Assembly: GCA_004295055.1 (NCBI GenBank)
Contig: SHNJ01000031.1
Span: 1-64,000 of the forward strand
DNA: 64,000 nt
Source of the DNA: Alphaproteobacteria bacterium
GTDB taxonomy: Bacteria > Pseudomonadota > Alphaproteobacteria > SHNJ01
Reading direction: 5' to 3'
Shown here: in pieces, positions 1 to 64,000 of the stretch
Layout of the letters: every line of letters starts with the position of its first letter
Position numbering within the stretch: position 1 is the stretch's first letter
Position numbers and translations under genes: made by a program
The notes under the pieces: generated by a model
The model's input: only the letters and a program-made list of their open reading frames with translations
The model's database searches: none
What the model was told of the DNA's origin: nothing

Positions 1-1759
1 GCATTACGCTATTGCGCCATGATAAAAACACGGGATCATGTTCATCGATATGAATAGAACCTAAATCCAGGCTGATTTTGATTGCTTTTTCGCAACCGGT
101 AATATTGCTGGCATCATTGCCGGTATCGGTGGCATCATTGGCTTCCACCACGTCGTCCATGGCCTGATTGGCTGGCGCGCCACCGCCACCGTTGCGGGCA
201 GCCATGTTTCCAGCGCCGCCATTAGGATTGGCGTAGGCATTTGCTGCCGCGCCATTGGCCGGTATGGCATCCACGTTTCTGGGATTTCCGTTGTTGTTGG
301 CTGTACAGCCGTCTCCATCGCTAAGGATTACGCCATTGCCGGCTTGCAAACGGCGGAAGACCATTTTTTTATTGCCATCAATGCCGATGTAAATGCTTTT
401 TGTTTTCGTGGTATCTGGCGGAGTATTTGGCACGCCAGCGATTAAACCACCGCCAACGTTGATGCCGCCTTTAACCGGCACTTGAAGGGTATTTTTGATC
501 ACGACGTCATCGGCAACGGTGCTGATATCTAAATTAGTATCCGCCGATTTAATGCGGCGCAGTCCTAAAGTGGATCCGACTGGTTCTTTCAAAATTGCGC
601 CAGGGCCTGTACCAATATTTTGCGCGCCGGTAATAACGCCACTGCTAGATCCATCAAAACCCAGTACAATCTGACCGTCATTTTCGGTCAAAGTAATGGC
701 AGGGCTTGCCGAAATGATGCGGCGGAATACAAACGGGCTGGTGGTGCCGTCTTTGTACACTCTGGCACCGTTAGCGCCGGAGTTGGCGGCACTGGCCGAA
801 GAGGTGCTGACGTCAATATTGATGGTGTCTGCGTTTTGGGTAATTTGGGCAGCGCCGCTGGCGGTTATAGTACGGAATTTCATCGCTTTTGGCATATCGC
901 CAACATCGCTCTCATCCACATTGTCCATAACGTCGTCATTTTCATATTTAAAAATGCGGCCGGTTCCATTGCCTACGTTTTCAGCGGTCATTTGCGGATC
1001 GTGTTCCGGTACACAGGCAAATTCGACTTGGCCTTCATCGTTTTGGCGATAAATCAATTTTTCGCGTATTTCGTCGCAAGTTTGAACGCCGGCAACCAAG
1101 TTTGCGGCGCCTTGGCCTTGGGCGTCACGAGTGTCAGCGTCGGTTTTGGCAAATATACGGTCGTCGCTGCGATTTTGCTGTAACATTTCATTGATGGCAT
1201 CGGCACTTTTTAATCTGGTTAGATTGCCTGCGAGCTCAGTGATGTCGCGGCAGTTTGTTTCAAACTGGCCGTTTTTACCGGCAACCATCAAAGCGAATGA
1301 CGGCGCGGTTGCTACTTCAGTGTGCGTTGCAAAGTTAGAGTTGATGTAAAGTGGTTCCACTTCGTCGCCTTCAATTGGCGGGTCGATCGTGCCTGGTCCA
1401 TTATGCCATACGCAATATTTAATAGGCGTGCCCAATGGATCGAACTGCGATCCGTAATTTCCAGGAACATAACCGGCGCCAGCATCACCGATAAAACGGC
1501 CATCTCCTTTTTTGGCGGGTTTGACTTGGAAGATGTTGCCGGTGTGCATGCTGCCATCGCGCGAAATAGAATTTGTCAGGCTATTGATGGTCGAGGTCAA
1601 TTGTGCCCGGTTATTAATGGTCGCGGCTTGCCGGCTGGCGTTTTGCGTGGTGGTGGTGCTAAGGACCAAGGCGCCTGCCGTTACGGCCAGAATGGCGAAC
1701 ACATATCCGAGAGCAAAACCAGCGGATTTTCTGCGGTTTAGGGTACGAAATGCGACCAT
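1..1759 (-). CDS. Large protein with pilin/pseudopilin-like N-terminus, 5' part only
   Basis: The minus strand is open from an ATG at 1759 to the left edge, 586 codons without a stop, so the C-terminus lies outside the window. The start has a purine-rich AAAAGGGG about 7 bases upstream. The N-terminus is short and basic (MVAFRTLNRRKSAGFALG), followed by a hydrophobic segment of about 20 residues (YVFAILAVTAGALVLS) and then a polar Gln/Asn/Thr-rich region (residues 37-60). This layout resembles type IV prepilin-like or PilX-like proteins, with RRKSAGF as a possible prepilin-peptidase-type site, but no Glu at position +5 is visible. The rest is low in charge, rich in Asn, Gly, Thr and Ala, with scattered Cys and Gly-rich stretches near the window edge, as in secreted or surface proteins. 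Overlapping plus-strand ORFs are shadows. Function unknown; surface or pilus-associated is an inference. Confidence 0.8.
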   Translation of the reverse strand, partial: MVAFRTLNRRKSAGFALGYVFAILAVTAGALVLSTTTTQNASRQAATINNRAQLTSTINSLTNSISRDGSMHTGNIFQVKPAKKGDGRFIGDAGAGYVPGNYGSQFDPLGTPIKYCVWHNGPGTIDPPIEGDEVEPLYINSNFATHTEVATAPSFALMVAGKNGQFETNCRDITELAGNLTRLKSADAINEMLQQNRSDDRIFAKTDADTRDAQGQGAANLVAGVQTCDEIREKLIYRQNDEGQVEFACVPEHDPQMTAENVGNGTGRIFKYENDDVMDNVDESDVGDMPKAMKFRTITASGAAQITQNADTINIDVSTSSASAANSGANGARVYKDGTTSPFVFRRIISASPAITLTENDGQIVLGFDGSSSGVITGAQNIGTGPGAILKEPVGSTLGLRRIKSADTNLDISTVADDVVIKNTLQVPVKGGINVGGGLIAGVPNTPPDTTKTKSIYIGIDGNKKMVFRRLQAGNGVILSDGDGCTANNNGNPRNVDAIPANGAAANAYANPNGGAGNMAARNGGGGAPANQAMDDVVEANDATDTGNDASNITGCEKAIKISLDLGSIHIDEHDPVFLSWRNSVM

Positions 1760-1805
1760 CTTAATTCCCCTTTTTATAAAATTATTTAAAATCAAATACT
1801 TAAAA

Positions 1806-1841
1806 ATCACAAATGCGTGATAATATACCACCGGTATATTA
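1806..1841. promoter_or_regulatory. Two adjacent inverted repeats upstream of the pilin-like gene
   Basis: TAATATACC-ACC-GGTATATTA (1821-1841) is a perfect 9-bp inverted repeat with a 3-base centre. Immediately beside it, ATCAC-N6-GTGAT (1806-1821) is a second, shorter dyad. They lie 47 to 82 bases upstream of the minus-strand start at 1759, in AT-rich DNA, where an operator would be expected. The 296-base gap between this gene and the next one holds no other feature I can defend. Confidence 0.4.
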
Positions 1842-2055
1842 CTGATTAGGATACAACGTTTATATTACATTTTCGTGACGTATAACGTTTTATAAACCCG
1901 CATTGCCCAATAATTTAAAGGAATTTTGTTAATAAATAGCCAAAACAAGGTATTGGCATAAGCAAACAAGGAATTTTCCCTGGATTGCGTGGTATATATA
2001 GGTGTGCTACGCCAATACGAAGAAATTCATTAATCATTATTAAGAAGGTAGGCTT

Positions 2056-2517
2056 ATGTCCGACATTAAGACCCGTCTCAGCAATGCTGTAAAAGAATCC
2101 ATGAAAGCGCGCAATGAACACCGTACCACTACTTTGCGCATGGTGATCTCGGAAATTAAAAAACGCGATATCGATAACGAGATTAAGGGCAAACCGGCCT
2201 TGAACGATACCGAGGCAATGGCGGTTTTGCTAACTCTGGTAAAACAGCGCAAGGAAAGCGCGACAACTTTTATTCAAGGCGGCCGTCAGGAATTGGCGGA
2301 TAAAGAAAATTTGGAAATCGCCATGATCGAAGAATTCTTGCCAAAGCAATTGGACGAATCCGAAGCAAAGGCGAAAATCAAGGCGATCATCGCCGAAGTC
2401 GGCGCCAGCTCGGCCAAGGATATGGGCAAGGTCATGGGCGTTGTCAAAGAACGCCTGGCCGGACAGGTTGATATGACCAAGGTCAGCGGCTGGGTGAAAG
2501 AAAGTTTGGCGGCATAA
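2056..2517 (+). CDS. GatB/YqeY domain-containing protein
   Basis: A 153-residue protein of the YqeY family, a stand-alone version of the tail domain of GatB (tRNA-dependent amidotransferase subunit B). The family start (DIKTRLSNAVKESMKARN) and the block MIEEFLPKQLDESEAKAKIKAIIAEVGA around residues 92-117 are visible, as is the closing VMGVVKERLAGQVDMTKVSGWVKESL. The length is normal for the family (about 150). The start has AAGAAGG 7 bases upstream. The stop codon shares one base with the ATG of dnaG, so the two are probably translationally coupled; the order YqeY-dnaG-rpoD is common in Alphaproteobacteria. The biochemical role of stand-alone YqeY proteins is not settled; a tRNA-binding or amidotransferase-linked role is inferred from the domain. 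Confidence 0.93.
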   Translation: MSDIKTRLSNAVKESMKARNEHRTTTLRMVISEIKKRDIDNEIKGKPALNDTEAMAVLLTLVKQRKESATTFIQGGRQELADKENLEIAMIEEFLPKQLDESEAKAKIKAIIAEVGASSAKDMGKVMGVVKERLAGQVDMTKVSGWVKESLAA

Positions 2518-4370
2518 TGGCCGGAAATTTTCCGCAAAATTTTTTAGACGAGCTGCGTAACCGCACCTCGATTGCGGAACTTATTGGGCGCAGCGTGAAA
2601 TTGACGCGCAAAGGGCGGGAATTTTCCGGACTGTGCCCGTTTCATTCCGAAAAAACGCCCAGCTTCACCGTATCGGAAGAAAAGCAATTTTATCATTGCT
2701 TCGGTTGCGGAGCGCATGGCGATGCGATTAAATTTTTGATGCAATCGCAAAACCTGTCGTTTGTCGATGCGGTAACGCAATTGGCGGAACGGGCAGGGTT
2801 GGAAGTGCCAAAAACCCAAGGCCGCGCCGAAGATCCGGCGGAATTGGAAAAACGCAAACGTTTATTGACCTTAACCGCGCAAGCGCAAATGTGGTTTACG
2901 CAAAATCTGAATCACTCCCAATTGGGGCAGGGCGCGCGCGATTACTTGGCCAAACGCGGATTGTCGCCGCAAACGATTGCGCAATTTGGAATCGGTTTTG
3001 TTCCGGATGACCGCGATGGTTTATGGCGTGCGATGTCTAAATCCGGGATAGATGTTAATCTGGCCGCCGAAACCGGATTGGTGATCAAAGCGGAATCGCG
3101 CGAACCGTATGACCGGTTTCGCAGCCGTATCATGTTTCCGATTCATAATTTGAAAAAAGAGCCTATCGCGTTTGGCGGACGTATTTTCGGCGAGGGCGAG
3201 CCGAAATATTTGAATTCGCCGGAAACGGAATTGTTTCACAAAGGCCGCACCGTGTACGCACTGCCGTTCGCAACGCCGGCAATGGGCAAAACGCGGACCG
3301 CCATTGTGGTTGAAGGATATATGGATACAATCGCTTTGCATCAGGCGGGAATTACCAACGCGGTTGCAACGCTCGGCACCGCGTTGACGGAATCGCACGT
3401 TGAATTATTGTGGCGATATGCCGACAGAATATTGTTATGCTTTGATGGCGATGCTGCCGGGCTGCGCGCGGCGGAAAGATCCATCGAACGTATTCTGCCG
3501 CTGTTGCGCGTGGGCAAAGAAGTGCGCTTTGTTACCATTCCGGCCGGATTCGATCCCGATACCTATGTGCAGGCCAAAGGTCAAAAAGCTTTTATGGATT
3601 TATGCGCCGCCGCGGCTCCATTCCATGAAAAATTGGCCCAAGTGGAATATCATGCAAAGCCGGTGGACAGTCCGGAATCGGAACGCGATTTGTATAAACG
3701 CCTCGCGCAAAAATTGTCTTTGGTGCGGGATGAAAATTTACGCCAGGATTACCGCCGCTATATTTACGATCAATTGAAACCGTTATTAGCGTCTAATTCA
3801 TCCGCGCCAGTGTCCGGGTTTGTCAAAGCGAAAAAAATCATCAAAGGCGCATTTGCGCGCAATCCAATTCCGGTGCCGCATAATATTCACCAATTGCGCA
3901 AAAACAGCGATGTCGAACGCCGCGAATCCGAAGCTTTGTTGGCGGCGCTGTTGCTGTACCCCAAATTATTGGCGGTTCATTGCGAGGATTTAGGCACGCT
4001 GTCTTTCGCCGATCATGATCTGGAAAAATTGCGCATGCGGTTGATCGATATTTCGCATCATGCCGATATTGGCGAATGGACGGACTGTTTCCATCAATTC
4101 GATTCCGCCGAACGCGATCAAGTGGAGGATATTTGCGAACGTTCCCGCCATATGTTCCGGTGGTTGCAGGAGGATAATCAATATTTAATCGAACATTGGC
4201 GGCAATCTTTGCTGGCGCACCGGACCAAACAGGATCAAGCGCCTATGCACGCGCCGCCGGAAGGCGAATTTGACGAAGCGTCATGGGAAAAATATTCCCG
4301 CCAGTTGCAGCAGGATTTGGAAGCGCAGCAAGATCTGCAAAATGCGTTGCTGGGCGCCGGCAATAAATAA
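2517..4370 (+). CDS. dnaG: DNA primase DnaG
   Basis: Primase that makes RNA primers at the replication fork, working with the replicative helicase. At 617 residues it has normal length. The N-terminal CHC2 zinc ribbon is intact (C40, H43, C61, C64 in GLCPFHSEKTPSF and FYHCFGCGAHGD). The catalytic TOPRIM region lies at about 260-345, with VVEGYMD and the acidic LLCFDGDAAG motif. The C-terminal third is divergent, as expected for the helicase-binding domain. It overlaps the preceding YqeY-family gene by one base, has no convincing ribosome site of its own, and is therefore probably translated by coupling. Confidence 0.97.
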   Translation: MAGNFPQNFLDELRNRTSIAELIGRSVKLTRKGREFSGLCPFHSEKTPSFTVSEEKQFYHCFGCGAHGDAIKFLMQSQNLSFVDAVTQLAERAGLEVPKTQGRAEDPAELEKRKRLLTLTAQAQMWFTQNLNHSQLGQGARDYLAKRGLSPQTIAQFGIGFVPDDRDGLWRAMSKSGIDVNLAAETGLVIKAESREPYDRFRSRIMFPIHNLKKEPIAFGGRIFGEGEPKYLNSPETELFHKGRTVYALPFATPAMGKTRTAIVVEGYMDTIALHQAGITNAVATLGTALTESHVELLWRYADRILLCFDGDAAGLRAAERSIERILPLLRVGKEVRFVTIPAGFDPDTYVQAKGQKAFMDLCAAAAPFHEKLAQVEYHAKPVDSPESERDLYKRLAQKLSLVRDENLRQDYRRYIYDQLKPLLASNSSAPVSGFVKAKKIIKGAFARNPIPVPHNIHQLRKNSDVERRESEALLAALLLYPKLLAVHCEDLGTLSFADHDLEKLRMRLIDISHHADIGEWTDCFHQFDSAERDQVEDICERSRHMFRWLQEDNQYLIEHWRQSLLAHRTKQDQAPMHAPPEGEFDEASWEKYSRQLQQDLEAQQDLQNALLGAGNK

Positions 4371-4892
4371 TCAGCGCAAATTGCACTTTTTTCGTAAAAC
4401 GCCCAGCGCCAGAATTTCCGGAGAACCCTTGAATAATTCCATAAACCGCAATACGTCGGTGCTGTTGGAAACTTTTCTGCCGGTGCTGGTGCGGGTTTGG
4501 CCTCCGCGGACATGGCGTTCATGCTGGATAGCGGTGGGTGATGATGGTTTAGGCATATGATCTAAATATCGCTCTAACGCTATTTCTAAAATAAAAGCAG
4601 CTAATTTATGATTTAAGGCGTCATTAAAAGCGTCGGATAAAAAATTATGGGTGTATAAAGTGCGGACGTATAAAGACCATAACTTTCCCGGCGGCAATTT
4701 AAATGTAGGATTTTTGGATGGGCCGTTATATTCATCCACGATGCTAGCCATGATGCGTCGTCTTAAATTCAGGCGGCCATCTTCCAGGGCGGCTGATCTG
4801 GATTCATATTTTGCTTCCGGCGCATATAACAAAAATAAATCGTCGCGCGTTCTGCAAAACACAGGAATATCGGGCAAAGAAATTTTATTCAT
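4371..4892 (-). CDS. Hypothetical protein, convergent with dnaG
   Basis: A 173-residue protein from the ATG at 4892 (MNKISLPDIPVFCRTRDDLF). An in-frame TTG at 4904 would add four residues, and neither start has a strong ribosome site. There is no signal peptide or membrane segment. The protein mixes charged and aromatic residues (KLWSLYVRTLYTHNFLSDAFNDALNHKLAAFILEIALERYL around 80-120), suggesting a soluble helical protein, and has a basic C-terminus (GVLRKKCNLR). I do not recognise the family. The stop is immediately after the dnaG stop on the other strand, so the two genes converge with no gap. That it is a real gene is inferred from its length and normal composition. Confidence 0.65.
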   Translation of the reverse strand: MNKISLPDIPVFCRTRDDLFLLYAPEAKYESRSAALEDGRLNLRRRIMASIVDEYNGPSKNPTFKLPPGKLWSLYVRTLYTHNFLSDAFNDALNHKLAAFILEIALERYLDHMPKPSSPTAIQHERHVRGGQTRTSTGRKVSNSTDVLRFMELFKGSPEILALGVLRKKCNLR

Positions 4893-5116
4893 CGATCGAT
4901 GCAAGCGCCTTGGTAAAATGAATGGAATCCCGGTTCGGTTATTATTTTTTTATAATTGGCCGGTAAAACCGGAAACAGGGATATATATAAAATGGGCTTT
5001 ACGCACAAGCAAAATCGCCTAAACACATGAAATAAATGGCATTTTATGACTTTTCCCCGTTCCGGGCGCGATATTCGGCTTGCATAAGCCATTGAAATCC
5101 CCTAGAAAAGACGATC

Positions 5117-5141
5117 GCGCGGACACTGGATAGTTCCGCGC
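5117..5141 (+). other. Hairpin in the rpoD upstream region
   Basis: GCGCGGA (5117-5123) pairs perfectly with TCCGCGC (5135-5141); an inner ACT/AGT pair extends the stem past a one-base bulge. It lies about 55 bases before the rpoD start and is the only clear structure in the 300-base gap 4893-5194. It may sit in the rpoD leader RNA or mark a protein site. I could not find a convincing -35/-10 pair nearby. Confidence 0.4.
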
Positions 5142-5194
5142 AGTACACTATTTTTATATCAGATTTTTATTTTGGGTGTGGGTAGGGGGTAGCG

Positions 5195-7249
5195 TTGCAA
5201 TCTAATTTGGCAGTGAAAACAGGCATGAACAAAAAAAGCAAATCAGAATCAGAAGAAACTCCAGAAACCGAAGACGCCCCATTGCTGAAAAGCCAGGCTT
5301 CGGGAATGAAAAAGCTGATCGCCAAGGGTAAGTCGCGCGGCTATGTCACTTATGATGAAATCAATCAGGCTTTGCCTGCCGGCAAATTAAGCGCCGACGC
5401 AATCGAAGACGCGCTCGCGTCATTTTCTGAAATCGGCATCAACATTGTCGACGCCGATGCCGAAGATGTCGACGAAGTGATTGTCGATACGCCAGCCAAA
5501 AAAACCAAAGGCAAAAAATCCAAATCCGGAGAAGAATCTTCCGATGAAGAAGGGTTCGACAGCCCGGAAGAGGAAGAGGACGAAGAAGACGAAGAAGAAG
5601 GCGAACAGCGCGGCAACGTCAGCAACGAAGCCGGCCGCACCGACGACCCGGTACGCATGTATTTGCGTGAAATGGGCCAGGTGGAATTGTTATCGCGCGA
5701 AGGCGAGATTGAAATCGCCAAACGGATCGAATCCGGCCGCGAGATGATGCTGGGCTGCCTGTGCGAGTCGCCACTGACGCAAAAAGCGTTGGCGGAATGG
5801 CGCAGGGCATTGGACCAAAACAAAATTATGCTGCGCGAATTGATCGACCTTGATACGTCTTATGGCGCGGAAGAAGAAGAGATCGAAGAGGAAGAAGAAG
5901 CCCCGCCAGCCGCCGCAGACGAAGAAGGCGAAGAGAGCGCGGAAGAAGCAAAGGCGCAGCCGGAACAGCCGGAAGAGGAAACGCCAAGCCTGTCGTTGAT
6001 GGAACAGGCGTTGATTCCGATTATCGGCGAAGCGCTGGATAAGGTGCTGGGCCTTTATAAAAAATTCCGCGGTTCGCAACAAAGCAAGATCGACGCGACC
6101 GCCAAAGGCGGAAAAATCGATCCGCGCACCGAGAAAAATTACGAAAAATTAAAAGCCGAAATCATGGCGGAAATCGTCGCCATGAAACTGGCGCAAAGCC
6201 GCATCGAACAATTGGTTTTGCAATTGTACGATATCAATAAAAAAATCGGCCAGTACGAATTGCAAATGATGCGTTGGGCCGAATCGTGCGGCGTCAAGCG
6301 CGAAGAATATATTTCCTGGTATCAATCGCAAGACCCGGAAAAAATAAGTTCCAAAAAATTCGGCAAAATGACCGGCAAGGGCTGGGCAAAATTCGCCGAA
6401 AAACACGGCGAGCAAATTGACAATATCGTCAAGGAATTTAAAGTCATCGCCGAACAGGTGATGTTACCGCTCGTCGAATTCAAACGCATCGTCGCATCGG
6501 TACAGCGTGGCGAGCGCGATTCGAACCGCGCGAAAAAAGAAATGATCGAAGCGAACTTGCGCCTGGTTATTTCGATTGCCAAAAAATACACCAACCGCGG
6601 CTTGCAATTTCTCGACCTGATTCAAGAGGGCAATATCGGCCTGATGAAAGCGGTCGATAAATTCGAATATAAACGCGGTTATAAATTTTCAACGTATGCG
6701 ACCTGGTGGATTCGCCAGGCAATCACGCGTTCGATCGCCGATCAGGCGCGTACCATCCGCATTCCGGTGCATATGATCGAAACCATCAATAAATTGGTGC
6801 GTACCGGCCGCCAGATGTTGAATGAAATGGGCCGCGAACCGACGCCCGAAGAGCTGGCCGCAAAATTGCACATGCCGCTCGATAAAGTGCGCAAGGTGAT
6901 GAAAATCGCCAAGGAACCGATTTCGTTGGAAACACCGGTGGGTGACGAAGAAGATTCGCAATTGGGCGATTTTATCGAAGACAAACAGGCCGTCATTCCA
7001 ATCGACGCCGCGATCAACGCCAATTTGCGCGACGCCACCACCCGCGTTCTGGCCACATTGACCGCGCGCGAAGAACGGGTTCTGCGCATGCGATTCGGCA
7101 TCGGCATGAACACCGATCACACGCTGGAAGAAGTGGGAACGCAATTCACCGTTACCCGCGAACGTATTCGCCAGATCGAAGCAAAGGCATTGCGCAAATT
7201 GAAACATCCATCGCGCAGCCGTAAATTGCGCAGTTTCTTGGATACGTAA
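5195..7249 (+). CDS. rpoD: RNA polymerase primary sigma factor RpoD (sigma-70)
   Basis: Housekeeping sigma factor that directs RNA polymerase to -35/-10 promoters. In the 684-residue reading: region 1.1 at about 38-90; a very acidic linker at 113-139; region 1.2 at about 149-180 ([13 protein letters not shown]); a long non-conserved region to about 450 with a second acidic tract; region 2 ([33 protein letters not shown]); region 3; and region 4 at the C-terminus ([20 protein letters not shown]). I chose the TTG at 5195 because AGGGGGT lies 5 to 6 bases upstream; the in-frame ATG at 5225 has only a weak site and would remove 10 residues. Downstream of the YqeY-dnaG block, as in many alphaproteobacteria. 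Confidence 0.96.
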
Positions 7250-7258
7250 TCGGCCGGA

Positions 7259-7678
7259 ATGAAATCCTATCGCAAAGAAATCATCCTGCATTTGCCAACG
7301 CGGCGCGGGTATGTGAACATCACGCCGAAGGTGGAACAATGTATCGCCGAATCCGGGATTAGCGAGGGTTTGTGCCTGGTTAATTCGATGCATATTTCAT
7401 CGTCGGTTTTTATCAATGACGATGAACGCGGATTGCACCATGATTTTGAAAAATGGCTGGAAAAATTGGCGCCGGAAAAACCATATGACCAATATCGCCA
7501 CAATGACACGGGCGAAGACAATGCCGATGCCCATTTAAAACGCACCGTTATGGGCCGCGAGGTGGTGGTGGCGATTACAGACGGTGAATTGGATTTTGGC
7601 CCGTGGGAACAAATTTTTTACGGCGAGTTCGATGGCAAGCGCGACAAACGCGTGTTGGTCAAAATTATTGGCGCGTAA
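7259..7678 (+). CDS. yjbQ: YjbQ/UPF0047 family protein
   Basis: A 139-residue protein of the UPF0047/YjbQ family, single-domain and of normal length. Conserved features visible are the early [12 protein letters not shown], the [15 protein letters not shown] block with a conserved His (about 47), the [21 protein letters not shown] block with two more conserved His residues, and the closing [28 protein letters not shown]. Some members have weak thiamine-phosphate synthase activity and can replace ThiE when over-expressed; the natural role is not settled. It begins 9 bases after the rpoD stop and may be co-transcribed with it. Confidence 0.92.
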
Positions 7679-7742
7679 TTTGTGCGGCTTAAAGCAATAA
7701 AAATTCGATTTTAAATTTGAACTATTATTTTAAAAATAATAA

Positions 7743-7771
7743 TTGACAGATTTTTGCCGATATGTTTTAAA
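7743..7771 (+). promoter_or_regulatory. Candidate sigma-70 promoter for the 7841 gene
   Basis: TTGACA (7743-7748), a 17-base spacer, then TTTAAA (7766-7771, four of six consensus bases). It lies about 70 bases before the ATG at 7841, in a very AT-rich gap after yjbQ. Good -35, mediocre -10. Confidence 0.5.
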
Positions 7772-7840
7772 AGTTAAAATTAATAACTAACATAATAAAC
7801 AAAATAATAAATATAGACACGATAAATAAGGGCGCGAGAG

Positions 7841-8551
7841 ATGAGAACACCAAAAACAGTCTATTTTTTAGGCGGATTGCAAACGCATGGGCGCGGACAT
7901 AAGGCTCACGCGATCGGACAGGTATGCGGGGCCAATCGCATTAATTTTCATGTTATTGATTGGCAAAATCCGGTACACGGCCATGTGGATGAATGGGTGG
8001 GTCACATAGCCGATACGATTCCGCATTTTGCTGCGTCTGGCAAAAAAGTTTTAGTGGCTAGTTCTTTGGCCGTATGGCCAGCTTTATTATGGCTAGCCAA
8101 AGCTGGCGTAGAGGCTCCGGCTTATGTCGATCATGTCGTGGCGGTTTCGCCAGTCGTCGACGCGACCGCAAAACTTGCGTCCCAATTGGGCGATGAAAAA
8201 AATCAAATCGATGTTCCGTGTGGTACGGATGTGCCCACTTTTCCACTAACGCGGGACCATGTGACTCGGGCTGAACCGTTTTTATTGGGTAAAACGGGCC
8301 ATACGTGGATGCAATCAATATCGCCAAGAATCGGATTGACGGTGATGGCTGGCCCGGATGAACAAGCCGCCGGAAATGCCTTAATGCGCCACTGGCCAAA
8401 AGGCGGCATGTTGTGGCCGGAAATGCAAGATGTCGCGTCCGCTTATAAGCCCGTGACTTTGGAAGGGCGGAATTTTGAACGCAATGAAAAGGACGCAGCC
8501 TTGATAGCCACTATGGTTTACCACGTAGCGAATTTAGTTCATTCAAAATAA
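7841..8551 (+). CDS. Hypothetical protein, possible alpha/beta-hydrolase fold
   Basis: A 236-residue protein that I cannot place firmly. The pattern suggests an alpha/beta-hydrolase-like fold: an N-terminal strand and turn (VYFLGGLQTHGRGHK), a strand followed by a Ser-containing elbow (KVLVASSLAVWPALLWLAK, about 69-87), and a later strand ending in Gly-Pro-Asp (GLTVMAGPDEQ, about 169-179) where such enzymes place the acid residue. The elbow is SSLAV rather than the classical GxSxG, and no clear catalytic His is visible, so it may be inactive or of another fold. There is no signal peptide or membrane segment. It stands alone with its own probable promoter. Confidence 0.6.
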   Translation: MRTPKTVYFLGGLQTHGRGHKAHAIGQVCGANRINFHVIDWQNPVHGHVDEWVGHIADTIPHFAASGKKVLVASSLAVWPALLWLAKAGVEAPAYVDHVVAVSPVVDATAKLASQLGDEKNQIDVPCGTDVPTFPLTRDHVTRAEPFLLGKTGHTWMQSISPRIGLTVMAGPDEQAAGNALMRHWPKGGMLWPEMQDVASAYKPVTLEGRNFERNEKDAALIATMVYHVANLVHSK

Positions 8552-8772
8552 GAATTTTATCGCAAAACCCGTTCCGCTCGGCCAGGTGTTAATGGCACGC
8601 CAACCTGCTTTAAATTCGGTATTGGGATTAGTGATTTTCAGTTTTTGATTTTATAGCGTTTAATTAAGGGTTTTTGTGCGCGTTGTTTTTATAAACGCTG
8701 GTTTCGATACAATAACTCCAACGCCTTAGTTTTTGGTAAAATTACCTCTTCTAAGGAATTATGTGACACGAA

Positions 8773-9204
8773 TTAGGCGGCGCGACCCCAACCTTTGATA
8801 ATCGCAGCATGTTCGATCAGAAATTTACCAACTTGCGTATGGCTTTTTCCAGCTTGCTCAACCGCAGATAAAACGGAATCGGTAACCTTGATGCCACCAT
8901 AAGTAAGCTTGTTGGCCAGTACAATTCCGATTGGCGTATCGGCGAATTCGCCTTGCGCGACCGCTACCAACGAATTGACATTGTTTATTTGCGCGGGGGC
9001 ACAAGACAGCGTATCGTACAAATAGGCGGCAGTGTGGGGTAATCCGGCTATAATTGCCGCAGCGGCAATTGCTTGCCAAGACAACCGTTCCGGTTTACCG
9101 GCATTTTCATATAAAATTCTTTCGGCGATGGATAATTCGCCGCGGCTCAAATGGTGATTTATTCTGCGTGCAGCATCTGTGGCTGGAGAAGTATCTAGGC
9201 TCAT
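8773..9204 (-). CDS. Hypothetical protein, alanine-rich
   Basis: A 143-residue soluble protein from the ATG at 9204, which has GGTGGG just upstream; an in-frame GTG at 9213 has none. It looks all-helical and rich in Ala, Ile and Leu (SWQAIAAAAIIAGLPHTAAYLYDTL, about 43-67), with the last helix ending in HAAIIKGWGRAA. No family recognised. The region downstream of it, 8552-8772, holds an 8-bp inverted repeat (AGCGTTTA at 8655-8662, TAAACGCT at 8692-8699) and no gene. It is the first of several unfamiliar minus-strand genes between here and ettA. Confidence 0.55.
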   Translation of the reverse strand: MSLDTSPATDAARRINHHLSRGELSIAERILYENAGKPERLSWQAIAAAAIIAGLPHTAAYLYDTLSCAPAQINNVNSLVAVAQGEFADTPIGIVLANKLTYGGIKVTDSVLSAVEQAGKSHTQVGKFLIEHAAIIKGWGRAA

Positions 9205-9339
9205 TAAACCCACCGTATTTTTCTTTAAAGAAATATTTTGTAGCGGATGGGATTTTGTACGTCAAGCCTGTAATTTCTAAGGCTGATTCGCAAAAATGGG
9301 TTACAGATGACATCAGCCCGTGTTATATCAATTCGGCTT

Positions 9340-9415
9340 GGGCCTGTAGTTCAGCGGTTAGAACGCACCGCTCATAACGGTGTTGTCACAGGTTCGAATC
9401 CTGTCGGGCCCACCA
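9340..9415 (+). tRNA. tRNA with CAU anticodon (tRNA-Ile2 or elongator tRNA-Met)
   Basis: A complete 76-base cloverleaf with encoded CCA. The acceptor stem is 9340-9346 with 9405-9411 (one G-U pair), the D stem GTTC/GAAC, the anticodon stem CACCG/CGGTG around loop CTCATAA with anticodon CAT at 9373-9375, and the T stem ACAGG/CCTGT around TTCGAAT. CAU can mean elongator Met, initiator Met or Ile2 (C modified to lysidine). The acceptor begins with a paired G-C, so it is not an initiator. The short D loop resembles Ile2 tRNAs, but the variable region looks more like Met, so I leave the identity open. Confidence 0.93.
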
Positions 9416-9579
9416 TATTCTTTTTAGGATGCGTTTCTCAGCTTTTGAGATATAGCAGAAAAAGGCTGGGAATTTGGGGTTTAGCGCTGGCGCAACTTAA
9501 CCGCGCAGCCATTTGATGTATCGAAAAACCGCGCATCATTCTCTCTATTTGGCGTATTTTTCTCAGGTGGGTGTCACCA

Positions 9580-9614
9580 CAAAAATAAAAGCGCGAGATA
9601 TTGTCCCGCGCTTT
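9580..9614 (-). terminator. Rho-independent terminator after the 9637-10152 gene
   Basis: Read on the minus strand, AAAGCGCG and CGCGCTTT form an 8-bp stem around an 11-base loop, followed by TTTTATTTTTG. It starts 22 bases after the stop codon of the minus-strand gene. The tRNA and this gene converge, and the terminator separates them. Confidence 0.75.
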
Positions 9615-9636
9615 AATGAATTTTCCGATTATCTTC

Positions 9637-10152
9637 TTATCTTCCTGCAGCAACTCCAGCCCTTGCCCTTACCCAATCTTGAGCCGTAATTCCTAGAATA
9701 GAACCTTCGCCTGTTCGTGGGTGATTGGATAAAATTTCTTCAATCGATCTATTTATGTCTGCAACTGGTATTCCAGGGCTTAGTGCCTCTCGGCCTACAC
9801 CGGCAACTGTCAATTCATAATCCATGAGTGTTACAGAGTCTGTGGCGCCTGCTGGAGCGCGGAATTTAACTGTGTTAGAGCCAGTAGAAAAACCTTTTAA
9901 CATTTGTTCATATACTTTGCGTGCATGGGTTAGGGCAGCGGCTTTTCTTACAGATTCGATCCCTTGATTTATCTCATCTAATTGTTTAGTTGGATCCAGG
10001 GCTTCTCGTCCCATCCCAGCCTTTTTTAAATATCTGTCCATGGATTCTAATGTGCGATCAGCAGCTAGAGAACTAGCGTTCGAGTGCTTATCGCTACCGT
10101 CTAGTAATTTCCCATACAATTGTTGAGCAATACTTAAATTTATATTATCCAT
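9637..10152 (-). CDS. Hypothetical protein with an internal duplication
   Basis: A 171-residue protein from the ATG at 10152, which has GAAGAGGT 4 bases upstream. An in-frame ATG at 10173 would add seven residues but lacks a ribosome site. It contains a duplicated segment: KAGMGREALDPTKQLDEINQ (about residues 44-63) and VAGVGREALSPGIPVADINR (about 118-137), each followed by a helical S/IE stretch. So it is probably two copies of a module of about 75 residues. There is no signal peptide or membrane segment. No family recognised. It is followed by its own terminator and lies 327 bases downstream of the 656-residue orphan on the same strand. Confidence 0.65.
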   Translation of the reverse strand: MDNINLSIAQQLYGKLLDGSDKHSNASSLAADRTLESMDRYLKKAGMGREALDPTKQLDEINQGIESVRKAAALTHARKVYEQMLKGFSTGSNTVKFRAPAGATDSVTLMDYELTVAGVGREALSPGIPVADINRSIEEILSNHPRTGEGSILGITAQDWVRARAGVAAGR

Positions 10153-10318
10153 AACTACCTCTTCTGTATCCATATTGGCACAATATTATTAGAGTGTCAA
10201 GTTGGAATAAAATTACAAAGGTATTTTTGTTTCAAATTCATCGAAAGCTTGCAGAAAACCTAGCTTTTCCATCGAAACAAAACAATTGAGAGCGTTTTAT
10301 TTAAGCTTCTTTCGGCCC

Positions 10319-10436
10319 ACCAACTATAAGACCCCCAATGGGGGTCTTATAGTTGGTAAGATCGTTAAGTTTCGAACCTCTGTGCACAGGTTCGATTACA
10401 AGGCATTCCGGAACTCGGAGCGATTCAAGGAATCGC
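10319..10436. repeat. Three consecutive inverted repeats in the 10153-10479 gap
   Basis: The first is a perfect 18-bp inverted repeat with a 3-base loop (left arm 10319-10336, right arm 10340-10357; the arms begin and end ACCAAC/GTTGGT). The second pairs TCGAACC (10372-10378) with GGTTCGA (10389-10395) around a palindromic TGTGCACA. The third is GCGATTC-AAG-GAATCGC (10420-10436). None is followed by a T run on either strand, so they are not ordinary terminators. The gap also holds short matches to the nearby tRNA: GGCCCACCA at 10314-10322 and CACAGGTTCGA at 10385-10395. No gene is seen in this gap. Confidence 0.75.
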
Positions 10437-10479
10437 GAACAGCATATCGTAATTAACATCCACAACGCGAACGCGACTT

Positions 10480-12450
10480 TTATTTTTCTCCGCGTGTTCT
10501 AGCGGCGTGGGTAATGGCGCGGACTGGCCCCGTTTGGCTTTTGATCATGGCAGGTTTGCGGCGTTTGGTTGATTCATGTATTTTTGCTAAATGAGTTGGT
10601 AATCCCATTCTTCCAGCCGGAGCAGACCTATGATTCCTAATAGAATGGTATTCAATGGCGTCACCGGCGCGATTCATGATATTTAGAACATAGCTTGCCG
10701 CTTTGGCCGCTATTGCCGGATTGGTTTTTGTATGTTGATGGGCCATTTTCATGGCTTCGCGATAACAATATTCATACCAATAGGACCTATTATTGGTATG
10801 GTACCTTGATATCCTTGATATCCAAGAAGGGGGGCTGCACCGCTCGATGGTTTGCAAGGCGAGCTCCGGATCCGTTTGAGTGACTCTCTTAAAGTTCCGG
10901 CAGAGGGATGCAATATCTACGGCCGACAATTCTCTAATCGATTCTTCTCCGGCTGTTTTTACAGCATATCTTGTCGCCCGCAACGCCAAAGCGGGATCTG
11001 TTTTTTCGTAATGAGCGGCGATTTGGGTTGCCAGTGTTACGCAAAATCCGTCCCATCCCAATCTTTGGTTGGCACAATAGGATGATCTCCAATTCGATTT
11101 GGGGGCAGTTGCCGTATGAATCTCCATAATATCCAGTGTCAGTTCTGGATCCAGCTCCGCCATTTTTCTAAAAAAATTCTCTCCAATTTCAAACACACTA
11201 TTATCACGCGAACCACGGCTGAAATTATATAAACCGTCCGTCCATCCTGATGTGGATAGGACATCCACGCATCGAACGGCAAATTGAGGGGCGGGTAAAT
11301 TTAAATCATTTGCAATTCCCAATAATCGCTTGGTTCCTTTGCGCTGCTTTGATCTTAAGGTTTCCCAAAATTCTATGCGCTTTCTGTGATCCCACTCGGG
11401 TGACAGGGACGAGGGCAATACATAAGTCGGCGCTTTTTCAGGATCAATGGCATAACCCAGCCAGCATTTCATAACTTGTGCCGCAAATGGCCGGTTGGCG
11501 CGAATAAAATCAACGGCAACTTGAGCCTTGGCTTTTTTCAGGTAATTGCTGCTATCAGGCTGGCGCATGACTGATTCTGGGCGCGATAGGCATAATTCAT
11601 CAATTGTTGCTTTGGCCGCCCCTTGATATTTGGTAAGTGGGTCTAGAAAGGGAATCGAAAGGTCATCCGTATTAATAGGCGCATATGCTTCATTTTTGCG
11701 GCTTAGGATGCCGCACGCAGCGTCTAGCGCCAATTGCGGCCGGGTTATTCTGTAAAAAACAGCAATGCGAGCCAGCCCGTCTAAAACAATGGTGTCTGAA
11801 TCCGATCTTTCTATCCGGTCGCCGTTGGAAATGCGAACAGGTTTTGCAAATTCGCGTACTATGGTGTCGGGATGACTTTGAACGGCTTGTTGCAACACAT
11901 CGTTTATTAAATCGGATCTTTCTTTCAAAACACCACTAAATAAGCGCCGGACAAAGGCTATTCCTTCTTTGGGCTTTTTGTTAATGAAAGCGGCCAGAGC
12001 CGGCAGCGCTGTATCGTGAATTCGTTTTGTCTCGAGTTCGGAATAATGAAGAGGAGGAACCTTGCAATAATCGTGAAATATGCTCTCTATGGCTTTGCAT
12101 ACTTGCGGTGTATCGGTGTCGATCAAATCCCAAGCCGCTCTATCGATCAGCATTTTCAAAGCTTGCTGCATCAATTCAATATTTTTTAAATTAGGGGTAT
12201 CATTGTGGTCAGATTTTTTTCCGGTGAATTGTCCCATGCCGGATAGCAATTCTGCGGTTAAAAGAGCCCATTCCGCTTTTTCTAAAAATTGATCCGCTTG
12301 CGGACTCGTGGCGCGCCGAAGCAACTCAAAATATTTATCCGGTTGTGTGCGGCGCAATTCGTCCAAAACGCCTTTACCCAACAAAGTGTTGGTGAGCGCA
12401 GAGCCAGAAACTGGCGCTTTTGCTAGCACGCGGTCAGAGGGTTCGGACAT
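10480..12450 (-). CDS. Large hypothetical protein with helical repeats
   Basis: A 656-residue protein that I do not recognise. It has no signal peptide or membrane segment and looks largely helical. In the second half a short motif recurs about every 35 to 60 residues: LDPELTLDIMEIH, TDPALALRATRYA, TDPELALQTIERC and TNPAIAAKAASYV. This resembles the helix-turn-helix spacing of HEAT- or TPR-like solenoids, which usually bind proteins. The C-terminus is basic (KRRKPAMIKSQTG...ARTRGEK), which could contact nucleic acid. The start ATG at 12450 has no strong ribosome site but AT-rich DNA upstream. Repeat architecture is seen in the sequence; a scaffold role is inference. Confidence 0.65.
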   Translation of the reverse strand: MSEPSDRVLAKAPVSGSALTNTLLGKGVLDELRRTQPDKYFELLRRATSPQADQFLEKAEWALLTAELLSGMGQFTGKKSDHNDTPNLKNIELMQQALKMLIDRAAWDLIDTDTPQVCKAIESIFHDYCKVPPLHYSELETKRIHDTALPALAAFINKKPKEGIAFVRRLFSGVLKERSDLINDVLQQAVQSHPDTIVREFAKPVRISNGDRIERSDSDTIVLDGLARIAVFYRITRPQLALDAACGILSRKNEAYAPINTDDLSIPFLDPLTKYQGAAKATIDELCLSRPESVMRQPDSSNYLKKAKAQVAVDFIRANRPFAAQVMKCWLGYAIDPEKAPTYVLPSSLSPEWDHRKRIEFWETLRSKQRKGTKRLLGIANDLNLPAPQFAVRCVDVLSTSGWTDGLYNFSRGSRDNSVFEIGENFFRKMAELDPELTLDIMEIHTATAPKSNWRSSYCANQRLGWDGFCVTLATQIAAHYEKTDPALALRATRYAVKTAGEESIRELSAVDIASLCRNFKRVTQTDPELALQTIERCSPPSWISRISRYHTNNRSYWYEYCYREAMKMAHQHTKTNPAIAAKAASYVLNIMNRAGDAIEYHSIRNHRSAPAGRMGLPTHLAKIHESTKRRKPAMIKSQTGPVRAITHAARTRGEK

Positions 12451-12597
12451 GGTATATAATTATAATGTGTATTCATTTAGGATGCAATATATTTTCTTAA
12501 AGGAAATATAATTCACATTTAACTTCAAGTATTTACTAACTTAATAGTACTAAAACAAAATTATGAGCGCCTTTTATCCCAGGTGATTCCGGCCCAT

Positions 12598-12656
12598 CAG
12601 TCTTCGCCCCTTTGGGGCTACGACTCGGCAAGCCAATACAAAAGGGGCGAAGACTG
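12598..12656. repeat. Perfect 16-bp inverted repeat with an alternative inner hairpin
   Basis: The arm CAGTCTTCGCCCCTTT (12598-12613) is repeated in inverse at 12641-12656, with a 27-base spacer. Inside it, GCCCC-TTT-GGGGC (12606-12618) forms a shorter hairpin that uses part of the left arm, so the two folds exclude each other. It lies in the 290-base gap 12451-12747 between two minus-strand genes, where I see no gene. It is not followed by a T run. Confidence 0.7.
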
Positions 12657-12747
12657 CCGCGCCCTAGCGAAGCCGGGCTGGATCAACCAATATGAAATAC
12701 ATCCCCCGAAGCGAACGGCGGCGCAAACAGAAAAATTAACTCTGACG

Positions 12748-12957
12748 CTATTTGCCCCTTAACTTATCCCAAAGAATCTTACCCGCTACAACTGGAATAA
12801 TTATTGGAGCAGCAATCGTAATACCAGTCGCCACCACAGCTTTAGCCACAGCCCCACCTAATTCTTGTTTATGAACTGTAGAAGGTTTCTCACCTTTTGA
12901 GATTCTTTCTTTTGCCCGTTCGCCAGCTTCTCGCCCAATATCACCATAGTATCCCAT
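12748..12957 (-). CDS. Small single-pass membrane protein
   Basis: A 69-residue protein from the ATG at 12957, preceded by AAGGAG with a 7-base gap. A longer in-frame reading from 13014 lacks such a site. The N-terminal half is charged (GREAGERAKERISKGEKPS), followed by one hydrophobic segment of about 25 residues (KAVVATGITIAAPIIIPVVAG) and a short basic tail (KLRGK). It looks like a small inner-membrane protein. Family not recognised. The strong ribosome site and clear membrane segment support a real gene. Confidence 0.65.
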   Translation of the reverse strand: MGYYGDIGREAGERAKERISKGEKPSTVHKQELGGAVAKAVVATGITIAAPIIIPVVAGKILWDKLRGK

Positions 12958-13224
12958 ATTGTTTCTCCTTGTGTTGTTGAGTCTTTTTGTATCGTTGAGT
13001 GTTCTCAATAGCACTATTTATAATCAAAGTCTATATTTATTTTAAAATAAAATTACTAATAATGTTTTATTTGGTATTTTGCCGATCCACCAAATGTGGG
13101 GTGCAGCGGCCCAAATAAAAAGGAATTGAATAAAGAAATGCCTGTTATACCGGCGTTTTCCTGTTCCTCTTTCTATCCCTGTTAATTTTTGCTATGAATC
13201 CCAGCTAATTAAAGTGAGGATTTA

Positions 13225-14910
13225 ATGGCATCGTACCAATTCGTTTACACCATGAAGGGCATGACCAAGGCGTATCCCGGCGGCAAAGAAGTGCTGAAGG
13301 ATATTTGGCTGTCGTTTTTGCCGGGCGCGAAAATCGGCGTGATCGGCCCGAACGGCGCGGGTAAATCGACCTTGATGAAAATCATGGCGGGTTGGGACAC
13401 CGAATTTTCCGGCGAAGCCTATGCCGCCGAAGGCGCCAAGGTTGGATACCTGCCACAGGAACCAAAACTGGATCAGAATAAAACCGTGATGGAAAACGTG
13501 ATCGAAGCGCTCTCGGAAACGCGCGCGTTGTTGAAACGGTTTGAAGAAGTGAATATGAAATTCGGCGAAGTCGCCAATGACGATGAAATGAACGCGCTGC
13601 TTGCGGAACAAGCGGAATTGCAGGAAAAAATCGACGCGGTCGATGGGTGGGAAATCGAACGCCAGGTTGAAATCGCGCTGGAGGCTTTGCGCTGTCCGCC
13701 GGGCGATTCCGGCGTGACCAAATTGTCTGGCGGCGAAATCCGCCGCGTTGCGCTGTGCAAATTATTGCTGCAAAAACCGGATTTGTTGTTGCTGGACGAA
13801 CCGACCAACCATTTGGACGCGGAATCGGTCGCGTGGCTGGAACGGCATTTGCAAGAATATAAAGGTACTGTGGTCACCATTACTCACGACCGTTATTTCT
13901 TTGATAACGTCGCCAACTGGATGCTGGAATTGGATCGCGGCCAGGGCATTCCGTACGAAGGCAATTATTCCAGCTGGCTGGAACAGAAACAAAAACGTCT
14001 GGCGCAGGAAGAAAAAGAAGAATCGGCGCGGCAAAAAGCCTTGGCCGAAGAGCGCGAGTGGATCAAATCTTCGCCAAAGGCGCGTCAGGCGAAATCCAAG
14101 GCGCGTATTCAGGCCTATAATGAATTGCTGGCCAAATCCAAGGAGAAAATCGGCGATACCGCGCAGATCGTTATTCCGCCGGGGCCGGAATTGGGCAACA
14201 TCGTTATCGAAGCGAATAACTTGCGCAAATCGTTCGGCGACCGGTTATTGTTCGACAATTTATCGTTCAATCTGCCGCGCGGCGGCATCGTTGGCATTAT
14301 CGGGCCGAACGGCGCGGGTAAAACCACATTATTCCGCATGATTACCGGAACCGAAAATCCCGATGGCGGCACGATTAAAATCGGCGATTCGGTAAAATTA
14401 GGTTATGTCGATCAATCGCGCGACAAGCTGGAAGATAAAAAAACCGTTTGGGAAGAAGTTTCCGGCGGCGACGATGAAATCGATTTGGGCCGCAAAAAAA
14501 TGCAAAGCCGCGCGTACTGCGCGCAATTCAATTTCCGTGGTAGCGACCAGCAGAAACGCGTCGGGCAATTGTCGGGCGGGGAACGTAACCGCGTGCATTT
14601 GGCAAAAATGCTGAAAACTGGCGTGAATTTATTGTTGCTTGACGAGCCGACCAACGATTTGGACGTCGATACGCTACGCGCGCTGGAAGAAGGCTTATTC
14701 GAATTTCCAGGTTGCGCCGTAATCATCTCGCACGACCGCTGGTTCTTGGATCGTCTTGCCACGCACATTCTGGCATTCGAAGGCGATAGCCAGGTGGTAT
14801 GGTTCGAAGGCAATTACCAGGATTACGAGGCCGACCGCAAGCGCCGTTTGGGCGAGGATGCCAATACGCCAAAACGCATTAAATATCGCCCGTTAACCAA
14901 GGCGGCTTAA
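13225..14910 (+). CDS. ettA: Energy-dependent translational throttle protein EttA (ABC-F)
   Basis: An ABC-F ATPase that binds the ribosomal E site and gates entry into elongation according to ADP/ATP ratio. At 561 residues it matches EttA (about 555). It has two ATP-binding cassettes: Walker [10 protein letters not shown] and signature LSGGEIRR with [12 protein letters not shown] in the first, and [17 protein letters not shown] and [12 protein letters not shown] in the second. The charged inter-domain linker (about 240-310) is Lys/Glu-rich, as in the family. The conserved EttA start [20 protein letters not shown] is present. No transmembrane segments. The start has GTGAGG 6 bases upstream. 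Downstream, a small hairpin (14938-14955) lacks the T run of a terminator. Confidence 0.96.
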
Positions 14911-15016
14911 CCTATTTTCATTAAATCGTTATTTTTTCAGCATTTTTTAATGCTGTAGAGAATATGTATCGACATAAGTATATGACTTTACTAGATATTT
15001 TTGTATCTTTTTAGGA

Positions 15017-15044
15017 TTGACATGTGCCCTATATATGATAGAGT
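15017..15044 (+). promoter_or_regulatory. Candidate sigma-70 promoter for the 15073 gene
   Basis: TTGACA (15017-15022), a 16-base spacer and TAGAGT (15039-15044, four of six). It lies 29 bases before the ATG, which has GGAGGAG as ribosome site, so the leader would be about 20 bases. A perfect -35 and a weaker -10. Confidence 0.55.
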
Positions 15045-15072
15045 ACATAGAGTTATTGGAGGAGTATAATTA

Positions 15073-17436
15073 ATGGCTGATACTAAAAAACCTGCTAAGG
15101 GTAAAGATTCGCGTGTGGAAGTTAAAATTCCGGGCGCAAAAGTCACGGTAGAATCAACGACAAAAAAATCCAAGCCAAAAGCACCAAAAGCTTCGGTCGA
15201 AGCGCAGCCAAAGCCGCGCGCCGAGAAACCAAAAACTTCCAAACCGGCAGCAACAAAAGAATCCAAAGGTAAGGCCGCTGTTTCCTCCAAAACAGCCAGC
15301 GCTAGCCCTAAAGCAAAAACTGAAAAAGTCGGACGTAATCCGCAAATAATACCAAGCGTGGGGCAAGCGACTGCTATACCCAGCAAGAGGAAACCTATGC
15401 CTGCGGAGCAAGCGGCCGCAGCGCGCAGAAACGGCGGAAAAAGACAGAGTGCTGCAGTAACGACTAGTCCATCGTTGTTAAATGCAACGGAACAACCTCT
15501 TTCTCAGATTAGTTTCGTAACTCCTGACGGCGCACAACATACGCAAACTGTATATGGTCCTTCGTCGGTTACGCAAATTCCGCCATTATATTTAGAAACC
15601 AATTCTGCGCTGCAAAATCAAAGTGCAAGAACCGGCAATGAATTGCCTTCCGTATTCATCGCGGGCAGTTTTCTTCCAGAAGGCGTTGCGGCTGCATCCT
15701 TAAATGCGCCGGATGCCAATGGCATTTACACGGTCAATTTGGGTTCCAATGCTGCGCAACCGGCGGCTCCTGTAGCGGCGGCACCAGTAAACAACGCAGC
15801 TCCAGCTCCAGCTCCAGCTCCAGCTCCAGCAGTAGCAACCCCGGCAGTAAACCCAACAACTAACGCAGCGCCAGGTTCAAATACGGCCGTTCCGGCGCCA
15901 GCGGTTAATACGGCTACGCCAGCGACTAACGCAACTCCAGCTCCAGCAGCACCATCGGGACCAACTCCGGCAGTAAACCCGGCTGCTCCAGTTCAGATTC
16001 CAGCAGTAAATGCTGTTGGCGCTACTCCAACAATAACTACAGGGGCCACTTCATCTTTCGCTGCAAAACCCCCCGCCCGTCATGGATTCTCTGTGTGGGG
16101 CGTCACCAAAACCGCATTGGCTTGCGGTTTATTGGGCGCTATCGTAACACCGTTTATTCCTTTTGTTGCTGCGGCCATAGTGCCTAGCGTGTTTATAGGC
16201 GGCGCGGCCATAGTGCCTAGCGTGCTTATAGGCGGCGTGGCCGGTTTGGGTATCGGCGCTGTCGGCGGGGCGATTGGAGAGGGGTTGAACGTAACTAGAA
16301 ATTCCAACGGTCCGGGGAATAAAGCGCTTAAAATTGCTTTGGGGGCAACTCTTTTCTTGTCTGGTTTTTTGGGATTGGGCCAGCTCTTAAAGCAAAATGA
16401 TATTGATGGCAATCGTTCTGCCAAAGTATTTTTAAAACAAAGCGACCGTGAAAAAAGCGCTGTTAAAAAAATGCCTCAAGAAGGACCGGCGGAGTCCGCC
16501 TGGCTAAGAAAGCAAAAAGAGGACGCCGCAAATGCCGCCGCAGTAAAAGCCGCCGCAGATAAAGCAGCAGAAGGAAAGGCAGCTGATGCTTCTACAACCG
16601 CTCCCGCTCCAAAAGCCGAGGACAAAACTGCGGTACAAACCCCTGTAGCGGAAGCGCCAAGCATTACATCCGGACAATCCACGTTATCGGTACGGTATAT
16701 GCCGTTGGAAGCTGTTTTGGATGCAAAAGACAGAGTAATAGGCATGAAATTTATGACCTATGAAGCGAGTCCAAGCGGCGGTTTACAATGGGTGGATGGT
16801 ATTACTCCGGACGGCAAACCTGTAAAAGGCGTTAAGGGCGAACGTTATGGCATCTATTATGGTAAAAACGATGTCCGGTGGGGGGATACCGGATTTTCGG
16901 CCGATATAGCGCGCGAAATGGCGGCGGTAAAAAAAGTCACTTTGATTTCGCAAACTCCCGATGAACAACGCGTTATGTTGGACAGTCAAAAAGACGGCAA
17001 GCAAAGAGTTGCAACCGTTAATCTTCAAACCGGGGCAGTTACGGCGATTGCCGATGCAACTCAAGAAGATATCAATGGAATAACGAACAGAAAACCGGTT
17101 CCATATTTATCCGCCAATAAACTTTTACAGGATAGAACCGGCGCGCCAATACTTGTATTGGACAGCACGGCTACTTTTACCCAAAATGGCGGCAAAAACA
17201 TAGTCGATACCGCTAACGGTAAAGTGGTCATCAATGGCGATAAGGTCAATATTATGGTTGAAGATTCTGCGACGAAAAAGATTGAATTCGTTCCGGCAAC
17301 CAGAGACGATGTCGATACGGCCAGGTTCCTGCAAAGGCAGTGGAAAAGAATATCCATGGCTCCAGCGGCGCAAGTAAACTCGCAGTTGGCACTGATGGGA
17401 TTGCAGGGAACTTTCCGCCAACGTGGCAGCGCATAG
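15073..17436 (+). CDS. Pro/Ala-rich membrane protein of unknown function
   Basis: A 787-residue protein with five visible zones. Residues 1-120 are Lys/Ala/Pro-rich and basic. Residues 120-230 are a mixed region. Residues 230-320 are a Pro/Ala/Asn low-complexity tract including PAPAPAPAPA. A membrane region at about 340-450 has a long Gly/Ala/Ile/Val-rich stretch (TALACGLLGAIVTPFIPFVA, then VAGLGIGAVGGAIGEG) and a second segment (IALGATLFLSGFLGLGQLL). A soluble C-terminal part follows an Ala/Lys-rich linker (about 490-530). It has a strong ribosome site, its own probable promoter and a following terminator, so it is likely monocistronic. Two in-frame DNA repeats lie inside. The family is not recognised. 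A basic, possibly cytoplasmic, N-terminus and a membrane anchor are inferred. Confidence 0.75.
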   Translation: MADTKKPAKGKDSRVEVKIPGAKVTVESTTKKSKPKAPKASVEAQPKPRAEKPKTSKPAATKESKGKAAVSSKTASASPKAKTEKVGRNPQIIPSVGQATAIPSKRKPMPAEQAAAARRNGGKRQSAAVTTSPSLLNATEQPLSQISFVTPDGAQHTQTVYGPSSVTQIPPLYLETNSALQNQSARTGNELPSVFIAGSFLPEGVAAASLNAPDANGIYTVNLGSNAAQPAAPVAAAPVNNAAPAPAPAPAPAVATPAVNPTTNAAPGSNTAVPAPAVNTATPATNATPAPAAPSGPTPAVNPAAPVQIPAVNAVGATPTITTGATSSFAAKPPARHGFSVWGVTKTALACGLLGAIVTPFIPFVAAAIVPSVFIGGAAIVPSVLIGGVAGLGIGAVGGAIGEGLNVTRNSNGPGNKALKIALGATLFLSGFLGLGQLLKQNDIDGNRSAKVFLKQSDREKSAVKKMPQEGPAESAWLRKQKEDAANAAAVKAAADKAAEGKAADASTTAPAPKAEDKTAVQTPVAEAPSITSGQSTLSVRYMPLEAVLDAKDRVIGMKFMTYEASPSGGLQWVDGITPDGKPVKGVKGERYGIYYGKNDVRWGDTGFSADIAREMAAVKKVTLISQTPDEQRVMLDSQKDGKQRVATVNLQTGAVTAIADATQEDINGITNRKPVPYLSANKLLQDRTGAPILVLDSTATFTQNGGKNIVDTANGKVVINGDKVNIMVEDSATKKIEFVPATRDDVDTARFLQRQWKRISMAPAAQVNSQLALMGLQGTFRQRGSA
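15799..15828 (+). repeat. In-frame hexamer tandem repeat (GCTCCA x5)
   Basis: Five perfect GCTCCA units encode Ala-Pro pairs in the low-complexity tract of the 15073 gene. Because the unit is six bases, gain or loss of copies would change tract length without shifting the frame. Confidence 0.9.
16171..16236 (+). repeat. 33-base in-frame tandem duplication
   Basis: Two adjacent 33-base units (16171-16203 and 16204-16236) differ at one base and encode AAIVPSVFIGG and AAIVPSVLIGG. They lengthen the hydrophobic region of the 15073 protein by 11 residues. Near-identity at DNA level suggests a recent duplication. Confidence 0.93.
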
Positions 17437-17461
17437 CAATTTAATTCAGGATATGCTAAAA

Positions 17462-17489
17462 AGCCGCCATGAAAATGGCGGCTTTTTTA
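17462..17489 (+). terminator. Rho-independent terminator after the 15073 gene
   Basis: AGCCGCCAT and ATGGCGGCT form a perfect 9-bp stem around a GAAA tetraloop, followed by TTTTTATTTAT. It starts 26 bases after the stop codon. Confidence 0.93.
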
Positions 17490-17535
17490 TTTATCCTGCT
17501 TCCATCGTCCTATTTATTGTAACGGAGAAAATTCC

Positions 17536-18267
17536 ATGAAATATATTCCAGCCTTGATGGTTACCATTGGTTTATTGGCATCAAATCCGGCGAATGCGTT
17601 TACCATGCAAAAAAGCGGCGATGAATTGATACGCACTGTGGCGGTGCAGGGAAGTTGCCGCAGGGAATTGGTTCCCGATAAAGCCAGTTTAAACATGACG
17701 GCGGTGGCGACTAATGCGAAGGATTTGAAATCGGCAGTGAACGAAGCCGTGCGCAATTACGAATCCGCGCGCACCCAGATACAGAAAATGAAATTGAAAG
17801 ACGCCGAACTGACGACATCGGAATATAATGTGCAGCCGGTTTACGATTGGAATGACGGCAAGCAAATTTTACGCGGATATCAAGCGCGTGTCGGATTGCG
17901 CGTCGAAACATCGGAAATCGACCGCATGGGGGATGTAATGGCGGTGGCGGCGGACACCAATATGAAAGACGTGGCCGCCTGGCAATTGGTGGTCAGCCCG
18001 GAAAAATACCGTTTGATGGCACAAGAATGTTTATCGGATGCGGTGCTGGACGCGCGTAAGAATGCCGAAAAAATGGCCGGCGCGCTTGGCGGCAAGGTGG
18101 GCAATGTCCTATCTTTGTCCCAACAAGGCATGGTGCAACAACCGCCAATGCCGATGTACAATATGATGCGCGCCGAGGCCAAGGCCGATATGGCGCAGGC
18201 CCCGACCATCGAAGCCGGCAAGCAGGACATCAACATCACGGTCGATGCGACCTTTGCGCTGCAGTAG
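17536..18267 (+). CDS. SIMPL (DUF541) domain periplasmic protein
   Basis: A 243-residue protein with a clear signal peptide (MKYIPALMVTIGLLASNPANA, cleavage after about residue 21) and a SIMPL/DUF541 domain over most of the rest. Domain features visible are the start of the mature protein (VAVQGSCRRELVPDKASLNM), the LKSAVNEAVRNYESARTQIQ helix, TTSEYNVQPVYDW, and the late VLDARKNAEKMAGALGGKVG block. The C-terminus has a Met/Pro-rich linker and a last strand (DINITVDATFAL). Family members are periplasmic or outer-membrane associated proteins of uncertain function. One Cys is retained in the mature part. It stands between two terminator-like hairpins, so it is probably transcribed alone. Confidence 0.88.
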   Translation: MKYIPALMVTIGLLASNPANAFTMQKSGDELIRTVAVQGSCRRELVPDKASLNMTAVATNAKDLKSAVNEAVRNYESARTQIQKMKLKDAELTTSEYNVQPVYDWNDGKQILRGYQARVGLRVETSEIDRMGDVMAVAADTNMKDVAAWQLVVSPEKYRLMAQECLSDAVLDARKNAEKMAGALGGKVGNVLSLSQQGMVQQPPMPMYNMMRAEAKADMAQAPTIEAGKQDINITVDATFALQ

Positions 18268-18320
18268 TGCTTGCTAAACTGTCATCCCGAACGAATGTAA
18301 GGATAGTCGAATTTTTCTTA

Positions 18321-18814
18321 GCTACCCTCCCCTTGAGGGAGGGTCAAAAATGCGATAGCATTTTTGGGGTGGGGATCGGCTGATGATCAAATATGCAAAA
18401 ACTCATGTAAAGCCATGGATGAGGAAACTGGGCAACAACTTGCGCCAGGATATGACATTGGCTGAGATTTTGTTATGGCAAGAATTAAAATCCAGCCAAT
18501 TGGAAGGTCTAAAATTTCGCAGACAGCAGCCTCTGGGTTCTTATATCGCCGATTTTTATTGTCCGGATAAAAAACTGATTATTGAAATCGACGGAGCATC
18601 GCACGAATTTTCGATCATTTATGAAAAAGATCTTGAAAAAGAAAAATTCCTAAACGAATTAGGCTGCACCGTGATTAGGTTCACCAATGAAGACGTTAAA
18701 AAGAATATCGAAGGTGTGCTGATCGATATCAAAAAAGCGGCGGGAATATTGACAGAGTAATCCCCACCCCAAAGTTGCTTTGCAACTTTGACCCTCCCTC
18801 AAGGGGAGGGTAGC
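18321..18814 (+). mobile_element. Small element with 28-bp terminal inverted repeats and a DUF559 gene
   Basis: Positions 18321-18348 and 18787-18814 are perfect 28-bp inverted repeats (outer ends GCTACCCTCC / GGAGGGTAGC). A second, inner 14-bp inverted repeat (TTTGGGGTGGGGAT at 18363-18376, its complement at 18760-18773) abuts the gene on both sides and overlaps its stop codon. Between outer and inner repeats on each side is a different small hairpin: AAAAATGC-GATA-GCATTTTT on the left, and AAAGTTGC/GCAACTTT on the right. Each terminal repeat is itself a hairpin (CCCTCCC/GGGAGGG). The 494-bp unit thus looks like a compact mobile cassette with one gene. No target duplication is obvious. Movement is inferred from structure and from two ORF-less relatives at 40444-40547 and 57604-57748. 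Confidence 0.7.
18383..18760 (+). CDS. DUF559 endonuclease-like protein
   Basis: A 125-residue single-domain DUF559 protein, a family related to very-short-patch-repair (Vsr) and PD-(D/E)xK nucleases. Conserved features visible are NNLRQDMTLAEILLWQELKS, the LKFRRQQPLGSYIADFYCP block with the catalytic-type Asp, the KKLIIEIDGASHE motif (Glu-x-Asp-Gly and His) and the closing LGCTVIRFTNEDV. The length is normal for the family. It lies entirely inside the inverted repeats of the element at 18321-18814, with no room for another gene, so it may act on or move that element. The substrate is unknown; nuclease activity is inferred from the family. Confidence 0.9.
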   Translation: MIKYAKTHVKPWMRKLGNNLRQDMTLAEILLWQELKSSQLEGLKFRRQQPLGSYIADFYCPDKKLIIEIDGASHEFSIIYEKDLEKEKFLNELGCTVIRFTNEDVKKNIEGVLIDIKKAAGILTE

Positions 18815-18831
18815 TTATTGGTGTATTTTTT

Positions 18832-19464
18832 TTAATCCGTATGCGCTGTGACTTGGCCGTTATCGGCGCGGCCTTGGGTCTTTTTGCGTAAGATTTTGAT
18901 CAAGGCATCGATATCGCCGCCGCCACGTTCAATCACGCTCGAAAACTCGCTGCGTTGCGTGGTGCTCATGCTGACGCCTTCGACAATCAAGTCCATGATT
19001 TTAAAACCATTGCCGGCTTGTTTTAAACGCCAGTCGATCAATACCGGTTTCGATCCATCGGGATTGATCATTTGCGATTGAACCAGGATCGAATCGACTT
19101 CTTGTTTGGATCCGTTAACTTTAACGGTTTGGCCGGAATATTTTGCAAACCTTGCGGAATAGGTCTGGGTTAACATGCTTTCGAATAAACGCAAATATTC
19201 CTGTTGTTGGTCGGTTGACGCGGATTTCCAATACCGGCCCAATGCGAATCGGCCGATGCCCGGGACATCGAAATTTTGATTTAACAATACACGAAACCGG
19301 CGGTCCCGTTCGGTTTGATCCATGTTTTTGCCGGTTAATGTGGAAATCGCGGTATCGCTTAAATTTTTAACAAAACCTTCGGCGCCACCAGCGCTCGCTG
19401 AAGTAGTCGGAATAAACGCAAAGGACAGCAACAGGGTTAAACAGATCAGGGTGATTTTACGCAT
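18832..19464 (-). CDS. mlaC: MlaC-family phospholipid-binding protein
   Basis: A 210-residue periplasmic protein of the MlaC/Ttg2D family, which shuttles phospholipids between the outer-membrane MlaA complex and the inner-membrane MlaFEDB transporter. A signal peptide is visible (MRKITLICLTLLLSFAFIPTTSASA). Family features: NQNFDVPGIGRFALGRYWK (about 63-81), the YLRLFESMLTQTYSARFAKYSG block, and the NGFKIMDLIVEGVSM strand-helix region (about 152-166). The start is 2 bases after the mlaA stop, so both belong to one operon, mlaA first. The transporter genes mlaFED are not in the window. Confidence 0.93.
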   Translation of the reverse strand: MRKITLICLTLLLSFAFIPTTSASAGGAEGFVKNLSDTAISTLTGKNMDQTERDRRFRVLLNQNFDVPGIGRFALGRYWKSASTDQQQEYLRLFESMLTQTYSARFAKYSGQTVKVNGSKQEVDSILVQSQMINPDGSKPVLIDWRLKQAGNGFKIMDLIVEGVSMSTTQRSEFSSVIERGGGDIDALIKILRKKTQGRADNGQVTAHTD

Positions 19465-19466
19465 GG

Positions 19467-20345
19467 CTATTGAATCGTCGCGGTTTTAGAGGTTGCAGGA
19501 AGATCCTGGTCGTTTAACAAAGATGTTTCTGTATCTTTGGTCAATTGCAGGTTCACTTTTTTATCTTCTTTCTTGGGATTGATTATAGAAGAAGATTTAG
19601 TTTTTTCTTTGTCATCGGCAAGCGGCGGCGGACCTTCGCGAACTTCGCGATTGTCGATTAAATAATCCCGGCGTTGCTTATATAGGCTGCGGATCGAGGA
19701 ATAGTAATCGACCGATCCGGCTTCGATATCATCTAAAACGCTGATGGTTTTTGCGCGCTGGCTGATGCCATCCGTGGCGGCGCGGCCCATGAATAGTTCC
19801 GATTCGTCGTTATGCACCAGCAATATATAGCGCAGCGGGTCCATAAAGAAGTCCGCCACGCGGCCGATCGAATCGCGGGTGTTGGATGGGCCAAGAATTG
19901 GCAATACGACATAAGCATTTTCGCCCATGCCCCATACACCCAAGGTTTGTCCGAAATCTTCCTGGCGGTAAGCGACGTTGAACCAATTATTGGCAACATC
20001 AAATAAACCAGCAACACCCAAGGTGGAATTCACAAGAAAGCGGAACAAAGTATTGCCCGCATGCTCGACGTCGCCTTGCAATACGCCATTGAAGAAATTA
20101 ACTGGCGAGTGCAAATTCAAAAGGAAATTGTCCATGGATTCGCGCACCGGCGGCGGTGGCAGGTCGCGGTACAGGGATGCGACCGGTTTGAACAACAAAC
20201 CGTCCATAAAATAGTTGAATTCAAAAGTGGCGCGGTTCAATCCTTCCAAAGGATCTTGAACGACGTTTTCTTCGCCGGGTTGATTGGCGGAAGCGCAAGC
20301 GGTCAAAGCAAGTAAACACAAAACGATCAAAAAACGATTTATCAT
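19467..20345 (-). CDS. mlaA: MlaA/VacJ-family outer-membrane lipoprotein
   Basis: A 292-residue lipoprotein that removes mislocalised phospholipids from the outer leaflet of the outer membrane. The N-terminus is a lipoprotein signal with lipobox LTAC at residues 14-17. The MlaA core is clear: DPLEGLNRATFEFNYFMDGL, PPPVRESMDNFLLNLHSPV, FFNGVLQGDVEHAGNTLFRF, NSTLGVAGLFDVA, and FGQTLGVWGMGENAYVVLP followed by GPSNTRDSIGRVADFFMDP. After the core comes a Lys/Ser/Pro-rich tail of about 65 residues, which lengthens it relative to E. coli MlaA (251). Operon with mlaC directly downstream. Confidence 0.95.
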   Translation of the reverse strand: MINRFLIVLCLLALTACASANQPGEENVVQDPLEGLNRATFEFNYFMDGLLFKPVASLYRDLPPPPVRESMDNFLLNLHSPVNFFNGVLQGDVEHAGNTLFRFLVNSTLGVAGLFDVANNWFNVAYRQEDFGQTLGVWGMGENAYVVLPILGPSNTRDSIGRVADFFMDPLRYILLVHNDESELFMGRAATDGISQRAKTISVLDDIEAGSVDYYSSIRSLYKQRRDYLIDNREVREGPPPLADDKEKTKSSSIINPKKEDKKVNLQLTKDTETSLLNDQDLPATSKTATIQ

Positions 20346-20424
20346 TATTATTCCCTGAAAAAGCGCGCGCCGCGCCAGCCCCCATTAATAAAGCAAAACA
20401 ATTGAGAAAATCTTAATCACCTAT

Positions 20425-20473
20425 CACATATATAAGGAATTATTCAATTGGCTATCGCCTAATCATATATGTG
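20425..20473. promoter_or_regulatory. Spaced inverted repeat between mlaA and the arsR-type gene
   Basis: CACATATAT (20425-20433) and its exact inverse ATATATGTG (20465-20473) are 31 bases apart in the 313-base gap between two divergent operons. The spacing is about three helical turns between arms, so looping or two half-sites are possible. No gene is visible in this gap. Confidence 0.35.
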
Positions 20474-20620
20474 CATAATTTCTTGTGGCAATAATGTCTC
20501 AAGAAATCATGGCATTAACCCCTGGGCCAAGGTAAAGCAACTAAAAATCAAAAAAAATCTAAAAAAATAAGGATATCTTTATATATTTATGGTACCCTGA
20601 AAAAAGTATAGATTCCAATA

Positions 20621-20635
20621 GGATACGAAGTATCC
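20621..20635. promoter_or_regulatory. Candidate operator for the ArsR-type regulator
   Basis: GGATAC-GAA-GTATCC is a perfect 6-bp dyad with a 3-base centre. It lies 24 bases upstream of the ATG of the ArsR-methyltransferase gene, where an autoregulatory operator would block transcription. Binding by this regulator is inference from position and symmetry. Confidence 0.45.
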
Positions 20636-20658
20636 AGAATAGATTAGAAAGTTGGCAC

Positions 20659-21645
20659 ATGGATCCGGTCGTTACATTTTCCGAAGATGAATTATTGGGC
20701 GCGTTGCGGGCGGTGGCCGAACCGACCCGGTTGCGGATTTTTGCTTTTTGCTCCCGCGCGGATTTGTCGGTAACGGATTTGACCGATCTTTTGAACCAAA
20801 GCCAGCCGCGAATTTCACGCCATTTAAAAATTATGTGCGAGGCCGGCGTGTTGGAAAGGATGCGCGAAGGCACATTTGCTTTTTACCGCGCGGGCACATC
20901 CAGCATAGGACGGGAATTGGCAGTGCGCCTGTTAAGCCTGTATCAATTTTCCGTTCAAGATTCACGTGCACTGGAATCCTTGAAACAAAAACGGCATAAA
21001 CTGGCGGCGCCGCTCGAAGCGCAAAATAGCGAAGAATTGCGCAAATTGCGTCCGTACTATCCGTCCGAGAAATTGATCGATCAGGCCTTGATAAAATTGC
21101 TCCCCGAAGATGAAATCGAAGATTTGCTCGATATCGGCACGGGAATGGGACATATGTTATCGCTGTTCGGCCCTCGCGTAACGCACGCGATGGGAATCGA
21201 TTTGTCCCGCGATATGTTGTCGCTGGCGCGCGCGAACCTGATGCTGGCGGATTTGCAAAATTGCCGGGTGCAGCATGCCGATATGTACCATTTGCCGGTG
21301 GATGCGGAATCTTTCGATGCCGTCACTATTCATCATGTGCTGCATTATGCGGAACGCCCAGCCGAAGTCATTGCCGAGGCTGCGCGGGTATTGCGTCCGG
21401 ATGGCCGCTTGGTAATTGTAGATTTTATCGCGCATGATTTGAGAAAATTGCAGGATGATTTTGGCCATCGCTGGCTGGGATTCAATGAACGCGAATTGCA
21501 GCAATGGTGCGAAGATGCGGGATTGGCCGCCGATGCGCCGACCATTATTTCCGAACCCAGCAAGCAATTGAAAGTTTTGATTTTGAATGCGCGTTTGAAA
21601 AGCGCCGGGCAACAAAAACCGAAGAAAAGAAAATTTGCCGCATGA
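20659..21645 (+). CDS. ArsR-family regulator fused to a SAM-dependent methyltransferase
   Basis: A 328-residue two-domain protein. Residues 1-95 are an ArsR-type winged helix (ALRAVAEPTRLRIFAF, LSVTDLTDLLNQSQPRISRH with the recognition helix, then GVLERMREGTFAFYRA as the wing). Residues about 145-300 are a class I methyltransferase (DLLDIGTGMGHMLSLFG motif I, then GIDLSRDMLSLARANL, DAVTIHHVLHYAERP and VLRPDGRLVIVDF). No metal-binding Cys set of classical ArsR sensors is visible. Its stop overlaps the metF start in ATGA, and metE follows, so it probably controls this methionine operon, perhaps sensing SAM or SAH through the methyltransferase fold. That ligand is inference; the fusion and operon are seen. 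Similar fusions beside met genes are known in alphaproteobacteria. Confidence 0.93.
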   Translation: MDPVVTFSEDELLGALRAVAEPTRLRIFAFCSRADLSVTDLTDLLNQSQPRISRHLKIMCEAGVLERMREGTFAFYRAGTSSIGRELAVRLLSLYQFSVQDSRALESLKQKRHKLAAPLEAQNSEELRKLRPYYPSEKLIDQALIKLLPEDEIEDLLDIGTGMGHMLSLFGPRVTHAMGIDLSRDMLSLARANLMLADLQNCRVQHADMYHLPVDAESFDAVTIHHVLHYAERPAEVIAEAARVLRPDGRLVIVDFIAHDLRKLQDDFGHRWLGFNERELQQWCEDAGLAADAPTIISEPSKQLKVLILNARLKSAGQQKPKKRKFAA

Positions 21646-22637
21646 ACACGAAAATTGTCGATCACTTAACCGATTTATCGAGGCTGTTTAACGTCAATCC
21701 GGCGCGCGCCAACGAAGCGTTAAACGCGCAGACTTTATCCGGATTGCAAGTTTCGTTCGAATTCTTTCCGCCCAAAACTCTCGAAGCCGACGCGGCGCTT
21801 AGCGAAGTAAGTTCCAAGCTGGCCACGTTGCGGCCAAAATTTATGACGGTGACTTATGGTGCCGGCGGGACAACCAAAACAAAAACGCATGAAACTGCCG
21901 TGGCGATGCAACGCGCGACCGGTATTCCGATTGCGGCGCATTTGACTTGTGTTGGCGCGCCAAAGTCGGAAATCAATGCGGTGGCCGATGCGTTTTGGAA
22001 CGACGGTATTCGCCATATCGTCGCGCTGCGCGGCGATATGCCTGGCGGCGCGCCGTATGTGCCGCACCCGGATGGGTATCCATATACTTCGTTCTTAATC
22101 GAAGGCTTGAAGAAGCTGCATAACTTTGAAATCTCTGTCGCGGCTTATCCGGAAAAACATCCCGATGCGCCGTCATTGGATTCCGATATCGATGCGCTGA
22201 AGAAAAAAATCGATGCTGGCGCCGATCGCGCGATCAGCCAGTTCTTTTTCGAGCCCGTCACGTTTTTGCGCTTTGTCGAAAAGGCGCGTGCGCGCGGCAT
22301 CGACAAGCCGATCGTTCCAGGAATTTTGCCGATCCATAATTTTTCGCAAGTCATCAAGTTTGCGCAGCAATGCGGCACCAAAATTCCGGATCATATGTAC
22401 AGCACATTCAAAGCGCTCGATCAAGATCCGGAAACGCGCAAACTGGTTTCCGCGATCACCGCCGCCGAACAATGCAAAGTCCTGCATGCGATGGGCGTGC
22501 GGCATTTCCACTTCTATACCCTAAATAAAGCCGATTTGGTTTATGCCGTTTGTCATATGCTGGGCTTGCGCGCTGGCGGCGAAACTGCATCATCGGCCAC
22601 CGAACTTGCGCCGGCGCGTGCCGGTGCGATTGGATAA
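21642..22637 (+). CDS. metF: Methylenetetrahydrofolate reductase MetF
   Basis: Reduces 5,10-methylene-THF to 5-methyl-THF, the methyl donor for methionine synthase. It is 331 residues from the ATG at 21642, which overlaps the stop of the upstream regulator. A longer in-frame reading exists but would run 140 bases into the upstream gene without a ribosome site. TIM-barrel features: VSFEFFPPKTLEADA with the catalytic Glu (about residue 42), TVTYGAGGTTKTKT, AAHLTCVGAPKSEI, IVALRGDMP, AAYPEKHPDA, and DRAISQFFFEP. Slightly longer than E. coli MetF (296), with an N-terminal extension of about 30 residues and an Ala-rich C-terminus. Confidence 0.96.
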   Translation: MNTKIVDHLTDLSRLFNVNPARANEALNAQTLSGLQVSFEFFPPKTLEADAALSEVSSKLATLRPKFMTVTYGAGGTTKTKTHETAVAMQRATGIPIAAHLTCVGAPKSEINAVADAFWNDGIRHIVALRGDMPGGAPYVPHPDGYPYTSFLIEGLKKLHNFEISVAAYPEKHPDAPSLDSDIDALKKKIDAGADRAISQFFFEPVTFLRFVEKARARGIDKPIVPGILPIHNFSQVIKFAQQCGTKIPDHMYSTFKALDQDPETRKLVSAITAAEQCKVLHAMGVRHFHFYTLNKADLVYAVCHMLGLRAGGETASSATELAPARAGAIG

Positions 22638-22685
22638 GCTATTTAAAACTGTTATAAGAATTTACCGCACAAAAGGAGTCTCGTC

Positions 22686-25067
22686 ATGGTTACATCTGCA
22701 AATCTTGGTTTTCCGCGCATCGGTTTCCGCCGCGAATTGAAAAACGCGCTGGAATCTTTCTGGCATGGCGAAACATCCGAAACCGAATTGCAATCCGTTG
22801 CCAAAGAATTGCGCCAGCGCCACTGGAAATTGCAACAGGATTCCGGCATCGATATTATTCCTTGCAACGATTTTACTTTGTACGATCATGTTCTCGATAC
22901 CATCGCCATGACCGGCGCAATTCCGGCGCAGTATAAATGGGATGGCAAACCGGTGAAGCTCGCGACTTATTTTGCCATGGCGCGCGGCCAACAAGGCCAT
23001 GTGCATGGCCCGGATTGCGGCCATCATCACCATCATCATGACCACGGCAATGAACTCGATGTTGCGGCGTTGGACATGACCAAATGGTTCGATACGAATT
23101 ATCACTACATCGTGCCAGTGTTCCACGTGGAACAAAAATTTTCTTTGTCTACCAACAAGGTAGTCGATGAATTCAACGAAGCGAAGGCTTTGGGCATCAA
23201 AGCAAGACCGGTATTGTTGGGTCCAGTTTCATTTTTATTGTTAGGTAAAATGCCGCAAGGCGGATCGCCGATCGATTTGCTGGACCGTTTGCTGCCGGTC
23301 TATGCGCAGGTGTTGAAAAACCTCGCTGCGGCAGGTGCGGAGTGGGTGCAAATTGATGAACCATGTTTGGTTACGGACTTGGACGATAAAGTACGCGCCG
23401 CCTATCAGAAAGCGTATGAAACATTGTCCGCCGCCGCGCCAAAATTGAAAATCATGCTGGCGACTTATTTTGAAAGTCTGGATGGAAATTTGGAAACGGC
23501 CCTGCAATTGCCGGTTGCCGGATTGCATGTGGATCTGGTCCGCGCGCCGCAACAATTGAAAGATGTTCTGGCCAAAGCGCCGAAGCATTTGGTTTTATCG
23601 CTGGGTATCGTCGATGGGCGCAATATCTGGAAAAACGATTTCAAATCGTCGCTGGCGATTTTAAAAACGGCGGTCGATGCGGTTGGCAAAGACCGCGTGC
23701 AAATCGCGCCAAGCTGTTCCTTGCTGCATACGCCAATCGATTTGGCCGGCGAAATCAAATTGGACGAAAAAATTAAAAACTGGATGGCTTATGCCAAACA
23801 AAAATTGGAAGAAGTCAGCGTGATTGCGCGCGCGCTGCGCGATGGCGAGGCATCGGTTAAAACCGAATTAGCCGCGAATGAAAAATCGATCGCCGATCGC
23901 GCCAGTTCCAAATTGATTCACAACGCGGATGTCAAAAAACGCAGCAATGCCGTGACCGACGATATGATGAAACGCGGCAGCGTATTTAAAACCCGCAAAG
24001 AAGCGCAAGCGAAAGTGTTGCAAATACCGGCATTCCCAACCACCACCATCGGTTCATTTCCGCAAACCAAGGAAGTCCGCGCCGCGCGCGCCGAATTCAA
24101 ATCCGGCAAGCGCGATAAAGCGTCCTATGAATTTTTCCTGAAAGACCAGATCAAGCAATCGATCCGCCTGCAAGAAAATCTAGGCATCGATGTGTTGGTG
24201 CATGGCGAGTTCGAGCGTAACGACATGGTCGAATATTTCGGCGAACAATTGGAGGGCATTACATTTTCGCAAAATGGCTGGGTGCAATCTTATGGTTCGC
24301 GTTGCGTAAAACCGCCGATTATTTTCGGCGACGTTTCGCGCAAAGGTCCGATGACCGTCCGCTGGTCTTCTTATGCGCAATCGCTGACCGATCGTCCGGT
24401 AAAAGGCATGTTGACTGGCCCGATCACCATTTTGCAATGGTCGTTCGTGCGCAACGATCAGCCGCGTTCCGAAACCGCGAAACAAATCGCGCTGGCGATC
24501 CGCGACGAAGCGGTGGATTTGGAAACCGCCGGTATCAAAGCGATTCAAATTGACGAACCCGCGATCCGCGAAGGCTTGCCAATTCACCGCAAAGATTGGA
24601 ATGCGTATTTGGATTGGGCGGTGAAAGCTTTCCGTCTGTCGGCAAGCGGCGTTCGCGACGACACCCAAATTCACACGCACATGTGTTATTCCGAATTCAA
24701 CGACATTATGGATTCGATCGCCGCGATGGACGCCGACGTGATTTCGATTGAAACCGCGCGCAGTGCCATGGAAATTTTAAACGCGTTCGTCAGTTTCAAA
24801 TATCCAAACCAAATCGGTCCGGGATTGTACGACATTCACTCGCCGCGCGTGCCATCGGCGCACGAGATGCTGGATCTGCTGCACAAGGCAAAAGATTTAT
24901 TGCCGCCCGACAATGTTTGGGTCAATCCGGACTGCGGCTTGAAAACCCGCGGCTGGCCGGAAACCGAAGCGGCTTTGGCCAACATGGTTGCCTGCGCCCG
25001 CGCCATGCGCCGCGAGCTTGGCTTGCCGGATACGGTGGCCCGGCTGAAATTGGCGAAGGTGGGATAG
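22686..25067 (+). CDS. metE: Cobalamin-independent methionine synthase MetE, with a His-rich insert
   Basis: Transfers the methyl group of 5-methyl-THF (polyglutamate) to homocysteine. At 793 residues it has the two-domain MetE length (E. coli 753). The C-terminal catalytic half has the expected zinc ligands (His and Cys in THMCYSEF, Cys in NPDCGLKTRGW), QIDEPAIREGLP and TTIGSFPQT. An insert at about 104-125 contains HVHGPDCGHHHHHHDH, nine His and one Cys in 16 residues, between the ARG and MTKWFDTNYHY blocks that are normally closer. This could store or acquire zinc; that is inference. The start has AAAAGGAG. It is the third gene of the regulator-metF-metE operon, 48 bases after metF. Confidence 0.97.
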   Translation: MVTSANLGFPRIGFRRELKNALESFWHGETSETELQSVAKELRQRHWKLQQDSGIDIIPCNDFTLYDHVLDTIAMTGAIPAQYKWDGKPVKLATYFAMARGQQGHVHGPDCGHHHHHHDHGNELDVAALDMTKWFDTNYHYIVPVFHVEQKFSLSTNKVVDEFNEAKALGIKARPVLLGPVSFLLLGKMPQGGSPIDLLDRLLPVYAQVLKNLAAAGAEWVQIDEPCLVTDLDDKVRAAYQKAYETLSAAAPKLKIMLATYFESLDGNLETALQLPVAGLHVDLVRAPQQLKDVLAKAPKHLVLSLGIVDGRNIWKNDFKSSLAILKTAVDAVGKDRVQIAPSCSLLHTPIDLAGEIKLDEKIKNWMAYAKQKLEEVSVIARALRDGEASVKTELAANEKSIADRASSKLIHNADVKKRSNAVTDDMMKRGSVFKTRKEAQAKVLQIPAFPTTTIGSFPQTKEVRAARAEFKSGKRDKASYEFFLKDQIKQSIRLQENLGIDVLVHGEFERNDMVEYFGEQLEGITFSQNGWVQSYGSRCVKPPIIFGDVSRKGPMTVRWSSYAQSLTDRPVKGMLTGPITILQWSFVRNDQPRSETAKQIALAIRDEAVDLETAGIKAIQIDEPAIREGLPIHRKDWNAYLDWAVKAFRLSASGVRDDTQIHTHMCYSEFNDIMDSIAAMDADVISIETARSAMEILNAFVSFKYPNQIGPGLYDIHSPRVPSAHEMLDLLHKAKDLLPPDNVWVNPDCGLKTRGWPETEAALANMVACARAMRRELGLPDTVARLKLAKVG

Positions 25068-25129
25068 TTCTATAAAGATAAAATTATGTCTTTACAGAAA
25101 CTAAAACGAGTGGTATTAAGTGATCTATT

Positions 25130-27673
25130 ATGCCACCGCTTGTTTTGCAGTCGATCGATGCCGGTAAAATCGATTCTGAAAGGTTGTCCGCTACGCATGC
25201 TTTTTTAAAGTCCGTGGTAGACAATTCTGCGATTGTAGAACTCTTGCAGCAGATATTTTCCAATTCTAAAAAACGCAATTTGGTGCAAGAAGATCAGGTT
25301 GCCAGATTATGCAGCGCGCCGCAAAGTCCTTTTGCGATAACCGGGAACTCCAAAACGCAAGCTTTGGTTTGGATGTCGTCAGTCAATACCAAGCCCATGA
25401 CCTTGATGACGTGGCATCGATTGCATGGGCGGCCTGGAATAGGGCGCTACTCTATTACAAACTTGGCGGCAAGGCTGATTGAACAAAGCATTATAACCGA
25501 TGCTTTAGCAGAGGCTTTTTCGATTCCACGAAAAACTCTTGCTTATTATCGCACGTTCGTCGGCGCTGGCCATAATTCTTTGACTGATAAATCCCAAACA
25601 AGCGAACTAACAACGGCATTTCCAAATAATGAGGTGTTGTTGCCGCGTGACACAGTTATTGAATCTCCTTTGGGTTCTGAGCCTACGCAGGCAGAAATTG
25701 AAGTATTAATACAAATTATGACTGGCCAGAAGGTATTTGATATAGGCGCGATAAATTCGCTTTACGCACGGTTGTTGAGTAAGCCAGGCAGCATGCCAGA
25801 AATTTTGAGCGGCGATATATCGCGGAATAAGTTTATAAGATTGATTCAAAAGAAACTGCCAAAAACCATAGGCGCAATAGCCGGCAATACGTCTATCGCC
25901 GCCGTGCAAAAGGCAATGATCGCCGACCTAAAACGTCAAACCGATTTAGAATCTCGCCGCGCAGTCCGGTCTGCGCAATTATCCGTTGCACCGCTAATGA
26001 CCCCCACGATTACACGCAATAAAAATCCGGCGCATAAAATTGGCGATCAGAATTTACTGGATTATGCCAAGGTCGTTCAAATTAGGTCAGAATTGGCGGA
26101 TCGCGTTCGCAAAAAACAAGCGGTGAAAATAAACTTGGTGAGCAGGATTAAACAACTTAAATCTTTAAACCACGCTATTGAAGCGAAGGCTGCTGAAATC
26201 GAACGAGATAAAAGACTTTATATTTGTGGCGCTGTGGACGTTGCGTTGCAACATATAGAAGCTTACCGGGCAGCGAACGGGCAGCAACCGTATGCGGCTA
26301 ATGATCAGGACATGTTCGATCCTTTTTCCTGGCGCGTGGAGCAAGGCCATATTCTTAGCGAAGGTTGCGTGTTTCAAATGATCAGCGGCATAGCTCTAAG
26401 GTCGGCGCCGGTTATAAATGCGATGCAGTTTATATATTTATGCCAAGCGGGGATTTTCAATCCAAACACTCCTCGTTCCGCCATACAACAATCGACATGG
26501 GAGTCCGATGTCACAACTGTTGCTCGATTATATTGGGAATGTTATAAGTGGGGCAAGGACAGCGGCGTAAATATAAGCGATATATGTGGCGTTACGGCGG
26601 CGCTGGAGCAAAGTTTACATCCTTCGGAAGAACCGCTGGTTCATCGTTTAATGCGTCCTTTGCCTAAACCTTGCACTATGCAGACCGCAATAGATGCTTT
26701 CATTAATCATCCATGTTTCCGGCAATTTGCCGTTGTTCCTGATATTGAAAAAATTAACGATGTATTGGTTCAAGTTGGAAAGGCCACAAAGGAGTGGTTG
26801 AAAGGACAAGGCGCACAAACTTTGTTTTCATGTGATAAAGAAGTAGAAAGTCGCATGCTGAGGCAACACAACAGCCATAACATAGACGGCGGTGTAGTGG
26901 TAAGGAAACTAACAGATATGCCTGGTAACCGCATAGTTTTAAATGCGGGTAGAATACCGGATTTCGCAAAAGACATGATTTATAGAAGAGATGCCACCAT
27001 TCGTACTATGTTGCGGCTTGCTGTCTGCATGTATGGATATGTGGATTTAAAAAATGGGATTAGCCCGAAATTACATGCCGCATTGTCAGGCTATCGTGCC
27101 AAAGGGCTAGACGGCTTCACGACAATGGATATGTTGTTGCTGCATTTGATGTTGGAACAGATAAACAAAGGAGATGATGCCCCATTCCTTAGCGTCTCAA
27201 TAAATGGGCGGCTGGAACGCCCTGTCAGTCTAACCGATATTAGGCGGGAATTGGATACGCCTGCTGCCAGAGCGGTTTTTCAAGGTTCGATTGTTTCGGT
27301 TGATAGTGTGACGCCGGAAAATATCTTGGCACAGCACGCAAAAATCCGGCGTGTTCTAGAAATAGGCTTGGCTCGCGAAAAAATATTGTGCCAAAGCATT
27401 GTGCGCGAAACTCCGCAGCCTACGGATGAAATAGAAGAAGCCCTGGCTAAACAAAAAGAATTACGCATGGCTTCGGCATATTTGGAAGTTAAGCGGTCGG
27501 ACACTGTTGCGGTGCATTATGAACTGGAGTCCACTAGCAAGCGTTTTGATATTATGGTTACGAGAGCCCAAGCTTTATTAAGAGAATTGGATCATTTTAC
27601 GAAAAGCCCAGTATTTAGGGTCTTGGGATGTCAATTTTTGTTGGATAGGCATGTACACAGCCGAGCAGCTTAA
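25130..27673 (+). CDS. Large hypothetical protein (847 residues)
   Basis: A long unbroken reading frame from the ATG at 25130 with only a weak ribosome site (AAGTGA). There is no signal peptide and no confident membrane segment. The N-terminal 330 residues are helical and mixed, with a possible helix-turn-helix-like stretch near 120 (ITDALAEAFSIPRKTLAYYR). A charged, coiled-coil-prone section is at about 318-365 (VRKKQAVKINLVSRIKQLKS). The C-terminal half has several Cys residues (CGAVDVALQHIEAYRAANG, ARLYWECYKWG, LAVCMYGYV) without zinc-finger spacing, and ends with another helical, charged region. I do not recognise any family. It lies downstream of metE, 62 bases away, but its different character suggests it is not part of that operon's function. 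Probably lineage-specific. Confidence 0.65.
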   Translation: MPPLVLQSIDAGKIDSERLSATHAFLKSVVDNSAIVELLQQIFSNSKKRNLVQEDQVARLCSAPQSPFAITGNSKTQALVWMSSVNTKPMTLMTWHRLHGRPGIGRYSITNLAARLIEQSIITDALAEAFSIPRKTLAYYRTFVGAGHNSLTDKSQTSELTTAFPNNEVLLPRDTVIESPLGSEPTQAEIEVLIQIMTGQKVFDIGAINSLYARLLSKPGSMPEILSGDISRNKFIRLIQKKLPKTIGAIAGNTSIAAVQKAMIADLKRQTDLESRRAVRSAQLSVAPLMTPTITRNKNPAHKIGDQNLLDYAKVVQIRSELADRVRKKQAVKINLVSRIKQLKSLNHAIEAKAAEIERDKRLYICGAVDVALQHIEAYRAANGQQPYAANDQDMFDPFSWRVEQGHILSEGCVFQMISGIALRSAPVINAMQFIYLCQAGIFNPNTPRSAIQQSTWESDVTTVARLYWECYKWGKDSGVNISDICGVTAALEQSLHPSEEPLVHRLMRPLPKPCTMQTAIDAFINHPCFRQFAVVPDIEKINDVLVQVGKATKEWLKGQGAQTLFSCDKEVESRMLRQHNSHNIDGGVVVRKLTDMPGNRIVLNAGRIPDFAKDMIYRRDATIRTMLRLAVCMYGYVDLKNGISPKLHAALSGYRAKGLDGFTTMDMLLLHLMLEQINKGDDAPFLSVSINGRLERPVSLTDIRRELDTPAARAVFQGSIVSVDSVTPENILAQHAKIRRVLEIGLAREKILCQSIVRETPQPTDEIEEALAKQKELRMASAYLEVKRSDTVAVHYELESTSKRFDIMVTRAQALLRELDHFTKSPVFRVLGCQFLLDRHVHSRAA

Positions 27674-27760
27674 TTAAAAGAACTCATTGAGAATTGATAA
27701 ATTTTGTGATAGGATGCAAGCAACGGTGGAGTTATTAACTAATAAAATAAGGAAATTTGC

Positions 27761-27916
27761 ATGGTTATTGATAATTTTACTTCGTATGACTTGCAGTTGA
27801 TGATTTCGGATAAGGCTTTGGGCTTTTTCCGCGCCCCACAGGTCAGCCAGCCAGTGAACGTTGCCAACGACAATAACGAACGAAACACCGTCGAAGACGC
27901 TAAGAAAATTAGCTAA
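27761..27916 (+). CDS. Small hypothetical protein (51 residues)
   Basis: A short ORF from the ATG at 27761, with AAGGAAA 5 bases upstream, ending TAA at 27916. The product starts MVIDNFTSYDLQLMISDKAL and has a polar Asn/Asp-rich tail (VNVANDNNERNTVEDAKKIS). No hydrophobic segment. It sits between two larger hypothetical genes on the same strand. The good ribosome site and a hydrophobic-then-polar composition favour a real gene; an overlapping minus-strand ORF of 93 residues lacks such support. Confidence 0.45.
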   Translation: MVIDNFTSYDLQLMISDKALGFFRAPQVSQPVNVANDNNERNTVEDAKKIS

Positions 27917-27960
27917 GCCCGGCTTGATACCGCCCCACCCATGGCCTATTATCAAGGCCC

Positions 27961-28515
27961 ATGGTTGCCCTGTTTACCCCTAAATCTGCTGCTTCTGCCC
28001 GATCTGGCGTGTTTTGGCACCCCAAGACGGGCCGTTACGCGTCTTCCCGGCCTGGATTCCGGGTTATCCTGCCTGAACAAACACGGGCCATGGATGAAAC
28101 CGAATCCAAACCGTTAAAACGGTCTGCGCCCATCAACCCCGCCGCCGTGGCAGCCGCAGCCGCCAGTACCAGCGCGCAGCGCATGGATCGTCCCGATCCA
28201 CAGCAAGGGCCGTACGCCATAAATAATTACCGTCGCCGTTACACCGCCGAACGCGCCGCCGAATTGACCGAAGGCCCGGCCCCCGTGCAAACTTATGAAT
28301 ACGAGCAGATTGTTGTCGCAGACCAGGTTGACCGCCCATTGCGTTTTCAACGCGAAGAACACCGCGAGGCTTGGCACACGGGGCGTTTAAGATTGGCGGA
28401 TGGCCGCGAGGTTGCCGTTAGCCGCCGGGAGTTATCCCGCGATCATTTTCACAAGGAATTGGCAGTGAATGTCATTCACCTGGCGCGGCAACGCACGACG
28501 CGTATGGCGGCCTAA
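27961..28515 (+). CDS. Hypothetical protein, Ala/Arg-rich
   Basis: A 184-residue soluble protein with an Ala-rich section (NPAAVAAAAASTSAQRM, about 59-75) and an Arg-rich second half (INNYRRRYTAERAAELTEGP, RELSRDHFHKELAVNVIHLA). The ribosome site before the ATG at 27961 is weak (AAGG), and in-frame Met codons downstream leave the start open. No family recognised. Basic and probably cytoplasmic; the composition would suit a nucleic-acid-associated protein, but I see no defining motif. Its higher GC than the 847-residue gene upstream is noticeable. Confidence 0.5.
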   Translation: MVALFTPKSAASARSGVFWHPKTGRYASSRPGFRVILPEQTRAMDETESKPLKRSAPINPAAVAAAAASTSAQRMDRPDPQQGPYAINNYRRRYTAERAAELTEGPAPVQTYEYEQIVVADQVDRPLRFQREEHREAWHTGRLRLADGREVAVSRRELSRDHFHKELAVNVIHLARQRTTRMAA

Positions 28516-28535
28516 TTATTTAAATAGATGGGGTT

Positions 28536-28862
28536 TTAAGCGACGCGGCGGTTTTGCGCGGCTTCGAATACGGCGCGGCGGGCATGCGGCGTTCGGATGA
28601 TATGGCAATAAGTGGCTGGTTTTGGCGCAGGCTGGCCCAATTCAACCGTTTCAAATGTTCCTGGGTAAATAGTCGCTGGCGGTTTGGAAGATTCTCTCTT
28701 TGCAGGCAAACCCGCCCGTGAATCCGGCATCTCTTGTTTTGTTCCATTTTCATTCATCGTAGACGCAAAAGTAGCCTCTACCCTCGCAGGAAGGGTAACG
28801 GGTGCCCTTGGGCCAAAGCCGGCGGCCACATTGCGGTAACAAGAGGTAACGAAATCAAACAT
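28536..28862 (-). CDS. Hypothetical protein
   Basis: A 108-residue reading frame from the ATG at 28862 (an in-frame TTG at 28880 adds six residues). No ribosome site is visible. The middle part is Pro/Lys/Glu-rich and looks disordered (KQEMPDSRAGLPAKRESSKP), and the end is basic (TPHARRAVFEAAQNRRVA). It converges with the 27961 gene, with stops 20 bases apart, and is divergent from uvrD. No family recognised; a real gene is only moderately supported. Confidence 0.4.
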   Translation of the reverse strand: MFDFVTSCYRNVAAGFGPRAPVTLPARVEATFASTMNENGTKQEMPDSRAGLPAKRESSKPPATIYPGTFETVELGQPAPKPATYCHIIRTPHARRAVFEAAQNRRVA

Positions 28863-28952
28863 GCGGATAATATATCGCAAAATCAGGCATTTTTCAAGGG
28901 TTACTGGGGAAAGTTCTTGCTTTGTTTCCGGCGTAAAATAGCTTAGAAATCA

Positions 28953-31187
28953 ATGATGCATAGCAATTTAGCGGTCGCGGTACCCCATACCCCTTATTTG
29001 GATCTTTTAAACCCCTCGCAACGCGCGGCGGTAGAGGCGGTGGATGGGCCTATCTTGGTATTGGCGGGGGCAGGCACCGGTAAAACCCGCGTTTTAACCA
29101 CTCGTTTGGCGCATATTATGGCGCTGGGCAAGGCGCGATCGTTCAATATTCTGGCGGTGACGTTTACCAACAAGGCCGCGCGCGAAATGACCGAACGTGT
29201 TTCGCATTTGATCGGCCCACAAGCCGAGGGACTTTGGCTTGGCACATTCCATTCTCTCGCCGCGAAAATTCTGCGCCGTCATGCGGATCTGGTTGGGTTA
29301 AAGCAGAATTTCACCATTCTGGACGCGGACGATCAATTGCGCCTGTTGAAACAGGTAATCAAGGACGAAAATATTGCCGAGGATAACGCGCCAGCCAAAA
29401 TGCTGATCGCGATCATTCAGCGTTGGAAGGACAAAGGCTTAACGCCGGATAAAATTTCCAATGCCGAGGCCGGCGATTTGGCGGGCGGCAGAATGGCGCA
29501 AATTTACCGCGCCTATCAGCAACGGTTGGTTGCGCTGAACGCCGCCGATTTCGGCGATTTATTATTGTACAATTTGCAAATTTTCCAAAAACATCCCGCA
29601 GTATTGCAGCAATATCAAAATCTGTTCCGCTATATCCTGGTCGATGAATATCAGGATACCAACGTCGCGCAATATTTGTGGCTGCGTTTATTGGCGCAAT
29701 TGCATCAGAATATTTGCTGTGTCGGCGATGACGATCAATCGATTTATTCCTGGCGCGGCGCCGAAGTTGGCAATATTCTGAAATTCGACAAAGATTTTGC
29801 CGACGCAAAAATTATCCGCCTGGAACAAAATTACCGGTCTACCGGAAATATTCTTGCTGCCGCCAGCGCGGTGATTGCCAATAACGAAGAACGCCATGGC
29901 AAGACTTTATGGACCGATGCGGATGCCGGCGATTTGATCAAGGTGCGCAGTTGTTATGACGGTGAGGACGAGGCGCGTTTTGTCGGCGATGAAATCGAAT
30001 CGGGCCAGCGCGCCGGAATTTCATTATCGCAAATGGCGGTGCTGGTTCGCGCCGGTTTTCAAACCCGCGAGTTCGAGGAACGATTGATCCAATTGGGCGT
30101 TCCGTACAAGGTTGTGGGGGGATTGCGTTTCTATGAACGCGCCGAAATCCGCGATGCGATTGCGTATTTGCGCCTGATCGTATCGCCATCGGACGATTTG
30201 GCGTTTGAACGGATAGTGAATACGCCGCGCCGGGGCATTGGCGAGGCCAGCGTACAGATTTTGCATCAATATGCCCGCGCGCATGGAATCAGCTTGTTTG
30301 AATCGACGTTGCGATTGATCGAGACGGACGAAATTCGCGGCGCGGCCCGCAAGGGGTTGCGTGAATTTGTCGCCAATATCATGCGTTGGGCGAAAGACGC
30401 GCAAGCCAAACCGCATCCGGAATTGGCGCAAATTGTGCTCGAAGAATCCGGGTATACATTGATGTTGCAAAACGACAAATCGATCGAAGCGCCGGGACGG
30501 CTGGACAATTTAAAAGAATTGATCAACGCGATGGCGGAATATGAAAACCTGGTCGGGTTTTTGGAACATGTCAGTTTGGTGATGGATAATAACGACGATA
30601 ATTCCGTTGAAATGGTATCGTTGATGACCCTGCACGGCGCCAAAGGATTGGAATTCGATTATGTGTTTCTGCCCGGCTGGGAAGAAGGCATTTTTCCAAG
30701 CCAGAAATCCATGGATGAAGGCGGCGCGGCAGGATTGGAAGAAGAACGCAGATTGGCTTATGTTGGTTTAACGCGCGCGCGCAAAAAAGCGTTCATCTCA
30801 TTTGCCCATTCGCGCCGCGTGTACAATCAATGGCAAAATAATATGCAAAGCCGTTTCATCGGCGAAATTCCACAGCAGCATATCGATTTCATCGAAGGAT
30901 CTTCCCGGCAATATGGCGGCGGATTTGGCGGTTATGCGCCGCGCGGCCGGGCAGGGGATTACGATTGGGATTCCTATCGCGGTGGCCGCGCGGGTATGAT
31001 CGATGTCACGCCGCGCCGGATCGAATCCAGCATGCAATCCGAATCCGGATTTTCGGTTGGCAAACGCGTGTTCCACCAAAAATTCGGATACGGCAAAATT
31101 GTCGCCGTCGATCACGACAAATTGGAAATCGATTTCGAAAAAGCCGGCCGCAAAAAAGTGGTCGAGAGCTTTGTGACTGCCGTATAA
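28953..31187 (+). CDS. uvrD: UvrD/PcrA-type DNA helicase
   Basis: A 744-residue superfamily 1A 3'-5' helicase for nucleotide-excision and mismatch repair. All motifs are visible: LNPSQRAAVEAVDGPILVLA, Walker A AGAGTGKT, VTFTNKAAREM, LVDEYQDTN (motif II), GDDDQSIYSWRGA (III), LEQNYRSTGNIL (IV), LMTLHGAKGLEFDYVFLPG (V), and RLAYVGLTRARK (VI). The C-terminus carries a small Tudor-like domain (GKRVFHQKFGYGKIVAVD), as in PcrA/UvrD proteins that bind RNA polymerase. The ATG at 28953 is followed by a second ATG; either could be the start. Confidence 0.96.
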   Translation: MMHSNLAVAVPHTPYLDLLNPSQRAAVEAVDGPILVLAGAGTGKTRVLTTRLAHIMALGKARSFNILAVTFTNKAAREMTERVSHLIGPQAEGLWLGTFHSLAAKILRRHADLVGLKQNFTILDADDQLRLLKQVIKDENIAEDNAPAKMLIAIIQRWKDKGLTPDKISNAEAGDLAGGRMAQIYRAYQQRLVALNAADFGDLLLYNLQIFQKHPAVLQQYQNLFRYILVDEYQDTNVAQYLWLRLLAQLHQNICCVGDDDQSIYSWRGAEVGNILKFDKDFADAKIIRLEQNYRSTGNILAAASAVIANNEERHGKTLWTDADAGDLIKVRSCYDGEDEARFVGDEIESGQRAGISLSQMAVLVRAGFQTREFEERLIQLGVPYKVVGGLRFYERAEIRDAIAYLRLIVSPSDDLAFERIVNTPRRGIGEASVQILHQYARAHGISLFESTLRLIETDEIRGAARKGLREFVANIMRWAKDAQAKPHPELAQIVLEESGYTLMLQNDKSIEAPGRLDNLKELINAMAEYENLVGFLEHVSLVMDNNDDNSVEMVSLMTLHGAKGLEFDYVFLPGWEEGIFPSQKSMDEGGAAGLEEERRLAYVGLTRARKKAFISFAHSRRVYNQWQNNMQSRFIGEIPQQHIDFIEGSSRQYGGGFGGYAPRGRAGDYDWDSYRGGRAGMIDVTPRRIESSMQSESGFSVGKRVFHQKFGYGKIVAVDHDKLEIDFEKAGRKKVVESFVTAV

Positions 31188-31207
31188 AATTGTAACAAAA
31201 CTATCAT

Positions 31208-31236
31208 TTGACCTATATATAACTATTCCGTAAAAG
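31208..31236 (+). promoter_or_regulatory. Candidate sigma-70 promoter for the 31262 gene
   Basis: TTGACC (31208-31213), a 17-base AT-rich spacer and TAAAAG (31231-31236). It lies 26 bases before the ATG. Four of six bases match in the -10. Confidence 0.4.
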
Positions 31237-31261
31237 GTTTCTTTACAGGATATGGTTATAG

Positions 31262-31903
31262 ATGGGCCCTAATAGTTGGAGATATAAATTACTTTCCACC
31301 ACGGCACTAACCCGCCGGTGGCGCGATGACCCGATGAAACTGGCGGGCGATCTTTATTTGGCGGGTAATAGTATTTTGTTGGCCCGGGGTGGAGTTGCCT
31401 TGAACGCATACGATATTGTCGCTGCCGCTTTATTTTTTGGTGCGGCCGGATTATTTGCCGTGGCTGGCAATGATAAATTTTTGGCACGTTTGGCTATGGG
31501 ATGTGGAACAGCAGCAATGGGAACATTGTGGGTTGGCACCAAAGTTTTGGCAAAAGAAGGCGCTGATTCAATAATGGATCAAATTGGTAAGGGTATTTAT
31601 ATATTCAGTCAATTATTCGGCATTTTTGCCCCTGGATATACGCCTTCAGAAGAACATCGCAAAGCGGTGATCAAATTACGCGATGCAATTTTTGCAAAAC
31701 CGTTACGCACAGTGGGGGCATTGGCATTAATATCAAAATTGCCAATGTTTGTTGCCACTGTTGAAAACCTAAAACCGCCAGAGCAACGACTTGGCGCCGC
31801 AGCGTTTTTATGTGTCCTGGCCGCATGGATTGCTGCAGATGTGGCTACTTTGTGTGCAGGGCAATTACGTAATCGTACGGCTTTGATGCGCGGCAGCCGA
31901 TAA
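31262..31903 (+). CDS. Hypothetical multi-pass membrane protein
   Basis: A 213-residue protein with about four hydrophobic segments: around 45-67 (ALNAYDIVAAALFFGAAGLF), 75-95 (ARLAMGCGTAAMGTLWVGTK), 110-125 (IYIFSQLFGIFAP, weak) and 150-200 (VGALALISKLPMFVATV, then GAAAFLCVLAAWIAADVATL). The N-terminus is charged (RRWRDDPMKLAGDL) and there is no cleavable signal. The C-terminus is basic (RNRTALMRGSR). No family recognised; it resembles small inner-membrane proteins of unknown function. It converges with the methyltransferase gene on the other strand. Confidence 0.6.
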   Translation: MGPNSWRYKLLSTTALTRRWRDDPMKLAGDLYLAGNSILLARGGVALNAYDIVAAALFFGAAGLFAVAGNDKFLARLAMGCGTAAMGTLWVGTKVLAKEGADSIMDQIGKGIYIFSQLFGIFAPGYTPSEEHRKAVIKLRDAIFAKPLRTVGALALISKLPMFVATVENLKPPEQRLGAAAFLCVLAAWIAADVATLCAGQLRNRTALMRGSR

Positions 31904-31913
31904 ATAAGATAGT

Positions 31914-32675
31914 TTAATTTCTTAGCCGGCCTTCCGCTTCCAATCGTCTTAACATACTATGTGGATCGCGCGGATCAGATCCATCCAGTTTAATCGCCGT
32001 CAGCATAAAAAATGGTGCTGTGACGCTGGCTTTTCTGCCGGCGGATGGCTTATCGTCAATAGGAACCAGATTTTCTGGATAAAATCCAACTTCTGTTAAA
32101 ATTTGACGCAGGGTGCCCAGTGACCAATAACGTTCCCCATCTAGATCAACCACTTTTTCGCCTTTACCGTTGAAAATGCGGCCTGTATAAGCATCCCCAT
32201 CTGCTAAATCCCGATCTTTTGGCCAATCATATTCGCATGATGCGTGTGGTTCGGATAAATTTGCTTTGTTCGGGTGTGCTCCAATCATGAGCAAATTGCC
32301 GCCATGCAGTAAATGATTGCCAACTTGGGTAAGTAATGTTCTTAATTCTCCGACATTTGCTGCGCATTGATGGACAAAACTTAATAAGCCCAAACCGTAT
32401 TTTTCACGCGGCAATTCCGAATGGCTTTGAACAATTCGTGGTGTGAATCCTGAAATTGATGGCAAATGGGTGGCGGCCTGAGCAATGGTTGAACGGGATG
32501 CTGCCACCATGGCTTCGGCAGTATCGATACCATCAGTTGGTATGCCTTCGCGCAACATGGCGATACCTAATGTGAAAAATCCACAACCGAAATCGACCGC
32601 GCCTAATGTTGGGCAGAACGATCCCATAGCTCGCAAGGCACGAATTTCCGCGATTAAAGGCGGTTGTAAGATCAC
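31914..32675 (-). CDS. SAM-dependent methyltransferase (class I), N-terminus uncertain
   Basis: A class I methyltransferase fold: motif I VDFGCGFFTLGIAML (about 28-42 from the GTG at 32675), GIDTAEAMVAASRS, GLGLLSFVHQCAANVGELR, GNHLLHGGNLLMIGAHPN, and a later TEVGFYPENLVPI. Substrate unknown. The GTG at 32675 has no ribosome site, and the frame stays open and protein-like for 34 codons upstream (TETKQDWNATARQWGDIVGF is a typical N-terminus of such enzymes) to 32777, without ATG, GTG or TTG. An ATG at 32773 with a GAGAGAG site is one base out of frame. So either a rare ATA start at 32777 or a one-base frameshift is likely. Confidence 0.75.
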   Translation of the reverse strand: MILQPPLIAEIRALRAMGSFCPTLGAVDFGCGFFTLGIAMLREGIPTDGIDTAEAMVAASRSTIAQAATHLPSISGFTPRIVQSHSELPREKYGLGLLSFVHQCAANVGELRTLLTQVGNHLLHGGNLLMIGAHPNKANLSEPHASCEYDWPKDRDLADGDAYTGRIFNGKGEKVVDLDGERYWSLGTLRQILTEVGFYPENLVPIDDKPSAGRKASVTAPFFMLTAIKLDGSDPRDPHSMLRRLEAEGRLRN

Positions 32676-32883
32676 TTCTTTCTCAAATCCTACAATATCG
32701 CCCCATTGCCTGGCCGTTGCGTTCCAATCTTGTTTGGTTTCTGTGCAAGTAATGGAGTGGCGGCTAGTGTCATTTATTTTCTCTCTCTATGTTATTTTTA
32801 AAGCTGTTTGCTTTTAGGCACTTTTTTCCGTAGAGTAAAATTAAGATTTAGTTACAAATATATTTCTGTTTTGAGTCAGTTTC

Positions 32884-33759
32884 ATGTACCAACTTTCCAT
32901 CAAACTCGATCAACAGCACGCCTTTATTGCCGAAGAAATTTTGGCGGATATGGCGCTCGCCGTAACTTGGTTCGAAGAACCGGGGCAGCAGACCGCATCG
33001 GCCGAAGAATTCGCGCAGCGTTGGCAATTGGATGCGATTTTCGCGGCTAAACCGGATTTGAATACGATTAAAAAAATGCTGCGTGGTGTGGGATGTAAAT
33101 GGCGGTCGATCAATTTGAAAAAAATGCCGCAAACCGACTGGCTCAAAAAAAATCAGGAATCTTTCGCGCCCATCCGCGCCGGACGGTTTTATGTGCATCC
33201 CAGCGACAAACCAAAATTGCCGCCCTCAATCCAGCCGATTGTAATCGACGCCGCAACCGCGTTCGGCACCGGCCAGCATTCCAGTACTTGGGGCTGTTTG
33301 ATCGTGATCGACCGTCTGGCGCGGACGCATAAATTTTCCAATATTTGCGATATGGGTTGCGGCACCGCGATTTTGGCAATGGCCGCCGCGCGGATTTTCC
33401 CATGGGCGCGCAACTTGGCGGTCGATATCGATCCCGAAGCGGCGCGGGTGGCAAAAATCAACTTGCGATGCAATAAACTGCATGGCCGGATTCAGGCCGG
33501 CGTGTCCAAGGGTTTCAAACCGGCGATTGCGCGCAATCGGGGCCAGTACGATTTGGTTTTGGCCAATATCCTCGCGAAACCGCTATCCTTGATGGCGCGG
33601 GATATGCGTGGCACCGTAAAAAAAGGCGGCTTTGTGGTGCTGTCCGGCCTTTTGGCCAATCAGGAACCAAAAGTCGCGATGGCCTACCGGCAACAGAGTA
33701 TGCGATTCTGCGGCCGCATTACCCGCGATGGCTGGCACACATTGGTTTTCCAAGCCTAA
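32884..33759 (+). CDS. prmA: Ribosomal protein L11 methyltransferase PrmA
   Basis: Trimethylates ribosomal protein L11. At 291 residues it has normal length. The C-terminal half is a Rossmann methyltransferase: FYVHPSDKP, the PrmA-specific DAATAFGTGQHSSTWGCL (about 122-139), motif I CDMGCGTAILAMAAAR, LAVDIDPEAARVAKINLRCN, and LVLANILAKPLSLMA (the NxLA block). The N-terminal ferredoxin-like domain is divergent, as usual. It is followed 8 bases later by the M24 aminopeptidase gene, probably one operon; prmA next to a pepP-type gene is common in alphaproteobacteria. Confidence 0.95.
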   Translation: MYQLSIKLDQQHAFIAEEILADMALAVTWFEEPGQQTASAEEFAQRWQLDAIFAAKPDLNTIKKMLRGVGCKWRSINLKKMPQTDWLKKNQESFAPIRAGRFYVHPSDKPKLPPSIQPIVIDAATAFGTGQHSSTWGCLIVIDRLARTHKFSNICDMGCGTAILAMAAARIFPWARNLAVDIDPEAARVAKINLRCNKLHGRIQAGVSKGFKPAIARNRGQYDLVLANILAKPLSLMARDMRGTVKKGGFVVLSGLLANQEPKVAMAYRQQSMRFCGRITRDGWHTLVFQA

Positions 33760-33767
33760 ATTGAAAC

Positions 33768-35522
33768 ATGGAATTACTGAACAAGTTACGGCAAAAATTG
33801 CACGAAATGGATTTGGATGGATTCATCGTCCCGCATGGCGATGAATATCAAAATGAATATTTGCCGGATTGTTCCAAACGTCTCGAATTTCTAACCGGAT
33901 TCAGCGGTTCGGCTGGCGCGGCGATTGTGCTTAGGAACAAGGCCGCCGTGTTCGCCGATGGACGCTATACAATTCAGGTAAAAAAACAAGTCGATGCCAA
34001 GCAATTTGAAATCTGCCATCTGATCGCATCGCCGCCCGCCGATTGGCTGGCTAAAAATGCGGCGAATGGGGCGAAGATCGGATACGATCCTTCGTTGCAC
34101 ACCATGCCGGAGCTGGATCGGTATAGCGCCGCATTAAAAGATAAAAATATCGGGCTGGAGGCGGTTGCGCAAAATCCAATCGATCAAATCTGGGCGGCGC
34201 GGCCCAAACCGCCGGTGATGCCGGTGCAAATTTGGGATAAAAAATATGCGGGATTGAGTTTCGCGCAAAAACGCGCGCAAATTGCCGAATTATTGCAGGA
34301 CGCTGGTTGCGCCGCCGTTGTTCTGACGCAGCCCGATTCGATCGCCTGGCTGTTGAATATTCGCGGGGCGGATATTCCGTTCAATCCCTTGGCGTTGTCC
34401 TTTGCCGTTTTGCACGCCAATGAAACGCTGGATTGGTATATTAACGGCAGAAAATTGGATAATACGGTTCGGAAATATCTGGGCAATACTGTTTCCGTTA
34501 GGCGCGAAGAAGATTTCTTGTCCGATTTTAAATCCTTGCGCGGCAAAAAAGTATGGATTGATCCGGCAACGGCCAATTTGCAAATTAAATCCACCCTGTG
34601 CGAATCCGGCGCCGATTTATACCGCGCCGAAGATCCCTGCGTTTTGCCAAAAGCTTGTAAAAATAAAACCGAACAATCCGGTATGCGCGCCGCGCACAAA
34701 CGCGATGGCGTTGCGATGGCGAAATTCCTGCATTGGCTGGATGGACAAAATCCGGCAAAGCACGATGAAATTTCAGTGGCTGAAAAATTGGCGCAGTTCC
34801 GCGGCGCCGATAGATTATATCGCGGCGATTCGTTCGATACGATTGCCGGATTCGGCAAGAATGGCGCAATCGTGCATTACCGCGCCGATCCCAAAACCAA
34901 ATCGAAATTGTCCGCGAATAATATCCTGCTGCTGGATTCCGGCGCGCAGTATCTGGATGGCACCACCGATATCACCCGCACCATTTCATTGGGCAAAGTC
35001 ACCGCCGAACAGCGCGATCGCTTTACCCGCGTGCTACGTGGACACATTGCATTGGCTACAGCACAATTCCCAGAAGGCACCAGCGGATCGCAACTCGATT
35101 CCCTTGCGCGGCAGTTTTTGTGGCAGGCGGGTCTGGATTACGATCACGGCACCGGCCACGGCGTTGGGTGTTATTTATGTGTGCATGAAGGCCCACAACG
35201 TATCAGCAAAGTTCCCAACCGCGTTGCGCTGCGCCCCGGCATGGTGATTTCCAATGAACCCGGATATTACAAAACCGGCGAATATGGCATACGGATTGAA
35301 AATCTGATTATGGTAAATGCGGCAAAGGGCAAAAAAGGATTTTTGGAATTCGAAACATTGACCCTTGCGCCGATCGATCGCAAATTGGTTGATGCGAAAA
35401 TGTTATCGTCATCGGAACGCAAATGGCTGAACGATTACCACGCGCGCGTATACCGCGTACTGCATAAAAAACTGGATAAAAAACAAGCCGCCTGGCTGAA
35501 AAAAGCGACTGTGGCTTTATAA
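33768..35522 (+). CDS. pepP: Xaa-Pro aminopeptidase (M24 family)
   Basis: A 584-residue cytoplasmic metallopeptidase that removes N-terminal residues preceding proline, belonging to the longer three-domain form. Two creatinase-like N-terminal domains (to about 310) precede the pita-bread catalytic domain. Metal ligands visible: LLDSGAQYLDGTTDITRTIS (Asp, Asp), HGTGHGVGCYLCVHEGP (His), NEPGYYKTGEYGIRIENL (Glu, Glu). The symbol is tentative within the M24B group. A C-terminal domain with conserved ...TLAPIDRKLVD and YHARVYRVLHKKL follows, as in eukaryotic XPNPEP1-like enzymes. Its last six bases overlap the convergent gene on the other strand. Confidence 0.92.
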   Translation: MELLNKLRQKLHEMDLDGFIVPHGDEYQNEYLPDCSKRLEFLTGFSGSAGAAIVLRNKAAVFADGRYTIQVKKQVDAKQFEICHLIASPPADWLAKNAANGAKIGYDPSLHTMPELDRYSAALKDKNIGLEAVAQNPIDQIWAARPKPPVMPVQIWDKKYAGLSFAQKRAQIAELLQDAGCAAVVLTQPDSIAWLLNIRGADIPFNPLALSFAVLHANETLDWYINGRKLDNTVRKYLGNTVSVRREEDFLSDFKSLRGKKVWIDPATANLQIKSTLCESGADLYRAEDPCVLPKACKNKTEQSGMRAAHKRDGVAMAKFLHWLDGQNPAKHDEISVAEKLAQFRGADRLYRGDSFDTIAGFGKNGAIVHYRADPKTKSKLSANNILLLDSGAQYLDGTTDITRTISLGKVTAEQRDRFTRVLRGHIALATAQFPEGTSGSQLDSLARQFLWQAGLDYDHGTGHGVGCYLCVHEGPQRISKVPNRVALRPGMVISNEPGYYKTGEYGIRIENLIMVNAAKGKKGFLEFETLTLAPIDRKLVDAKMLSSSERKWLNDYHARVYRVLHKKLDKKQAAWLKKATVAL

Positions 35523-35969
35523 ATACGGCCTGATCCCCGGCATTACAGATGTCGATAGCATATCTACAAAATCGAGATACGGCACAAACAGCCAAAACGT
35601 GGCGATATCGGCAACCACGATCAAAATTCCGATCCACAATACCGTCCATCCGCGCCGCAAAACCTCCTGAAATATAAGGAAATAGGCCACGAGTAGCGCT
35701 GCTTCAAACGGCAAATACACAATCGAATAAAAAACCGTGTAAACACCCAGAACCGGAATCGGCAAAACGCCATGGCCGACCAGGAGAGCCGGCGTGAAGA
35801 AAACGGCGAGAAAGGCGGCGCGGTATTTAATCTGCGATTGTGGATCCCCTGGTATTCTTCGAATTAAATGCCAAACCCCGCGATAAACCGCATAAATCAG
35901 CAAAGCACCAATCGCAAATTTCCCAAAATTGATCAGTGGCGATATATTCCCAAGATGAATCGGTGTCAT
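35517..35969 (-). CDS. Hypothetical integral membrane protein
   Basis: A 150-residue protein with about four hydrophobic helices: residues 12-30 (FGKFAIGALLIYAVYRGVW), 50-66 (AAFLAVFFTPALLVGHG), 73-100 (LGVYTVFYSIVYLPFEAALL) and 108-130 (TVLWIGILIVVADIATFWLF). Between the first two is a charged cytoplasmic-looking loop (RRIPGDPQSQIKYR). No family recognised. It lies 16 bases downstream of ligA on the same strand and its end overlaps the pepP-type gene by six bases. Confidence 0.7.
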   Translation of the reverse strand: MTPIHLGNISPLINFGKFAIGALLIYAVYRGVWHLIRRIPGDPQSQIKYRAAFLAVFFTPALLVGHGVLPIPVLGVYTVFYSIVYLPFEAALLVAYFLIFQEVLRRGWTVLWIGILIVVADIATFWLFVPYLDFVDMLSTSVMPGIRPYL

Positions 35970-35985
35970 TATTGCACCTCTATGG

Positions 35986-38359
<2,374 letters not shown>

Positions 38360-38617
38360 CTATTCAAACTCGTGGCGCAATTTGTCGAGGGATTCGTAAT
38401 GGGTCATATTTTTCCCGGCTCTTGCGTTTTTAAGCGCGCGCTGCGTAGTTTTATTGGGCTGGCGCACATCGAATGGCAGGCCTTCATGGATCACAACTTG
38501 ATGCAGAAACATAGTAATTGCATCAGTCGTAGTCATGCCCAGCGGTTTTAGAATATTGGCGACGTCGCGCTTGATTTTTGGATCGACGCGAGTATTAATG
38601 ATTTCAGTTTTTGCCAT
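38360..38617 (-). CDS. DinJ/RelB-family antitoxin
   Basis: An 85-residue antitoxin. The N-terminus (TEIINTRVDPKIKRDVANIL) is the ribbon-helix-helix DNA-binding half, and MTTTDAITMFLHQVVIHEGLPF is the conserved RelB/DinJ block. The C-terminal part (about 55-85) would wrap the toxin. The ATG at 38617 has AGGTG 6 bases upstream. It is the first gene of the toxin-antitoxin pair and probably represses its own promoter at the dyad just upstream. Confidence 0.93.
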   Translation of the reverse strand: MAKTEIINTRVDPKIKRDVANILKPLGMTTTDAITMFLHQVVIHEGLPFDVRQPNKTTQRALKNARAGKNMTHYESLDKLRHEFE

Positions 38618-38636
38618 GATTACACCTGTATATTGT

Positions 38637-38675
38637 ATGTATATACATTGTATATCAAATATAATACGTAGTCAA
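38637..38675 (-). promoter_or_regulatory. Promoter and palindromic operator of the toxin-antitoxin operon
   Basis: On the minus strand, TTGACT (38675-38670), a 17-base spacer and TACAAT (38652-38647) form a near-consensus promoter. ATGTATATACAT (38637-38648), a perfect 12-bp palindrome, overlaps the end of the -10 and the likely start of transcription. It is 20 bases before the antitoxin ATG. Position and symmetry fit autorepression by the ribbon-helix-helix antitoxin. Confidence 0.75.
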
Positions 38676-38721
38676 TAGTCGTGCCAATAATAATATTTAA
38701 CAATATCAAATAGATATACTA

Positions 38722-40386
38722 TTACGCCGCACCAAGCAATTTTCCGGCCGCCGCGCGGGCTTCGTCGGTGATCGAGGCACCCGACAGCATTTTGGCCAAC
38801 TCCTCGCGCCGTTCGGCGGCCGACAGGATTTTCAATTCGGTGCTGGTCGAATTTTTGGATGTGCTTTTGGAAATGCGGTAATGGTGCTGCGCTTTGGATG
38901 CGACTTGCGGCGAATGGGTGACCAATAAAATTTGCGCCTTTTGCGCGAGACGTTCCAAGCGCGATCCAACCGCGTCGGCAACGCCGCCAGAAACGCCCGT
39001 ATCGATTTCATCGAAAATCATGCTGGCGGCCGCGCCGGATTCGGATAGAACGACTTTGATTGCCAGCATAAAACGCGATAACTCGCCGCCCGATGCGATT
39101 TTATGTAATGGTCCTGCTGGCATGCCGGGATTGGTGATGACCGCAAATTCGATTGTATCGATGCCATGATCGGCCCATTGATCGTCGGGCAGGATGGATT
39201 GCTCTGTAATGAACGTGGCCCGGCCCAATTTTAACGGTTCTAATTCCGCGGCGACCGATTTATCCAGTTTCTGCGCGGATTTTTTGCGTGCGGCGGAAAT
39301 TTCCAGCGCCAGTTTGTGATAGGATTTTTTTGCCGATTGCGCGGCATCGAACAGCGCCGCGATATGTTGATCGGCATTGTCGATGAAATTGATTTCGTTT
39401 TCCATTTGCGCCAGCAATTCCGGCAATTGATCGCACGGCACATTATATTTGCGCGATAACTCGCGAAGGCCGAATAAACGGTCTTCCAAAGTTTCTAATT
39501 GCGCCTGTGCATCGCCATCGTCGCCTACGGCATTGCGAAGCGCGGCACCCGCATCTTGCAATTCCACACTGGCGCGTTCCAATGATTGCAAAATAGGTTC
39601 CATAATATCGGGCGCCTTGTCGGCGATGCGGCCCAGCGATTTTTGCGCGGTTAAAACCTGGCGGTCTGCGCCTTTTTCGCCTTCGATGGCGTCCAATGCC
39701 GTGCCGATCGCGCCGATAATTTTTTCACGGTGTTGTAATAAGGTGCGGCGCGCAGCCAGATCTTCTTCCTCGCCGTTTTTGGCTTCGAATCCGCGCAGTT
39801 CATTGATGGCGTGGCGCAGAAATTGTTCCTGGGTTTGCTTGGTTTGTTGATCCGCGACCGCTTGCGCCCAGGATTTTTCCGCCTGTTTCCAGGCGCCGTA
39901 TAAATTTTTCAATTTATCCAGATCTTTGTTGAGGCCTGCGAAATCATCCAACGTGGCACGGTGCGTGGCGCGGTCCAGCAACCCATGTTGATCAAACTGG
40001 CCATGAATTTCGATCAACTCCGCGCCGATTTGTTTCAATAATTGCACGCTGATCGGTTGATCGTTGGCAAAGGCGCGCGATTTTCCATCTGCATTTAAAA
40101 TCCGGCGCAGAATCAATTCCGTGCCGCTTTCCAATCCTTGGTCTTGTAAGATCGTATGAATGGGGGATTTTTTTGGCAATTCGAATTGCGCGGTTACGCT
40201 GGCTTTGTCCGCGCCTTGGCGTACCAGTGACGCGTCCGCGCGCATGCCCAGCGCCAGGCCCAGCGCATCCAGTAAAATCGATTTTCCCGAACCGGTTTCG
40301 CCGGTCAATGCGGTCAAGCCGGATTTAAATTCGACATCCAGTTCCTTGATCACGACCACGTCGCGGATGGAGAGGTTGGTAAGCAT
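38722..40386 (-). CDS. recN: DNA repair protein RecN
   Basis: An SMC-like ATPase that acts early in double-strand break repair. At 554 residues it has normal length. Features: N-terminal Walker A GETGSGKSILLDALGLALG, Q-loop region LIEIHGQFDQHGLLD, two long coiled-coil arms (about 160-365) of charged, Gln/Glu/Lys-rich sequence, signature IASGGELSRFMLAIK (about 430) and Walker B SMIFDEIDTGVSGGVA. The start ATG at 40386 lies after bamD in the lpxC-bamD-recN block, separated from it by a 200-base gap holding an inverted-repeat element. Confidence 0.96.
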   Translation of the reverse strand: MLTNLSIRDVVVIKELDVEFKSGLTALTGETGSGKSILLDALGLALGMRADASLVRQGADKASVTAQFELPKKSPIHTILQDQGLESGTELILRRILNADGKSRAFANDQPISVQLLKQIGAELIEIHGQFDQHGLLDRATHRATLDDFAGLNKDLDKLKNLYGAWKQAEKSWAQAVADQQTKQTQEQFLRHAINELRGFEAKNGEEEDLAARRTLLQHREKIIGAIGTALDAIEGEKGADRQVLTAQKSLGRIADKAPDIMEPILQSLERASVELQDAGAALRNAVGDDGDAQAQLETLEDRLFGLRELSRKYNVPCDQLPELLAQMENEINFIDNADQHIAALFDAAQSAKKSYHKLALEISAARKKSAQKLDKSVAAELEPLKLGRATFITEQSILPDDQWADHGIDTIEFAVITNPGMPAGPLHKIASGGELSRFMLAIKVVLSESGAAASMIFDEIDTGVSGGVADAVGSRLERLAQKAQILLVTHSPQVASKAQHHYRISKSTSKNSTSTELKILSAAERREELAKMLSGASITDEARAAAGKLLGAA

Positions 40387-40443
40387 GACTTCTTATTACC
40401 GGGTTTTTATCAGGAATTCTACCCTTTGAGAAAACCTAAAATT

Positions 40444-40547
40444 CCCCTCCCTTAGGGAGGGGGTAGGGGGAGGGTAAGGCTCCATGATTCGCTTTTCAAT
40501 GACAGACCGCGCTTTACCCCCTCCCTGCCCTCCCCCAAAGGGGGAGG
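40444..40547. mobile_element. ORF-less inverted-repeat element, likely relative of the DUF559 cassette
   Basis: Left block 40444-40477 (CCCCTCCC, then AGGGAGGGGG and AGGGGGAGGGTAA) faces right block 40513-40547 (TTTACCCCCTCCC, CCCTCCCCC, GGGGGAGG). The two are imperfect inverted repeats of each other with a 35-base centre, and each is itself a CCCTCCC/GGGAGGG hairpin, like the ends of the element at 18321-18814. It holds no gene and lies between bamD and recN. Relationship is inferred from architecture and shared motifs. Confidence 0.55.
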
Positions 40548-40592
40548 AAGGAAAGAGTAAATTATCGCGGGAATGACAACAATAAAAGAGTC

Positions 40593-41420
40593 CTAATTAA
40601 AAATCGATCCGATCGTTTTTCCAATAAATGATTTTTCATCGCCTGTCGGCTTGGGCAGTTCAATCTTGCCGTTTTTCAGCAGGCTATAGCTATATTGATA
40701 CCATTCGCTGCCCGGATAATTGTGGCCCAGCACCGCGGCGTTGGCTTCGGCTTGATCGCGAATGCCCAAAGTATAGTAACACTCGACTAAGCGATGCAAA
40801 GCTTCGGGAACGTGCGCGGTAGTTTGATATTGATCCACCACGTTGCGGAACCGGTTGATCGCAGCGGTATAAAGCTGGCGTTTTTGATAAAACCGGCCGA
40901 TTTGCATTTCTTTGGCCGCTAAATGATCCAGCGTCAAATCGATTTTCAATTTTGCGTCCTTGGCATAATCGGTGTTTGGAAAACGGCGGATAACTTCACG
41001 CAAACTTTCCAACGCTTCTTGAGTAATCGATTGGTCGCGTTCGATGTCGTTGATTTGATCGTATGAAACCATCGCTTTTAAATAATAGGCGTAGCCGATT
41101 TTCTCGTCGCCCGGATGCAATTGAATAAACCGGTCCAGGGCAAGGGCCGCTTCTTGATACCGTTCGGCCTGATAATAGGAATAGGCGGACATTAATTGCG
41201 CCTTCGCCGCCCACTGGGAATAAGGATGTTGACGTTCGACTTCGTCAAACGCGTCGGCGGCGGCCTTGTATTTTTCGGCGACCAATAAATCTTGCGCCTT
41301 GTTGTACAATTCTTCGACAGGCGTATCTTTGAATTCGGCTTCTTCTTTTGCTTTATCGCTACTGCTGCTGCAAGCGGTCAGAAATCCGAGGAGCAGGAAT
41401 AAAAGGAATAATTTTTTCAT
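40593..41420 (-). CDS. bamD: Outer-membrane assembly lipoprotein BamD
   Basis: A 275-residue lipoprotein of the BAM complex, which inserts beta-barrel proteins in the outer membrane. The lipoprotein signal (MKKLFLLFLLLGFLTACSSS) has lipobox LTAC with Cys at residue 17. Five TPR-like helical repeats follow: ELYNKAQDLLVAEKYKAAAD, AQLMSAYSYYQAERYQEAAL, YAYYLKAMVSYDQINDIERD, LAAKEMQIGRFYQKRQLYTA, and VPEALHRLVECYYTLGIRDQ. The length is slightly above E. coli BamD (245). Between lpxC (upstream) and recN, the usual alphaproteobacterial order. Confidence 0.96.
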   Translation of the reverse strand: MKKLFLLFLLLGFLTACSSSSDKAKEEAEFKDTPVEELYNKAQDLLVAEKYKAAADAFDEVERQHPYSQWAAKAQLMSAYSYYQAERYQEAALALDRFIQLHPGDEKIGYAYYLKAMVSYDQINDIERDQSITQEALESLREVIRRFPNTDYAKDAKLKIDLTLDHLAAKEMQIGRFYQKRQLYTAAINRFRNVVDQYQTTAHVPEALHRLVECYYTLGIRDQAEANAAVLGHNYPGSEWYQYSYSLLKNGKIELPKPTGDEKSFIGKTIGSIFN

Positions 41421-41485
41421 GCATAAGAATATAGTCGGGGTTTATGGCCCTGACTATAGCAAATTAAAGGTGGGGAAAAGGCGGA

Positions 41486-42508
41486 TTAAGCCCGTAATTT
41501 CGCCGGTTCAGCCATCGGATCGTTGGCCGCATTCTGCGTCAAGGCTGGCGTGGAAAGGCGCCAGGCGGATGTATCGGCGAACAGGGCGCGCAGCAATTGG
41601 TTATTCATCGCATGGCCGCTGCGGTAAACTTCGACATGCGCCAATAATGGATTGCCGGCCAAATATAAGTCGCCGATCAAATCCAAAACTTTGTGGCGTA
41701 CAAATTCGTTTTTGAAACGAAGGCCGCCTTCATTCATGACGCCTTCCGGGCCGACGACCACGGAATTTTCCAGCGAACCGCCAAGGCCGAAACCGGCGGC
41801 GCGCATTTGTTCGACTTCGTGGTAAAAACCGAATGTTCTGGCGCGGGAAATTTCATTTTTGAAGCCGCCCTGCGTCAAGGTGAATTGATATTCCTGACGG
41901 CCAATGGTTTTATCGGTGAATTCAATAATGCAATCCATGCTGAATTGCGGCGCTGGCGACAGAATCGCGTGTTTAGGGCCGTGACCGTTGCTTTCGGAAA
42001 CCGTGATCGGCTTCAATACTTCGATATATTGGCGCGGCGCAGCTTGCTCGGCAATGCCGGCGCATTCCAGCAAAAATACGAATGGGGCGCTGCTGCCATC
42101 CATGATCGGAACTTCTGGCCCGTCGATTTCAATCAAAATATTATCAATGTTCATCGCGGCGAGAGCAGCCATCAAATGTTCAATAGTCGAAACGCTGTGT
42201 CCGGCTGGATTCGCGATTTGCGAACATAAGGTTGCGAAATTCACGTTGTTCCAGGTGGCGGGAATGCGGCGGTTTTCGGCCGTACCATTGATGTCGGTGC
42301 GTACAAACACAATGCCATGGCCAACAGGGGCCGGCAGCAAGCGCATCGAGGTCGCCTTGCCGCTGTGCAATCCAACGCCTTTGCATGTAACTGGCATAGA
42401 AATGCTGTGTTGATACAGGCTGTGCGCCTGGCCGACTTTGGTGACAACTTGGCCCGATGCGACTAAGGTAGTCGCGCGATCCGATTGATTTTTAATTTGA
42501 TCCAGCAT
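41486..42508 (-). CDS. lpxC: UDP-3-O-acyl-N-acetylglucosamine deacetylase LpxC
   Basis: Catalyses the committed step of lipid A synthesis, so the organism makes lipopolysaccharide. It is 340 residues, about 35 longer than E. coli LpxC at the N-terminus. Zinc ligands and catalytic residues are visible: STIEHLMAALAAMNIDN (His), FVRHKVLDLIGDLYLAG (His and Asp), and SGHAMNNQLLRAL (His), with IEIDGPEVPIMDGSS and RARTFGFYHEVEQMRAAGFG. The N-terminal extension (MLDQIKNQSDRATTLVASGQ) is polar, with the family sequence starting at about SMPVTCKGVGLHSGK. It is divergent from the rpsL operon across a 647-base gap. Confidence 0.96.
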   Translation of the reverse strand: MLDQIKNQSDRATTLVASGQVVTKVGQAHSLYQHSISMPVTCKGVGLHSGKATSMRLLPAPVGHGIVFVRTDINGTAENRRIPATWNNVNFATLCSQIANPAGHSVSTIEHLMAALAAMNIDNILIEIDGPEVPIMDGSSAPFVFLLECAGIAEQAAPRQYIEVLKPITVSESNGHGPKHAILSPAPQFSMDCIIEFTDKTIGRQEYQFTLTQGGFKNEISRARTFGFYHEVEQMRAAGFGLGGSLENSVVVGPEGVMNEGGLRFKNEFVRHKVLDLIGDLYLAGNPLLAHVEVYRSGHAMNNQLLRALFADTSAWRLSTPALTQNAANDPMAEPAKLRA

Positions 42509-42747
42509 TATGGGCCTGTTTTACCTATGAAAAATGAAAATTCTTTGATGCCCATAATGTAAGGCTATTAACCATTATTAACAAATCACTGTTTATTGCC
42601 GTATGTTACAGTATTGTTTCTTGTTTTAGACCAACCACTAAAACCACAGGGCTATTGTGTACATAACAGAAATGAACCAATTTTTATAGTGCTGGCGAAA
42701 CAATTCCCAGTACCTAATAAAATTATACGAATTCGTTAAAATAGGGG

Positions 42748-42777
42748 TTGACGGGTAGTGCATGATACCTGTATAAC
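42748..42777 (+). promoter_or_regulatory. Candidate promoter of the str operon (rpsL)
   Basis: TTGACG (42748-42753), an 18-base spacer and TATAAC (42772-42777), the best -35/-10 pair in the gap upstream of rpsL. If used, the leader before rpsL would be about 370 bases. Confidence 0.5.
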
Positions 42778-42783
42778 CCGCAT

Positions 42784-43155
42784 CAACCTTTACCGGGAAA
42801 TGGCGGTAGTGCTACGTTTTAACTGAAAACAAAGCATTAAACGCATTTCTCAAACAAAAAGATAACCCCGCCGGGAACTACTCAGTTTTCCACAAGTAGC
42901 ACTTGGCCTTGTTATTATTATTGTTTGTTGCATCGGCAAAGGGTGAGTCCAAAGACTCTCGGGTCTTTAGGAAGCGCCAAGGTAGCGATGCAGACATTAG
43001 GGCAGGATTTTAAATCGCAAAGTTGCTTTGCGTGTGCTCGCGTTGTCTGTTCCATTTATCTTACCGCGATTCCTTCAAAAATTTGGTCTCTGGCAGCTTC
43101 CAGTAATGGGGCAGGGTTTTTAATTTTGTTTAAACAACAAGAGGCGGTTTGATAC
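42784..43155 (+). other. Long non-coding leader region upstream of rpsL
   Basis: The 647-base gap between lpxC and rpsL holds no gene I can support. Its right part has several short hairpins: TCCAAAGAC/GTCTTTAGGA around TCTCGG (42950-42974, one bulge), CGCAAAG-TTG-CTTTGCG (43016-43032) and CTGG/CCAG near 43091. A ribosome site AAGAGGCGG lies 9 bases before the rpsL ATG. It may be an untranslated leader with regulatory folding, or contain a small RNA. Confidence 0.4.
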
Positions 43156-43527
43156 ATGCCAACGATTAACCAACTGATACGCAAAGGCCGCAAAGTGCCA
43201 AGCTATCGCAACACCGTTCCGGCGCTGGAAGCATGCCCGGAAAAACGCGGTGTTTGCACGCGCGTTTACACCACCACACCGAAAAAGCCGAACTCCGCTT
43301 TGCGTAAAGTCGCGCGTATTCGCTTGACCAACGGTCACGAAGTCACTGCGTACATTCCGGGCGAAGGTCACAATTTGCAAGAACACTCGGTGGTGTTGAT
43401 CCGCGGCGGTCGTGTAAAAGACTTGCCAGGCGTGCGTTATCACATCGTTCGTGGTTCCTTGGATACTCAAGGTGTCAAAGACCGTAAACAACAGCGCTCG
43501 AAATACGGCGCGAAACGTCCGAAGTAA
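43156..43527 (+). CDS. rpsL: 30S ribosomal protein S12
   Basis: First gene of the str operon. 123 residues, standard length. S12 lines the decoding centre. The [14 protein letters not shown] block has the wild-type Lys at the main streptomycin-resistance site (position 43) and the [13 protein letters not shown] and [16 protein letters not shown] loops are intact, with Lys at position 88. AAGAGGCGG precedes the start. rpsG follows 18 bases later. Confidence 0.98.
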
Positions 43528-43545
43528 GATCAGGAGCAGAAGAAT

Positions 43546-44022
43546 ATGTCCCGTCGCAGAAAAGCAGAGCGCAGAGAAGTTACCCCGGATCCGAAATTCG
43601 GCAATCTGCAATATGCCCGTTTTATCAATCGCTTGATGTATCAAGGCAAAAAATCCCAAGCTGAAACCATTTTTTATGGCGCCTTGGATATCGTTGCCGC
43701 GAAAACCAAACGCAATCCGCAAGAAGTTTTCGCCGAAGCGATCGACAACATCCGTCCGACCATGGAATTGAAATCCCGTCGGGTCGGTGGTGCAACTTAT
43801 CAGGTTCCAACCGAAGTTCGTTTTGATCGTTCGATCGATTTGGGTCAACGTTGGATTATCGTTGCCGCTCGTGGCCGTGGCGATAAAACCATGGACAGCC
43901 GTTTGGCAAACGAAATCATGGATGCCGCGCAAAATCGTGGCGCTGCCGTGAAAAAACGCGAAGAAACCCACAAAATGGCCGAAGCCAACCGTGCCTTCGC
44001 TCATTTGAAATGGGGCGCGTAA
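43546..44022 (+). CDS. rpsG: 30S ribosomal protein S7
   Basis: 158 residues, standard for the short form (E. coli B 156). S7 nucleates assembly of the 30S head and touches the E-site tRNA. Recognisable blocks: [59 protein letters not shown] and [25 protein letters not shown] precedes the ATG. The end lacks any long tail. Confidence 0.98.
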
Positions 44023-44083
44023 TACGAATATTTAGGCTGAGTTAGGTAGTTAGAGAAAATATAAAAGGTAATTAGAGAAGAAA

Positions 44084-46168
44084 ATGGCAAGAACGACACC
44101 ATACGATAAATATAGAAACATCGGAATTTGCGCGCACATCGACGCGGGTAAAACCACGACGACGGAACGTATTCTCTATTATACCGGTAAATCCTATAAA
44201 ATCGGCGAAGTACACGAAGGTACCGCGACGATGGACTGGATGGAACAGGAACAAGAACGCGGCATTACGATTACGTCCGCGGCGACCACTTGCTTCTGGC
44301 GCGACCATCGCATCAACATCATCGATACGCCTGGCCACGTTGACTTCACCATCGAAGTCGAACGTTCCATGCGCGTTCTGGACGGCGCTGTAACCGTATT
44401 CGACTCGGTTGCCGGTGTTGAACCGCAATCCGAAACCGTATGGCGCCAAGCGGACAAATATAATGTTCCGCGTATTTGCTTTGTCAATAAAATGGACCGT
44501 ATCGGCGCGGATTTCTATCGCTGCGTCGAAGAAATCACCACCAAATTGGGTGCAAAACCAATCGTTACCCAATTGCCGGTCGGTATCGAAAACGATTTCA
44601 ACGGCATGATCGATTTGATCAAAATGAAATATGTGTTCTGGGATAAAGAAACCGCGCTGGGTGCGAAATACGACACCGCCGATATTCCGGCCGACATGCA
44701 AGCGAAAGCCAAAGAATGGCGCGCGAAAATGATCGAAGGCATCATCGATATGGACGATGTTGCTTTGGAAAAATATTTGAATGGCGAAGAACCATCCGAA
44801 GAAACCATCAAAAAATGTCTGCGCAAGGGCACGACCACCTTTACTTTCGTTCCGGTTATTTGCGGCGCGGCATTCAAAAACAAAGGCGTACAACAGCTGT
44901 TGGATGCGATTGTTGATTACTTGCCATCGCCACTTGAAATCAATAATGGCGAAGTTAAAGGCAGCTTGCCGGATTCCGAAGATGAATTGGTGCTAAAGCG
45001 TTTGGACGAAGCGCCATTCTCTGGTCTAGCGTTTAAAATTATGAACGATCCGTTCGTAGGCTCGCTGACATTCGTGCGCGTTTACACTGGCGTTCTCGAA
45101 GGTGGCTCGTACGCTTTGAATTCGACCAAAGATCAACGTGAACGCGTTGGCCGTATGTTGTTGATGCACGCGAACACCCGTGAAGATATCAAAGAAGCGC
45201 GCGCCGGCGATATTATCGCTTTGGCTGGTTTAAAATCGACCACCACCGGCGACACGCTTTGCAACCCGGACAAACCGATCATCTTGGAACGCATGATTTT
45301 CCCAGAACCGGTTATCGAAGTTGCCGTCGAACCGAAATCCAAAGCCGACCAAGAGAAAATGGGCGTCGCTTTGTCGAGGCTTGCGCAAGAAGATCCTTCG
45401 TTCCGCGTTACTTCGGATCAGGAATCCGGCCAGACCATTATTAAAGGTATGGGCGAATTGCACTTGGAAATTATCGTCGACCGGATGAAACGCGAATTTA
45501 AAGTCGAAGCAAACGTTGGCGCGCCGCAAGTTGCGTACCGCGAAACGATTTCGAAAAAATACGTCGAAGATTACACCCACAAAAAACAATCGGGTGGTTC
45601 GGGTCAATACGCGCGCGTTATCATCGAATTCGAACCATTGCCACCTGGCTCCGGCTTCGTATTCGAATCCAAAATCGTCGGCGGTTCTGTTCCACGCGAA
45701 TATATCCCTGGCGTTGAAAAAGGTTTGGAATCCGCACGTGATAACGGTGTTATCGCCGGCTTCCCAATGATTGATTTCAAAGCGACCTTGACCGATGGTG
45801 CTTACCACGATGTCGACTCGTCCGCTTTGGCGTTCGAAATTGCCGCTCGTGCAGCCTTCCGCGAAGGTATTGCCGCTGCGTCGCCAAAACTGCTCGAACC
45901 AGTGATGCGCGTCGAAGTGGTGACACCGGAAGATTACATGGGCGACGTGATCGGCGACTTGAACAGCCGCCGTGGCCAAATCACCGGCATGGATCAACGC
46001 GGCAACGCTCGCGTTGTGAATGCGATGGTGCCATTGGCGTCGATGTTCGGTTATGTCAACACGTTGCGTTCCATGTCTCAGGGCCGCGCGCAGTACAGCA
46101 TGCATTTCGACCACTATGAAATGGTGCCGACCGCAATTTCCGATGAAGTTAAAGCGAAGTATGCATAA
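44084..46168 (+). CDS. fusA: Elongation factor G
   Basis: The translocase GTPase, 694 residues. G-domain motifs: [20 protein letters not shown] (P-loop, about 17-36), [15 protein letters not shown] (switch I, intact), DTPGHVDFT (G3) and [10 protein letters not shown] (G4). Domain IV loop [13 protein letters not shown] and the C-terminal [20 protein letters not shown] are present. Unlike the neighbouring tuf, its switch I is conventional, so the oddity there is specific to EF-Tu. Third gene of the str operon; AGAGAAGA precedes the start. Confidence 0.98.
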
Positions 46169-46221
46169 GGTTTAAAGGTAGTAGGGTAACCAGAGTTAAA
46201 AATTTTTTGAAGGAGTAGACC

Positions 46222-47433
46222 ATGACGAAAGAAACATTTAACAGAGCAAAACCGCACGTGAACGTCGGTACCATTGGTCACATCGACCACGGTAAAACCA
46301 CCACCACCGCGGCTTTGACAGCTGTATCGAACGCTGTCGGCTTTATGAAAGGCGGCGCGATCTCGTATGACCAAGTTGCAAAAGCTTCGGAAAAAGACGG
46401 ACGTCGCGATTCGACCAAGATCATTACGATCGCAACCAGCCACGTTGAATACGAATCCGAAAAACGCCACTACGCTCACGTAGACTGCCCAGGCCACGCC
46501 GACTATGTTAAAAACATGATCACCGGCGCTGCACAGATGGACGGCGCGATTCTGGTTGTTTCTGCGGTTGACGGCCCAATGCCGCAAACCCGCGAACACG
46601 TATTGTTGGCGCGTCAGGTTGGCGTTCCTAAAATCGTCGTGTTCTTGAACAAAGTTGACTTGGTTGACGATCCGGAATTGTTGGATCTCGTGGAAATGGA
46701 AATCCGCGATTTGTTGAACAAATATCAATTCGAAGGCGACAAAACCCCGATCGTTCGCGGTCAGGCGAAAGCCGCTCTGGAAAACCCAGGCGATGCAAAA
46801 GCCAACGAAGGTATCACCAATTTGTTGAAAGCTTTGGATGAATGGATTCCAATGCCACAACGCGACATCGACAAAGCCTTCTTGATGCCTGTTGAAGACG
46901 TATTCTCGATCTCCGGCCGCGGTACTGTTGTTACCGGTCGTGTAGAACGCGGTATCGTAAAAGTGGGCGACGAGATCGAAATCATCGGTTTGCGTCCAAC
47001 CATTAAAACCACCGTTACCGGCGTTGAAATGTTCCGCAAATTGCTGGACAAAGGTCAAGCTGGCGACAACGTGGGCGTATTGCTCCGTGGTACCAAGCGC
47101 GAGGAAGTCGAACGCGGTCAAGTTTTGGCTGCTCCAGGTTCGATTACCCCGCACTCCAAGTTCAAAGCTGAAGCGTACATCTTGAACAAAGAAGAAGGCG
47201 GCCGTCATACTCCGTTCTTCGCGAACTATCGTCCGCAGTTCTATTTCCGTACCACCGACGTGACCGGTCAGGTTGTGTTGCCAGCTGGTACCGAGATGGT
47301 GATGCCTGGCGATAACATTTCGATGGAAGTGCACTTGATCACTCCGATCGCAATGGATGAAGGTTTACGTTTCGCGATCCGTGAAGGCGGCAAAACCGTC
47401 GGCGCCGGCGTCGTTGTAAAAATCATCGAGTAG
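46222..47433 (+). CDS. tuf: Elongation factor Tu with an unusual switch I
   Basis: The GTPase that carries aminoacyl-tRNA to the ribosome. 403 residues against 394 in E. coli. P-loop GHIDHGKT (19-26), DCPGH (88-92), NKVD (in [10 protein letters not shown]) and the C-terminal [20 protein letters not shown] are normal. Between P-loop and DCPGH, however, the segment is about seven residues longer than usual, and the near-universal ARGITI block is replaced by [20 protein letters not shown] (59-78). The Thr that contacts Mg-GTP is kept in IITI (69), but the Arg-Gly before it is lost. P-loop variant [10 protein letters not shown] is also unusual. From memory, planctomycete EF-Tu has a similar pattern, but I could not check. 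Strong site GAAGGAG upstream. Confidence 0.97.
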
Positions 47434-47446
47434 TAAGGGTTGTTAT

Positions 47447-47472
47447 CCGGATGCCCATCAACGGGCATCCGG
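47447..47472 (+). promoter_or_regulatory. Hairpin between tuf and rpsJ
   Basis: CCGGATGCCC (47447-47456) pairs perfectly with GGGCATCCGG (47463-47472) around ATCAAC. It is followed by A-rich DNA, not a T run, so it is not a simple terminator. It lies 28 bases before the rpsJ start and may be an mRNA-processing or attenuation site between the str and S10 operons. Confidence 0.6.
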
Positions 47473-47500
47473 AAAACGAAAAAAATAGAGGCAAGGGAAA

Positions 47501-47821
47501 ATGGAAAACCAAAATATACGTATCCGCATTAAGTCGTTCGATCATCGTGGGCTCGAAGCCTCGGTGCGCGAAATCGTCACCACCGCCAACAGAACTGGCG
47601 CGCGGGTGCGTGGTCCAATCCCAATGCCAACCAGAATCGAACGTTTCACGGTGAACCGTTCGCCGCACGTCGACAAAAAATCACGCGATCAATTCGAAAT
47701 CCGCACTCATTTGCGTGTTTTGGACATCGTCGAACCGACGCCGCAAACCATCGATGCTTTGATGAAGCTCGATTTGGCCGCCGGCGTGGACGTGCAAATC
47801 AAATTATTGGCTGCTGCTTAA
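47501..47821 (+). CDS. rpsJ: 30S ribosomal protein S10
   Basis: 106 residues, standard. First gene of the S10 operon; S10 (NusE) also takes part in antitermination with NusB. Family blocks: [40 protein letters not shown] and [28 protein letters not shown] precedes the ATG. The start of the spacer to rplC holds the first heptad array. Confidence 0.98.
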
Positions 47822-47822
47822 T

Positions 47823-47954
47823 AGGTTTCAGGTATCAGGTATCTGGTGCCAGGTTTAAAAAGGGAGAAGGACAAGGATGTTGATATAAGGCAGGAGGCGG
47901 ATAAGAAGTAATTTCTTAACCTGACACCTGATACCCAACACCCGACACCTTAAA
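47823..47954. repeat. Facing arrays of 7-base repeats between rpsJ and rplC
   Basis: Left array 47823-47857: five consecutive degenerate heptads (first AGGTTTC, AGGTATC). Right array 47920-47954: five heptads of the complementary type (CCTGACA, CCTGATA, ...). The right array ends 4 bases before the rplC ATG. The arms can pair with the 7-base period in register. The 62-base spacer holds GGGAGAAGG and AGGAGG. No Shine-Dalgarno sequence lies in the 4 bases or in the array directly before rplC. Degenerate units with a strict period suggest expansion followed by drift. Confidence 0.75.
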
Positions 47955-47958
47955 TAAA

Positions 47959-48642
47959 ATGCGTACTGGTTTAATTGCGAAGAAATTGGGGATGACCCGT
48001 TGGTATACCGAAGACGGACAACACGTGCCGGTCACGGTATTGCATGTCGACAATTGCGAAGTTGTCGGTCAACGTTCGGTCGAAAAAAACGGCTACACCG
48101 CGGTGCAATTGGGCATCGGTACCCGTAAAGTGAAAAACGTCAGCAAAAGCCTGCGTGGTCAATTTGCCGCTGCGAAAACCGAACCAAAAGCGAAATTGGT
48201 CGAATTCCGCATCGATCCGGCAAATATGTTGAATGTCGGCGATAAATTATCGGCCGAGCATTTTGTGGTTGGTCAATTTGTCGATGTGTGCGGCATTTCG
48301 ATCGGTCGTGGTTTCCAAGGCCCGATGAAGCGTCACAACTTCGCCGGTTTGAAAGCAACCCACGGTGTGTCGATTCGTCACCGCTCGCACGGTTCGACCG
48401 GTCAACGCCAAGATCCAGGCCGCGTATTTAAAAACAAACGCATGGCCGGTCACATGGGCGACGTGCGCGTAACAGCGGAAAATTTAAAAGTGATCAATAC
48501 CGATGCCGGTGAAAATATCATCATGGTCAAAGGTTGCGTACCTGGCGCCGAAGGCAGCTATGTATTGATCCGCGATGCGATTAAAAAAGCAGCTCCGAAA
48601 GATGCGCCGAAACCGGCTGCATTGAAAACGGCTGCGGCGTAA
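47959..48642 (+). CDS. rplC: 50S ribosomal protein L3
   Basis: 227 residues. The L3 family pattern is clear: [60 protein letters not shown] (the loop reaching the peptidyl transferase centre) and [20 protein letters not shown]. The last 20 residues form an Ala/Pro/Lys tail ([19 protein letters not shown]), longer than in E. coli (209). No ribosome site is seen immediately upstream; the start abuts the heptad array. Confidence 0.97.
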
Positions 48643-48658
48643 GGATTAGGGTGAAGTC

Positions 48659-49351
48659 ATGCAATTAAATGTAACTACATTAGACAACAAGTCCGCCGGA
48701 CAGATCGATTTGAAAGATACTGTTTTCGCGCTGACTCCGTTGCGCAAAGACATTATGGCCCGCGTGGTCAACTGGCAATTGGCCAAACGCCAAGCCGGTA
48801 CCCACAAAACCAAGGAAATCGGCGATGTTTCCGGCCGCAAGGCGAAACCATGGGCGCAAAAAGGCACTGGCCGTGCTCGTCAGGGTTCGTTGCGTTCTCC
48901 TCAGTTCCGTGGTGGTGCAACCATCTTCGGTCCGGTTGTTCGTTCGCACGGTTTCGACTTGCCGAAAAAATTCCGCGCCTTGGGCTTGAAAATGGCTTTG
49001 TCGGCCAAAGCAGCCGAAGGCAAGTTGGTTGTGGTTGACACCGATCAATTGAAAGACGCGAAAACCGCTTCGGTATCGAAATTTTTCGATAAATTGGGCG
49101 TGAAAAGCGCGTTGTTCATTGGTGGCGAGAAATTGAATGACAATTTCGCCAAGGCAGCCGCAAACGTGAAAAATTTCGATGCATTGCCGCAAGTTGGCAT
49201 CAATGTGTACGACATTATTCGCCGCGACACTTTGATTTTGACCAAAGACGCAGTGGATCATTTGCATACCCGTCTGGGCGGCGCAAAAAAAGCCAAAGCA
49301 GCGAAAGCTCCTAAGGCAAAAGCAGCTGCAAAAACGGCTAAGGGAGAATAA
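48659..49351 (+). CDS. rplD: 50S ribosomal protein L4
   Basis: 230 residues against 201 in E. coli. L4 lines the exit tunnel and regulates its own operon in E. coli. Family blocks: [40 protein letters not shown] (the tunnel loop) and [15 protein letters not shown]. The C-terminus has an added Ala/Lys tail ([19 protein letters not shown]). GGGTGA precedes the start, 16 bases after rplC. Confidence 0.97.
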
Positions 49352-49353
49352 TC

Positions 49354-49695
49354 ATGGCGATAAAAAAAGAAAATACTGCAAAAAAATCCGCCGCTCCGAC
49401 CATCAGCCGTGAAAAAGCTCTGGGCATGTTGCGTCGTCCGGTAATCACCGAAAAAGCGACCCGTGGCAGCGAATTTAACCAAGTTTCGTTCTTTGTGCCA
49501 ATGTGCGCAACCAAACCGGAAATCAAATCCGCGGTTGAAACATTGTTCAAAGTGAAAGTGACCGGCGTCAATACTTCGGTATTGAAAGGCAAACAGAAAT
49601 TTTTCCGTGGCCGCATTGGCGAACGTTCGGACAAGAAAAAAGCGATTGTTACATTGGCCGAAGGTCAGACGATCGACATCACCACAGGGATCTAA
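49354..49695 (+). CDS. rplW: 50S ribosomal protein L23
   Basis: 113 residues. L23 sits at the tunnel exit and docks trigger factor and SRP. A 20-residue Lys/Ala-rich start ([20 protein letters not shown]) precedes the family block [40 protein letters not shown] and the [20 protein letters not shown] loop follow. It starts 2 bases after rplD, with AAGGGAG 8 bases upstream. Confidence 0.97.
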
Positions 49696-49713
49696 AGGAA
49701 TTTAGAGGCGACA

Positions 49714-50544
49714 ATGGCATTAAAAACATATAATCCGGTTACCCCGACACAACGTCACCTGATCAATTTGGATCGTGATGGTCTGTGGAAAGGCAAACCA
49801 GTAAAAACTTTGACTGCGGGCAAACATTCGACCGGCGGCCGTAACAACAATGGCCGTATTACATCGCGTCATCGCGGCGGCGGTCATAAGCAAGCCTATC
49901 GTATCATCGATTTCAAACGCAGCAAATTCAACGTGGAAGCAACGGTAGAGCGTATCGAGTACGATCCAAACCGCACCGCTTTCATCGCTTTGATCAATTA
50001 TGTCGATGGCGACAAAGCCTACATCTTGGCTCCGCAACGCCTGCAAGTTGGCGACAAAGTCATCGCCGGTGAACGCGTCGATCCGAAACCGGGCAACGCG
50101 ATGCCGATGAAGAATATGCCGATCGGTACGATCATGCATAACATTGAATTGAAACCGGGCAAAGGCGGCCAAATGGCTCGTTCCGCCGGTACTTTCGTTC
50201 AATTAATCGGCCGTGACCAAGGTATGGCGCAGTTGCGTATGGCTTCTGGCGAAATGCGTTTGGTAACTGCAGATTGTATGGCAACCGTTGGCGCGGTTTC
50301 GAACCCGGATGAGAAAAACTTGGTTATCGCGAAAGCAGGCCGTCAACGTTGGCTCGGCAATCGTCCGCATGTTCGCGGTATTGCGATGAACCCGGTCGAT
50401 CACCCGCACGGCGGTCGTACCAACGGTGGCAAACATTGGGTTACGCCATGGGGCATTTCCTGCAAAGGCAAGAAAACCCGGCATAACAAGTCGACGGATC
50501 GTTTCATTATTCGTCGTCGCAACAGCAAGATTGAAACGCAGTAG
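49714..50544 (+). CDS. rplB: 50S ribosomal protein L2
   Basis: 276 residues, standard. L2 is essential for subunit association and near the peptidyl transferase centre. The family signature is complete: [60 protein letters not shown] and [20 protein letters not shown] (with the conserved His). GAGGCGAC precedes the ATG. Confidence 0.98.
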
Positions 50545-50566
50545 TTAGGAAAAGGGAGTAAACATC

Positions 50567-50854
50567 GTGGCACGTTCAGTTTGGAAAGGTCCGTTTGTCG
50601 CTGGATATCTGCTTAAGAAAGCGGAAAAAGCGAAAACATCCGGCCGCAAAGAAGTGATCAAAACATGGTCGCGCGCTTCGACTATCCTGCCGCAATTCGT
50701 CGGCCTGACTTTCGGCGTGCATAACGGCAACAAATTCATTCCGGTGTTGGTCACCGAAAACATGGTCGGTCATAAGTTTGGCGAATTCGCCATGACCCGT
50801 CATTTCAGCGGCCATACGCCGGCGGATAAATCCGCTTCGAAAGCGTCTGAGTAA
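50567..50854 (+). CDS. rpsS: 30S ribosomal protein S19
   Basis: 95 residues, standard. The start is GTG at 50567, with GGGAG 8 bases upstream. The family pattern [40 protein letters not shown] and [20 protein letters not shown] is intact. S19 binds the 30S head with S13. Confidence 0.98.
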
Positions 50855-50865
50855 TAGGTAGTAAT

Positions 50866-51282
50866 ATGTCGAAAAAAGCAAAAGCACGGGCCCTGGCCCC
50901 AACCGAATCGAAAGCGATCTCCAAGAATTTGCGCGTCAGTCCGCGTAAATTGAATTTGGTGGCGCAAACCATTCGCGGCAAAAAAGTAGGCGCAGCCTTG
51001 CAGCAATTGAACTTCTCGCCAAAGCGTATCGCGGTGGACGTGAAAAAATGCCTGCAATCGGCGGTGGCCAATGCTGAAAACAATCAGCAATTGGATATCG
51101 ACCGCTTGGTCGTAAAAGAAGCCTATGTCGGCGTTTCATTCGCGATGCGCCGTTTCCATGCGCGTGGCCGCGGCCGCGCCAGTCCGGTTATCAAGCCTTT
51201 TGCGCATTTAACCGTGGTTGTTGCAGAGCAAGAAAAACAAGCGAAAGCTTCGAAAACCCAAACCAATAAAGAGAGTGCATAA
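50866..51282 (+). CDS. rplV: 50S ribosomal protein L22
   Basis: 138 residues against 110 in E. coli, through an N-terminal Lys/Ala extension ([20 protein letters not shown]) and a short Lys/Thr tail ([15 protein letters not shown]). The core is clear: [40 protein letters not shown] and the tunnel hairpin [26 protein letters not shown] precedes the ATG. Its stop overlaps the rpsC ATG by one base. Confidence 0.97.
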
Positions 51283-51965
51283 TGGGACAGAAGACTAATC
51301 CAATCGTCATGCGTTTAGGCATCAATCGGGCCCATGATTCCCGTTGGTATGCCGCAAAATCTTATGCTGGTTTGCTGGAAGAAGATTTTGCATTGCGCGC
51401 TTATGTGGTCGAAAAATTGGGCGATGCCGCCGCGATCAGCCGCGTCGTGATTGAACGTTTGACCAAGCGTGTCCGCATTACGATTTACAGCGGCCGTCCT
51501 GGCGTGATTATCGGCAAAAAAGGCGCCGGTATCGAGGCACTGCAGAAAGAATTGAAAAAAATCACCAAAGACGAAGTGAACATCAACCTGGTTGAAATTC
51601 GTAAACCGGAAATCGATGCGAAATTGGTGGCAGAATCGATCGCGCAACAGTTGGAACGCCGTATCGCTTTCCGCCGTGCGATGAAACGCGCCGTACAAAA
51701 CGCAATGCGTTTGGGCGCGCTGGGTATTCGTATCAATTGCTCCGGCCGTTTGGGCGGCGCAGAGATTGCGCGTATGGAATGGTATCGTGAAGGCCGTGTG
51801 CCTTTGCACACATTGCGCGCGGATATCGATTTCGCACGGGCCGAGGCAGAAACCACCATGGGAATTTGCGGCGTAAAAGTTTGGATTTTCAAAGGCGAGA
51901 TCATGGAAAACGATCCGCTGGCATCCGAAAAACGGAATGCTGAAAACCGTCCGGCTAGCGCCTAG
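51282..51965 (+). CDS. rpsC: 30S ribosomal protein S3
   Basis: 227 residues, standard. S3 is at the mRNA entry site. [20 protein letters not shown], the KH domain with [40 protein letters not shown] and the C-terminal [20 protein letters not shown] are intact. Begins at the last base of rplV, so translation is coupled. Confidence 0.98.
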
Positions 51966-51990
51966 GCATTTGGATTAAAGGAAGACGACA

Positions 51991-52419
51991 ATGTTATCAC
52001 CGAAGAAAACAAAATTCAGAAAAGCCATGAAAGGCCGTGTCAAAGGCATGGCTAAAGGTGGCTTTACCTTGGCACACGGTGCTTATGGTTTGAAATCGGT
52101 TGAACCGGGCCGTTTGAACGCCCGCGAAATCGAAGCCGCTCGTCGTGCTTGCGCGCGTGAAACCAAGCGTCAAGGCAAAATGTGGTTGCGCATTTTCCCA
52201 GACGTTCCGGTATCGCGCAAACCAGCCGAGGTGCGTATGGGTTCGGGTAAAGGCAGCCCGGAATATTGGATGTGCCGTATTAAACCGGGCCGCATCTTGA
52301 TTGAATTGGACGGTGTTCCAGCGGCAGTTGCCAAACGCGCATTTGAATTGGCGTCGGCGAAATTGTCGGTCAAAACGAAAATGGTTGTGCGGATCGGCGA
52401 AGCCGATATTCACGGCTAG
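51991..52419 (+). CDS. rplP: 50S ribosomal protein L16
   Basis: 142 residues, standard (136 in E. coli). L16 positions the acceptor ends of A- and P-site t[63 protein letters not shown] and [20 protein letters not shown] are clear. GGAAGA precedes the ATG. Confidence 0.98.
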
Positions 52420-52436
52420 AGGAATTGGGTGAAGTT

Positions 52437-52706
52437 ATGAGCAAAATTGCGGATGTAAGAACAAAGTCGGATGACGAATTGAACCAGATCGTTACCGATC
52501 TGTCGAAAGAAGCGTTCAATTTGCGTTTTCAAAAAACCGGCGGCCAGCTGGAAAATTTGGCTCGTCCGCGTTTGGTGCGCAAGGAATTGGCCCGTGCCAA
52601 AACCGCTTTGCGTGAACGCGCCTTGGGATTGAATTATGCGACTGCCGCGAAAGCTGGCAAAGCAAAGAAACCAGCGGCTAAGACAGCCAAGAAAAAAGCG
52701 AGCTAA
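52437..52706 (+). CDS. rpmC: 50S ribosomal protein L29
   Basis: 89 residues from the ATG at 52437, which has GGTGA upstream; an in-frame TTG at 52425 would add four residues. The core (DVRTKSDDELNQIVTDLSKE, FNLRFQKTGGQLENLARPRL) is normal, but a 24-residue Ala/Lys tail (AAKAGKAKKPAAKTAKKKAS) extends it beyond E. coli L29 (63). L29 is near the tunnel exit. Confidence 0.95.
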   Translation: MSKIADVRTKSDDELNQIVTDLSKEAFNLRFQKTGGQLENLARPRLVRKELARAKTALRERALGLNYATAAKAGKAKKPAAKTAKKKAS

Positions 52707-52716
52707 GGAGTAAATT

Positions 52717-52950
52717 ATGCCAAAACGCATATTGACAGGTGAAGTGGTAAGCAAATCGGGCAGCAAAACCGTAAAGGTGAAAGTAACCCGCCGCGTACCG
52801 CACCCGAAATACAAAAAAATCGTCACGCTGACCAAAAATTATGCGGCGCATGACGAGAAAAACCAATTTAACGTTGGCGACAAAGTGCGCATTCAAGAAT
52901 GCCGCCCATTGTCGGCGACCAAACGCTGGGAAGTATTGACCGCTGCATAA
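52717..52950 (+). CDS. rpsQ: 30S ribosomal protein S17
   Basis: 77 residues, OB fold, slightly short of E. coli (84). [40 protein letters not shown] and [20 protein letters not shown] match the family. AAGGAG lies 7 bases before the ATG. Confidence 0.97.
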
Positions 52951-52989
52951 GCGATCGAACAGCAGGAATAGTGAAATAGAGGTAGTGTC

Positions 52990-53358
52990 ATGATTCAACA
53001 AATGAGCAATTTAGAAGTCGCCGATAATTCGGGTGCGCGCAAAGTCCGCTGCATCAAAGTATTGGGTGGCTCCAAACGCCGCTATGCCCAAGTCGGCGAT
53101 GTAATCGTGGTTGCTATCCGCGATGCTATTCCAAAAGGCAAAGTAAACAAAGGCGACGTGCACAAAGCCGTAATCGTTCGCACCGCTGCGCCAATCAAAC
53201 GCGCTGACGGTTCGGTGATTCGTTTTGACACCAACGCTGCCGTGTTGATCACCGCCCAAGGCGAACCGATCGGCACCCGTATCTTTGGACCGGTGACTCG
53301 CGAACTGCGTTCTAAGAATTTCATGAAAATCATCTCGTTGGCACCGGAAGTGCTATAG
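52990..53358 (+). CDS. rplN: 50S ribosomal protein L14
   Basis: 122 residues, standard. [60 protein letters not shown] and [20 protein letters not shown] are intact. L14 contacts 16S rRNA in an inter-subunit bridge. AGAGGTAG precedes the ATG. Confidence 0.98.
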
Positions 53359-53372
53359 AGGTTGGGGGAACT

Positions 53373-53717
53373 ATGACAACGATTGCAAAAAAATTAAAAA
53401 TTAAAAAAGGCGATAACGTAATCGTCTTGACCGGCAAGGACAAAGGCAAAAAAGGCGAAGTATTGCGCGTTTTGCGCGAAGAAAACCGTCTGGTTGTCCG
53501 TGGCGTGAACGTGGTGAAAAAACACCAACGCCCAAGCGCCGCTGGCGCTGGCGGCATCGTCGACAAAGAATTGTCGATCCATATTTCCAACGTTGCTTTG
53601 GCTGATCCGAAAACCGGCAAGGCAACCCGTGTTGGTTATCAAGTAAAAGATGGCAGCAAAATCCGTATCGCAAGAAAATCGGGTGAAACCATCGATACCG
53701 TTTCAAAGGCAGGATAG
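53373..53717 (+). CDS. rplX: 50S ribosomal protein L24
   Basis: 114 residues (E. coli 104). KOW motif [20 protein letters not shown] followed by [20 protein letters not shown] and [21 protein letters not shown]24 starts 50S assembly. GGGGGAAC precedes the ATG. Confidence 0.97.
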
Positions 53718-53723
53718 TGAATC

Positions 53724-54287
53724 ATGGCAAAGACTAACGCAGCAACGGCCCCAAGGCTGAAATCGGAATACCAAAGCGCGGTCATCAAGAAATTGATGGA
53801 AGAATTTGGGTATGAAAATATCATGCAAGTGCCGAAATTGACCAAAATCGTGGTTAACATGGGCATCGGCGAAGGCACCCAAGATCAAAAACGCGTGTTG
53901 AAAGCCGCGGAAGAATTGGGATTGATCACCGGCCAAAAAGCGATTTTGACCAAATCGAAAAAATCGATTGCGACCTTTAAATTGCGCCAAAACCTGGCGA
54001 TCGGTTGCAAAGTCACTTTGCGCAAAGAAAAAATGTGGGAATTTTTGGATCGTTTGATCAACATCGCTTTGCCGCGCGTGCGCGACTTCCGCGGTGTATC
54101 GGGACGCAGCTTCGATGGACGCGGCAATTACTCGCTGGGTCTGAAAGAGCAATTCGTGTTCCCGGAAATCAATTACGACAAAGTGGAACATGTGCAAGGT
54201 ATGGATATCGTAATTTGCACCACCGCGAAAACGGACAAAGAAGCCAAAGCTTTGCTGAAGGCTTTTAACATGCCGTTTTTTAATTAG
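53724..54287 (+). CDS. rplE: 50S ribosomal protein L5
   Basis: 187 residues, standard. L5 binds 5S r[63 protein letters not shown] and [20 protein letters not shown] are clear. Its TAG stop provides the first G of the left heptad array in the following gap. Confidence 0.98.
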
Positions 54288-54422
54288 GGTTTTGGGTATT
54301 GGGTAATGGGTTTAGGAAAGTAGTAATTTATATGGGATTGAAGGATTAGGGAAAACGGTTTGGATCGACAATGAAATTCGCCCAAACCCCAAAACCCAAA
54401 TCCCAAACCCCAAACCCCATTA
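54287..54422. repeat. Facing arrays of 7-base repeats between rplE and rpsN
   Basis: Left array 54287-54316: four heptads of the form GGGTNNN plus GG. Right array 54381-54422: six heptads, five CCCAAAN and a last CCCATTA. The G and C triplets are in register with period 7, so the two sides can form a long interrupted hairpin. The spacer has more G-rich, imperfect repeats. The rpsN ribosome site (AAGGAAC) lies beyond the array. Confidence 0.8.
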
Positions 54423-54456
54423 AAAGAAAGACGATAAAAAGATAAGGAACTAACAA

Positions 54457-54762
54457 ATGGCAAAAACCAGTTCGATTTACAGAAACAAAAAACGCCGCAA
54501 AATGTCGAAGCAGCAGGCCCCAAAACGCGCCAAATTAAAGGCGATCGTGATGGACAAATCCCTGCCGTTCGAAGAACGTTTTGAAGCGCAATTGAAACTG
54601 TCGGCATTGCCGCGTAACGGATCGAAAATCCGCGTGCGCAATCGTTGCTGGTTTTCTGGCCGTTCGCGCGCGGTATACCGCCGCTTCGGTTTGTCGCGTT
54701 TGGCGATCCGCCAGTTCGGCGCAGATGGTTTGATTCCTGGCTTGACAAAATCCAGCTGGTAA
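54457..54762 (+). CDS. rpsN: 30S ribosomal protein S14
   Basis: 101 residues, the zinc-free long form (only one Cys, no CxxC pairs), as in E. coli. MAKTSSIYRNKKRRKMSKQQ, LPRNGSKIRVRNRCWFSGRS and YRRFGLSRLAIRQFGADGLI match the family. AAGGAAC lies 7 bases before the ATG, after the heptad array. Confidence 0.97.
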   Translation: MAKTSSIYRNKKRRKMSKQQAPKRAKLKAIVMDKSLPFEERFEAQLKLSALPRNGSKIRVRNRCWFSGRSRAVYRRFGLSRLAIRQFGADGLIPGLTKSSW

Positions 54763-54765
54763 TTT

Positions 54766-54794
54766 GGGAAAAAGGTTTAGGGTTTAGGTTTATT
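54766..54794 (+). repeat. Short one-sided heptad run between rpsN and rpsH
   Basis: GGGAAAAA followed by two GGTTTAG units and GTTTATT. It has the same base pattern as the G-rich arms of the other arrays but no C-rich partner in the gap. Perhaps a decayed or one-armed copy. Confidence 0.5.
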
Positions 54795-54810
54795 AATCGA
54801 GGATAAGACA

Positions 54811-55206
54811 ATGGCTTTAATTGATCCTTTAAGTGATATGCTAACACGGATTCGCAACGGCCAGAAAGCCAAGCAATCGGCTATTCTGTGCCCGGCATCC
54901 AACTTACGCAAAAACGTTTGCGAAGTGATGCAACGCGAAGGTTACATCCGTGGCTTCAAACTGGAGGAAGCGGAAGGCAAAAAACAACTCAAGATCGAGT
55001 TGAAATATGCCGACGGCCAACCGGTTATCAAAGAAATCCGCCGCGTATCGCGGCCGGGCCGCCGTATTTACAGCGGTATTAAGACATTGAAACCAGTTTA
55101 CAATGGCTTGGGTATTTCGATTCTATCGACGCCAAAAGGCGTGATGTCGGATATCGAAGCGCGCGCGGCCAATGTTGGCGGCGAAGTATTGTGCTGCGTA
55201 TTCTAG
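54811..55206 (+). CDS. rpsH: 30S ribosomal protein S8
   Basis: 131 residues, standard. S8 binds the central domain of 16S rRNA and, in E. coli, represses the spc operon. DPLSDMLTRIRNGQKAKQSA, VCEVMQREGYIRGFKLEEAE, RRVSRPGRRIYSGIKTLKPV and GLGISILSTPKGVMSDIEAR are intact. GAGGA precedes the ATG. Confidence 0.98.
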   Translation: MALIDPLSDMLTRIRNGQKAKQSAILCPASNLRKNVCEVMQREGYIRGFKLEEAEGKKQLKIELKYADGQPVIKEIRRVSRPGRRIYSGIKTLKPVYNGLGISILSTPKGVMSDIEARAANVGGEVLCCVF

Positions 55207-55225
55207 GGAATAAGGGGTAAGTATT

Positions 55226-55759
55226 ATGTCACGCGTCGGTCAAAAACCAATCACTTTGCCAGCAGGCGTCGAAGCCGTGGTAAATGAACGCACCTTGAAA
55301 ATCAAAGGCAAGGGCGGCGAATTATCGATGAATTTTTCGCCATTAATTACGGTGAAAAAAGAAGGTAACGTTTTAACCTTCACGCCAGTCAATAAAACCA
55401 AGCAAGCGCGCATGGATTGGGGCACAACCCGTTCCCGCGCCAACAGCATGGTCAAAGGCGTCACCGAAGGCTTCAAGCAAAAAATGCAATTGCAAGGCGT
55501 CGGTTATCGTGCCGAAATGAAAGGCAAAACCTTGTCGATGAAAGTCGGCCACAGCCATGAAGATATTTCCACTCCGCCAACCGGCGTAAACGTAAAAGTG
55601 GACAAACAAACCGATATTGAAATCAGCGGCGCCGATAAACAAGCCGTTGGCCAATATGCTGCGTTGTTGCATCTGACCAAACCGCCAGAGCCGTACAAAG
55701 CCAAAGGCGTGCATTATGAAGGTCAGGAAGTAGAACGCAAAGAAGGCAAGAAGAAGTAG
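55226..55759 (+). CDS. rplF: 50S ribosomal protein L6
   Basis: 177 residues, standard, with two similar halves. MSRVGQKPITLPAGVEAVVN, ARMDWGTTRSRANSMVKGVT, LQGVGYRAEMKGKTLSMKVG and the C-terminal KPPEPYKAKGVHYEGQEVER are normal. L6 stabilises the factor-binding region. AAGGGGT precedes the ATG. Confidence 0.98.
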   Translation: MSRVGQKPITLPAGVEAVVNERTLKIKGKGGELSMNFSPLITVKKEGNVLTFTPVNKTKQARMDWGTTRSRANSMVKGVTEGFKQKMQLQGVGYRAEMKGKTLSMKVGHSHEDISTPPTGVNVKVDKQTDIEISGADKQAVGQYAALLHLTKPPEPYKAKGVHYEGQEVERKEGKKK

Positions 55760-55768
55760 GGTGTCATT

Positions 55769-56131
55769 ATGTTAGCATCGAAAAAATTGGCCTTGCGCCG
55801 CAAATCCCGCAACCGTTTCAGTCTGGCAAAAAAATCCGCTGGCCGTTTACGCTTGTCGGTTCATCGTTCCGGCAATCATATTTATTTGCAAGTGATCGAT
55901 GATACCAAAGGTCAAACTTTGGTTTCGGCTTCGAGCCTGGACAAAGATTTGAAAGGCAAATTGAAAACCGGCGGTAACGTCGATTCGGCCAAACAAGTTG
56001 GTTTATTGCTGGGTCAGCGCGCCGTAAAGGCCGGCATCACCGAAGTGGTGTTTGACCGCGGTTTATATCGTTATCATGGCCGGGTGAAATCCTGTGCCGA
56101 AGGCGCGCGCGAAGCCGGCTTGCAATTCTAA
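55769..56131 (+). CDS. rplR: 50S ribosomal protein L18
   Basis: 120 residues, standard; binds 5S rRNA with L5. [40 protein letters not shown] and [20 protein letters not shown] match. GGGTG precedes the ATG. Confidence 0.97.
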
Positions 56132-56147
56132 TAGGGACTAGGGAATC

Positions 56148-56801
56148 ATGACTCAAAATGAAGTAACCGAAAACAAAGAACAACTGGCCCCAGGCGCCGA
56201 AGACGAAGAAGGTCGTGGACGCGGTCGTGGCCGTGGTCGCGGTCGTGGACGCCGTACGGAAAATCGCGAACGCGAAAATAACCGTGAAGAAGATACTGGT
56301 GAAATTCAAAAGCCAGTATATATCGGCCGTGTTTCTAAAACCGTAAAAGGCGGTAAACGCTTTTCGATCGCAGCCCTGGTGGTTGTTGGTGACGGCAAAG
56401 GCCGCATCGGTTACGGCAAAGGTAAAGCAAAAGAGGTTCAAGACGCGATGCGTAAAGCGGTTGACCAAGCTCGCCGCAACATGATTCGCATTCCATTGCG
56501 CGATGGCCGCACCATTCATCATGATGTGTTCGGCAAATTCGGCGCGGGCAAAGTGCATTTGCGCACGGCGCCGGCCGGTACCGGTATTATCGCCGGCGGT
56601 CCGATGCGCGCGATGTTCGAAGCCTTGGGCGTTGCCGACTTTGTCGGTAAATCGTTGGGATCGTCGAATCCGCACAACATGGTTCGCGCGACTTTGGCGG
56701 CATTGACCCAAACCAATTCGCCACGCACCATTGCGGCGCGTCGCAACAAAAAAGTGAATGAAATTTTGCCAGGCGCCCGTAACACGGAAGCATCGGCATA
56801 A
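56148..56801 (+). CDS. rpsE: 30S ribosomal protein S5 with an N-terminal RG-rich extension
   Basis: 217 residues against 167 in E. coli. The core ([20 protein letters not shown]-type region, [60 protein letters not shown]) is complete. Before it lies a 50-residue extension: an acidic start ([20 protein letters not shown]), then six or more Arg-Gly repeats (about 22-36, [13 protein letters not shown]), and Arg/Glu-rich REREN. Such RG tracts bind RNA in other proteins. The core is fully conserved, so the extension is probably tolerated or functional at the ribosome surface. Confidence 0.97.
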
Positions 56802-56818
56802 CGAGAAGGTTTTAAGTC

Positions 56819-57004
56819 ATGGCTAAGAAACAAATCAAAGTAACGCAAATCGGCAGCCCGATCGGCCGCCAGGCAATTCAAGAAAAAACCTTGATTGGTC
56901 TTGGCTTGAACAAACGTCATCGCACGCGCGTTCTTGAAGATACTCCTTCGGTGCGCGGCATGATCAACAAAGTTAAACATTTGGTGGTCGTAGAGGCTGC
57001 TTAA
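56819..57004 (+). CDS. rpmD: 50S ribosomal protein L30
   Basis: 61 residues, the small bacterial form. [40 protein letters not shown] and [15 protein letters not shown] match. AGAAGG precedes the ATG. L30 is missing in some lineages, so its presence here is a useful marker. Confidence 0.97.
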
Positions 57005-57039
57005 TTATTCCCGTGTGGAATGGATATAAAGGTGATGTT

Positions 57040-57597
57040 ATGAGACTGAATGAAATTCGCGATAATGAAGGCTCTCACAAACGCTCTCGCCGTTTGGGCC
57101 GTGGTATCGGTTCGGGCCGGGGTAAAACTTGCGGCCGCGGTGGCAAAGGCCAGACCGCGCGTACCGGTGTTCGCCTGAAAGGCTTTGAAGGCGGTCAGAT
57201 GCCGATTCACCGCCGTTTGCCAAAACGCGGTTTCAACAATCCAAACTCGATGAATTTGGTCGAAGTTTCCTTGCGTTTGTTGCAACAAGCATTGGAAGCC
57301 GGAAGAATTTCCGCTGGGGCTTCGTTGACGGCAGAATCGCTGAAACAAGCGGGCGTAATCAACAAAACCGGTTGTGGAATTCGTTTGCTGGGCCAAGGTG
57401 CGTTGAAATCGGGCGTGAATATCGAAGTATATTCCGCAACCGCCGGCGCAAAAGCCGCCGTTGAAAAAGCTGGCGGAAAAGTAACCGAATTGCGCGCTAA
57501 ACGCGAAGAGCCAAGCAACAGCTTTGCCGCTCGCCGCGCCAAAGCAAAAGAAACCGCTGCAAAGGCTTTTGAAGCCCGCGCAAACGCGAAGAAGTAA
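57040..57597 (+). CDS. rplO: 50S ribosomal protein L15
   Basis: 185 residues from the ATG at 57040, which has AAGGTGA upstream. An in-frame GTG at 57013 gives no ribosome site. The core MRLNEIRDNEGSHKRSRRLG, GSGRGKTCGRGGKGQTARTG and FEGGQMPIHRRLPKRGFNNP is normal. The C-terminus has an Ala/Lys/Arg tail of about 40 residues (KAKETAAKAFEARANAKK), unlike E. coli (144). Next gene secY, across an inverted-repeat element. Confidence 0.95.
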   Translation: MRLNEIRDNEGSHKRSRRLGRGIGSGRGKTCGRGGKGQTARTGVRLKGFEGGQMPIHRRLPKRGFNNPNSMNLVEVSLRLLQQALEAGRISAGASLTAESLKQAGVINKTGCGIRLLGQGALKSGVNIEVYSATAGAKAAVEKAGGKVTELRAKREEPSNSFAARRAKAKETAAKAFEARANAKK

Positions 57598-57603
57598 ATT
57601 AAT

Positions 57604-57748
57604 CCCTTCCCCCTTGTGGGGAAGGGTAGATAAACTTAATCGAGCAAAGCGAGATTTAGTTTATATTGGATGGGGGTACCCCCACCCAGCTTTAACTAAG
57701 CTCACTATTGTTCGCTAAGTTAAAGCATCCCTCCCCACAGGGGGAGGG
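57604..57748. mobile_element. ORF-less inverted-repeat element between rplO and secY
   Basis: Order: left end (57604-57627, itself a hairpin of CCCTTCCCC/GGGGAAGGG), a small hairpin AAACTTAATC/GATTTAGTTT type, a central palindrome GGGGGTACCCCC (57672-57683) inside GGATGGGGG/CCCCCACCC, a second hairpin GCTTTAACT/AGTTAAAGC (57700-57725), right end (57729-57748, CCCTCCCC/GGGGAGGG). This is the plan of the DUF559 element at 18321-18814 with the gene removed and its two inner repeats joined back to back. secY follows with an AG-rich ribosome site. Confidence 0.65.
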
Positions 57749-57775
57749 CAATGTCAATAAAGAGAGAGAATTCCA

Positions 57776-59116
57776 ATGGTATCCGCCGCAGAACAATTGA
57801 CCCAAAATATGAATTTCGGCGTTCTGGCCAAAGCGACAGAACTGAAGAAACGCATTTGGTTTACCCTTGGGCTTTTGATCATTTACCGTTTGGGCACCTA
57901 TATTCCATTGCCGGGCATTGATCCGGTGATCATGGCTGATATTTTCAAGCATAATTCTGGCGGCATTCTGGGCATGTTCGATATGTTTTCGGGCGGTGCG
58001 GTCAGCCGTATGTCGATTTTCGCACTCAACATTATGCCTTATATTTCGGCGTCGATTATCGTGCAATTATTGACCGCTGTTGTGCCGTCTTTCGAAGCGA
58101 TGAAAAAAGAAGGCGAAGCGGGCCGCAAAAAAATCAATCAATATACCCGCTATGGCACCGTGGTTTTAGCCGCTGTGCAAGCTTATGGTATCGCGGTCGG
58201 TTTGGAAGGCATGACAGGTTCCGTTGGATCCGCTGTTACCGATCCAGGCATGTTTTTCCGTTTGACCACCGTAATCACTTTGACCGGCGGTACCGTGTTT
58301 TTGATGTGGATGGGCGAACAAATTACCGCGCGCGGCATTGGTAACGGATCGTCGTTGATCATTTTCGCCGGTATCGTCGCGAACTTGCCGCGGGCCTTGG
58401 CGCAGTTATTTGAATTGGGCCGCACCGGCGCGATTTCGACCGGTTTCTTGTTGTTCCTGATCGTAATGTGCGTGGCTGTAATTGCCTTTATCGTTTTCGT
58501 TGAACGCGCGATGCGCCGCATTGTGGTGCAATATCCGCGCAGACAAGTTGGCAACAGCATGACCGCCGGTGACGCCAGCTTTTTGCCGATGAAATTGAAC
58601 ACCTCTGGCGTTATTCCGCCAATTTTTGCAAGCTCGCTGTTGTTATTGCCGTTGACCTTCGCCGGCTTTGCGCATGGCGACAGCCCGGAATGGTTGCGCA
58701 CGATTGCCAGCACGATTGGCCACGGTCAGCCTGCTTATATGGGGTTGTATGCGTTGCTGATTATTTTCTTCGCGTTTTTCTATACCGCGATTATTTTCAA
58801 TCCGGCTGAAACCGCAGAAAATTTACGCAAATATGGCGGTTTCGTTCCTGGTATTCGTCCGGGCGCGACTACGGCTAATTATTTGGACTATGTGTTGACG
58901 CGCATTACGGTTTTGGGATCCTTGTATCTCGCTGGCATTTGCTTGTTGCCGGAATTTCTGATTGCCAAACATTCCTTGCCGTTTTATTTCGGCGGCACGT
59001 CGTTGTTGATCGTCGTATCGGTAACCATGGACACGGTTGCGCAAATCAACGCGCATTTGATCCAGCACCAATATGAAGGCTTGATCAAGAAAGCCAAATT
59101 GCGGGGCCGCAAGTGA
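57776..59116 (+). CDS. secY: Protein translocase subunit SecY
   Basis: 446 residues, ten transmembrane helices, the channel of the Sec translocon. LKKRIWFTLGLLIIYRLGTY (TM1), YIPLPGIDPVI, FALNIMPYISASIIVQLLTA (TM2), GNGSSLIIFAGIVANLPRAL (TM5 region), VEGRRIVVQYPRRQVGNSM-type loop with the conserved Arg-Arg (RRIVVQYPRRQ), and YVLTRITVLGSLYLAGICLL are intact. Its GTG-adk overlap shows coupling: the last four bases are shared with adk. Confidence 0.98.
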   Translation: MVSAAEQLTQNMNFGVLAKATELKKRIWFTLGLLIIYRLGTYIPLPGIDPVIMADIFKHNSGGILGMFDMFSGGAVSRMSIFALNIMPYISASIIVQLLTAVVPSFEAMKKEGEAGRKKINQYTRYGTVVLAAVQAYGIAVGLEGMTGSVGSAVTDPGMFFRLTTVITLTGGTVFLMWMGEQITARGIGNGSSLIIFAGIVANLPRALAQLFELGRTGAISTGFLLFLIVMCVAVIAFIVFVERAMRRIVVQYPRRQVGNSMTAGDASFLPMKLNTSGVIPPIFASSLLLLPLTFAGFAHGDSPEWLRTIASTIGHGQPAYMGLYALLIIFFAFFYTAIIFNPAETAENLRKYGGFVPGIRPGATTANYLDYVLTRITVLGSLYLAGICLLPEFLIAKHSLPFYFGGTSLLIVVSVTMDTVAQINAHLIQHQYEGLIKKAKLRGRK

Positions 59117-59757
59117 ACATAATTTTGCTCGGCCCGCCAGGGGCGGGCAAAGGAACGCAGGCCAGAATTTTACAGGAAAAATTTGGCCTGATTCAGATCG
59201 CCACCGGCGATATGTTGCGCGAGCATATTAAACATCACACCGATCTTGGCCAGCTAGCGCAGAATTATATGAACCACGGCCAATTGGTTCCGGATCTGGT
59301 TGTCATTCAAATGATCGAATCGCGCATCGGCGAACCGGATGCGAAAAATGGATTTATTTTGGACGGTTTTCCGCGCACGGTGGCGCAAGCCGAAGCATTG
59401 GACAAAATGCTTGGCCGCAAAAAGTTGAAATTGGATCATGTCATCGAAATGAAAGTAGATGAAGAAGAGCTGATTAAGCGTATCGCCGGACGGTATACTT
59501 GCGCTGCTTGCGGCGAAGGGTATCACGACGAGTACAAAAAGCCGGTTAAAGCCGGAATTTGCGATAAATGCGGTTTCAGCCAGTTTACCCGCCGCGAAGA
59601 CGACAAGGCCGAAACGGTTCGCAAGCGCCTAGAAGCTTTCCGTGCACAGACCGCGCCGATCCTGCCTTATTATCAGTCTAAAGGCACATTAAAAACCGTG
59701 GATGGCATGGCTGAAATAGACGATGTGCAGCATCAATTAACGGCTATTTTAAAATAG
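59113..59757 (+). CDS. adk: Adenylate kinase
   Basis: Interconverts AMP, ADP and ATP. 214 residues, the long form with a zinc-binding lid (CAACGEGYHDEYKKP...CDKCG, four Cys), unlike the zinc-free E. coli enzyme. P-loop LLGPPGAGKGTQARIL, ATGDMLREHI, LDGFPRTVAQAEAL and RREDDKAETVRKRLEAF are clear. The start is GTG at 59113, overlapping the secY stop by four bases. The following gap is unusually long before rpsM. Confidence 0.97.
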   Translation: MNIILLGPPGAGKGTQARILQEKFGLIQIATGDMLREHIKHHTDLGQLAQNYMNHGQLVPDLVVIQMIESRIGEPDAKNGFILDGFPRTVAQAEALDKMLGRKKLKLDHVIEMKVDEEELIKRIAGRYTCAACGEGYHDEYKKPVKAGICDKCGFSQFTRREDDKAETVRKRLEAFRAQTAPILPYYQSKGTLKTVDGMAEIDDVQHQLTAILK

Positions 59758-59962
59758 TTTCCTAATTGTCATCCTAGCGGATATTAATATTTTGAGTAAA
59801 TACAACCGCTGGCGAATGCATAAAAGTCGTGTGCACGCGTGGTGTAATAAAACTCTTTAACATCATTAGACATTTAAAAGCATCAACACGCTGTTCGGGC
59901 TTTGCCTGCATAAAAGAAAATAATAATGTAAGGCTACCCGGTGGCAGGTGATCGACGATATC

Positions 59963-60349
59963 CTATGCGTTTTTTCTAACGATAACTGAATCGTTTGGCC
60001 GATCATTTACAATAGCAGTAACAAAGCAACCTATATTTTCAATCCATTCTAATGACCTGTATCTGCCGGTTGGGCCATTTTCATTTTGCAATTCTTTAAA
60101 CCTTTTTGGAATCGGAGATTGCCCAAAAATTAATTTGCCATTTCCGCAAATAATCATGAATGTCGATTCAAAGCCCATGTCTCCCTGTGGGCGTTCTTCC
60201 AGAACGCAATACAGAAAAGAGTTAGGATCCAATTTCATTTCCTCAACTGGAAGAAGCTGCGCAGCAGCAGGACAGATGGAATGCGCACCGCCATACTCTT
60301 GCGATTGAGATAACAGTAATTGTGCCAATACTATTGGACTATTTCCCAT
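59963..60349 (-). CDS. Hypothetical protein between adk and rpsM
   Basis: A 128-residue ORF on the minus strand from the ATG at 60349. Only a weak ribosome site (GGAAAA) is seen. No signal peptide or membrane segment. Aromatic and charged clusters (DPNSFLYCVLEERPQGDMGF, about 41-60, and FKELQNENGPTGRYRSLEWI) give a normal protein-like composition. No family recognised. It is antisense to the ribosomal operon and lies in an 857-base gap between adk and rpsM, where few bacteria have a gene. Gaps 59758-59962 and 60350-60482 hold nothing else that I can support. Confidence 0.5.
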   Translation of the reverse strand: MGNSPIVLAQLLLSQSQEYGGAHSICPAAAQLLPVEEMKLDPNSFLYCVLEERPQGDMGFESTFMIICGNGKLIFGQSPIPKRFKELQNENGPTGRYRSLEWIENIGCFVTAIVNDRPNDSVIVRKNA

Positions 60350-60482
60350 GTTTTTCCAGTATTTTTAAAAAGGCAATTTAACACCCAAAAGGATACAAAT
60401 CAAGGCTGAATCTCCTAGTTTTGATAGTATTACCGTCAGTCATACAAAATAAAATTTCCCAATAAATCTTGTGGATAACTAG

Positions 60483-60510
60483 TTGACGGCAAGGGGAAAA
60501 TCGCTATAAT
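60483..60510 (+). promoter_or_regulatory. Strong sigma-70 promoter of the alpha operon
   Basis: TTGACG (60483-60488), a 16-base spacer and a perfect TATAAT (60505-60510). It is 105 bases before the rpsM start, so transcription of rpsM-rpsK-rpoA-rplQ can start independently of secY-adk. The 857-base gap with an antisense ORF makes an independent promoter necessary. Confidence 0.8.
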
Positions 60511-60614
60511 CCGCCGTTCCTGGGCTGGGACTGTCTGGCGCAGGGGGGATTTGTTTTGTAAAAACAACAAGTTACAATAACAAAAAAGGCAAAATATTTA
60601 AAGGAGTCAGGGGC

Positions 60615-60995
60615 ATGGCCCGTATTGCAGGTGTAAATATTCCAACCCAAAAACGCGTGGTTATCGCGCTGCGTTATATCTATGGCATTGGTCCGAAAAA
60701 CGCCGTGACGATTTGCGACAAAGTCGGCATCCCGCACACCAAGCGCGTCATGGAATTAAGTGACGAAGAAATTTTAAGAATCCGTCAAGCGATTGACGAT
60801 GGTGACGATCCCGTAGAAGGCGATTTGCGTCGTGAAGTTTCGATGAACATCAAACGCAAACAAGACATCGGATCTTATCAAGGCAAGCGTCATGCAAAAC
60901 GTCTGCCGGTCCGCGGTCAACGCACGCATACAAACGCCCGCACACGCAAAGGCAAACGTATCGCGATTGCCGGCAAGAAAATGGTAACCAAGTAA
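60615..60995 (+). CDS. rpsM: 30S ribosomal protein S13
   Basis: 126 residues, standard (118). [60 protein letters not shown] and [20 protein letters not shown] match. S13 forms inter-subunit bridges with L5. AAGGAG precedes the ATG. First gene after the TATAAT promoter. Confidence 0.98.
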
Positions 60996-61015
60996 TTTAA
61001 TATAGGCAGGATAAA

Positions 61016-61411
61016 ATGGCAGAACCAGCAACAGCCACCCGCGTTAAACGCAAAGAAAGAAAAAACATCGCCACCGCCGTGGTGCATGTTAACGCAACGT
61101 TTAACAACACCATCATCACCATCAGCGATCAACAAGGCAACACCATTGCCTGGTCTTCGTCTGGCACCAAAGGTTTCAAAGGCTCGCGTAAATCGACGCC
61201 TTACGCCGCCCAGATTGCCGCCGAAGATGCTGGCCGCAAGGCGCAAGAACATGGCGTTCGCACCGTGTCGATTTTGGTAAAAGGTCCAGGCGCTGGCCGT
61301 GAATCCGCGTTGCGCGCATTGCAATCGGTTGGTTTCGGTATTACGTCGATCAAAGACATTACGCCGATTCCGCACAATGGTTGCCGTCCGCCGAAACGCC
61401 GCCGCGTCTGA
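61016..61411 (+). CDS. rpsK: 30S ribosomal protein S11
   Basis: 131 residues, standard. [60 protein letters not shown] and [20 protein letters not shown] are intact. S11 is on the platform near the mRNA exit. CAGGAT precedes the ATG. Confidence 0.98.
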
Positions 61412-61425
61412 TTTGATTTTTTGGT

Positions 61426-61504
61426 AAAGCCCGTGGGGTGGGTCTGTCGCAACCACGGGTTTTCATTGTTTAACATCGCATTTCTCGACAGACCCAGAAA
61501 TGCG
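61426..61504 (+). promoter_or_regulatory. Two hairpins with fully complementary loops upstream of rpoA
   Basis: Hairpin 1: stem 61426-61436 with 61453-61463, 11 bp (one G-U), core CCCGTGG/CCACGGG, then TTTTC. Its 16-base loop contains GGGTCTGTCG (61440-61449). Hairpin 2: CGCATTTCT (61477-61485) and AGAAATGCG (61496-61504), perfect 9 bp. Its whole 10-base loop, CGACAGACCC (61486-61495), is the exact complement of the segment in loop 1. The order supports a kissing-loop or two exclusive folds. It lies directly before the rpoA ribosome site (61514-61518). No family name is known to me. Confidence 0.7.
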
Positions 61505-61523
61505 GAGTTAGTTGGAAGTACGC

Positions 61524-62540
61524 ATGTTACAAAAAAATTGGCAAGCTTTGATTAAGCCGGATAAATTGAATATCGAGCCAGGTGTAGACCCGGCTCGCAC
61601 CGCAACCGTTGTCGCCGAACCATTAGAACGTGGTTTTGGTTTGACGATGGGCAACGCACTGCGCCGTATTTTATTGTCGTCGCTGCAAGGCGCGGCCATT
61701 ACCGCCGTTCAAATCGAAGGCGTGTTGCATGAATTCTCGGCAATCCCAGGCGTTCGCGAAGACGTTACCGATATTATTTTGAATTTGAAATCGGTTGGCT
61801 TGCGCATGTTTGGCGAAGGCCCAAAACGCATGCGTTTGTCCGGTACCGGTCCAGGCGAAATCACCGCTGGCATGATCGAAACCGGCCACGATATTGAAAT
61901 CATGAATCCGGAATTGGTTATTTGCACCTTGGATAAAGGCGCAAAAATCATGATGGAATTGACTGTGACGACTGGCAAAGGCTATGTGCCTGCCGCCGAC
62001 AGCCGCGCCGAAGACGCGCCGATCGGTTTGATTCCGATCGATGCAATCTACAGCCCGGTTCGCAAAGTATCGTACAAAGTGGAAAACACCCGCGTCGGTC
62101 AACGCACCGATTATGATAAATTGTCCATGACCCTGGAAACCAACGGCGCCGTCAGCCCTGAAGACGCTGTCGCTTATGCCGCGCGCATCATGCAAGACCA
62201 ATTGCAACTGTTCATCAATTTCGAAGAACCAACCGCCATCGTCGAAGCCGAAAAAGGCGTCGATCTGCCGTTCAACCGCAATTTGTTGCGCCGCGTGGAC
62301 GAATTGGAATTGTCGGTTCGTTCGGCCAACTGCCTGAAAAACGACAACATCGTTTACATCGGCGATTTGGTACAAAAATCGGAATCCGAATTGTTGCGCA
62401 CCCCGAATTTCGGCCGCAAATCTTTGAACGAGATCAAAGAAGTGCTTGGCCAAATGGGCTTGACCTTGGGCATGGAAATCCCAGGCTGGCCGCCAGAAAA
62501 TATTGAAGAGCTGGCGAAAAAATTAGAGGACCCATACTAA
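61524..62540 (+). CDS. rpoA: RNA polymerase alpha subunit
   Basis: 338 residues from the ATG at 61524, which has GGAAG 5 bases upstream; an in-frame TTG at 61512 would add four residues. N-terminal dimerisation domain ([58 protein letters not shown]) and C-terminal domain ([40 protein letters not shown]) are complete. Assembles RNA polymerase and contacts UP elements and activators. Preceded by the kissing-loop candidate and followed by a heptad array before rplQ. Confidence 0.98.
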
Positions 62541-62619
62541 GGGTTTCGGGATTTGGGGTTTGGGTTTAGGGAATTTCCTGTAAACCCAATACCCAAAACC
62601 CAATACCCAAAACCCTAAA
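62541..62619. repeat. Facing arrays of 7-base repeats between rpoA and rplQ
   Basis: Left array 62541-62571: four heptads (GGGTTTC, GGGATTT, ...) plus GGG, beginning right after the rpoA stop. Right array 62585-62619: five heptads (CCCAATA, CCCAAAA, CCCAATA, ...). The spacer is 13 bases, so the two fold into one hairpin. The rplQ ribosome site (GAGG) follows directly. Confidence 0.85.
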
Positions 62620-62628
62620 GAGGCAGAC

Positions 62629-63039
62629 ATGAGACATAAACTAAAACACCGCATTTTGAACCGCACCGCGTCGCACCGCACCGCGATGTTCGAAAATATG
62701 GCGAATTCGCTGTTAAAGCATGAGCAAGTGAAAACCACTTTGCCAAAAGCAAAAGAATTGCGCCCGTTCGTCGAACGCTTGATTACGCTGGGCAAAAAAG
62801 GCGGTTTGCATAATCGCCGTCAGGCCTATGCTACGCTGCGCGATGACAACACAGTATCGAAACTGTTCGATGCTCTGGCTAAGCGTTATGGAGCCCGTAA
62901 AGGCGGTTATATCCGCATTTTAAAAGCCGGCTATCGTCATGGCGATGCGGCCCCGATGGCAGTAATTGAATTGGTTGACCGTGATGTTGCGGCCAAAGGC
63001 CAGGATTCGGGTCAAAAAACCGAAACCGCCGCGGCGTAA
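62629..63039 (+). CDS. rplQ: 50S ribosomal protein L17
   Basis: 136 residues, standard (127). [60 protein letters not shown] and [20 protein letters not shown] match. Last gene of the cluster; a terminator follows. Gene order from rpsL to rplQ has no missing member apart from rpmJ, which is often elsewhere in this class. Confidence 0.98.
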
Positions 63040-63063
63040 TAACGGTTTTAATCGTTAAGATTA

Positions 63064-63098
63064 AAGGGGCAGCCTAACTAGGCTGCCCCTTGTTTTTT
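63064..63098 (+). terminator. Rho-independent terminator of the ribosomal cluster
   Basis: AAGGGGCAGCCTA and TAGGCTGCCCCTT form a 13-bp perfect inverted repeat with a 2-base centre, followed by GTTTTTT. It starts 25 bases after the rplQ stop. Confidence 0.95.
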
Positions 63099-63135
63099 AG
63101 ACGATAACAGTCCAATTTAAGATTGGAGTTTATAT

Positions 63136-63894
63136 ATGTTGGCACAATCCAAAGGCATATTGGTCGGGCGTAAATTTACGCCATTTACGCTGGATCAAAC
63201 CGAAATCCCGCAAATGTTGCAGGACTGGTTAAGCCGCGGATTTCTTGTGCCCAAAGATGCCGCCAATATGGCGGAAATTAGTTCTATTAGCCGTGTCCTG
63301 GTACCGTATTTTATTTATAACTGCCAGATTGCGGTCGAATGGCGCGGTTATGGCGGCGATTATGTGCGCGAAACCGTGGCTGGCGCTGGCGGAACCGCCG
63401 AAGTAAAAAAAGTCGTCAATTGGGTGGAACAATCCGGTTTGGTACAGGACCAATTGCAAGAAACGCGTCTTGCCAGCAAGGATATTGACCGGCATTTGCG
63501 CCGCTTTTTCCTGAAATACGGATGGGAAGGAAAACCGGTCGGGGATTGGTCGGAAGTGGCCGCGCGCGAATTAAATGCAACGGTTATTCCCGCCGATCTG
63601 GACGCGCAGAAAATATTCACCCGTGAATTTCAGGGAAAATTATTCCGCAAAATCGAATCGGAAATTAACCGTTCTGTTCATGGCGAGGAAAAACGCGGCA
63701 TTACCTGGCGCAAATTTTTGGAATATCGTTATTTGGAACTATATGCGCCTTATTATTCGGTTTCCTATACCTATCAAGGCAAGGAATATCAGCTGACGAT
63801 CGATGCCAGCGAAACATCGCGGCAAACGGGCAAAAAACCGCGGCGATCCATTTTCTCCTTATTCCGCAAATCGAAACCGGAATCGAATGAGTAA
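63136..63894 (+). CDS. Hypothetical protein
   Basis: 252 residues without signal peptide or clear membrane segment. The mid part (VLVPYFIYNCQIAVEWRGYG, about 55-74) and the end (YRYLELYAPYYSVSYTYQGK, YQLTIDASETS) have the pattern of a family in which similar strands occur in zinc-ribbon proteins of unknown function (W/F-x-Y-x-Y-x-GK-x-Y). No zinc ribbon is present here. The C-terminus is basic and Ser-rich (KKPRRSIFSLFRKSKPESNE). Start ATG at 63136 with weak ribosome site. It overlaps the next gene by eight bases. Family assignment is tentative. Confidence 0.6.
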   Translation: MLAQSKGILVGRKFTPFTLDQTEIPQMLQDWLSRGFLVPKDAANMAEISSISRVLVPYFIYNCQIAVEWRGYGGDYVRETVAGAGGTAEVKKVVNWVEQSGLVQDQLQETRLASKDIDRHLRRFFLKYGWEGKPVGDWSEVAARELNATVIPADLDAQKIFTREFQGKLFRKIESEINRSVHGEEKRGITWRKFLEYRYLELYAPYYSVSYTYQGKEYQLTIDASETSRQTGKKPRRSIFSLFRKSKPESNE

Positions 63895-64000
63895 CGCCAT
63901 TAAATTGCAAGTTATTGCCGACGAATCGGGCAGCCGGATTGACCGGCTGTTGCTGAAACATTTTCCGCAATTGAATTTCGTCGCGGTGCAGAAATTGCTG
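63887..64000 (+). CDS. RluC/RluD-type pseudouridine synthase, start only
   Basis: The first 38 codons are in the window (MSNAIKLQVIADESGSRIDR...). DESGSRIDRLLLKHFPQLNF followed by VQKLL is the N-terminal S4 RNA-binding domain of RluA/RluC/RluD enzymes, which convert uridines of 23S rRNA. The catalytic domain is beyond the right edge, so the exact enzyme cannot be named. The ATG overlaps the upstream stop (ATGAGTAA). Confidence 0.7.
   Translation, partial: MSNAIKLQVIADESGSRIDRLLLKHFPQLNFVAVQKLL

Follow-up and report, generated by a model that had tools for sequence, protein, structure and literature searches.

The 112-nt gap between the essential genes rpsK and rpoA in the analysed window (the whole 64,000-nt stretch of contig SHNJ01000031.1 from an alphaproteobacterium) holds two stable, adjacent hairpins, H1 and H2, and ten consecutive bases of the first loop are the exact reverse complement of the entire second loop. 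This is a real and unusual sequence feature, for which a kissing-loop function appears possible, and the reading that we tentatively regard as the most likely is a lineage-specific intercistronic mRNA structure that would set the stability or the relative yield of rpoA. As identified from sequence and folding on the plus strand, H1 (61426-61463; AAAGCCCGTGG / loop GGTGGGTCTGTCGCAA / CCACGGGTTTT) starts 14 nt past the rpsK stop codon and consists of an 11-bp stem, with 10 Watson-Crick pairs and one G-U pair, and a 16-nt loop (61437-61452). H2 (61476-61505; TCGCATTTCT / loop CGACAGACCC / AGAAATGCGG), likewise on the plus strand, has nine Watson-Crick pairs, an outer U-G pair, and a 10-nt loop, and can be extended by its flanks (61471-61474 with 61507-61510). 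The initial annotation's stem lengths of 11 and 9 bp are right if the G-U pair of H1 is included and the outer U-G pair of H2 excluded, and its claim of loops complementary over 10 consecutive bases is exact in sequence, with the loop-1 stretch GGGTCTGTCG (61440-61449) able to pair with the complete H2 loop (61486-61495). An eleventh loop pair, U61439-A61496, is possible only with the top pair of H2 opened. Moreover, the predicted minimum-free-energy fold of the gap includes both H1 and H2, with a folding z of -2.0 for positions 61400-61530 and -2.9 for the gap alone. In this fold, four weak internal pairs occupy part of loop 1, which counts against a kiss, but two stable hairpins with complementary loops are what an intramolecular kissing-loop RNA consists of.

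The gap lies in a plus-strand gene order of secY, adk, rpsM, rpsK, rpoA, and rplQ, where adenylate kinase, S13 (rpsM, 60615-60995), S11 (rpsK, 61016-61411), the RNA polymerase alpha subunit (rpoA, 61524-62540), and L17 (rplQ, 62629-63039) were matched by curated models, and secY was named from reading the list of open reading frames alone. No rpsD separates rpsK from rpoA, and these two genes are adjacent in every alphaproteobacterial locus examined. In the promoter scan, the sole strong match for rpsM-rpsK-rpoA-rplQ was an 11/12 match, TTGACG-16-TATAAT, upstream of rpsM (60483-60510, plus strand), and no promoter-like match at the scan's threshold was found from there up to rpoA, the gap included. 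Given this, rpoA probably depends on read-through, and the read-through mRNA probably includes the gap segment. The unit's last gene, rplQ, is followed by a canonical plus-strand terminator (63064-63091) with a 12-bp stem, a 4-nt loop, and a GTTTTTT tail. Ahead of rpoA, sequence reading gives a candidate Shine-Dalgarno GGAAG (61514-61518, plus strand), located 5 nt 5' of the rpoA start codon (ATG, 61524) and 9 nt past H2, and thus outside the two hairpins. As for the neighbouring gaps, the one between adk and rpsM (59757-60614) spans 857 nt, versus roughly 85-360 nt in 80 relatives, and contains a minus-strand open reading frame (59963-60349, 128 aa) with no NCBIfam match. The rpoA-rplQ gap (62541-62628) consists mostly of GGGTTT/AAACCC-like repeats and could form a long imperfect hairpin.

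No other pair of neighbouring hairpins in the window has loops that match over 8 nt or more. Among 400 dinucleotide shuffles of the window (25.6 Mb), five loop matches of 8 nt and none of 10 nt were seen. No 10-nt hairpin-loop pair turned up in 0.40 Mb of other Alphaproteobacteria, and 0.68 Mb of the host genome likewise contained none, giving no sign of a genome-wide kissing design. Given how densely adjacent hairpins with long loops and stems of at least 9 bp actually occur, 2.8e-4 such pairs are expected per 0.74 Mb, or about 7e-4 per genome. Inverted repeats of ten bases spaced within 120 nt are themselves common in the window (45 pairs versus 14.4 expected), so that only the joint arrangement of hairpins and loops is unusual. 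The loop complementarity is thus beyond chance within its own genome, by a measure uncorrected for the size of the whole window scan. Since very many windows may have been screened at the first stage, the rarity amounts to strong evidence within the genome and moderate evidence overall, and the earlier statement that chance is unlikely stands in the former sense and is only moderately borne out in the latter.

Coincidence, or a mutational by-product, is accordingly the rival that survives best, and we consider it a serious possibility. Here, H1 and H2 would be ordinary intercistronic hairpins with a functionless loop match, the 11-nt inverted repeat being either accidental or the product of a short template switch in which TGGGTCTGTCG was copied inversely. 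Besides the frequency of inverted repeats in the window, the estimate per genome equates to one such pair in some 1,400 genomes, one coincidence of this kind could occur in a scan of thousands of windows, and no trace of the element is seen in 88 other rpsK-rpoA gaps of the class. Less easily reconciled with chance is that both arms sit cleanly inside the loops of two strong stems, with one filling its loop exactly, and that neither the shuffles nor 1.08 Mb of other real sequence contained a 10-nt case.

The comparison with relatives is shaped by the host, a 1.95-Mb genome from an isolated order within the Alphaproteobacteria. Two genomes of this order were examined, and the second (57% complete) yielded no rpsK and no rpoA. 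In other genomes, the highest-ranking matches to RpoA are 74-81% identical, led by those from Magnetospirillum and relatives. The H1/H2 element is known from one sequence, the exact element having no further copy in its own genome and none in the 384 other class genomes searched. Loop pairing of comparable length occurred in none of the 88 other alphaproteobacterial rpsK-rpoA gaps, in which loop complementarity did not rise above cross-genome controls, but all 88 come from other orders, and absence there does not refute the element. Covariance-model searches against Rfam, at gathering and permissive thresholds and with Alpha_RBS and other ribosomal-protein leaders included, returned no relevant family for the gap or the window.

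More generally, the rpsK-rpoA gaps of 89 alphaproteobacterial loci fold better than their shuffles, with a mean z of about -2.1, versus -0.06 for the rpsM-rpsK gaps of the same loci, which suggests that RNA structure is maintained in the rpsK-rpoA gap across the class. The rpoA-rplQ gaps gave a folding z of -1.8. The reverse complements of the rpsK-rpoA gaps also outperform shuffles (z -1.7), and the class-wide structure signal is hence only partly strand-specific. Separately, we noticed in Acetobacter species (L046, L047, L054, and L055) a conserved hairpin, GAGAAATCGCTG(variable loop)CAGTGGTTTTTC, a short way 5' of the rpoA ribosome site, which is, as predicted from these sequences, another lineage-specific structure in the rpsK-rpoA gap.

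A different RNA fills this gap in Azospirillum and its relatives, and in genome G041, which stands alone in its order. This element, modelled as R1, comprises CCGTTCCGGGACA, a hairpin with the loop GCCATC, CAGCATGGGAACGG, and then CGATGGCATGAGG at the rpoA Shine-Dalgarno; it is predicted as a two-helix hairpin with a conserved GGGA(C/A)A bulge, its GCCATC loop being complementary to GATGGC beside the Shine-Dalgarno. R1 loci include L022 (1896-1949), L023 (1897-1952), L041 (1899-1955), L056 (1900-1955), L106 (1392-1446), and L180-L184. A covariance model built from ten training sequences, that of G041 included, gave six matches when run over 385 genomes of the class. The best five lie within rpsK-rpoA gaps, three of them independent, as G041 is a training sequence and G052, placed by coordinates, a near relative, and the sixth (E 0.007) is apparently coding sequence with no rpsK or rpoA alongside. 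Across 14 sequences, in an alignment fitted to the structure, 95.7% of cells pair and 10 of the 17 pairs have double-sided changes; a MAFFT alignment of ten sequences shows the same picture, and shifted controls scored far lower. By its alignment, R1 is demonstrably a covarying RNA in the rpsK-rpoA gap of another lineage. Because the GCCATC/GATGGC pair is itself nearly invariant, the pairing of loop and ribosome site is not yet established by covariation; in G041 it is retained with the register shifted (TCGCCAT/ATGGCGA). Ten loci that include R1 carriers had no Rfam match, and we found no description of the element in the literature searched. Against the window, the model scored no higher than 7.4 bits, and that on the wrong strand, and it had no match in the whole host genome. 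Nevertheless, since R1 shows covariation in the very same gap, we count it in support of a structured segment in the window.

The reading that we favour, a lineage-specific intercistronic structure acting on rpoA, would work as follows. The rpsM-rpsK-rpoA-rplQ mRNA would carry a lineage-specific structured segment in the rpsK-rpoA gap, with H1 folding just behind the final position of the ribosome on rpsK and H2 folding ahead of the rpoA ribosome site. After transcription of both hairpins, the loops would pair, probably through 6-8 of the 10 possible base pairs because the H2 loop lacks linker nucleotides to spare; pairing along all 10 nt, more than the 6-7 bp of well-known kissing complexes, may put strain on the loop. 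Such pairing would lock H1 and H2 into one compact unit, which could act as a barrier or a processing boundary at the mRNA level and set the lifetime and the pieces of the S13/S11 part relative to the rpoA/L17 part. Differential survival of these parts would then be reflected in the balance between the alpha subunit of RNA polymerase and the ribosomal proteins. Here, we infer the pairing of the loops in the cell, selection on that pairing, and the role in stability or processing. A bolder version, which we think unlikely, has a cis-acting kissing-loop element fixing the alpha/ribosomal-protein ratio as one form of a wider alphaproteobacterial control of rpoA from this gap, with the Azospirillales element as another.

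Quite unlikely, in our estimation, is that the complementarity serves two alternative RNA states, where a 10-11 bp helix (61439-61449 with 61486-61496) competes with H1 and H2 and is transient while H2 is under transcription. In predicted folds, a transcript ending at 61496-61500 does have this long-range helix in its lowest-energy structure (-32.5 kcal/mol), and the two-hairpin form is predicted to take over on completion of H2. On the other hand, the full-length two-hairpin form is better by about 7 kcal/mol (-37.4 versus -30.4), the helix must unzip the very stable H1, and no downstream signal is clearly gated, as forcing the helix increases the accessibility of the Shine-Dalgarno only moderately.

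We regard as very unlikely a protein-binding autoregulatory site, in which one of the operon's own products might recognise the leader as well as the H1 loop, with the H2 loop as competitor. This idea stems from a leader hairpin (60517-60546) at the start of the rpsM transcript, just past the promoter, that contains TGGGACTGTC (60526-60535), which differs by one base from TGGGTCTGTC of loop 1 (61437-61452). The window contains the pattern TGGGWCTGTC three times (in the rpsM leader, in loop 1, and, reversed, in loop 2), a leader/loop-1 match over 10 positions, one mismatch allowed, arises in about 1% of shuffles, and the motif followed by GC is present at only two plus-strand places genome-wide, namely the leader and loop 1. 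However, the pattern was picked post hoc, about two genome-wide occurrences are expected anyway, and a comparison of the leader with the whole gap is not significant, with about 24% of shuffle pairs reaching the match.

Finally, the initial annotation had described H1 and its TTTTC as terminator-like and proposed that the loop pairing either decides between read-through and stop or exposes the rpoA ribosome site. By a lenient rule H1 is terminator-like, having a stem and a weak plus-strand U-tract (TTTTCATT, 61460-61467) with 6 T of 8. Yet the terminators of this genome have loops of mainly 3-7 nt, and beside that at the end of rplQ, H1, with its unusually long 16-nt loop and its broken U-tract, would be a poor one. 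Moreover, the H2 loop sits 19-36 nt downstream of this U-tract, and by these coordinates no competing structure of the sort that an attenuator employs is ready before the termination decision at H1. A switch by which loop pairing selects whether transcription stops at H1 or continues into rpoA, a gene with no other promoter match, is therefore rejected as extremely unlikely on the order of synthesis, because H2 is transcribed only after the polymerase has left the U-tract and cannot influence the decision in cis. Exposure of the ribosome site fares no better, with GGAAG lying outside both hairpins and its predicted accessibility differing only moderately between alternative structures.

If the rpsK-rpoA gap carries lineage-specific control RNAs, as R1 suggests, it would be an overlooked and testable control point for an essential gene; for the window alone, the evidence is one sequence. 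In the literature searched, how the alpha subunit and the ribosomal proteins are balanced in bacteria with the S4 gene outside the alpha operon is apparently undescribed. The closest known counterpart by operon is the S4 leader pseudoknot of the Escherichia coli alpha operon (Alpha_RBS, RF00140), which likewise involves tertiary RNA pairing within the alpha-operon mRNA. That element, however, is found at the start of rpsM and binds S4, whereas H1 and H2 are located between rpsK and rpoA in a cluster without rpsD. Ribosomal-protein leaders resemble the H1/H2 segment in being structured RNA in untranslated stretches of ribosomal operons; of the 20 such leaders in PMC7247131, which include an L17 leader upstream of rplQ described for Alphaproteobacteria, none is placed between rpsK and rpoA. 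Unlike these leaders, H1/H2 has no Rfam match and is known from sequence alone. The Azospirillales R1 element shares the same gap and the complementarity of a hairpin loop, GCCATC, to a downstream stretch, GATGGC, by the rpoA Shine-Dalgarno, but differs from H1/H2 in sequence and layout and in its covariation across 14 sequences. Two hairpins joined by complementary loops are also found in the kissing complexes of ColE1 RNAI/RNAII and HIV-1 DIS, which are intermolecular and comprise 6-7 bp. By comparison, the predicted pairing of H1 and H2 would be intramolecular and would extend to as many as 10 bp.
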